A DNA stretch of 35,881 bases from Alphaproteobacteria bacterium (lineage in GTDB: Bacteria > Pseudomonadota > Alphaproteobacteria > Thalassobaculales > Thalassobaculaceae), in assembly GCA_013203465.1 (NCBI GenBank), contig JABMNR010000167.1, positions 1 through 35,881 on the forward strand, read 5' to 3'. Under the pieces are notes generated by a model. The model had not been told where the DNA came from. It did not search any database and was given only the letters and a program-made list of their open reading frames with translations. Numbering within the stretch: position 1 is the stretch's first letter; each line of letters begins with the position of its first letter. Shown piece after piece: positions 1-35,881 of the stretch. The translations under genes were made by a program, and so were the position numbers.

Positions 1-248
1 GCCTCGACCTTCACGAAGGGCGCTTGCACAAGGTGGGCCAGCCGGCGGGCGATCTCAGTCTTTCCGACGCCCGTAGGGCCGATCATGATGATGTTCTTCG
101 GCAGGATTTCCGCGGCCATCTCCTTCGGTAGTTGCAGCCGCCGCCAGCGGTTGCGCACGGCGATGGCGACGGCGCGCTTGGCGTCGTCCTGGCCGATGAT
201 GTACCGGTCAAGCTCGGAGACGATCTCGCGGGGGGAAAAGTCGGTCAT
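1..248 (-). CDS. hslU: HslU (ClpY) ATPase subunit of the HslVU protease, N-terminal part only
   Basis: HslU is the AAA+ unfoldase ring that feeds substrates to the HslV peptidase in the cytoplasm. The gene runs off the left edge, so only about the first 82 residues are present. The start is an ATG at 246-248 giving [14 protein letters not shown], the typical HslU opening. A Walker A motif, GPTGVGKT, lies at about residues 57-64, followed by [18 protein letters not shown], standard for the family. The sensor, Walker B and C-terminal parts lie outside the window. It follows hslV on the same strand after a gap of about 39 nt, so the two are presumably co-transcribed from the promoter upstream of hslV. 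The 39-nt gap contains a short imperfect direct repeat that includes the hslV stop codon. Confidence 0.95.
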
Positions 249-256
249 TTGCCGTC

Positions 257-296
257 CGTTACAGGGAGTCGCGTTGCGGGATTTGCGTTACAGGGA
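257..296. repeat. Short direct repeat in the hslV-hslU junction
   Basis: The 11-mer CGTTACAGGGA occurs at 257-267 and again at 286-296, with a weaker copy between them (GCGTTGCGGGA, about 272-282). Read on the coding strand the unit is TCCCTGTAACG, and one copy contains the TAA stop of hslV. The spacing of 14-15 bases suggests slippage duplication of the gene end. No function is evident. Confidence 0.6.
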
Positions 297-854
297 TTCG
301 ACCGTGACCCGGTCGTTGGTATAGATGCAGATATCGGCGGCGATCGCCATGGCGCGGCGGGCGATCGCCTCGGCATCCATGTCGTCGCGATCGACCAGCG
401 CACGCGCCGCCGCCAGCGCGAACGTCCCGCCCGAGCCGATGCCGATCAGCCCGTCCTCGGGCTCCAGCACGTCGCCGGTGCCGGTCAGCACCAGCGACAC
501 CTCGGCGTCGACCACCGCCATCATCGCTTCCAGCCGCCGGAGATACCGGTCGGTGCGCCAATCCTTGGCCAGTTCGACGCAGGCCCGGGTGAGCTGGCCC
601 GGATGCTGCTCCAGCTTGACTTCCAGCCGCTCGAACAGGGTGAAGGCGTCGGCGGTCGCTCCGGCGAAGCCGGCGATCACCCCGCCATCGGCCAGCCGCC
701 GCACCTTGCGCGCGCCGGCCTTCATTATGGTGTTGCCGAAGGTCACTTGGCCGTCGCCGGCCACCACCACCCGGTCGCCCTTGCGGACCGAAAGAATCGT
801 CGTGCCGTGCCAGTTGGTCGGGTCATCCGCCATCGAGAGGTTCCGTCGCGTCAT
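288..854 (-). CDS. hslV: HslV (ClpQ) peptidase subunit of the HslVU protease
   Basis: HslV is the threonine peptidase of the two-component HslVU protease. The frame gives 188 residues. The motif [13 protein letters not shown] places the catalytic Thr (first residue of the mature enzyme) at residue 18, so a short propeptide must be removed, as is usual in alphaproteobacteria. Downstream [34 protein letters not shown] and ELAKDWRTD match the family closely. An alternative ATG at 833 (residue 8, [12 protein letters not shown]) has a slightly better purine-rich upstream sequence and would leave a 10-residue propeptide; I cannot decide between the two. It precedes hslU and diverges from hisB. A sigma-32-like promoter lies at 877-907. 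Confidence 0.97.
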
Positions 855-876
855 GGGAGAGGCTGTCGTCGTGTGG

Positions 877-907
877 CGAATGTAATGACAGTGGAGCGTC
901 GATCAAG
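877..907 (-). promoter_or_regulatory. Candidate sigma-32 (RpoH) promoter of hslVU
   Basis: On the minus strand CTTG (904-907) is followed, after exactly 17 nt, by ATTACATTCG (877-886). The alphaproteobacterial RpoH consensus is CTTG-N17/18-CYTATNTNNG. The -35 element is perfect, and the -10 element differs at its first and fifth positions. Transcription would start around 870, about 17 nt upstream of the first hslV ATG. hslVU belongs to the heat-shock regulon in other proteobacteria. Confidence 0.55.
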
Positions 908-979
908 CAATCGTGCCGCCGGCTCTGGCATTAACGGCCGTCGCTTGGTAAACACCCGCCCGTCGCCCCTGGGGATTCC

Positions 980-994
980 GCCCCGCATCGGGGC
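980..994 (+). promoter_or_regulatory. GC hairpin just before the hisB ribosome binding site
   Basis: GCCCCG (980-985), loop CAT and CGGGGC (989-994) form a perfect 6-bp hairpin, preceded by another small CCCC-T-GGGG dyad at about 966-974. The Shine-Dalgarno sequence GGGGAGAGA (997-1005) begins two bases later, so the C-run could also pair with it. No histidine-codon leader peptide is visible, so classical his attenuation is not supported. A role is inference only. Confidence 0.3.
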
Positions 995-1008
995 TCGGGG
1001 AGAGAGCG

Positions 1009-1608
1009 ATGGCCCGCACCGCGTCCGTCGAGCGCAACACCAACGAGACCCGCATCGCCGTGACCGTCGAGCTCGACGGCAGTGGCGCCTATGATATCGC
1101 CACCGGCGTCGGGTTTCTCGACCACATGCTGGAACAGTTGTCGCGGCATTCGTTGATCGACCTGACGGTCAAGGCCGAGGGCGATCTGCACATCGACGCT
1201 CACCACACCACCGAGGATTGCGGCTACGCCATCGGCGCCGCGGTGGCCCAGGCGTTGGGCGAACGGGTGGGGATCACCCGCTATGGCGCCTGTCTGCTGC
1301 CGATGGACGAGGCGTTGACCCGGGTTGCCCTTGACCTGTCGGGCCGGCCGTATCTGTCGTGGGATGCGGCGCTTCCGACGCAAAAGCTCGGCGACATGGA
1401 TACCGAGCTGTTCAAGGAGTGGTTTCGCGCTTTCAGCCAGGCGGCGGGCGCTACCGTGCATGTCGACAATCTCAAGGGCGAGAACAGCCACCATATCGTC
1501 GAGACGTGTTTCAAGGGTCTCGCCCGCGCGCTGCGTGAAGCGGTGGCGATCGATCCGCGCAAGGCCGATACCGTGCCGTCGACCAAGGGCGCGCTGCGCA
1601 GCGACTGA
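1009..1608 (+). CDS. hisB: Imidazoleglycerol-phosphate dehydratase HisB
   Basis: HisB removes water from imidazoleglycerol phosphate to give imidazole-acetol phosphate in histidine synthesis. The 199-residue product is the monofunctional dehydratase, without the N-terminal phosphatase domain of the E. coli fusion. Metal-ligand motifs are visible: [15 protein letters not shown] near residue 37, the [10 protein letters not shown] motif near residue 65, and [20 protein letters not shown] near residue 160. The start is an ATG preceded by GGGGAGAGAGCG, a strong ribosome binding site. It is the first gene of a his cluster that continues with hisH 25 nt downstream, and it diverges from hslV. Confidence 0.98.
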
Positions 1609-1633
1609 ACGCCGTATATGAAAGGCAGGGACG

Positions 1634-2293
1634 ATGGGCGTCACCGCCATCATTGACTACGGATCGGGCAATCTCCGATCGGCCGCCAAGGCGTTCGAGC
1701 GGGCGGCGGCCGAGACCGGGGCGGTAACCGAGATTCGCGTGACCGACGATCCGACGGTGGTGGCCGGCGCCGATCGCGTAGTGCTGCCGGGGGTCGGTGC
1801 GTTCGCCGATTGCCGGGCCGGGCTGGACGCGGTCGGCGGCATGCGGGAAGCGTTGTTTCGCCGGGTCGACGAGGATGGGGTTCCGTTCCTTGGCATCTGC
1901 GTCGGCATGCAGCTGATGGCTGATGCCGGGCATGAGCATGTGGTGACCGAGGGATTCGGATGGATTCCGGGAGTGGTGGAGCGGATCGAGCCGGCGCCCG
2001 AGGCCGATGGCCGGCCGCGCAAGGTGCCGCACATGGGCTGGAACACGCTAATCCTGAACGCGCCGCCGCATCCCGTGTTGGCGGGGATTAACGATGGAGA
2101 CCACGCCTATTTCGTGCATTCCTACGCCCTGCGGCCGGCGCGGACCGAACACCGTCTGGCCCAGGTCGATTATGGTGGGCCAATCACCGCGATTGTCGGC
2201 CGTGACAACATGATCGGCACGCAGTTTCACCCGGAGAAGAGCCAAGCCACCGGCTTGCGCTTGCTCGCCAACTTTCTAAGCTGGACGCCATGA
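1634..2293 (+). CDS. hisH: Imidazole glycerol phosphate synthase, glutaminase subunit HisH
   Basis: HisH releases ammonia from glutamine and channels it to HisF, with which it forms imidazole glycerol phosphate synthase. The 219-residue protein has the class I glutamine amidotransferase signature. It opens with [11 protein letters not shown], has the nucleophile cysteine in [12 protein letters not shown] (around residue 84), and carries the His-Glu pair in [10 protein letters not shown] near the C-terminus (around residue 199). The ATG has AGGGACG just upstream. Its stop overlaps the start of the next gene in an ATGA, indicating translational coupling. The partner hisF lies two genes downstream. 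Confidence 0.98.
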
Positions 2294-2856
2294 CCACTGG
2301 ATCCGTTACCGAGCCGACGACGAGCGTGGAGCGTCTTAGGATGCTGACGCCGGCGGATTTGCACGATCTGTGCGACGCCGCCGAGGCGGCGATCATCGAC
2401 GGCGGTGGGTTCGGCTGGTTGTCGCCGCCGCCACGCCAGACGCTGGAGGCGTTCTGGCGTGGCGTGTTGCTGATACCCGAGCGTGAACTGTTCGTCAGCC
2501 GGCTCGACGGGGTGATCGCCGGCTCGTGTCAGATCCACCGTCCTCCGCGCAACAACGAGGCCCAGGGCTTTGCTTGCAGCCTGACCACGTCGTTCGTGGC
2601 GCCGTGGGCGCGGGGCCATGGGCTGGCGCGGCGGCTGGTGGAAATCGCCGAGGCCTACGCCCGCGACGAGGGGTTTCGCCTCCTTAACCTGGACGTTCGG
2701 GAAACCCAGAGAGCGGCCATCCGGCTCTATGAAACCCTTGGGTTCACCCGGTTCGGCGAGCACCCGCATTACGCCTTTGTCAACGATCGTTACGTAACCG
2801 GTTATTTTTATTTCAAGGAGCTGGCACCGCTCGCGGACGGAGCCGGCCCGGCATGA
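2290..2856 (+). CDS. GNAT-family N-acetyltransferase embedded in the his operon
   Basis: This 188-residue protein has the GNAT fold signature. The acetyl-CoA binding motif A appears as [21 protein letters not shown] (central residues about 96-116, with R/Q-x-x-G-x-G/A-like spacing RGHGLA). Motif B appears as [21 protein letters not shown] (about residues 135-155), followed by [11 protein letters not shown] at the end. It starts in an ATGA overlap with hisH and ends in another ATGA overlap with hisA, so it is fully translationally coupled inside the operon. No histidine biosynthetic step needs an acetyltransferase. The substrate could be a metabolite, a small molecule or a protein and cannot be read from the sequence. 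Confidence 0.92.
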
Positions 2857-3590
2857 TTCTGTACCCGGCGATCGACCTGAAGGGCGGTCACTGCGTGCGC
2901 CTGTTGCGGGGCGAGATGACGGACGCCACGGTCTACAACGATGATCCGGCGGCCCAGGCGCGCGCGTTTGCCGCCGCTGGCTGCCAGTGGGTTCACGTGG
3001 TCGACTTGGACGGCGCCTTCGCCGGGCGCTCGGTTAACGGGGATGCGGTGCGCGCCATCCTGGGTGCGGTGAGCCAGCCGGTGCAGCTCGGTGGTGGCAT
3101 TCGCGACCGGGCGGCGATCGACGGTTGGCTTGAAGCCGGCGTGGCCCGGGTGGTTCTGGGCACCGTCGCCTTGCGTGATCCGGATTTGGTGATCGCCGCC
3201 TGCCGCGCCCATCCGGGGCGTATCGCGGTTGGGGTTGACTCGCGCGGCGGCAAGGCCGCGGTCGAAGGCTGGGCCGAGACCGCCGAGATCACCGCCGAGG
3301 ATCTGGCGCTGAAGTTCGAGGATGCCGGGGTCGCGGCCATCGTGTTCACCGACATCGACCGGGACGGCGCCCTGCAGGGCCCGAATCTGGCGGTCACTGG
3401 GGCTTTGGCCCGGCGGCTGTCGACCCCGGTGATCGCCTCGGGAGGGGTATCGTCGCTCGAGGATCTTGCCGCGATCAAGACTTTGGAGGCCGATGGCGTC
3501 GCCGGGGCGATTGTCGGCCGGGCGCTGTATGACGGCCGGGTCGAGACGGCCGCCGCCGTCCGTGTGCTGGAGGGGGTCGGCGTATGCTGA
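2853..3590 (+). CDS. hisA: ProFAR isomerase HisA
   Basis: HisA catalyses the Amadori rearrangement of ProFAR to PRFAR, the substrate of HisF-HisH. The 245-residue protein is a (beta/alpha)8 barrel with two half-barrel phosphate-binding repeats. The catalytic Asp lies in [15 protein letters not shown] (residue 8), and the second half has [15 protein letters not shown] with the matching Asp. Phosphate-binding segments are GGGIRDR and [12 protein letters not shown]. The start overlaps the GNAT stop (ATGA) and the end overlaps hisF by 7 nt. Confidence 0.98.
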
Positions 3591-4348
3591 CCATCCGGGT
3601 GATTCCGTGCCTCGACGTCAAGGATGGCCGGGTGGTGAAGGGCGTGAACTTCGTCGATCTGGTCGATGCCGGCGATCCGGTCGAGCAAGCCAAGGTCTAC
3701 GACGCGGCCGGTGCCGACGAGTTGTGCTTCCTCGATATCACCGCCAGCCATGAGAACCGGGACACCATCTTCGACGTGGTGGCGAGGACTGCCGAATCAT
3801 GCTTCATGCCATTGACGGTCGGCGGCGGGGTACGCAAGGTCGAGGATATTCGCAAGCTGTTGCTGGCCGGTGCCGACAAGGTTTCGATCAATACCGCGGC
3901 CGTGAAGAATCCCGATTTCGTGCGCGCGGCAGCTCGTAAATTTGGCAGCCAGTGCATCACCGTCGCGGTCGACGCCAAGCAAGTGGCCGCAGACCGGTTC
4001 GAGGTGTTCACCCATGGCGGGCGTGTGGCGACCGGGCTCGATGCCGTTGCATGGTCGCGACGAATGGCCGGGTACGGTGCTGGTGAAATCCTGCTGACCT
4101 CGATGGACCGGGATGGCACCAAGAGCGGCTTCGACCTGCCGCTGACCCGCGCCATCGCCGACGCCGTGCCGGTGCCAGTGATCGCCTCGGGTGGAGTCGG
4201 CACCCTGGACCACCTGGCCGACGGGGTGATCGAGGGTCATGCCAGCGCGGTGCTGGCGGCGTCGATTTTTCATTTCGGGATCTATTCGATCGCCGAGGCG
4301 AAAGCGGCCATGGCAGCACGCGGCCTGCCGATGCGGGAGGGAAGATGA
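3584..4348 (+). CDS. hisF: Imidazole glycerol phosphate synthase, cyclase subunit HisF
   Basis: HisF uses ammonia supplied by HisH to convert PRFAR to imidazole glycerol phosphate and AICAR, a link to purine synthesis. The 254-residue barrel shows [17 protein letters not shown] at the start with catalytic Asp11, and [16 protein letters not shown] with the second catalytic Asp near residue 130 in the family numbering. Phosphate-binding loops are [11 protein letters not shown] and [12 protein letters not shown]. The start lies within the last codons of hisA. hisE begins at the base immediately after its stop codon. Confidence 0.98.
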
Positions 4349-4681
4349 ATGGCGGAGAGGCAGGAGCATGTGCTGGACCGGCTGGCGGCGGTGATCGAAC
4401 AACATCGTGGCGCCGATCCCTCCGAGAGCTATACCGCCGCGTTGCTGGCCGCCGGTCCGGTCAAGACGGCGCGGAAAGTGGGTGAAGAGGCGGTCGAGAC
4501 GGTGATCGAGGCGGTGCGGGGCGATACCGAGCGTCTGGCCGCCGAGAGCGCCGATCTGCTGTATCACCTGCTGGTGCTGTGGGCTGCCGCCGGCATCCGG
4601 CCGGAACGGGTCTGGGCGGCGTTGGAGGCACGGGAAGGGCAATCGGGCCATGCCGAGAAGGCGACCCGCACCGAACCCTGA
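4349..4681 (+). CDS. hisE: Phosphoribosyl-ATP pyrophosphatase HisE
   Basis: HisE hydrolyses phosphoribosyl-ATP to phosphoribosyl-AMP, the second step of histidine synthesis. The 110-residue product is a stand-alone HisE (MazG-like all-alpha fold), not a HisIE fusion. The conserved Mg-binding region reads KVGEEAVETVIEAV (E-E-x-x-E, residues 41-54), followed by ESADLLYHLLVLW. It starts at the base right after the hisF stop. The usual partner hisI, which performs the next step, is not in this window and must be elsewhere. The next gene, a HIT protein, starts 33 nt later. Confidence 0.96.
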   Translation: MAERQEHVLDRLAAVIEQHRGADPSESYTAALLAAGPVKTARKVGEEAVETVIEAVRGDTERLAAESADLLYHLLVLWAAAGIRPERVWAALEAREGQSGHAEKATRTEP

Positions 4682-4714
4682 GCCCGATCCGAGTTCTAAG
4701 AATGGAGTGAACCG

Positions 4715-5083
4715 ATGGCGTACGATCCGAACAACATCTTCGCGAAAATTCTGCGCGGCGAGATCGCCAATAAGACCGTGTACGAGGATGAGCATGCGCT
4801 GGCGTTTCATGACATCAACCCGCAGACGCCGACCCATGTCCTGGTGATCCCGAAGGGCGCCTATATCTCGTTTGCCGATTTCTCCGAGAAGGCCAGCGAG
4901 GCTGAAATTGCCGGATTTTTCCGCGCTTTAGGCAAGGTGGCCAAGGATCTGGGCACGGAAGAAGGCGGCTACCGCATCTTATCGAACCATGGCCGTGACG
5001 CCCATCAGGAAGTGGCGCACTTCCACATGCATCTGTTTGCCGGCAAGGATCTTGGGCGGATGATTAAACCGGCTGATAAATAG
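4715..5083 (+). CDS. hinT: HIT-family nucleotide hydrolase, HinT-like
   Basis: HIT proteins of the HinT group hydrolyse nucleoside phosphoramidates and acyl- or aminoacyl-adenylates. The 122-residue protein contains the histidine triad as EVAHFHMHLFAG (about residues 102-113), with the preceding NHGRDAHQE typical of HinT. The N-terminal IFAKILRGEI and ALAFHDINPQTPTHVLVIPK segments also fit. The ATG at 4715 has AATGGAGTGAACCG upstream, a clear ribosome binding site. It lies 33 nt after hisE and is probably in the same transcript, an arrangement I recall from other alphaproteobacteria. A hairpin-forming inverted repeat follows its stop. Confidence 0.93.
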   Translation: MAYDPNNIFAKILRGEIANKTVYEDEHALAFHDINPQTPTHVLVIPKGAYISFADFSEKASEAEIAGFFRALGKVAKDLGTEEGGYRILSNHGRDAHQEVAHFHMHLFAGKDLGRMIKPADK

Positions 5084-5105
5084 CGGTTCGATAACCAAGT
5101 CTATT

Positions 5106-5130
5106 AAGGATAACATATAAAATTATCCTT
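5106..5130. repeat. AT-rich inverted repeat downstream of hinT
   Basis: AAGGATAA (5106-5113) and TTATCCTT (5123-5130) are perfect 8-bp arms around a 9-base AT-only spacer apart from one C. With a one-base bulge the dyad extends to ATTAA/TTAAT outside. It sits 22 bases after the hinT stop and about 50 bases before a sigma-70-like promoter. It could be a weak terminator of the his transcript or an operator for the next gene. There is no clean T-run, so I prefer a protein-binding dyad, without proof. Confidence 0.5.
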
Positions 5131-5179
5131 TAATGCTGAGAATTTAGATGGAGTTGCTTTCTTTAGGCATTTGAGATTC

Positions 5180-5208
5180 TTGAGTTTTCTGGCGATCTGT
5201 CGTAATAT
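5180..5208 (+). promoter_or_regulatory. Sigma-70-like promoter of the pentapeptide-repeat gene
   Basis: TTGAGT (5180-5185), a 17-base spacer and TAATAT (5203-5208) form a good housekeeping promoter inside an island (5084-5260) that is far richer in A+T than the rest of the window. Transcription would start near 5215, leaving an untranslated leader of about 100 bases before the ATG at 5314. The remaining bases of this gap hold no gene that I can support. Confidence 0.55.
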
Positions 5209-5313
5209 TACTCAGGTTTTATCTGAATGTTCCATGTGTGGTGTATAGCAAGAATTGGGACCGCAAAATGTTGGGTTCCATGATGGGCGCACAACAGCGC
5301 TGGTGGGGACCAT

Positions 5314-6579
5314 ATGAAGCCGTCACAGGATTTAAGCTGGGACACCGCTGAAGCAGTCCGAAAACACAGCTTGTATTTGAACCAGTACAGTGGCGGTGCG
5401 CAGATCGATCTGCGGCACAAGACATTGCGCGGCTCCATGCTGGCGGGAGCCAATCTTGCCCAGGGTCTGTTCGCCGGGGCTGATCTGCGTGGGTCCACTT
5501 TCGCGGGCTGCAATCTCGAACGCACGATGTTCTCGTCCGCCAAACTCGAATCGGTGGATTTTTCCGGCGCCAAGCTGATGGGCGCCAACCTGCGCGGCGC
5601 CAACCTCAAGGGCGCCAAACTGATGGCCGCCGACCTGACCGACGCCGATCTACGCCCGGCCAAGATCCAGGATATGAACCGGACGATCGAGCAGACCGTT
5701 AATCTGTCGAGGGCCGACATCTCGGAGGCCAAGCTCGTCCGCACTAATCTGAGCGGCGCCAACATGTCCGGCTCGATCGCCGTGGGCACGTCGTTTCAGG
5801 CAACGGTGATGCGCAACGTCAATTTGAGCCAGGCCGATTTGTCGAAAAGCTCGTTCAAGGGCTCGGATTTGAGCGGCAGCAATCTGCGCGGGGTGAATTT
5901 CGCCGATGCGGTGCTGACCGACACGAACCTGACCGGCTCCGATCTGCGGTCGTGCAATCTCGACGGCGCCGATCTCTCGGGTGCCGATCTGACCGATTGC
6001 AAGATAGCCACCGGCCTCGATAAGGCGTCTGTAGACGTACAGCAGAAGGTGACCAGCCACTTCGCCTGGATCAGTTCCGGTGGCAAGAAGGGCGAGCGGG
6101 CGTCCTTCGCGGGCATGGATCTGAAGGGAGTGGATCTGTCCGGCGCCGATCTCTCGGCGGCGGATTTCACAGACGCCGATCTGTCGGGCGCCACCCTCAA
6201 GCAGTGCTCCTTCCGGTTCGCCAAGCTGACTGGTGTCCGGCTTGATGCGGCGGAGCTGTCGCGCGCCGATCTTCGTGGCGCCGATTTGCGGCGTGCGATG
6301 CTGGATGGTGCCACCCTGAACCACGCCCGGCTGAGCCCGATGCAGATCCTCAAGCCGTCAACGCTTGAAGTGATGCGCGAGTGGCCGGCCGATCTGTCCG
6401 AGGCGTCCCTGGTCGGCGCCAAGATGCAAAAGGCCGATCTGTCCGAGGCGGTGCTGACCAAGACCGTGTTCGATCACGCCGATCTGACCCATGCCGGGTT
6501 CACCGGCGCCGATCTATCGAGCGCCCGGTTCGAAGGCGCGACGGGCATGGCGCCGCCGGCGCTGTGCGTCGCCGAATAG
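5314..6579 (+). CDS. Large pentapeptide-repeat protein
   Basis: The 421-residue protein consists mostly of A(D/N)LXX-type pentapeptide repeats, which fold as a right-handed quadrilateral beta helix. Repeat blocks lie at roughly residues 37-117, 138-230, 261-345 and 370-410, separated by non-repeat linkers. Two related linker motifs precede the first and third blocks: HSLYLNQYSGG (18-28) and HFAWISSGGKKGERASF (249-265). They resemble the H-x-x-W-L-x-S-x-G-x-x-G-x-R-A element I recall preceding repeats in other pentapeptide proteins. There is no signal peptide or membrane segment, so it is probably cytoplasmic. Some family members mimic DNA and bind gyrase, but nothing here shows that role. The ATG has GGTGGGGACC upstream. 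The gene has its own AT-rich promoter region and stands alone. Function unknown. Confidence 0.93.
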   Translation: MKPSQDLSWDTAEAVRKHSLYLNQYSGGAQIDLRHKTLRGSMLAGANLAQGLFAGADLRGSTFAGCNLERTMFSSAKLESVDFSGAKLMGANLRGANLKGAKLMAADLTDADLRPAKIQDMNRTIEQTVNLSRADISEAKLVRTNLSGANMSGSIAVGTSFQATVMRNVNLSQADLSKSSFKGSDLSGSNLRGVNFADAVLTDTNLTGSDLRSCNLDGADLSGADLTDCKIATGLDKASVDVQQKVTSHFAWISSGGKKGERASFAGMDLKGVDLSGADLSAADFTDADLSGATLKQCSFRFAKLTGVRLDAAELSRADLRGADLRRAMLDGATLNHARLSPMQILKPSTLEVMREWPADLSEASLVGAKMQKADLSEAVLTKTVFDHADLTHAGFTGADLSSARFEGATGMAPPALCVAE

Positions 6580-6640
6580 ATTGACGGCCCGCGCGGCCAT
6601 GCGCCTGAATTCCCCTCTCCTCGATCCATAGCCCCCTCAA

Positions 6641-6659
6641 CGCCCACGGCCCGTGGGCG
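6641..6659. terminator. GC-rich dyad between the pentapeptide gene and comM
   Basis: CGCCCACGG (6641-6649) and CCGTGGGCG (6651-6659) are perfect 9-base arms around a single base, giving a 7-bp RNA stem with a five-base loop. No T-run follows, so it may be a Rho-assisted terminator or an operator. It lies 62 bases after the pentapeptide stop and 27 bases before the comM start. Confidence 0.35.
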
Positions 6660-6686
6660 CTTGCGTGACGGTTGGGGAGATCGGCC

Positions 6687-8207
6687 ATGGCCGCGCGGGT
6701 GGCGACGGTGGCGTTTCGTGGCATCGAGACCGTGGATGTGGACGTTCAGGTCCATGTCGGCAGCGGCGGCGGTTGGCCCGGGATCGGCATCGTCGGGTTG
6801 GCCGACAAGGCGGTGGGGGAAAGCCGCGACCGGGTCTACTCGGCATTGACCGCGCTGGGCCTGGCGATTCCGGCCAAGCGCATCACCGTCAACCTGGCCC
6901 CGGCCGATTTGCCGAAGGAGGGTAGCCATTTCGACCTCGCCATCGCCTTGGCGGTGCTGGTGGCGCTGGGGGCGTTGTCGGTGGAGGACGTTGCCGGCCG
7001 GGTGGTGATGGGAGAGCTGGCGCTGGACGGTCGCATCACACCGGTGTCAGGGGTATTGCCGGCGGCGCTCGCGGCGGCCGGGGCCGACAAGCGCGGGCTG
7101 ATCTGTCCCGAAGGCAATGGGCCGGAGGCGCGCTGGGCCGACGCATTGGAGGTGATCGCCGCCCCTGATTTGATGTCACTGCTTAATCATTTGCGCGGCG
7201 TGCAGATGCTGCCCGAGCCGCCCCCGGCGGTCGCCGGACCGGCGCCGCGCTATCCCGATCTGGCCGACATCAAAGGCCAGGAATCGGCCAAGCGGGCGCT
7301 GGAGGTGACGGCGGCGGGCGGGCACAATCTGCGCCTGATCGGCCCGCCGGGTGCCGGCAAGTCGATGCTGGCGGCGCGACTGCCCGGGTTGCTGCCGCCA
7401 TTGACTCCGGCCGAAGCCTTGGAGGTGTCGATGGTTCGTTCGGTCGCCGGGGCGTTGCCGGGCGGCCGGATCGACCGCGCCCGCCCGTTTCGTGACCCGC
7501 ACCATTCCAGCTCGATGCCGGCGCTGATCGGCGGCGGCACCCGCGCCAAGCCGGGGGAGGTGTCGCTGGCCCACCGCGGCGTGCTGTTCCTGGATGAGCT
7601 GGCGGAATTTCCACGCCCGGTGCTCGATGCCCTGCGCCAGCCGATCGAAACCGGACAGGCGGTGATCGCCCGGGCCAATCACCACGTCACCTATCCGGCG
7701 CGGTTTCAGCTGATCGCGGCGATGAACCCCTGCCGCTGCGGTCATCTGGCCGATCCGGACCGGGCGTGCCCGCGGGCGCCGCGCTGCGCGAGGGAATACC
7801 AGACCCGGCTGTCGGGACCGCTGCTCGATCGGTTCGATCTCACCGTCGAGGTGCCGGCGGTGACCGCCGCCGACCTGGCCCTGCCGCCGCCGGCCGAGGA
7901 CAGCGCGGTCGTAGCCCACCGGGTGGCGGCGGCCCGCGCCCGCCAGGTTGAACGGTATCGCACGCTCGACCCGGGCGGTGCGTTAACCAACGCCGAGGCC
8001 GACGGCCAGGTGTTGGCCGAGGTGGCGGAGCCGGACAGCGCCGGCGCCGAGCTGCTGCGCCGCGCCGCCGAGCGGATGAAGCTGTCGGCCCGGGGCTACC
8101 ACCGGGTGCTGCGGGTCGCCCGCACCCTGGCCGACCTTGATGGCCGCGAGGGGGTGTCGCGGGTCCATATCGCCGAGGCGCTGGGCTGGCGGCTGGTGGT
8201 GGAGTAG
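6687..8207 (+). CDS. comM: ComM/YifB-family AAA+ ATPase (Mg-chelatase-like)
   Basis: ComM (YifB) is a hexameric AAA+ helicase that promotes branch migration and integration during natural transformation; other bacteria carry it without known competence. The 506-residue product has an N-terminal ChlI-like domain (AFRGIETVDVDVQVHVGSG, PGIGIVGLADKAVGESRDRV). The ATPase follows, with Walker A GPPGAGKSM near residue 223 and Walker B LFLDELAEF. The CRCG...C...C zinc-like cluster (NPCRCGHLADPDRACPRAPRC) and the Arg-rich GPLLDRFDL complete the Mg-chelatase core, followed by the C-terminal lid domain (SARGYHRVLRVARTLADLDG). I place the start at the ATG at 6687, because GGGGAGA lies 6 bases upstream; a TTG at 6672 is the in-frame alternative. 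It stands between unrelated genes. Confidence 0.95.
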   Translation: MAARVATVAFRGIETVDVDVQVHVGSGGGWPGIGIVGLADKAVGESRDRVYSALTALGLAIPAKRITVNLAPADLPKEGSHFDLAIALAVLVALGALSVEDVAGRVVMGELALDGRITPVSGVLPAALAAAGADKRGLICPEGNGPEARWADALEVIAAPDLMSLLNHLRGVQMLPEPPPAVAGPAPRYPDLADIKGQESAKRALEVTAAGGHNLRLIGPPGAGKSMLAARLPGLLPPLTPAEALEVSMVRSVAGALPGGRIDRARPFRDPHHSSSMPALIGGGTRAKPGEVSLAHRGVLFLDELAEFPRPVLDALRQPIETGQAVIARANHHVTYPARFQLIAAMNPCRCGHLADPDRACPRAPRCAREYQTRLSGPLLDRFDLTVEVPAVTAADLALPPPAEDSAVVAHRVAAARARQVERYRTLDPGGALTNAEADGQVLAEVAEPDSAGAELLRRAAERMKLSARGYHRVLRVARTLADLDGREGVSRVHIAEALGWRLVVE

Positions 8208-8323
8208 ACGTTGGAAGGCTTGTCCATTAAGGCGCGGCGGTTCATTTTGATCGGCGTGCGCCCGAGACAGATCGAAGGCTGTGGCCTCGGCCCTGTTTTT
8301 CCGTGACTGATATGGGGGCAGCG

Positions 8324-9505
8324 ATGAACACCAAGCCGCCGCGCCCGCAGCCCGTCGGCGGACTGGTCCTTTTTCGCCAGGGTTTTCGACCGTTTTTCTT
8401 TGCCGCGGGCTTTTGGGGAGTCATCAGCGTCGCGCTTTGGCTTGCCGTCGTGAACGGGGCGGCATCGGTATCGACCACTTTCGGCCCGGCCGCCTGGCAT
8501 ACTCACGAGATGATCTTCGGGTTTACCGGGGCTGTCATCGCAGGGTTTCTGCTTACGGCGATCCCCAACTGGACGGGCCGTTTGCCGCTTCAGGGTTTGC
8601 CCTTGCTCATCCTGTTTGTGATGTGGCTGGTTGGCCGCGTGGTCATGGCCATCCCGATCCACATGCCCTCGAGCCTCGTTGCGGTGCTCGACCTATCGTT
8701 CCTCACCGCCTTGCTCCTTGTCGTCTTGCGCGAAATCCTGTCCGGTCGTAACTGGCGCAACGTGCCGATGCCCATCGCTCTTGGTGGACTTTTGCTCGCA
8801 AACGTTCTCACCCATCTAGAGGCCGCGGGCCAAACCCAGATCGGTCTTATCGGCCAACGCCTGGGAATCGCCACCATCGTTATGCTCATCAGTTTGGTGG
8901 GCGGGCGGATCATCCCGAGTTTCACACGGAACTGGTTGGCGAAACGCGCCGACACCCATATGCCCGCTGGCTTCGGCCGGTTCGATCGGATCTGCCTGAT
9001 CCTCACGCTCGTTGCCCTTGGTGCCTGGGTGGCCAACTCCGATAGTCGGCTCACCGGCGTGGCGCTGTTGGTGGCGGGTCTCGCAAGCGTTGTCCGCTTG
9101 TGCCGTTGGCGTGGTCACCGTACGGTTTCCGAGCCGCTGGTTTGGGGCCTTCATCTCGGTTTCGCCTGGGTGCCGGTCGGGCTTTGTTTGCTTGGCCTTG
9201 GCGTGCTCATGCCAGAGTTTTTTCCTCAAACGGTCGGGTTACACGCCTTGACGGTCGGCGCCATCGCGTCGATGACGCTAGCGGTCATGACACGAGCCAT
9301 CCTGGGCCATACCGGGCGACCGCTAACGGCTGACCGATGGACCACCGCCATCTACATCCTGATCGCCGCCGCCGCCGCCGCGCGGGTGGCCGCGCCGATT
9401 GCCCTCGACGGTTACGACCCCTTGCTGTGGGCCTCGGGCTTGCTGTGGAGCGCGGCGTTCGGTCTCTTTACCGTTCATTACGGCCGGATGCTGCTGGCGC
9501 AATAG
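8324..9505 (+). CDS. nnrS: NnrS-family haem/copper membrane protein
   Basis: NnrS is a polytopic inner-membrane protein that contains haem and copper in the characterised Rhodobacter member. It is linked to the response to nitric oxide and to denitrification. The 393-residue product shows the family signatures: LFRQGFRPFFFAAGFWG at the start, WHTHEMIFGFTGAVIAGFLL, GGRIIPSFTRNWL and HALTVGAIASMTLAVMTRA with LGHTGR, and about twelve hydrophobic segments. The conserved His residues in these motifs are candidate metal ligands. I choose the ATG at 8324, with GGGGGCA just upstream, over a GTG at 8303 and an ATG at 8312. Synonymous choices (many CTT and GTT codons) look less biased than in comM, which may hint at separate acquisition. 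No complete FNR/NnrR site was found upstream. Confidence 0.94.
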   Translation: MNTKPPRPQPVGGLVLFRQGFRPFFFAAGFWGVISVALWLAVVNGAASVSTTFGPAAWHTHEMIFGFTGAVIAGFLLTAIPNWTGRLPLQGLPLLILFVMWLVGRVVMAIPIHMPSSLVAVLDLSFLTALLLVVLREILSGRNWRNVPMPIALGGLLLANVLTHLEAAGQTQIGLIGQRLGIATIVMLISLVGGRIIPSFTRNWLAKRADTHMPAGFGRFDRICLILTLVALGAWVANSDSRLTGVALLVAGLASVVRLCRWRGHRTVSEPLVWGLHLGFAWVPVGLCLLGLGVLMPEFFPQTVGLHALTVGAIASMTLAVMTRAILGHTGRPLTADRWTTAIYILIAAAAAARVAAPIALDGYDPLLWASGLLWSAAFGLFTVHYGRMLLAQ

Positions 9506-9604
9506 ACCGTATGCCAATGAACCGGCGCCCTAGGCGTGCCAGCGGGAACTCGCAGGACTTGAGCTGTGAGCGCTCTCTGGCTTAACAAGAAGAGGCACAA
9601 AGCG

Positions 9605-9886
9605 ATGGTTTCGCGTGGCTTGACATCAGCCTTATTCCTCGTGCTGATCGCCACCTTCGCTGGGCAAATGCCAGCCTACGCCGAGACAGCGCCTATTCCT
9701 CCACCGATACCCGACACAGCAGGCCAAAACGTCGCCGCGTCGGATCAGACGCCGCGCTTTACCCCGATTCCCGATCAGATTGCCGCCTGTTGCCGGATAT
9801 GTCGAAAGGGCAAGGCCTGCGGTGATTCCTGCATCGCACGGGACAAAAGCTGCCGGAAAGGAAAAGGCTGCGCTTGTGACGGGTAA
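9605..9886 (+). CDS. Small secreted Cys-rich protein downstream of nnrS
   Basis: The 93-residue product opens with a signal peptide: MVSRGL, a hydrophobic stretch, and a likely cleavage after PAYA (residue 26). A Pro-rich linker (TAPIPPPIPDTA) follows. The last 32 residues hold eight cysteines in the pattern CC-x2-C-x-KGKACGDSCI-x4-SC-x-KGKGCACDG. From memory, similar CGDSCI...C...GCAC tails recur in small secreted proteobacterial proteins, with no function I can name; metal binding or disulfides are both possible. I choose the ATG at 9605 (AAGAGGCACAAAGCG upstream) over an in-frame GTG at 9566, because it puts the signal peptide at the N-terminus. It lies about 100 bases after nnrS on the same strand and converges with gshB 10 bases away. 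Confidence 0.75.
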   Translation: MVSRGLTSALFLVLIATFAGQMPAYAETAPIPPPIPDTAGQNVAASDQTPRFTPIPDQIAACCRICRKGKACGDSCIARDKSCRKGKGCACDG

Positions 9887-9896
9887 TAAGGCATCC

Positions 9897-10835
9897 CTAC
9901 ACCCTTGCCTCGATCGCGTCCCACAGCATCGCCGGGACGTCGATGCCGTCGAACCGGCTGAGTTCCTGGATGCCGGTGGGCGAGGTGACGTTGATCTCGG
10001 TCAGCACGTCGCCGATCACGTCGATGCCGACGAAGATCAGCCCGCGCTTTTTCAGCTCCGGGCCGATCGTCTCGCAAATCTCGTGATCGCGGGCGGTCAT
10101 GGCGCATTTCACCGCCCGGCCGCCGACATGCATGTTCGAGCGTGCCTCGCCCTCGGCCGGGATGCGGTTGATCGCGCCGACGCCCTTGCCGTCGATCAGG
10201 ATCACCCGCTTGTCGCCCTGGCGCACGGCGGGCAGGTATTGCTGGACGATGATCGGCTCGCGGTACATCTGGGTGAAGATTTCCAGCAGCGAGTTCAGGT
10301 TCTCATCAGCGGGGGTGATGTGGAATACGCCGGTCCCGCCATTGCCGAACAGCGGCTTGACGATGATGTCCTGGTATTCGGTGCGGAAGGCGCGGATTTC
10401 CTCGGGATCGTGGGTGATCAGGGTCGGCGGCATCAACCCCTCGAAATGGGTGACGAACAGCTTTTCCGGCGCGTTGCGCACCTCGGCCGGGTCGTTCACC
10501 ACCCGCACCTTGGGGTGGATATGCTCAAGAATATGGGTGGTGGTGATGTAGGACATGTCGAACGGCGGATCCTGGCGCAGCAGCACCACATCGACGGTCG
10601 CCAGATCGAGTGTCTCGCGGGCGCCCAGGGTGACGTGATTGCCCTGCTCGCGCCGCACCTGCATCGGTGCCGCCTTGGCGGTCACCCGGCGGTCCTTGAA
10701 GGTCAGGTGGCGCGGCAGGTAATGGGTTAGCCGGTGGCCGCGCCGCTGCGCCTCCAGCGCCAGGGCGAAGCTGCTGTCGCCGTTGATGTCCACGGTTTCG
10801 ATCGGGTCCATCTGGATTGCGACGTCGAGCGCCAT
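9897..10835 (-). CDS. gshB: Glutathione synthetase GshB
   Basis: GshB joins glycine to gamma-glutamylcysteine using ATP, the last step of glutathione synthesis. The 312-residue product has the usual length. The N-terminal domain opens with [26 protein letters not shown] (central Met-Asp-Pro typical of the family). The ATP-grasp part shows [41 protein letters not shown] and the Mg-binding end [21 protein letters not shown]. The ATG is preceded by AGGAGAACACCGC, a strong ribosome binding site. It is the last gene of a minus-strand group yraN, BON lipoprotein, SirB1-like and gshB. An intergenic gap of 96 bases separates it from the gene upstream. Confidence 0.98.
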
Positions 10836-10904
10836 GCGGTGTTCTCCTGATCCGGGGGCTGATAGCGATGAGCCCGAGCTTCCGCCGCCGGGCCGATGGT
10901 TGCA

Positions 10905-10922
10905 AGCATGCTTCGGCGTGCT
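10905..10922 (+). other. TTCG-loop hairpin between the SirB1-like gene and gshB
   Basis: AGCATGC (10905-10911), TTCG and GCGTGCT (10916-10922) form a 7-bp stem with one wobble pair, closed by C-G around the very stable TTCG loop when read on the plus strand. Read on the minus strand, where the flanking genes lie, the stem has a mismatch, and no T-run follows on either strand. It may be chance or part of the gene border. No function is assigned. Confidence 0.25.
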
Positions 10923-10931
10923 GTCGGGCGG

Positions 10932-11747
10932 TTAGTTCATGCGGGTGCCGATGGCGGTGAGGAGCGCCTCGATCTCGCGCCGCTCAACCGGGTCGCCATG
11001 GCCGGCGGCAAGCCAGATCCGCAGCGTATCCGCCGCCCCACGCAGGGCGCCTAGCTGGACCAGGATACCCGCCTCCTCACGCGCCAGATCGACCCGTTCC
11101 GGCGCCATGCGGCGCATCAATCCAAGGGTTTTCAGCGCGCCGTCGCTGTCGCCGGATTTGAGTCGCCGCAGCTTGATGTTGTTTTGTAATCGCAACAAAA
11201 TGTGCCGATCGGGCACGGCGGCGTGATGCTCCGGCAGCAATTCCTGGCCGGCGCCCATGCGGCGCAGCAACGCGCGCAGATCGGCGGCCGACAGGGCGAC
11301 GCCGCCATGGAATGGGTCGAGCACGACGGGGGTGCCCCCGGCCTCGATGCGGATCAGGAAATGCGCTGGAAAATTAAGCCCGACGGCCCGCCAGCCTTGA
11401 GCGCGCGCCGCCTCGCAATACAAGATGCCGAGCGCCACCGGCAACCCGCGCCGCCGCTCGATCACCGCCGCCAGATCGGCGTTCGTCAGATCGTCATAGG
11501 TGGCGTCGTCACCGGTGTAGCCGAACCGCCCCGCCAGGGTCGCGGCCAATGCGTCCGCCGGTGCCTGAGCCAGAGCGGCGTCGGCGACGGCGGCGGCCAT
11601 CTCGGCGAGATGCGCCCTGTGCGGTGCCAGATCGCGCGCCGGCCGCTCCAACGCCGCCAGAGCCAGGGCCGCTTCGGCCAGTCCAATCGGCCGGTCGCCG
11701 GCAGCCGCCACACGGTCGAGCACGGCTTCGGCCGCTTTTGGGCTCAT
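10932..11747 (-). CDS. SirB1/transglutaminase-like protein with C-terminal TPR-like region
   Basis: The 271-residue protein matches the SirB1 family, which has a papain/transglutaminase-like core and a tetratricopeptide-like tail. The core motifs are RRGLPVALGILYCEAARAQG with a candidate catalytic Cys near residue 110, NFPAHFLIRI with the His, and VLDPFHGG with the Asp. The C-terminal half (RLQNNIKLRRLKSGD through RVDLAREEAGILVQLGALRGA) is helical and TPR-like. No member has a well-established reaction that I can name. The start is an ATG with GGAACCTGAGCG upstream, three bases after the stop of the BON lipoprotein gene, so the two are co-transcribed. No signal peptide is seen, so it is probably cytoplasmic. 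Confidence 0.85.
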   Translation of the reverse strand: MSPKAAEAVLDRVAAAGDRPIGLAEAALALAALERPARDLAPHRAHLAEMAAAVADAALAQAPADALAATLAGRFGYTGDDATYDDLTNADLAAVIERRRGLPVALGILYCEAARAQGWRAVGLNFPAHFLIRIEAGGTPVVLDPFHGGVALSAADLRALLRRMGAGQELLPEHHAAVPDRHILLRLQNNIKLRRLKSGDSDGALKTLGLMRRMAPERVDLAREEAGILVQLGALRGAADTLRIWLAAGHGDPVERREIEALLTAIGTRMN

Positions 11748-11750
11748 CGC

Positions 11751-12353
11751 TCAGGTTCCGACCCGGACGTAATTCACCACCGCTTTGACGTAGGATTGAT
11801 CGCGAGCGTGGCCCAGCACCCGGGCCAGCTCGGCGTCGGAGCGGGCAATCCCGAGCACGTAGACCACCCGGTTGAGCACATCGATCGAATAATTGATCGA
11901 GGAAATCTGGTCGTCGACCAGGAGTTGCCCACGCAATCGAGCGGCGATCCAGACATCGCGCCCACGATCGGTCAGGCCGCTTTCGTCCTGGATCTGGATC
12001 TCGTTAATGACTTCGCGCACGCCACCGATGTTCCAGGTCAAGCGGGTCGCGGTGATGCGGTCGTCAGGCGTCGGAACCCGGCCAGTCAGCAGAACGCGAC
12101 CCTCCTCGGTGGTGAACGAAACCCGTTGGTAAAGATCGGCGTTGGCGCCCAGGAATGCGGCGTTCAATTCGGCCCTGATCCGGGTGTCGTCCACCGCTTG
12201 AATAAAACCCTTTTCGGTCTGGCCGGCGGTGGCAGCGGCGGCACCCACTCCGACGGTGACCCCGATCGGCGTGCAGGCAGCGGCGCCAAGCCATGCCGTT
12301 CCGATGATGGCAAGAATACGGGCCGGGCGGGTAAGGGCGGCGGTGAACAGCAT
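11751..12353 (-). CDS. BON-domain lipoprotein
   Basis: The 200-residue protein begins with a lipoprotein signal peptide ending in the lipobox LGAAAC, so the Cys near residue 27 would be lipidated and the protein anchored in an envelope membrane. A Gly/Ala-rich stretch (TVGVGAAAATAGQTEKGF) follows. Two BON domains come next: DTRIRAELNAAFLGANADLY...VLLTGRVPTPDD...REVINEIQI and DVWIAARLRGQLLVDDQISSINYS...VYVLGIARSDAEL. The layout is that of the DolP (YraP) family, which helps maintain outer-membrane integrity in E. coli. In E. coli yraP lies near yraN and lpoA, and here the neighbours are also yraN and an LpoA-like gene, which supports the assignment. GGAG lies 8 bases before the ATG. Confidence 0.9.
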   Translation of the reverse strand: MLFTAALTRPARILAIIGTAWLGAAACTPIGVTVGVGAAAATAGQTEKGFIQAVDDTRIRAELNAAFLGANADLYQRVSFTTEEGRVLLTGRVPTPDDRITATRLTWNIGGVREVINEIQIQDESGLTDRGRDVWIAARLRGQLLVDDQISSINYSIDVLNRVVYVLGIARSDAELARVLGHARDQSYVKAVVNYVRVGT

Positions 12354-12436
12354 CGGTCTGGCTCCACATCACGGTGACGGCCGATATCTAAGGTGTTCCG
12401 CCGGCTTCGTCACGGCTCACGTGTCGGACGCTGGGA

Positions 12437-12877
12437 TCACCGCCGGTTGGGCGGGCCGGGTCGGATCACGTCGAGCAGATGAATCGGCCAGCGCCAGGGC
12501 CGCATCGCGATCAGATCGACCCGTCTGTCAAACCCAGCCAGATCGGGCCGCCCAGCCAAGAATATCTCCAACCCGGCGGCGATTCGCTGACGCTGTCGCG
12601 GGCTGACGGCGTTCAAAGCTTCGGTCAGGCTGGCGCGGGCCTTTACTTCCACGGCGACGATCGCGGAGCCACGCCGGACAATCAGGTCAACCTCACCGCG
12701 CGGCGTTCGGGCCCGGCGGGCGAGAATCCGGTAGCCTTTAAGCATCAAATACACCGCCGCCAGCCATTCGGCATGGATGCCCCGGCGTTCGGCCACGCGT
12801 CTTTTGGCGGTGGCTGCCCCGATTCCGCCATCTCTGGCGCGTTTACTTGCGCGGGACCGTCGATTAGCGTCCGTCAC
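12437..12877 (-). CDS. yraN: YraN (UPF0102) nuclease-fold protein
   Basis: The YraN family has a restriction-endonuclease-like fold with no settled role. The catalytic-type motif is visible as RGEVDLIVRRGSAIVAVEVKAR, with Glu-x-Asp and Glu-Val-Lys spaced as in PD-(D/E)XK nucleases. The 146-residue reading uses a GTG start and has a basic N-terminal extension (RRSRASKRARDGG). A second GTG at 12796 would give a 119-residue protein nearer the family length. The start is therefore uncertain; neither site has a strong ribosome binding sequence. It diverges from the LppC-like gene and is followed by the BON lipoprotein gene. In many proteobacteria rsmI lies between the LpoA/LppC gene and yraN; it is absent here. 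Confidence 0.88.
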   Translation of the reverse strand: MTDANRRSRASKRARDGGIGAATAKRRVAERRGIHAEWLAAVYLMLKGYRILARRARTPRGEVDLIVRRGSAIVAVEVKARASLTEALNAVSPRQRQRIAAGLEIFLAGRPDLAGFDRRVDLIAMRPWRWPIHLLDVIRPGPPNRR

Positions 12878-12927
12878 GGCAACCGGTCCGCGCGCGTGGA
12901 ATCCGGGTGAAAAAACAAGGAGTCGCC

Positions 12928-14289
12928 ATGAGTCGCCACTCGTCTCACCGTCCGCTCACGGTGTTCGTTGTGCTGGCCATGATGATTGGCCTCGCCGCCT
13001 GCGCCAAGCGGACGGTACCGGTCGGTGCTCCGCCGAGTCCAGTCGCTCCACGCGGCACCGACCGTGCCGCTCCGTTGGGTCCGCCGCCCGCGCCGCGGCT
13101 TGAGGTCGAACGCCGCGCCGAGCAGGTGCCGCCCGCTATTGCGGCGCCGACGGGACCACCCAAGGTCGCGTTGCTTGTTCCGTTGTCCGGGAGAGCCGCC
13201 GAGGTTGGAGCGGGGCTGCGAAACGCCGCCGAGATGGCGCTGTTTGAAATTGCCGGCCCGTCGTTCGCGTTGGCTTTTTATGACACCGCTTCGACGCCCA
13301 TGGGCGCTGCCCGAGCCGCGGAACGGGCTCTGGCCGAGGGCGCGCGCATGATCATCGGCCCTTTGTTCAGCGCGTCGACCCAGGCGGTCGGGCCGATCGC
13401 GGCTCCGGCGGGCGTGCCGGTCCTGTCCTTCTCCAACGACCGCTCGGTCGCCGGTGGTGGGATCTGGGTGTTCGGCCTGCTGCCGACGCAACAGGTTGAT
13501 CGGGTGGTCCGCTACGCGGTGGGCCGGGGGTTCACCCGGATCGGCGCCCTGGTACCGGCGAACGCGTATGGCTCGACCGCTATCCAGGCCGCCCGGGCCA
13601 GTGCGGAGGCGGCGGGCGCCGCGGTCAGCCGCGCCGAGGTCTATCGCCCGGAGGCGCAGGACCTCGCCGATCTGGTCAAGCGTTTCGCCGATTACGACAT
13701 CCGGCGTCAGGAACTGGGGGAACAGCGCGCGGATCTAAGAGCGCGGGGCGGTGATGTGGCCAAGAGCGCGCTAAAGCGGCTGGAGACGCTGGATACCACG
13801 GGACCCTATCCGTACGATGCGGTCCTGGTGCCCGCCGGTGGCGAGGAGTTGCGCAATCTGGCGCCGCTCATGGCGTATTACGACATCGACCCGGTCGAGG
13901 TGAAGTATCTCGGCACCGCACTCTGGGCGGAACCCGGCCTAGGCCGGGAGCCGACCTTGGTCGGCGGCTGGTTCGCCGCCCCGTCCCCAGCGACGCGTGC
14001 CGCTTTCGAGGCACGGTATCGCGATGCCTTCGGTGCCGCGCCGCCGGGCCTGGCGTCTCTCGCCTATGATGGGGTTGCACTCGCCGCGGTTTTGGCTCGG
14101 GCGCCCGAGGGACCGGCGTTCGACGCCGCCAGCCTGACGCAAGAGAGCGGTTTCGCCGGCGTCGACGGCTTGTTCCGGTTGCTGCCGGACGGCGGCAACG
14201 AGCGTGGGCTGGCGATCTTGCGGCTCACACAGGACGGCTATGAGGTGGAGGATCCGGCGCCGGTCAGCTTCGAGCTGCTGTTGAATTGA
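12928..14289 (+). CDS. LppC/LpoA-like lipoprotein (penicillin-binding protein activator family)
   Basis: The 453-residue protein starts with a lipoprotein signal peptide ending in the lipobox LAAC (Cys near residue 25). A Pro-rich linker follows, then a periplasmic-binding-protein type I fold: PPKVALLVPLSGRAAEVGAGLRNAAEMALFEI, GARMIIGPLFSASTQAVGPIA, GVPVLSFSNDRSVAGGGIWVFG and FTRIGALVPANAYGS. E. coli LpoA, a two-domain member, activates penicillin-binding protein PBP1A at the outer membrane. This shorter protein keeps only the binding-protein-like part, so the same role is inference. I use the ATG at 12928, with AAGGAG five bases upstream, over a GTG at 12907. Its last 26 bases overlap the convergent hemW gene. 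Confidence 0.9.
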   Translation: MSRHSSHRPLTVFVVLAMMIGLAACAKRTVPVGAPPSPVAPRGTDRAAPLGPPPAPRLEVERRAEQVPPAIAAPTGPPKVALLVPLSGRAAEVGAGLRNAAEMALFEIAGPSFALAFYDTASTPMGAARAAERALAEGARMIIGPLFSASTQAVGPIAAPAGVPVLSFSNDRSVAGGGIWVFGLLPTQQVDRVVRYAVGRGFTRIGALVPANAYGSTAIQAARASAEAAGAAVSRAEVYRPEAQDLADLVKRFADYDIRRQELGEQRADLRARGGDVAKSALKRLETLDTTGPYPYDAVLVPAGGEELRNLAPLMAYYDIDPVEVKYLGTALWAEPGLGREPTLVGGWFAAPSPATRAAFEARYRDAFGAAPPGLASLAYDGVALAAVLARAPEGPAFDAASLTQESGFAGVDGLFRLLPDGGNERGLAILRLTQDGYEVEDPAPVSFELLLN

Positions 14290-15535
14290 CCATTGCGCGA
14301 TCCGGCGCGGGCACGATCGCCTGCGGACAGGCGCCCTGGATCAGTCGGGCGGTTACCGCGTCAAGCCGCTGGCGACCCGCCGCCGTGGCGCGAAGGCCGA
14401 CTGAATCGACCTCCAGAAACCCACCCTCGATCAGCGGAGCGAGCGTGTCGGGTGCGAACAGAACTTCTGGCTCAACACCGAACAGGGCACGCCAGCGCGT
14501 TCGCGGCAAACCATCGATTAGGCGAAGGCCAACCAGCGTGGCCTCGATCAACGCGTCCTCTGCTGGAATGGGCAGGTCATCGACTAAGGCGTGGCCGTGC
14601 GCCTCAACCCGATCAAGCCAGATCGAGGGTGCCCGGTGCGTGCGCGTCGCGATTTTCGCCAACCCACGGGTATGTTGGTTGGTAATTCGGCCGTGCGCCC
14701 CCGGGCCGATCCCAAGATAGTCCTGATACGACCAGTAAATCAGGTTGTGCTGGCAGGCCGCGCCGGGTCGCGCGTGGTTGGAAATCTCATAGGCCGGCAG
14801 GCCGGCACTGGCCATGATCTCCTGGGTTGCTTCAAACAGCGCGGCGCCGGCTTCCTCGTCGGGGATGGTGAATTCACCACGGGCATGTCGGGCATGAAAT
14901 GGCGTGGTTGGCTCAATGGTGAGCTGGTACAGCGACAAATGGTCGAGACCGAGGTCAAGAGCGCGGACCAATTCCTCGCGCCAAGCGGTTATCGATTGAT
15001 CGGGGCGCGCGTAAATCAGGTCAAAAGAAACGTTCTCGAAACGGTTTCGGGCAACCCGAACGGCGGCGAGCGCCTCGGCTGCCGTATGTTCCCGTCCAAG
15101 AAACCGAAGCACATCGTCCGACAGGGCTTGCACGCCCAACGAGACGCGTGTGATTCCGGCGTCGCGGAATCCGTCGAGCTTCTTGGCCTCAACCGAGGTG
15201 GGGTTTGCTTCGAGCGTAATTTCACAACCATTGTTAAATCGAAATAAACGACGCGCGTCGGAAAGAATGGCGTCGACGGTGTCCGGCTCCATGAGCGACG
15301 GGGTGCCACCGCCGAAAAACACGCTGGCGACGCGGCGCGGGCCGATCCGGGCGGCCATGGTCTGCAGCTCGCGCACCAGGGCGGCGCACCATCGCGGATG
15401 ATCCACGGCCTCGACCACATGGCTGTTGAAGTCGCAATATGGGCACTTCGCCTTGCAAAACGGCCAGTGCACATACAGCCCGATCGGCTCGTCGCGATCG
15501 ACCGAGATCTGACTGTTAGCCGCCGGATGCGCCAT
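14264..15535 (-). CDS. hemW: HemW-like radical SAM haem chaperone
   Basis: The 423-residue protein is the HemW type of the coproporphyrinogen-III-oxidase-like radical SAM family. HemW proteins bind haem and are thought to insert it into respiratory enzymes; they lack oxidase activity. The 4Fe-4S cluster motif appears as [17 protein letters not shown] near residues 24-40 (C-x3-C-x2-C), then FFGGGTPSL and [15 protein letters not shown]. The HemN C-terminal domain follows ([30 protein letters not shown]). The open frame continues upstream, but the start is best placed at the ATG at 15535 (MAHPAANSQ), because the region beyond it is rdgB in another frame. It overlaps rdgB by 20 nt and is the last gene of rph-rdgB-hemW. 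Confidence 0.95.
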
Positions 15536-16169
15536 GCGGACCACTCTTGTCGGCGTTACCGAAGCAGCGGGCAACCAATTGGCGGAAAGCGTCGGCCCGG
15601 TGGCTGACGCGGTGTTTCCAGCCCGGCTCGCTCTCGCCGAAAGTCTCGTCCCCCCCGTCCGGCACGAACATCGGATCATAGCCAAACCCCTGGCTACCAC
15701 GGGGCGGCCAAGCCATGGTTCCGTGTACATACCCTTCCACCGTCTCGCAGTGCCCGTCCGGCCAGGCGATGCTGAGCGCGCAGGTGAACCACGCCCGGCG
15801 ATCGGGCGATCCGTTGGCTTCGACGGCCTCATGGACCTTCCGCATGGCAACGCCGAAATCCTTGCCCGGCCCGGCCCAGCGGGCGGAATAAATGCCCGGA
15901 TCGCCATTCAAGGCGGCGACACAGAAGCCGGAATCATCGGCCAGGGCCGGGTTCCCGGCGGCGGTGGCGGCAGCGCGGGCCTTTAGCTCAGCGTTCGCAA
16001 CAAAGCTGTCACCGGTCTCCTCTGGTTCTGGCAAGCCAAGATCTCCGGCCGCGACGATGTCGAGCGGATACGTCGCAAGCAGTTCACCGATCTCGCGCAC
16101 CTTGCCCGGATTGTGGGAGGCGACGATCAGCTGCCCGCCGGTCAGACGGCGCGGAGCCGTGACGATCAT
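15516..16169 (-). CDS. rdgB: RdgB/HAM1 non-canonical purine NTP pyrophosphatase
   Basis: RdgB hydrolyses dITP, XTP and related deaminated purine nucleotides to monophosphates, keeping them out of DNA and RNA. The 217-residue protein shows the family nucleotide-binding start [18 protein letters not shown], then [13 protein letters not shown] with the catalytic-region Asp, [28 protein letters not shown] and the C-terminal [10 protein letters not shown]. The start ATG at 16169 overlaps the rph stop in an ATGA, so the two are translationally coupled. A 12-residue N-terminal extension ([12 protein letters not shown]) precedes the fold. It overlaps hemW at its other end. Confidence 0.97.
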
Positions 16170-16897
16170 GCCACTGCCCGGTCCTGCATGGCGACCAGAT
16201 CGTCCGCGCCCTGCCGTGCCAGCCGCAGCAGCTCCATAAACGCCTCCTGCTGGAACGGATCGGTCTCGGCGGTGGCTTGGATTTCCACGATCCCACCGGA
16301 ACCGGTCAGCACGAAATTGGCATCGGCGTCGCACTTGGAATCCTCGGCGTAGTCGAGGTCCAGCACCGCCGCTCCCTTGTACAGCCCACACGATACGGCC
16401 GCGACCTTGTCGATCAGCGGAACTTTTGCCAGCGCGCCGAACCGCACCAACGTCGCCATCGCTTGATGCAATGCCACCCAGGAGCCGGTGATGGCGGCGG
16501 TTCGGGTGCCGCCGTCGGCCTGGATCACGTCGCAATCAATCCTGACCTGTCGCTCGCCGAGACCCTTAAGGTCGGTGACGGCGCGCAGCGACCGGCCGAT
16601 CAGGCGTTGAATTTCCTGGGTGCGTCCGGATTGCTTGCCGCGCGCAGCCTCGCGATCGGTGCGGGTATGGGTTGACCGCGGCAGCATGCCGTATTCGGCG
16701 GTAACCCAGCCTTTGCCACCACCTTTGAGCCACGGCGGCACCCGTTCCTCCACGGTGGCGGTGCACAAAACATGGGTGTCACCGAACCGAACCAGGCATG
16801 ATCCCTCGGCGTGTTTGGCGAAACCGGGCTCCAGGCTCACGGCGCGCAATTGATCGGCGGCGCGGCCGGAGGGACGAGCGATGGGCGTCTCGGTCAT
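16166..16897 (-). CDS. rph: Ribonuclease PH
   Basis: RNase PH is a phosphorolytic 3'-5' exoribonuclease that trims tRNA precursors and degrades structured RNA. The 243-residue product shows [19 protein letters not shown] at the start, [17 protein letters not shown], the RNA-binding [36 protein letters not shown] and the phosphate-binding region through [21 protein letters not shown] use the ATG at 16897 (MTETPIARP), with GAAAGG upstream, because the earlier ATG at 16927 adds ten non-conserved residues. It is the first gene of rph-rdgB-hemW and diverges from hrcA, a linkage common in alphaproteobacteria. Confidence 0.97.
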
Positions 16898-17064
16898 AAT
16901 GGGCCTTTCGGCAAAGGGTTGGGGCATGTGGCCCCTGTTGTCGGGTCAGGGTGGTAGCGTGCGGGGCGGCGGAAGCTACCCCTGTGTTCGATCTTGGTCC
17001 AGTGTGGCCAAGGCGACGGCGCCGCGTTGACCATCGCGCCCGTCGTTTCTAAGTAGAGGAAGCT

Positions 17065-18153
<1,089 letters not shown>

Positions 18154-18183
18154 GGACCGTTAGACGCGGAGTCGGCCTCGGCG

Positions 18184-18216
18184 CTTCCAATTCGCCACGG
18201 GCCGTCCTACATACCC
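18184..18216 (+). promoter_or_regulatory. Candidate sigma-32 promoter of grpE
   Basis: CTTC (18184-18187), an 18-base spacer and CCTACATACC (18206-18215) resemble the alphaproteobacterial RpoH consensus CTTG-N17/18-CYTATNTNNG, with one mismatch in the -35 element and two in the -10 element. Transcription would start near 18221, about 30 bases before the grpE ATG. It is weaker than the dnaK site but lies in the expected place. Confidence 0.4.
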
Positions 18217-18249
18217 GCCGAACACGCCCGTCAACCGGAAGAACGCAGC

Positions 18250-18876
18250 ATGTCGAACGAAAACACCCCGCCAGACGTCGACGATACCGCCGCCGCCGAG
18301 GGTCACGTGGCGGCCGAGAATTTCGGTCTTTCAGAGGATGGCACCATCGACACCGCCGAGGATCCGCGCGACGCCCGCATCGCCGAGCTGGAGGGGCAAG
18401 TCGCTCAGCTCCGGGATCAAGCCCTGCGCGCGCTGGCCGATTCCGAGAACTTGCGCCGCCGCACCGACCGCGAGAAGGAGCAGTGGAGCCGCTACGCCGC
18501 CGCCACTCTGGCCAAGGATCTGTTGAACGCGAGCGATAATCTGCGCCGGGCGCTCGAATCGGCCCCGGCCGATCGCGATTCGCTGGACGACGCGATGAAG
18601 AATCTGCTGGTCGGGGTCGAGATGACCGAGAAGGAGATGCTCTCGGCGTTCGAAAAACACGGCATCGCGAAGATCGAGCCGCTGGGCGAGAAGTTTGATT
18701 ACAACTTCCATCAGGCGATGTTCGAGCTTGAGAACACAGGCAAGCCGGCCGGCACGGTGGTTCAGGTTCTAGCCCCGGGCTATGTGCTGCATGATCGGTT
18801 GCTGCGCGCCGCGATGGTCGGCGTGGCCAAGGGCGGCACACCGGAAGATCACGCCCCGGTCGATACCACCGCCTGA
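18250..18876 (+). CDS. grpE: GrpE nucleotide-exchange factor for DnaK
   Basis: GrpE releases ADP from DnaK and acts as a thermosensor of the DnaK cycle. The 208-residue protein has an acidic disordered N-terminus and a long helix beginning DARIAELEGQVAQLRDQALRALADSENLRRR (residues about 39-69, the dimerisation helix). The C-terminal beta domain has the signature FEKHGIAKIEPLGEKFDYNFHQAMFE and ends VQVLAPGYVLHDRLLRAAMVGVAKG. GGAAG lies upstream of the ATG. It follows hrcA and precedes dnaK-dnaJ on the same strand, with a minus-strand DUF1848 gene in between, and ends only four bases from that gene. Confidence 0.98.
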   Translation: MSNENTPPDVDDTAAAEGHVAAENFGLSEDGTIDTAEDPRDARIAELEGQVAQLRDQALRALADSENLRRRTDREKEQWSRYAAATLAKDLLNASDNLRRALESAPADRDSLDDAMKNLLVGVEMTEKEMLSAFEKHGIAKIEPLGEKFDYNFHQAMFELENTGKPAGTVVQVLAPGYVLHDRLLRAAMVGVAKGGTPEDHAPVDTTA

Positions 18877-18880
18877 CGGG

Positions 18881-21885
<3,005 letters not shown>

Positions 21886-21898
21886 TCGGGCGGGTACC

Positions 21899-21979
21899 AT
21901 GAGCGCCGGCCGGTTTCGGATTTGCCCTTACGATTGGGTGACCAAGCAGGTCGGCGCTATGTATTTGGCCCGATGGTGA
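21899..21979 (+). CDS. Possible 26-residue small ORF between dnaK and dnaJ
   Basis: An ATG at 21899, with GGGCGGG just upstream, opens a 26-codon frame (begins MSAGRFRICPYDW, ends MYLARW) whose TGA lies six bases before the dnaJ ATG. The stop position would allow coupled translation of dnaJ. Without comparative data it may be chance; the 100-base dnaK-dnaJ gap contains nothing else that I recognise. Confidence 0.2.
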   Translation: MSAGRFRICPYDWVTKQVGAMYLARW

Positions 21980-21985
21980 CGACGC

Positions 21986-23116
21986 ATGGCGAAACGTGAC
22001 TTTTACGAAATACTGGGGGTCGATCGCGGCGCCGATAAGGATTCTCTCAAGCGCGCCTACCGAAAATTGGCGATGAAGTACCATCCGGACCGCAATCCGG
22101 ATGACAACGAAGCCGAGAAGACCTTCAAGGACATCAACGAGGCTTACGACGTCCTTAAGGACGACGACAAACGGGCGGCCTATGACCGGTTCGGCCACGC
22201 GGCCTTCGAGGGTGGCGGGTCGCATCCCGGAGGCGCCGGGTTCGGGGGGGCCTCGGGCGGTTTCGCCGATATCTTCGAGGAAATGTTCGGCGAGTTCATG
22301 GGCGGCCGTCGCGCTGGCGGCGCGGGGCGCGGGCAAGACCTGCGCTACAACATGACCATCACCCTGGAGGACGCCTTCAGGGGCAAGAAGACGGAAATCC
22401 GCGTGCCGTCGTCGGCCTCCTGCGACAGCTGCGGCGGCTCAGGTGCGGAAGCCGGCTCGCGCCCAATCACCTGTTCCTCCTGTGGCGGCCACGGCAAGAT
22501 CCGCGCGCAGCAAGGGTTCTTCACCATCGAGCGAACCTGCCCATCCTGCGGTGGCGTCGGCCAGGTGATCGAAAAACCCTGCAAGGCCTGCGGTGGCGCC
22601 GGCCGTCAACGCAAGGAAAAAACACTGCAGGTCACCATTCCAGCGGGCGTCGAGGACGGAACGCGGATTCGTCTCGCCGGTGAGGGCGAAGCCGGCATGC
22701 GGGGGGCCACGCCGGGAGATTTGTATCTGTTCCTTGTCATCGACCCGCATCCGCTGTTCCAACGGGATGGCGCCGACATGCAGATTCGGGTTCCGGTTGA
22801 GATGGTGACCGCAGTGCTCGGTGGTACGATCGAGGTGCCGACGATCGAGGGCAACCGGGCGCGTATCCAGATTCCGGCCGGCACCCAATCGGGACGTCAG
22901 TTCCGCCTGCGCGGCAAGGGTATGTCGGTGTTGCGGTCGTCGACGCGGGGCGACATGTATGTCGACGTCCAGGTCGAAACTCCGGTCAACCTCTCGAAGC
23001 GGCAGCGTGAGCTGCTCGAAGAGTTCAAGGCGGAGGCGGGAGCCGAAAAGACCAGCCCGCAGACCCATGGTTTCTTCGATAAGGTCAAGGAGCTATGGGA
23101 CGATTTGCGCGATTAA
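21986..23116 (+). CDS. dnaJ: Chaperone DnaJ (Hsp40)
   Basis: DnaJ delivers substrates to DnaK and stimulates its ATPase. The 376-residue protein has all type I domains in order. The J domain ([22 protein letters not shown]) has the HPD motif in KYHPDRNPD near residue 32. A Gly/Phe-rich linker follows (about residues 70-115). Four zinc-binding motifs come next: [24 protein letters not shown] and CKACGGAG (about residues 145-210). The C-terminal substrate-binding domains end in [19 protein letters not shown] precedes the ATG. It lies 100 bases after dnaK and shares its transcript. The frame is intact, in contrast to dnaK. Confidence 0.98.
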
Positions 23117-23167
23117 GCTGGGGCATGTCAAACTTCCAGAGTCATACTTGCGTTTAAGCGCGGTAGT

Positions 23168-23191
23168 GTTGGCGCCCGGCAACGGTTTTTT
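23168..23191 (+). terminator. Possible terminator after dnaJ
   Basis: A short stem GTTG/CAAC (23168-23171 and 23180-23183) with an 8-base GC-rich loop is followed after two bases by six T residues (23186-23191). It lies 52 bases after the dnaJ stop and just before the end of the convergent PadR gene. The stem is short, so the call rests mainly on the T-run and position. Confidence 0.4.
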
Positions 23192-23200
23192 GCTTTGAAT

Positions 23201-23728
23201 TCAAGGGATTCTCTGGTGCTGCATCGCCGTGACGATGGCTCGGCCCTCTTGCTCCAGAAAGGCGATCGACGCCCCGGTCGTGGCTAAGGCGTAGCGGATC
23301 GTGAAGCGTTGGCCTTCGGTCATCTCGGCGGTCGGCAGCCCGCGCAGACGGCGCTGCTCCCGCCGCAGACCAGCCAACCGATCGTCCACCAGGCGATGCA
23401 CATCGTCCATCTCCAGCAAATGGGCGAAGAACATGCCCGCCAGGAACGGCGAGCGGAGGGTTTCGGTGCCGTCGACCGCCGCCGTCGCCTCGGCCAGGGT
23501 GACGCGGCCAATCTCGGTGAGTCGAAACATTCGTTTTTCAAGCGGCGCGTCGGCGGCGCCCACCGGCTCGACCTCGCCGCGGGCCTGGGCCTTGGCCAGC
23601 GCCGGATAAATCGCTCCCAAACTGGCCTGCGCGAAGTGGCTGAAGCCGTCCTGCACCGCCTTGCGGATGCCGTAGCCGCTGGTGTCACCGAAGCTCAGCA
23701 CGCCCAGGCAGACGGTGCGTACATCCAT
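23201..23728 (-). CDS. PadR-family transcriptional regulator
   Basis: The 175-residue protein has the PadR winged-helix N-terminus: VRTVCLGVLSFGDTSGYGIRKAVQ, then the recognition region FAQASLGAIYPALAKAQARGEVE and a wing ending RMFRLTEIGRVTLAEA. A longer C-terminal helical domain (about residues 95-175, HLLEMDDVHRLVDDRLAGLRREQRRLRG) follows, as in PadR subfamily 2, and serves in dimerisation. I use the ATG at 23728, with AAAGGATG about ten bases upstream; the in-frame ATG at 23740 would touch the AAAGG directly. The ligand and targets are unknown. It diverges from dapB across an AT-rich gap that holds a small dyad; PadR proteins often repress their own gene. Confidence 0.9.
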   Translation of the reverse strand: MDVRTVCLGVLSFGDTSGYGIRKAVQDGFSHFAQASLGAIYPALAKAQARGEVEPVGAADAPLEKRMFRLTEIGRVTLAEATAAVDGTETLRSPFLAGMFFAHLLEMDDVHRLVDDRLAGLRREQRRLRGLPTAEMTEGQRFTIRYALATTGASIAFLEQEGRAIVTAMQHQRIP

Positions 23729-23761
23729 GGCTCTATTCATCCTTTAACAAGTATACCGACC

Positions 23762-23772
23762 TGATAGTATCA
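23762..23772. promoter_or_regulatory. Small dyad upstream of the PadR gene, possible operator
   Basis: TGATA-G-TATCA (23762-23772) is a perfect five-base-arm dyad, with a GTATAC palindrome ten bases away (23751-23756), inside the AT-rich divergent region between padR and dapB. The position suits autoregulation. It does not match the ATGT-N8-ACAT pattern of classical PadR operators, so the call is weak. Confidence 0.3.
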
Positions 23773-23833
23773 TAAAAAATAAGCTGTTGAGGAAATATAT
23801 GCCACGAACAAGCCTTCCCATTAAGATAGTGTG

Positions 23834-23850
23834 TGAGCTGTAAAAGCTCA
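23834..23850 (+). promoter_or_regulatory. Hairpin abutting the dapB ribosome binding site
   Basis: TGAGCT (23834-23839), loop GTAAA and AGCTCA (23845-23850) form a 6-bp hairpin directly followed by the Shine-Dalgarno AAGGGAGG (23851-23858). Such a stem next to the site could influence translation of dapB, but no lysine-riboswitch features are seen and the leader is short. Confidence 0.35.
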
Positions 23851-23867
23851 AAGGGAGGATGATGATC

Positions 23868-24668
23868 ATGACCACACGGATCGGGGTCTTCGGCGCAAAC
23901 GGACGGATGGGTCGGATGCTCGTGAAGGCGATCGCGGAGAACTCTGAATCGGCGCTTGCGGCCGCTGGATGTCGTCGAGGTAGTACCGTGGTAGGTCAAG
24001 ACGCGGGGGTGCTGGCGGGGCTTGGCGCCCTCGGCGTGAGAGTGTCCGAGCGGCCAGCGGATGTGCTGGCGGCTGATGTCGCGATTGATTTCACCATGCC
24101 GGAGGCAACATTGGTGCACGCGCTGGCGGCGGCGGCCGCTGGGACGCCTCTGGTGGTGGGCACCACGGGCTTGTCGAACGAACAAGAAGCCGAATTGTCA
24201 TCCTTGGCGACAACGGTGCCGATTGTCTACGCACCAAACATGAGCGTCGGGGTGAACCTGCTGCTGGCGCTGGTGGAGCAGGTGGCGGCGACCCTGGACG
24301 ACGCTTGGGATATCGAGATCGTCGAGATGCACCACAACCGCAAGGTCGACGCGCCCTCGGGCACGGCGGTGGGTTTAGGACGGGCAGCGGCGGCCGGCCG
24401 GGGCCGACATTTTGACGACGTCGCAGTACTGTCCCGCGAGGGACACACCGGACCGCGGGAGACGGGACAAATCGGCTTCGCGACCTTGCGGGGTGGCGAC
24501 GTGGTCGGTGAGCATACGGTGGTGTTTGCCGGGCCAAGCGAACGGGTCGAACTCGGCCACCGTGCCGGTGGTCGGCATATTTTCGCCAACGGCGCCGTCA
24601 CGGCGGCTCGCTGGGTTGTTGGCCGTGAACCACGTCTCTATTCGATGCGCGACGTGCTTGGTCTCTGA
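23868..24668 (+). CDS. dapB: 4-hydroxy-tetrahydrodipicolinate reductase DapB
   Basis: DapB reduces hydroxy-tetrahydrodipicolinate with NAD(P)H in lysine and diaminopimelate synthesis, feeding peptidoglycan. The 266-residue protein has the dinucleotide-binding start RIGVFGANGRMGRMLVKAI, the DFTMPEATL and GTTGLSNEQEAEL segments, and the family signature VEMHHNRKVDAPSGTAVGLG with the catalytic His and Lys around residue 158. The C-terminal GRHIFANGAVTAARWVVG is also typical. Of three clustered ATGs (23859, 23862, 23868) I choose 23868, because it is nine bases from AAGGGAGG. It is divergent from the PadR gene and convergent with the DUF2244 gene nine bases away. Confidence 0.97.
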   Translation: MTTRIGVFGANGRMGRMLVKAIAENSESALAAAGCRRGSTVVGQDAGVLAGLGALGVRVSERPADVLAADVAIDFTMPEATLVHALAAAAAGTPLVVGTTGLSNEQEAELSSLATTVPIVYAPNMSVGVNLLLALVEQVAATLDDAWDIEIVEMHHNRKVDAPSGTAVGLGRAAAAGRGRHFDDVAVLSREGHTGPRETGQIGFATLRGGDVVGEHTVVFAGPSERVELGHRAGGRHIFANGAVTAARWVVGREPRLYSMRDVLGL

Positions 24669-24677
24669 GCGGTTGTC

Positions 24678-25187
24678 TCAGCCGGGGACGCGCCTATGAG
24701 GAGTAGGTGTCCGAACCTCGGCGAGCGCCCGCCGCAGGGACTCCGCCAACGCAGCCTTTTCCTCGTCGGGGAGAAACGCCGCAATCTCCACCCTGCGGCC
24801 GTGGGACCGCAGAATCAGGCATGGGGATCGGCCGGGCATCGTTTCCAGAACGACCGACAACCAATAGGGCTGCAGGGTGGCGTGACGCGCGCGGCCGGCC
24901 AGGTCGACCTGCACCACATCCAGGCGGTCGGGCCGCAGGGTCAAGGTCTCATAGGCCCGTGCCTGACGGTAGTTCAGACGGAACGCGGCATAGATGATCA
25001 GCACGTCGAGCCCGAGAAAGCCGACCACCGGCCATGCGCCGACCAGATAGAACGCCACGCCCATGCTGAACGAACAGCCGGCGATCAGCCCCATCACCAC
25101 CAGGAACCCGGTTTTGCTGAGGCTGCGATGGGGGTAGACGACGGCATCGAATAGGATGCGATCATCGGGGGTCGGGGCGCTGGTCAT
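24678..25187 (-). CDS. DUF2244-family membrane protein
   Basis: The 169-residue protein fits DUF2244. It has a short soluble start (ILFDAVVYPHRSLSKTGF), two adjacent transmembrane segments (about residues 30-75, FLVVMGLIAGCSFSMGVAFY and PVVGFLGLDVLIIYAAFRL) and a C-terminal beta-rich domain (TLTLRPDRLDVVQVDLAG, WLSVVLETMPG, LILRSHGRRVEIAAFLPDEE). Function unknown. I use the ATG at 25187 (MTSAPTPDD) rather than a TTG three codons earlier; no strong ribosome binding site is seen. It diverges from nth, an arrangement I recall from other alphaproteobacteria. Confidence 0.85.
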   Translation of the reverse strand: MTSAPTPDDRILFDAVVYPHRSLSKTGFLVVMGLIAGCSFSMGVAFYLVGAWPVVGFLGLDVLIIYAAFRLNYRQARAYETLTLRPDRLDVVQVDLAGRARHATLQPYWLSVVLETMPGRSPCLILRSHGRRVEIAAFLPDEEKAALAESLRRALAEVRTPTPHRRVPG

Positions 25188-25269
25188 GCGCAACAATACG
25201 GCAGGTTCGCTGATCGTGGCAAAACATCGACGTGATTGCGGCGCTTAGTCGCGGCGGGTATGAACCCCC

Positions 25270-25923
25270 ATGACCCGCCGCATGACCAACGCCGCCGTCG
25301 AGAGCTTCTTCACCCGCCTCAAGGCTGACAACCCGGAGCCGGAGGGCGAGTTGGAATGGGCCTCGCCCTACACCTTATTGGTGGCGGTGGTGTTGTCGGC
25401 GCAGGCGACCGATGTCGGGGTCAACAAGGCAACGCGCGTGCTTTTCGTGGCGGCCGATACGCCCGAGGCGATGGTGGCGTTGGGCGAGGAGGGTGTGCGA
25501 ACGCACATCAAGACCATCGGCCTGTTCAACGCCAAGGCGAAGAACGTGATCGCCCTGTCGCGCATTCTGATCGACCAACATGGCGGCCAAGTGCCGCGCG
25601 ATCGGGCGGCGCTGGAGGCGTTGCCGGGCGTCGGGCGCAAAACAGCCAACGTGGTCCTGAACGTCGCCTTCGGCGAGCCGACGATCGCGGTTGATACCCA
25701 TCTCTTTCGAGTGGCCAATCGAACCGGTATGGCGCCGGGCAAAACGCCACTGGCAGTCGAACTGGCGCTGTTGCAACGGGTGCCGCCAGCCTATCTGCGC
25801 CAGGCGCACCACTGGCTGATTCTGCATGGACGCTATGTCTGCAAGGCACGGACGCCGCGGTGTCCCGACTGTCCAGTGCGCGATGTCTGCAACTTCGCTG
25901 AAAAGACGCCGCCGCCGGCTTGA
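25270..25923 (+). CDS. nth: Endonuclease III (Nth) DNA glycosylase/AP lyase
   Basis: Nth removes oxidised pyrimidines from DNA and cleaves the resulting abasic site in base excision repair. The 217-residue protein has the helix-hairpin-helix LEALPGVGRKTANVVLNVAFG with the catalytic Lys (about residue 124), and the catalytic Asp in AVDTHLFRVANRTG. The iron-sulfur ligands near the C-terminus follow the pattern C-x6-C-x2-C-x5-C (VCKARTPRCPDCPVRDVC). The N-terminal YTLLVAVVLSAQATD is standard. The ATG at 25270 is used; no strong ribosome binding site stands out. It converges with a lipoprotein gene seven bases downstream. Confidence 0.97.
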   Translation: MTRRMTNAAVESFFTRLKADNPEPEGELEWASPYTLLVAVVLSAQATDVGVNKATRVLFVAADTPEAMVALGEEGVRTHIKTIGLFNAKAKNVIALSRILIDQHGGQVPRDRAALEALPGVGRKTANVVLNVAFGEPTIAVDTHLFRVANRTGMAPGKTPLAVELALLQRVPPAYLRQAHHWLILHGRYVCKARTPRCPDCPVRDVCNFAEKTPPPA

Positions 25924-25930
25924 CCGGCGC

Positions 25931-26413
25931 TCAGCTTTCGATCGCCGCCGTCCGCCGGGTCAGAAGATCGGTGAAACAGACCTTGGCTTCGACTTGACGT
26001 GGCAGACGCGGGCTACGGGTCTCATAGTGAAGCAGTGTCAAGCCATCACCCGTTCGGTACCAAAACAAATCCATCACGCAACTATCGGCCATGTACTGCC
26101 AGATGATCGCTCCGCCCTCGTGGCGAATGTATCCGGGGTTGCCGATCAAGGCCATCACCGCGTCCGGATCCAGCCGCCGCAGCCGGTCGGGATCGCGCTC
26201 CGTCGGCGACAGGCTGATTTGGCGTCTTGGCCGCTCACGATTAGTCCTAAGGCTCGCCGCGTGCACGTTGGCCGTATCCGCGTTGGCCGTGGACAGGCTT
26301 GGTGTCGACGTCGCGGTGTCAGGAATGTCGATGGGCGTGGTTACGCACCCGACGGTGAGGGCCGAAAACAGAACCGCGCACAGTCCTCCGCGAAGGCCGA
26401 GACGCGACATCAT
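25931..26413 (-). CDS. Small lipoprotein, function unknown, coupled to bactofilin
   Basis: The 160-residue product has a lipoprotein signal peptide with lipobox LTVGC (Cys near residue 23), a low-complexity Ser/Thr/Ala-rich linker, then a compact domain. That domain includes LRRLDPDAVMALIGNPGYIRHEGGAIIWQYMADSCVMDLFWYR and a second Cys in AKVCFTDLL. The pattern 'L-x-G-x-P-x-x-x-R-x-E-x-x-x-x-I-W-Q-Y' is reminiscent of small BamE/SmpA-like beta lipoproteins, but this is only a resemblance. The start overlaps the bactofilin stop in an ATGA (two consecutive ATGs at 26413 and 26410), so the two genes are translationally coupled. A link to bactofilin function is therefore plausible. Confidence 0.8.
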   Translation of the reverse strand: MMSRLGLRGGLCAVLFSALTVGCVTTPIDIPDTATSTPSLSTANADTANVHAASLRTNRERPRRQISLSPTERDPDRLRRLDPDAVMALIGNPGYIRHEGGAIIWQYMADSCVMDLFWYRTGDGLTLLHYETRSPRLPRQVEAKVCFTDLLTRRTAAIES

Positions 26414-26991
26414 TCGTTGCCGCTCTCACTCAATGGCGCGACGTCGCCCTTTAGGACACCACCAAGTTCGACCTCCAACCGGCCGAAGCGGACCGTGCCG
26501 GTGATCACCCCCGTCGCCTTCACTATCAACCGATCGCGCGCCGTCAGATCGCCATCGAAGGCGCCGGCGATGGTGGCCTCTTCGATCAGCACCCGACCCT
26601 TGAAGCGCCCACCTTCGGCGACGTCCAGACTTTGGCTGTTTTCCAGCGTGGCCTGGACCGTGCCCTCGACCACCAAACTGTCGCAGGCGGTGATCTCGCC
26701 GGTCAGCGAGATGTCTTTGCCGACAATGAGCCGCTTGCTCTCCTGGGTGGAACGTGGTCCAGGGCGCCGAGTTGGGGCGCCGGGAATATCGACCGCGCGT
26801 CTGGGAATCTCCGGCACGAAGCCGGTGCTGGGAGGTTTGGGCGTGGGCAAGGACATGGCGGGACCTTTCGTTGGCTCGGCAAGCCCGTCGGTCGTGCTCG
26901 GAGTACTCGCGGTTTTCGCCATCTCCGGTGACTCGATCGTATCCGATTCTCGATTGGGTGCGAGATCGCTCAGTTTGCGTTGCCGAAACAT
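26410..26991 (-). CDS. Bactofilin
   Basis: Bactofilins polymerise without nucleotides into cytoskeletal filaments that act in stalk formation, cell shape or polar positioning of enzymes. The 193-residue protein has a disordered Pro-rich N-terminal extension of about 88 residues (SLPTPKPPSTGFVPEIPRR). The beta-helical core follows: KRLIVGKDISLTGEI, CDSLVVEGTVQATL, LDVAEGGRFKGRVLIEEATI, GAFDGDLTARDRLIVK, GTVRFGRLEVELGGVLKGDV. AGGAG precedes the ATG. It is followed by a coupled lipoprotein gene. Peptidase neighbours often found with bactofilins (LmdC-type M23) are not present here. Confidence 0.93.
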   Translation of the reverse strand: MFRQRKLSDLAPNRESDTIESPEMAKTASTPSTTDGLAEPTKGPAMSLPTPKPPSTGFVPEIPRRAVDIPGAPTRRPGPRSTQESKRLIVGKDISLTGEITACDSLVVEGTVQATLENSQSLDVAEGGRFKGRVLIEEATIAGAFDGDLTARDRLIVKATGVITGTVRFGRLEVELGGVLKGDVAPLSESGNE

Positions 26992-27041
26992 GCTTGAACT
27001 CCTGACGGAACCCGTCCGTCTAAACGGTTGCCGTATATGTA

Positions 27042-27713
27042 TTATCGCGGAATACTGCGTTGCCGCAACCGCTCATGTTCATGCAACGTGAAAGCGGTCG
27101 CTAAAACCGGGATCGTTAGGTTCAAGATCGGCACGGTGGTGGCCGCGGCAATCATCACGCCGCCGAGGAACAAAGCGCCGCGGTTGGCAGCGCGAAACGC
27201 CCGCACCTGCTCACGTGTCATGCGCCGCGCGGCCACCAACTCAGCGTATTCCCGACCCAGCAAATAGCCATTGAGTGCGTAGAACAGCACGAGGTTTACG
27301 CCAGGGATCAGATAGAGCGGCAGGGCCAGCAGGTTCAACCCCACCGATACCGCCGCGAATCGGAGTGAATCAAGCGCAATCTCGGTGAATGGCTGAGGCC
27401 GGGCTGGGGCCCGGCCAGGGTAATGCCGTGCTTCCACCGCGTCGGCGACCCGGTCGAGGAACAACCCACTGACCACCTGCACCGTTCCCGGAAACAACAG
27501 CAGGGCGATGAACAATGACGCCAGGAACCCAAGTACGGAAACGATATCGTCAAGCCAGAGGATGCCCGTGGCGGCCAGCGTTTCAACAAGATAACCACCG
27601 AACAGGGCAAGCAGGACGATCAACGTCAAGGTCATGGCGATAGCCGCGATCAACACACCCCGAAGCCGAGGGTCGCTCAATTGCGCGAGGGTCTTGCCGA
27701 TGGAACCAAACAC
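27042..27713 (-). CDS. EI24/CysZ-like inner-membrane protein
   Basis: The 223-residue protein matches the EI24 domain family that includes CysZ. It has several transmembrane segments: VLIAAIAMTLTLIVLLALF, then LGFLASLFIALLLFPGTVQ, and FAAVSVGLNLLALPLYLIPGVNLVLFYALNGYLLGREYAELVA with the family's conserved N-G-Y-L-x-G-R-E-Y element. The C-terminal section is AAATTVPILNLTIPVLATAF. CysZ of E. coli transports sulfate, but many members are not near sulfur genes, and none lie here. The start is a GTG at 27713 with GGAGAATGTCGC upstream; the open frame continues further upstream only as non-coding shadow over the next gene. It lies 50 bases before bactofilin in map order, on the same strand. Confidence 0.88.
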   Translation of the reverse strand: MFGSIGKTLAQLSDPRLRGVLIAAIAMTLTLIVLLALFGGYLVETLAATGILWLDDIVSVLGFLASLFIALLLFPGTVQVVSGLFLDRVADAVEARHYPGRAPARPQPFTEIALDSLRFAAVSVGLNLLALPLYLIPGVNLVLFYALNGYLLGREYAELVAARRMTREQVRAFRAANRGALFLGGVMIAAATTVPILNLTIPVLATAFTLHEHERLRQRSIPR

Positions 27714-27879
27714 GCGACATTCTCCGTGCATGTGTGCTGGGATACCGGCAAAAAACACGGCCGGTTCCCTGGCGCAAGAGGGCGTGGAGTACGAGCTGGG
27801 TTTCGTCGATCCGGCTGGGCGGGTAGTCTTCGTCCGGCCAACGCAGCCCTCAAAACCGACATAGTCGATTGGAACATCC

Positions 27880-28869
27880 ATGACGAAATCCCTCGATGTG
27901 GTCGCGATCGGCAACGCCATCGTCGACGTGATCGCCCGCTGTGACGACGCGTTCCTAAGCGCGCAGAACATCGACAAGGGAGCGATGACCCTGATCGACG
28001 CCGATCGGGCGGAGAGTCTGTACGCGGCAATGGGGCCGGGGGTCGAGGTATCGGGAGGGTCCGCCGGCAACACCATCGCCGGTTTGGCGGCTTTGGGCGG
28101 TCGTGGCGGGTATATCGGCAAGGTCCGCGACGACGAGCTTGGCAAAGTGTTTCGTCACGATATCACCGCGCAGGGCGTGCGATTTGAAACCGCATCGGCG
28201 ATCGATGGCCCACCAACCGCGCGTTGCCTTGTTCTGGTGACCCCGGACGCCCAGCGGTCGATGAACACCTATCTCGGGGCCTGTGTGAATCTGACCCCGA
28301 ACGATGTACCCCGAGATCTGATCGAAGCGGCCCAGGTGGTCTATCTGGAGGGGTATTTGTTCGATCCGCCAGAGGCCAAGAAAGCGTTCGTCGAGGCCGC
28401 GCGCCTTGCTCATGCCTCAGGCGGAAAAGTGGCCCTCAGCCTGTCCGACCCGTTCTGTGTCGATCGTCACCGGGCGGCGTTCCAGGAGCTGGTGACGCAT
28501 CACATCGACATCCTGTTCGCTAACGAGGATGAAATCATCTCATTGTTTGAGGTTAAACGGTTCGACGATGCGCTGCAGAAAATTCGTTTCGAGGTAGAAA
28601 CGGCGGCATTGACCCGTAGCGAGCGTGGTGCGGTGGTGGTGCATCGCGACGAGGTTCACGTGCTGGATGCCGAGCCGGTGGAGACGGTGGTCGACACCAC
28701 CGGTGCTGGTGACCTTTATGCCGCCGGGTTTCTCCACGGCTATACCCGGGGTGACGACGCGGTGGCCTGCGGTCGACTTGGTGCGATCGCGGCGGCGGAG
28801 GTGATTGGCCACGTCGGCGCTCGACCGGAGGCGGATCTCAAGGCGCTGGTCGCTAAGCGACTGAGTTAA
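27880..28869 (+). CDS. PfkB-family sugar/adenosine kinase
   Basis: The 329-residue protein belongs to the ribokinase/PfkB family and most resembles the adenosine kinases of alphaproteobacteria, which convert adenosine to AMP. The substrate-binding start is LDVVAIGNAIVDVIARCD. The first PfkB signature region is SGGSAGNTIAGLAALGGRGGYIGKV. The second, with the catalytic Asp and anion hole, is VVDTTGAGDLYAAGFLHGY near residue 270. GGAAC precedes the ATG. The next gene begins 7 bases after its stop. The 166-base gap upstream, shared with the divergent EI24 gene, shows no motif I can name. Confidence 0.92.
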   Translation: MTKSLDVVAIGNAIVDVIARCDDAFLSAQNIDKGAMTLIDADRAESLYAAMGPGVEVSGGSAGNTIAGLAALGGRGGYIGKVRDDELGKVFRHDITAQGVRFETASAIDGPPTARCLVLVTPDAQRSMNTYLGACVNLTPNDVPRDLIEAAQVVYLEGYLFDPPEAKKAFVEAARLAHASGGKVALSLSDPFCVDRHRAAFQELVTHHIDILFANEDEIISLFEVKRFDDALQKIRFEVETAALTRSERGAVVVHRDEVHVLDAEPVETVVDTTGAGDLYAAGFLHGYTRGDDAVACGRLGAIAAAEVIGHVGARPEADLKALVAKRLS

Positions 28870-28876
28870 CGGCGTG

Positions 28877-30193
28877 ATGGATGGGTTGCGTGAGTCACTG
28901 ACCCTCTACCTGCGGCCGCGTATCCTGGTCGTCTTATTGCTCGGGTTTTCCAGTGGTTTGCCGCTGGCGCTGTCGTTCGCCACGCTCAGCGCCTGGCTCA
29001 CCGAGATCGACGTCACTCTCACGACCATCGGCGTCTTCACGCTGGTTGGCACGCCCTACACGCTGAAATTTCTGTGGGCGCCACTGATCGACCGGGCGCC
29101 GGTGCCGGTGCTGACGGCGCGGCTTGGCCGTCGGCGGGGTTGGATGGTGACGTCCCAGATCATGTTGATTGGAGCGATCCTGTTTTTGGGCCAGAGCACC
29201 CCGGGTGTGACCCCCGTCCTCGCGGCGGTAGCGGCTCTGGCGGTGGCGTTTTGTTCGGCGACCCAGGACATCGTGATCGACGCGTATCGTGTCGAGATCC
29301 TTGAGGAAAACGAACAAGGCGCCGGTGCGGCGGTTCTGGTGTTCGGCTATCGGGTTGGCCTGCTGGTGTCGGGCGCGGGGGCGTTGTTCCTGGCCGATCG
29401 CCTGCCGTGGCCGACGGTCTATGGGATCATGGCCGGGTTTGTCCTGGTCGGGATGATCACCGCGCTGTTGGCGCCGGAGCCCAAGGCGGTGACGTTTGCG
29501 GTAGCGCCAAGTGGCGATCGGCTGGCGCGTGCCAGCGCCTGGTTGACCTCGGCTGTGGTCGAGCCGTTCCGTGAGTTCACGGGCCGGCGCGGTTGGTTTC
29601 TCGTGCTTGCCTTTATCCTGCTCTACAAGCTGGGCGATGCCTTCGCGGGCGTGATGACCACGCCGTTCTATATCCAGATCGGCTTCACCAAAACCGAGAT
29701 CGCCGAGATTTCCAAGGTATTCGGCCTCGCCGCCGTGTTGATCGGAGGATTTATCGGCGGCTTGATGGTCAACCGGATGACGCTGTTGATGGCGCTCTTG
29801 GTGTGCGGCGTTCTGCAGGCCGGCTCCAACCTGATGTTCGCGGTGTTGGCCTCGGCTGGCGCCGATCTCGGTCTTTTGACGGCGACGATTGCGATCGAGA
29901 ACGTGACCGGTGGTATGGGGACGGCGGCGTTCGTCGCCTACCTGTCGAGCCTGTGCAACACCGCCTTCACCGCGACGCAATACGCCTTGCTTAGCTCGTT
30001 CATGGCGGTGGGACGGACGTTCCTCGCCTCCTCCGGTGGGTGGGTGGCCGAACGGACCGGGTGGGTCGATTTCTTCGTGGTATCGACCGTGGTGGCGCTG
30101 CCGGGCCTGCTGTTGCTGGTGTTCCTGGCGCGGCGTCCGGAATTGAGCGGAAAGCCGATGCTGAAAACCCCAGCGGTAGGACCGCTCGCTTAG
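28877..30193 (+). CDS. AmpG-like major facilitator permease
   Basis: The 438-residue protein is a twelve-helix MFS transporter of the AmpG type, which imports anhydromuropeptides for cell-wall recycling. Family features are RILVVLLLGFSSGLPLALSF at the start, PYTLKFLWAPLIDR with the conserved W-A-P-x-x-D, FCSATQDIVIDAYRVEIL (the A-T-Q-D-I-x-x-D-A-Y-R signature), and the RRGW loop. A second six-helix half begins at GWFLVLAFILLYKLGDAFAG. The start is the ATG at 28877 (a GTG precedes it directly at 28874); no strong ribosome binding site is visible, so translation may be coupled to the kinase gene. It ends in a four-base convergent overlap with phoB. The substrate is inferred from the family. Confidence 0.9.
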   Translation: MDGLRESLTLYLRPRILVVLLLGFSSGLPLALSFATLSAWLTEIDVTLTTIGVFTLVGTPYTLKFLWAPLIDRAPVPVLTARLGRRRGWMVTSQIMLIGAILFLGQSTPGVTPVLAAVAALAVAFCSATQDIVIDAYRVEILEENEQGAGAAVLVFGYRVGLLVSGAGALFLADRLPWPTVYGIMAGFVLVGMITALLAPEPKAVTFAVAPSGDRLARASAWLTSAVVEPFREFTGRRGWFLVLAFILLYKLGDAFAGVMTTPFYIQIGFTKTEIAEISKVFGLAAVLIGGFIGGLMVNRMTLLMALLVCGVLQAGSNLMFAVLASAGADLGLLTATIAIENVTGGMGTAAFVAYLSSLCNTAFTATQYALLSSFMAVGRTFLASSGGWVAERTGWVDFFVVSTVVALPGLLLLVFLARRPELSGKPMLKTPAVGPLA

Positions 30194-30885
30194 GTCGCCG
30201 CCCCTACGTCCAACGCGTAGCCGGCCGAACGGACGGTCCGGATGAGGTCGTCGTTACTGTCGTTGTTCAGGGCCTTGCGCAACCGGCGGATATGCACATC
30301 GACGGTACGTGGTTCGACATAGACATCGGGACCCCACACGGTGTCCAACAGCTGTTCCCGCGAGAACACCCGGCCGGGATGTTCGAGAAAATGCCGCAAC
30401 AGGCGGAATTCAGTCGGCCCCAGATGGATACCGCGGTTACCGCGCTTCACGCGGTGGGCGGCGAGATCCATCGCCAGATCGCCGTAGCGCAGAATCTCGT
30501 CTCCGCCGGACGGTCTGGCGCGTCGTAGCACGGCCCGAATCCGGGCGATCAACTCCGACGGGCTGAACGGTTTGGTGATGTAATCGTCGGCGCCGGAATT
30601 CAACCCACGCACTCGATCGCCTTCCTCGCCCCGGGCGGTCAGCATGATGACCGGGACATTCTTGGTGGCCGGGGCTCGACGCAACCGGCGGCACACCTCG
30701 ATGCCGGACAACAACGGCAGCATCCAGTCAAGCAACACGAGGTCCGGCTTGGACTCGGCGGCAAGCAGCATCGCTTCCTCGCCGTCAACGGCTTCCAGCA
30801 CGCGGAACCCTTCGCGTTCCAAGTTGTAGCGCAACAGGGTGGTGATCGGGGCTTCGTCCTCGACGATCAAGATCAACGGTTTCAT
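30190..30885 (-). CDS. phoB: PhoB phosphate-regulon response regulator
   Basis: PhoB activates the phosphate-starvation regulon when phosphorylated by PhoR. The 231-residue protein has a receiver domain (LILIVEDEAPITTLLRYNL with the acidic pocket, phospho-accepting Asp in DLVLLDWMLPLLSG near residue 53, VIMLTARGEEGD, YITKPFSPSEL with the conserved Lys). An OmpR-type winged-helix DNA-binding domain follows (LGPTEFRLLRHFLEHPGRVFSREQLLDTVWG, RTVDVHIRRLRKAL, IRTVRSAGYAL). It is the last gene of pst-phoU-phoB, 21 bases after phoU. phoR is not in the window; in relatives it usually lies upstream of the pst genes. Confidence 0.97.
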   Translation of the reverse strand: MKPLILIVEDEAPITTLLRYNLEREGFRVLEAVDGEEAMLLAAESKPDLVLLDWMLPLLSGIEVCRRLRRAPATKNVPVIMLTARGEEGDRVRGLNSGADDYITKPFSPSELIARIRAVLRRARPSGGDEILRYGDLAMDLAAHRVKRGNRGIHLGPTEFRLLRHFLEHPGRVFSREQLLDTVWGPDVYVEPRTVDVHIRRLRKALNNDSNDDLIRTVRSAGYALDVGAAT

Positions 30886-30906
30886 GGGCGCGCCATGTGC
30901 TGGAGT

Positions 30907-31632
30907 TTACGACTCATCGGAATCCGACGGAGTGACGACCGCGAAACTTGTTTGGTCGCCCTTGGGACGTAACTTTTCCAGGCGGGTGCCGTTCTCTTGG
31001 AAATAGACGGTTTCGGCGATGTTGGTCGCATGGTCACCGATCCGCTCGATGTTCTTGGCGACGAACAACAGATGCGTGCATGGTGAAATGTTCCGAGGAT
31101 CCTCCATCATGTAGGTCAGGAGTTCACGGAACAGGCTCGTGTACATCTGATCGATTTCCTGGTCGCGTTCCCATACCGCGATTGCTTTGTCGACATCGGA
31201 TTCGGCGTAGGCGTCCAGCACGCCAGTAGCGATCTGGTGTGTAAGTTGGCCCATGCGGACGATGCCATTGATCGGGCCGACCTCCGGCAGCTGGTTGAGC
31301 GCCGAGGCGCGCTTGGCGACGTTGGTCGCGTAATCGCCCATGCGTTCCAGATCGTGGCTGATCCTGAGGGCGGCCAAGATCGCCCGCAGGTCGGTCGCCA
31401 CCGGTTGACGCAGGGCGAGCATGCGCAGGGTCAGCGCCTCGACCTCATCCTCCATGGCGTCGATCTCGGCATCGGCTTGCAGGCAATGGCGCGCGATGGC
31501 GTCGTCGCGGCGTCCGATCGCCTTAACCGCATTCGAGAGTTGCGCTTCGACCATTCCGCCCATGCGGGAAATGGCCGATCTCATCCGGTTCAGCTCCTCA
31601 TCGAATGAGGAAACGATGTGGCCATCTTCCAC
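30907..31632 (-). CDS. phoU: PhoU phosphate signalling protein
   Basis: PhoU links the Pst transporter to PhoR and keeps the Pho regulon off when phosphate is plentiful. The 241-residue protein has two three-helix PhoU repeats with the metal-binding signature in each half: RISHDLERMGDYATNVAKRA (about residues 88-107) and FVAKNIERIGDHATNIAETVY (central part, about 190-209). The start is a GTG at 31632 preceded by AGGGAGG. It lies 29 bases after pstB and 21 bases before phoB. Confidence 0.97.
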   Translation of the reverse strand: MEDGHIVSSFDEELNRMRSAISRMGGMVEAQLSNAVKAIGRRDDAIARHCLQADAEIDAMEDEVEALTLRMLALRQPVATDLRAILAALRISHDLERMGDYATNVAKRASALNQLPEVGPINGIVRMGQLTHQIATGVLDAYAESDVDKAIAVWERDQEIDQMYTSLFRELLTYMMEDPRNISPCTHLLFVAKNIERIGDHATNIAETVYFQENGTRLEKLRPKGDQTSFAVVTPSDSDES

Positions 31633-31661
31633 GGTTTTCGACCTCCCTAGGGCGCCTTGAT

Positions 31662-32477
31662 TTAGCCAAACCGCCCCGTGATATAGCCCTGGGTCCGGCT
31701 GTCCGACGGGTTGGTAAAGATATGCTCGGTCTCGCCGACTTCCACCAACTCACCCAGATGGAAGAACGCAGTGCGCTGCGAGACCCGAGCGGCCTGCTGC
31801 ATTGAGTGGGTAACGATCACGATGGTGTAGTTCTCGCGCAGCTCGTCGATCAGCTCCTCGATCCGCGCGGTGGCGATCGGGTCGAGAGCCGAGCACGGCT
31901 CGTCCATCAGGATGACCTCGGGGTTCACCGCGATCGCCCGGGCGATGCACAAGCGCTGTTGCTGCCCGCCCGACAGGCCGGTGCCTGGCTCATCCAGACG
32001 ATCCTGCACCTCTTTCCAGAGACCGGCGCGCTCCAGGCTTTGCTGAACGATCGTGTCCAGCTCGGCCCGCCCTTGGGCGAGGCCGTGGATGCGGGGACCG
32101 TAGGCGACGTTGTCGTAGATCGATTTCGGAAATGGATTCGGTTTCTGGAACACCATGCCGACTTGTGCCCGCAGCTGCACCACGTCGAGGTCGCTCGTGT
32201 AGACGTCTTGACCGTCGAGAAGAATGTCGCCGGTGACCCGGCAAATATCGATCACGTCGTTCATGCGGTTGAGACACCGCAGATAGGTCGATTTGCCACA
32301 ACCCGACGGGCCGATCAACGCCGTCACCTCGTGCTCGTAAATGTCCAGGTTGACATCGATCAGCGCCTGTTTGTCGCCATAATAGACGTTCACATTCCTG
32401 GTGACGATTTTGGCGATTTTGGCGCTGTCCATCTCAGGCGGCGGGGCTGTCTCGGTTGCGTATGTCAGGTCGTTCAT
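31662..32477 (-). CDS. pstB: Phosphate ABC transporter ATP-binding protein PstB
   Basis: PstB powers high-affinity phosphate import. The 271-residue protein has Walker A in [21 protein letters not shown] near residues 52-60, the Q-loop in [22 protein letters not shown], the ABC signature [16 protein letters not shown], Walker [17 protein letters not shown] and the switch His in [16 protein letters not shown]. The N-terminal [19 protein letters not shown] is standard for PstB. It lies 13 bases after pstA and is followed by phoU. Confidence 0.98.
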
Positions 32478-32490
32478 CCTACTGGACCCC

Positions 32491-33825
32491 TTACCAACGG
32501 CGTTCGAATTTTCTGCGCAGAACCACGGCGACCAGATTCATCAGGACCAAAAACCCGAGCAGTATCATGATGGCGGCGGAGGTGCGTTCGACGAAGGCCC
32601 GTTCCGGGCTGTCGGCCCAAATGTAGATCTGCACCGGCAGCACGGTCGCCGGATCAGTGAAGCCCTGCGGCACGTCGACGATGAAAGCAACCATGCCGAT
32701 CATCAGCAAGGGCGCTGTCTCGCCCAACGCCTGGGCCATGCCGATGATCGTGCCGGTCAGGACGCCGGGCATCGCCAACGGCAGCACATGGTGCGCGACC
32801 ACCTGCAACGGTGAAGCCCCCAGACCAAGTGCCGCCTCGCGGATCGACGGCGGCACCGCCTTCAATGCCGACCGGGCCGTGATGATGATGGTCGGCAGGG
32901 TCATCAACGCCAGCACCAGGCCGCCAACCAGAGGCGCCGAGCGCGGGAGCCCGAAGAAATTCAAGAACACCGCCAGGCCGAGCAAACCGAACACGATCGA
33001 CGGCACCGCCGCCAGATTGTTGATGTTCACCTCGATCAGGTCGGTCCAGCGGTTCTTTGGCGCGAACTCCTCAAGATACACCGCCGTCATGACGCCGATC
33101 GGGAACGAGACCAGCAAGGTCACGGTCAGCGTCAGGATCGAACCGATCAGCGCGCCATAGATGCCGGCTTCTTCCGGCTCCCGGCTGTCGCCGTTACGGA
33201 ACAGGTCGATGTTGAACCGCGCCGTGATTCGATCCTGGGAAGCCAAAATGTCATACCAACCGATCTCCTGGTCGGACACCCGCCGGTCGGATTCAGGCAG
33301 ATTCCGCTTGATGTTGCCCTTGGCGAAGGTGTCCATGTCGTCGGACAGCTTTAGCCAGACATTCCGTGTGGTGCCGATGATCGACGGATCATCCAGCACC
33401 ATATTGCGCAACACCACGTCGGAATTCGCCGACACCAACCCATAGAGCGCGCGACGGTCGCGCCGGCTCTTGGTGGCGTCCGGGAAGGCGTGCTTCAGGC
33501 CGTCGCGCACCAGCTTCAGATAATCGGCCGAGCGCACGGTTGTGTCTTCGACTTGGCCGCCGTTCGGGTTCAATTCCTCGGCGGCGAAAGTGATGTCGAT
33601 CTGGACATAGTACTGCCAAAACGCGGAATAACCTTTGGACACGATCGAGCCGATCAGCAACAGCAACACCAACCCGGCAACGGCGATGCTCGCCAAGCCG
33701 TAAAGCTTGAACCGACGCTCGGCAGCGTAGCGCCGCCGCAAATGAGCGTGGGCGATAGTCGGGCGACGGATGTCGGCCACGCCGCCGGGTGGTGGACCGG
33801 TTGGGGGCATGGCGGCGTCAGTCAT
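32491..33825 (-). CDS. pstA: Phosphate ABC transporter permease PstA, long form
   Basis: PstA is one of two membrane subunits of the Pst phosphate importer. The 444-residue protein is about 150 residues longer than the E. coli form. It carries an N-terminal cytoplasmic/TM segment ([21 protein letters not shown]) and a periplasmic domain (about residues 60-215, DUF3333-type) before the permease core. The core has six segments and the ABC-contact EAA loop [20 protein letters not shown]. The end [20 protein letters not shown] is typical. It overlaps pstC by 8 nt and precedes pstB by 13 nt. Confidence 0.97.
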
Positions 33826-35203
33826 ATTTCTCTCGATACTTTCGAACCACGACGAGGGCGATCACGTTGAGGCCTAGGGTGATGACGAACAGGGTCAGGC
33901 CGAGCGCGAACGCCGAGAGCGTCTTGGCCGAGTCGAATTCCTGATCGCCGACCAGCAGGGTGACGATCTGCACCGTCACGGTGGTCACGGCTTCCAGCGG
34001 GTTGATGGTCAAATTGGCCGACAGGCCGGCCGCCATCACCACGATCATGGTCTCGCCGATCGCTCGGCTGACGGCCAGCAGCAACGCGCTGACGATGCCG
34101 GGCAGGGCGGCGGGGATCACCACGTTGCGGATCGTCTCCGAGTGGGTGGCGCCCAGGCCATAGGACCCATCGCGGAGGGATTGCGGCACGGCGTTGATCA
34201 CATCGTCGGACAGCGACGAGACGAACGGGATGATCATGATGCCCATGACCACACCGGCGGCAAGCGCGCTTTCCGAGGATACGTCGAGCCCGATCGACTC
34301 GCCAAATCCGCGAAAGAACGGCGCCACCGTGAGAGCCGCGAAGAAGCCGTAGACCACGGTTGGAATACCGGCCAGCACCTCCAGCATTGGCTTGGCGACC
34401 GCCCGCACTCGGGGATCGGCGTACTCGGCCATGTAGATCGCCGACATTAAACCGATTGGCGCCGCCACCAGCATGGCGATGACGGTGATCAGCAGCGTGC
34501 CGGCGAACAGCGGTACCGCGCCGAACGCGCCGGACGAACCGACCTGATCGGCGCGCAACGCGGTTTGCGGGCTCCAATCCATGCCAAACAAGAAGTCCTG
34601 GAACGGCACCTGCGCGAAGAACCGGATCGACTCGAAGATCAGCGACAGCACGATACCAAGGGTGGTCAGGACGGCGATCAACGAGCTGACGATCAGGATC
34701 GCGTTGATGGCTTTCTCGACCGAATTGCGCGCCCGCATGGTCGGTGTGATCTTGGCCCGGGCGACGATCAACCCGGAGATGGTTATGGCCAAAGCTGCGA
34801 CAGTCATCAGCATGAAGCCGAAGTGCCGCAGGTCGTTGTACCGTTCCGCTGCGGCAACGATCGCCGGTTCGTTACCTCGGGTGGAGATATTGCCGGTGGC
34901 TAGGTTGACGATGTCATGCAACAGCAGTCCGCGCTGGGCGCCGGACAAATCCGCCGTCAGGGCGGCGGGCAAACCGCCCATCACCAATCCCTCGACGATC
35001 TGAGGCTGGATAATCAACCAAGCGGCCAACAGCGCGAGTCCTGGCAGGCCGGCCCACAGGGCGACATACGCGCCGTAATAGCTCGGCAGCGAATGCAGAT
35101 TTTTCACCGTGTTGTTGGCGATGATCAACGATCGGGCGCGCCCCATGACATAGCCGATGAGTCCAAGGCCAAGCACGGCACCGATCAGGATCAAGGTCTG
35201 CAT
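33818..35203 (-). CDS. pstC: Phosphate ABC transporter permease PstC, long form
   Basis: PstC pairs with PstA to form the phosphate channel. The 461-residue protein also carries an extended N-terminal half (TM segments near residues 5-25, 45-65 and 135-155, with a soluble part between) before the permease core. The core is seen in GAVPLFAGTLLITVIAMLVAA, IGLMSAIYMAEYA, LAGIPTVVYGFFAALTVAP, the EAA loop VPQSLRDGSYGLGATHSETI and PAALPGIVSALLLAVSRAIGETM. The ATG has GAAAGGGCCGCG upstream. It overlaps pstA and follows pstS after a gap of about 144 bases that contains a strong hairpin. Confidence 0.97.
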   Translation of the reverse strand: MQTLILIGAVLGLGLIGYVMGRARSLIIANNTVKNLHSLPSYYGAYVALWAGLPGLALLAAWLIIQPQIVEGLVMGGLPAALTADLSGAQRGLLLHDIVNLATGNISTRGNEPAIVAAAERYNDLRHFGFMLMTVAALAITISGLIVARAKITPTMRARNSVEKAINAILIVSSLIAVLTTLGIVLSLIFESIRFFAQVPFQDFLFGMDWSPQTALRADQVGSSGAFGAVPLFAGTLLITVIAMLVAAPIGLMSAIYMAEYADPRVRAVAKPMLEVLAGIPTVVYGFFAALTVAPFFRGFGESIGLDVSSESALAAGVVMGIMIIPFVSSLSDDVINAVPQSLRDGSYGLGATHSETIRNVVIPAALPGIVSALLLAVSRAIGETMIVVMAAGLSANLTINPLEAVTTVTVQIVTLLVGDQEFDSAKTLSAFALGLTLFVITLGLNVIALVVVRKYREKYD

Positions 35204-35304
35204 CGCGGCCCTTTCGCGCTGTGATGGCCGTATGCCACCCGAGCGTCTTTGTCCGGTCTAAACAGCTGAACAAAAAAGCGAACATTTATGTTGGAAGATG
35301 CGAA

Positions 35305-35326
35305 CGGCCGGTCCTCGAACCGGCCG
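35305..35326 (-). terminator. Hairpin between pstS and pstC, likely transcript-processing or attenuation site
   Basis: CGGCCGGT (35305-35312) and ACCGGCCG (35319-35326) are perfect 8-base arms around a six-base loop, about 22 bases after the pstS stop on the coding strand. A run of six T residues on that strand appears only about 30 bases further on, so it is not a textbook terminator. A partial terminator or stabilising stem here would raise pstS mRNA above pstCAB, as the binding protein is needed in excess. Confidence 0.55.
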
Positions 35327-35347
35327 CCGCGTGGTTGTCTCGGATGG

Positions 35348-35881
35348 TCAGAGAATCAGTTTGGTTAGATTCGCACCCGCCGCCCGGACTTTCTCCCGGT
35401 CGGCGTGCGGCAGCGGGATCAACCCTTTGTCGGTGAGGTAGCCCTCATCACCCATGGCCTTTTCGCTGGTGAACTCGGCGACATACTCCTTCAAGCCGGG
35501 GATCACACCGACATGCGCGGTTTTCACATAGAAGAACAGCGGGCGCGACACCGGGTAGGAGCCATCGGCGATCGCCTCGAAGGTCGGTATCGTGCCATCT
35601 ACGATGGACCCGTGCACCTTGTCCGAGTTCTGATCGAGGAACGAGAATCCGAAGATACCGAGCGCCGACGTGTTGGCCTCAAGCTTCTGAACGATCAGGT
35701 TGTCGTTCTCGCCAGCCTCGATAAAGCGGCCGTCTTCGCGCATGGAGCCGAAGACCTGCTTAAATTTCTTCCGATCAGATTTCTTCAGGGCCTTCAGAAA
35801 TGGAATCTCCTCCGCACCCGCTTCCATGACCAACTCGACGAAGGCGTCGCGGGTGCCGGAGGTCGGCGGCGGGCCGAGAAC
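35348..35881 (-). CDS. pstS: Phosphate-binding protein PstS, C-terminal part
   Basis: PstS is the periplasmic phosphate receptor of the Pst importer. The gene runs off the right edge. The 177 C-terminal residues present begin VLGPPPTSGTRDAFVELVME, which includes the S-G-T-R-D phosphate-binding loop typical of alphaproteobacterial PstS. They continue with GIFGFSFLDQNSDKV, YPVSRPLFFYVKTAHVGVIPGLKEYVAEF and the C-terminal GLIPLPHADREKVR. The signal peptide and first domain are outside the window. It is the first gene of pstSCAB-phoU-phoB visible here. Confidence 0.97.
   Translation of the reverse strand, partial: VLGPPPTSGTRDAFVELVMEAGAEEIPFLKALKKSDRKKFKQVFGSMREDGRFIEAGENDNLIVQKLEANTSALGIFGFSFLDQNSDKVHGSIVDGTIPTFEAIADGSYPVSRPLFFYVKTAHVGVIPGLKEYVAEFTSEKAMGDEGYLTDKGLIPLPHADREKVRAAGANLTKLIL

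Follow-up and report, generated by a model that had tools for sequence, protein, structure and literature searches.

A predicted two-module pentapeptide-repeat protein encoded between hinT and yifB in an alphaproteobacterial family, and a conserved element at its promoter

What might a long pentapeptide-repeat protein do whose gene stands alone between a his-hinT operon and yifB, and does the AT-rich DNA in front of that gene have a part in its control? In the window (the whole analysed stretch of 35,881 nucleotides), the gene order is hisF, hisE, hinT (4715–5083), a 230-base gap, the pentapeptide ORF (5314–6579, 421 codons) and yifB/comM (6672–8207); here and below, features are on the forward strand, except for the inverted repeat, which is given without strand. 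A sequence-only reading of this DNA had described a stand-alone gene for a 421-residue pentapeptide protein following the his-hinT operon, and this description holds. The ORF lies directly behind hisF-hisE-hinT, apparently has its own promoter, and matches Pfam Pentapeptide (PF00805) at E 4.5e-76 over nine stretches, its 250.3 bits against a cut-off of 20.2 placing it in the superfamily. The ORF list, Pfam and an AlphaFold2 model together describe a two-module pentapeptide-repeat (Rfr) gene, hereafter the PPR gene. A Shine-Dalgarno-like, purine-rich stretch, GGTGGGGA (5302–5309), ends 4 nt 5′ of its start codon. The neighbours were identified by synteny together with a profile match (hinT) or TIGR00368 (yifB, E 7.9e-153); judged by eye, the ATG at 6687 is a likelier yifB start than 6672. 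Further along the window, an in-frame TAG (20707–20709) interrupts an otherwise intact dnaK-like frame (ORFs 19876–20709 and 20749–21885). Since hinT and the PPR gene both terminate in TAG, this codon is an ordinary stop here, and the one in the dnaK-like frame is therefore likely a sequencing error or variant base.

Defining orthologs as matches at E up to 1e-110 in the genomes of the same alphaproteobacterial family (n = 36, own included), we found the PPR gene in 18 of 36. hinT was matched upstream at 17 of the 18 loci and yifB downstream at 17. Locus L021 starts near a contig end and apparently holds only the last hinT codons (by eye), and at L027 yifB is absent downstream of the ortholog. 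The hinT match at L018 (2971–3337, G022) consists of two overlapping pieces in different frames, likely a frameshift. In the genomes with no ortholog, ten stretches around hinT contain no PPR match adjoining it. The next sizeable ORF after hinT in G005, G006, G007, G010 and G016 resembles, by eye, the window ORF 9897–10835, which we take to be glutathione-synthetase-like, and in G009 a yifB remnant adjoins hinT. Across 11 pairs the dN/dS of the PPR gene ranged from 0.007 to 0.30, and the gene is under purifying selection; the ratio was above that of YifB in eight of nine pairs, so the PPR gene is mostly less constrained than YifB. We read it as a gene inherited within one alphaproteobacterial family and retained in its position between hinT and yifB; because it has the same place and its own promoter in relatives, it probably does a real job.

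The gene order could itself reflect that job, with the PPR protein working together with HinT or with the AAA+ protein YifB/ComM, and the near-constant flanks speak for this. However, hinT and yifB adjoin without a PPR gene in G019 and G081, so the interval can predate the PPR gene. In G026 and G030 yifB is interrupted while the adjoining PPR frame is whole, L027 has kept the PPR gene without yifB, and the PPR gene apparently has its own promoter. We regard such a partnership as very unlikely.

Two further observations concern these genomes. yifB/comM is split by about 2–27 kb in G026:C1, G030:C31, G039:C15 and G049:C1, and across two contigs also in G015 and G088, with the breaks falling near residues 215–237 or 306–315. 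In Acinetobacter, comM is an insertion site of AbaR islands; papers on such islands include PMC7508600. Separately, G011 and G020 (L089) are single-contig genomes of 1.5 Mb that carry the same genus label as relatives of 4.7–5.6 Mb; neither has a PPR match at E 1e-30, G020 has nearly 3 kb after hinT without an ORF of at least 100 aa, and the pair looks like a case of genome reduction.

The AlphaFold2 model of the PPR protein, built on 42 aligned homologs (mean pLDDT 91.9, pTM 0.80), displays two quadrilateral β-helix towers, each with a capping helix before it and one β-hairpin interrupting it. Cap 1 (residues 9–28, 5338–5397; from alignment, AlphaFold2 and hhalign) is made up of a helix (9–22 in the model) and H18...SGG, and is followed by tower 1 (residues 32–231, 5407–6006; from AlphaFold2 and VIA-align), with its hairpin at 116–127. 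Cap 2 (residues 240–258, 6031–6087; sources as for cap 1), with a helix at 240–254 in the model and H249...SGG, is followed by tower 2 (residues 264–410, 6103–6543; sources as for tower 1), with its hairpin at 343–357. A C-terminal helix at 414–420 is drawn at low confidence (pLDDT block means of 58 and 42 for residues 411–421 of the monomer model). Both towers match known Rfr structures, with VIA-align Z up to 29.7: HetL (PDB ID: 3du1) aligned mainly with tower 1 (Z 28.8, 214 aligned, 3.4 Å), and 2g0y with tower 2 (Z 16.9, 124 aligned, model 262–401), a tower that VIA-align's list barely probed. For the whole model, Foldseek TM-scores were low, the top row being HetL at 0.19/0.31 (E 1.5e-13, rmsd 16.9); the relative orientation of the towers is not fixed by the model.

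The sequence-only reading had reported repeat blocks broken by linkers, with two H-x6-SGG motifs, and had proposed structure prediction to see whether the linkers form separate domains. The breaks are reproduced by the model, in which caps and hairpins lie between β-helix coils, so that the linkers come out as capping helices and β-hairpins of two modules. Two motifs are indeed present, but their spacing differs from that given, being H18-x7-SGG and H249-x5-SGG. Comparing residues 6–238 with 239–421 by hhalign gave a probability of 100 and an E of 1.4e-43 across 168 columns. Because any two pentapeptide proteins align well, we place the weight on the non-repeat landmarks rather than on the E-value: H18/H249, the GG cap, the ADLRGA coil and the hairpins are in register between the halves. 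On this basis we interpret the protein, as modelled, as an internal duplication of one capped module, whose caps and hairpins are the linkers. The PPR gene is new as a two-module variant within the known pentapeptide superfamily. Among the matches listed, titles and abstract beginnings on pentapeptide repeats with hinT, alphaproteobacteria, Rhodospirillales genera or tandem/capping contain no two-capped group, in a coverage outside which subscription papers mostly fall.

Within its own genome the architecture recurs. A cap profile, whose training set holds six of the eight two-capped ORFs counted here, found two caps in 8 of the 10 other PPR ORFs (weakly in L078), one cap in one and none in a short signal-like one, with the weak PPR matches C105 and C172 outside the count; the gene is accordingly one of about nine two-capped paralogs. 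The C110-type paralog has 48% identity and two caps, but its locus is a different one, just behind an ORF that by eye is GntR/PhnF-like. In a tree of 33 chosen rows, one 100/100 clade unites the synteny group with the C110-type paralogs and excludes ten further pentapeptide proteins from the A1 set, leaving the synteny group by itself unsettled as a clade. Two two-capped paralogs lie in tandem at L072 (G000:C79), and neighbouring PPR matches on one contig are also seen in relatives, e.g. G027:C1 and G003:C169.

Conservation points to particular parts of each module. Six residues (H18, G28, G95, R114, G260 and G322) are invariant in 42/42 homologs, all picked as full-length relatives, and the second cap histidine, H249, is present in 98% of the 42. 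With outward faces assigned by repeat register, one face before each hairpin is conserved among the 18 orthologs (tower 1, 0.90, P 0.045; tower 2, 0.91, P 0.019). Run on the block before the hairpin in the full set of 42 homologs, the same test gave a weaker signal (P 0.11 and 0.21, respectively), and the blocks after the hairpins have no favoured face in the orthologs (P 0.51 and 0.83). The conserved faces bear R34/R94/R114 in module 1 and R301/R321 in module 2. The protein is weakly acidic (net charge −3, pI 6.12; −13 to 0 in the orthologs, n = 18), and its N-terminus, MKPSQDLSWDTAEAVRKH, has by eye no hydrophobic, signal-like stretch.

From these features we propose a cytoplasmic PPR protein of two homologous capped modules, each of which would comprise a His- and GG-bearing capping helix, some four β-helix coils that run to near the ADLRGA coil, a β-hairpin and further coils. 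The protein would form a rigid two-armed scaffold, with the conserved outward Arg face and adjoining hairpin of each module binding a partner. On balance, we think it probable that the PPR protein is a cytoplasmic two-armed binding scaffold of this kind.

The same fold is used differently by Qnr, MfpA and AlbG, and the PPR protein might likewise be a DNA mimic that binds and protects DNA gyrase or another topoisomerase. QnrB1 (Z 23.3, 200 aligned) and MfpA (Z 22.1, 179 aligned) both align by VIA-align, mainly with tower 1. Excursions from the helix are shared as well, as the available part of PMC8145042 describes loops in the β-helix of QnrB1, AhQnr and AlbG; for these three, the contrast that had been drawn with an uninterrupted Qnr helix is wrong. 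That the protein is not a Qnr/MfpA family member was nonetheless correct, since its scores fall below every Qnr/MfpA cut-off among the NCBIfam rows listed (Qnr 90.8 against 240, MfpA 100.5 against 360 and QnrB 76.3 against 460, with the other Qnr rows listed also under). It differs further in its tandem modules and in the cap before each tower, its acidity is weak, its most conserved faces carry Arg, and its C-terminal helix is of low model confidence, all of which makes topoisomerase mimicry quite unlikely.

Other known pentapeptide proteins offer partial likenesses to the scaffold that we favour. HetL, a heterocyst-differentiation protein and the top Foldseek row, is a single tower in a 237-residue chain, and the PPR protein scores 174.1 against the HetL cut-off of 260 (NF047416). 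It does pass the cut-off of the Alr5209 family (NF052603; 175.9 against 125, six stretches). Alr5209, with 129 aa and 16 repeats according to the available part of PMC7337050, is a single short tower, compared with 421 aa and two capped modules here, and we therefore put the pass down to repeat number, not orthology. YjbI of Caulobacter is also an alphaproteobacterial pentapeptide protein, but the available part of PMC12864828 describes it as secreted, with 183 residues and a signal sequence, whereas the PPR N-terminus is, by eye, not signal-like. At L079 2159–2704 (G000:C103) lies the gene of a short pentapeptide protein that resembles YjbI in kind and has a signal-like N-terminus.

The gap before the gene (5084–5313) had been called distinctly AT-rich, and is so: its GC is 0.40, whereas the window as a whole has 0.64, and no part of the window is richer in AT, all of the 15 most AT-rich 230-base stretches given overlapping it. 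Over the 17 hinT–PPR gaps measured, window included, GC is 0.39–0.59 and length 201–735 nt, five genomes of genus g2 having 723–735 nt against 201–359 in the other 12. In the seven other genomes searched, no DNA at the ortholog loci matched the gap. Within it lies a perfect 8-bp inverted repeat, AAGGATAA/TTATCCTT, with a 9-nt spacer (5106–5130, arms 5106–5113 and 5123–5130), which 3–4% of 200 dinucleotide shuffles equalled or bettered (P 0.03–0.04). Its presence is thus as reported, but it is not conserved with the gene, the arm pair occurring once in its own genome and upstream of none of the 17 other orthologs. These counts and the unmatched gap rule out the dyad as a conserved operator. The sequence-only reading had stated beforehand that it would fall if the gap were not conserved with the gene and the dyad were absent from close relatives; this is what we found for both, though not for the promoter.

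Dyads of other sequence are present at some orthologs. Those of L018 and L020 (10–11 bp) and of L021 and L024 (8 bp) lie upstream of the −35 box and beat shuffles (P 0.005 each), L023 has a borderline one within the leader (P 0.065), and in the remaining 12 of 17 the best gap dyad was no better than P 0.09. The g3 dyads, CCGRCATTT-N5-AAATGYCGG with ATTT-N5-AAAT in common, are close to the promoter. A search for them in four genomes, allowing up to two mismatches, located them at the PPR gene of G013 and of G022; G000 has a single site with two mismatches, at another place, and G002 has no site, so they are no dispersed element in these genomes. The dyad of the window may instead be a weak terminator or old hairpin of the his-hinT operon and not a PPR operator, a serious possibility that we place a little short of even. 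It starts 23 nt past the end of the hinT stop codon, and the sequence differences among dyads, with most relatives having none beyond shuffles, fit such an origin. Its stem, however, is AT-rich with no U tract behind, the terminator scan returned none, and the g3 dyads, being near the promoter, are operator-like.

For the promoter itself, TTGAGT-17-TAATAT (5180–5208, σ70-type), the sequence-only reading was right about the string. As many as 34 of 100 gap shuffles score as high, and a separate promoter scan of the window gave no promoter at 5180–5208. It is credible only because orthologs carry a promoter in a similar position: the best-scoring one ends 102–125 nt 5′ of the start codon in 15/18, including g2 with its approximately threefold longer gap. 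Aligning the orthologs on the −35 box, with hand-chosen anchors in 7 of the 18 rows (L025 and L026, which are g5, and five g2 rows), revealed a conserved promoter-upstream element, TA-N5-TTGA-N5-TTGA in the window (5164–5183), with the consensus A-N6-TG(A)-N5-TT(G/T)A. A(−15) at 5165 and T(−8) and G(−7) at 5172–5173 are identical in 18/18 and A(−6) at 5174 in 16/18, and most other columns upstream of the −35 box are variable. The distance from the element to the start codon downstream is 131–153 nt in 17 orthologs and 192 nt in one. In shuffle tests using one genus representative at a time, P did not exceed 0.004 when g2 was left out, or 0.006 when the set was limited to g1, g3, g12, g4 and g6; including g2 as scored gave a mean P of 0.032 and a maximum of 0.068.

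The strict element combined with a −10 box occurs at four places in 36 genomes, compared with three for the control; with the controls nearly as many, only the pair that are the PPR promoter counts. A still stricter pattern had no match. The loose TTGA-N5-TTGA gave 35 matches in six genomes against 21 for the reversed control, and many of the 20 loci inspected were within ORFs or on chloroplast-looking contigs; we rejected it as a general σ70 motif or the mark of a large regulon. Sites by carA-like (G004) and pyrG-like (G013) ORFs had seemed promising, but by eye the promoter arrangement is not clearly kept there. One AT-rich contig, G035:C8 (L108/L113), has ORFs that by eye resemble photosystem I and chloroplast ribosomal-protein genes, and is probably chloroplast DNA contaminating that assembly. 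Inspection by eye of five C110-type upstream regions did not reveal the PPR promoter element. The element seems to belong to this gene in particular and not to promoters in general, and is most likely a regulator site; the PPR gene would then be read from its own promoter, with a factor bound at the conserved upstream element.

Taking transcription to start 7 nt after the −10 box, the predicted 5′ leader spans 5215–5313, about 99 nt, close to the 100 or so bases first proposed and similar in length in most orthologs. This similarity would also suit a leader that acts as a structured RNA regulating translation, with the dyad and promoter incidental. Some leaders are clearly structured, five of the 18 having an MFE z of −2.9 or lower (L019 −4.7, L020 −4.5, L031 −3.8, L032 −3.1 and L028 −2.9) and seven of the 18 one below −2, and pairs changed on both sides are present in g3 (7/30), g2 (7/29), g12 (7/15) and g6 (6/27). 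The leaders of the window (z −0.37), L018 (−0.02) and L034 (+1.41), by contrast, are not among these. Of the 37 pairs in g5 none is changed on both sides, broken pair cells amount to 11/90 in g3, 19/145 in g2 and 6/60 in g12, and Rfam returned no match at gathering score. RNAalifold found no base pair in common over all 18 leaders, which confines this explanation to some genera; we consider a leader-based control unlikely.

What makes this locus interesting is its promoter element together with the module duplication, and not the dyad. A wider picture is possible, if doubtful: an expanded alphaproteobacterial family of cytoplasmic two-armed Rfr scaffolds, whose arms, each one copy of the duplicated capped module, would dock a partner on the Arg face by the hairpin, and whose hinT-linked copy has become fixed and may be switched by a gene-specific regulator at A-N6-TGA-N5-TTGA. 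With its fixed locus, predicted two-module architecture and six invariant residues, the PPR gene offers a tractable case, and its conserved promoter element could serve to fish out the regulator, and hence the condition in which the PPR protein is needed.
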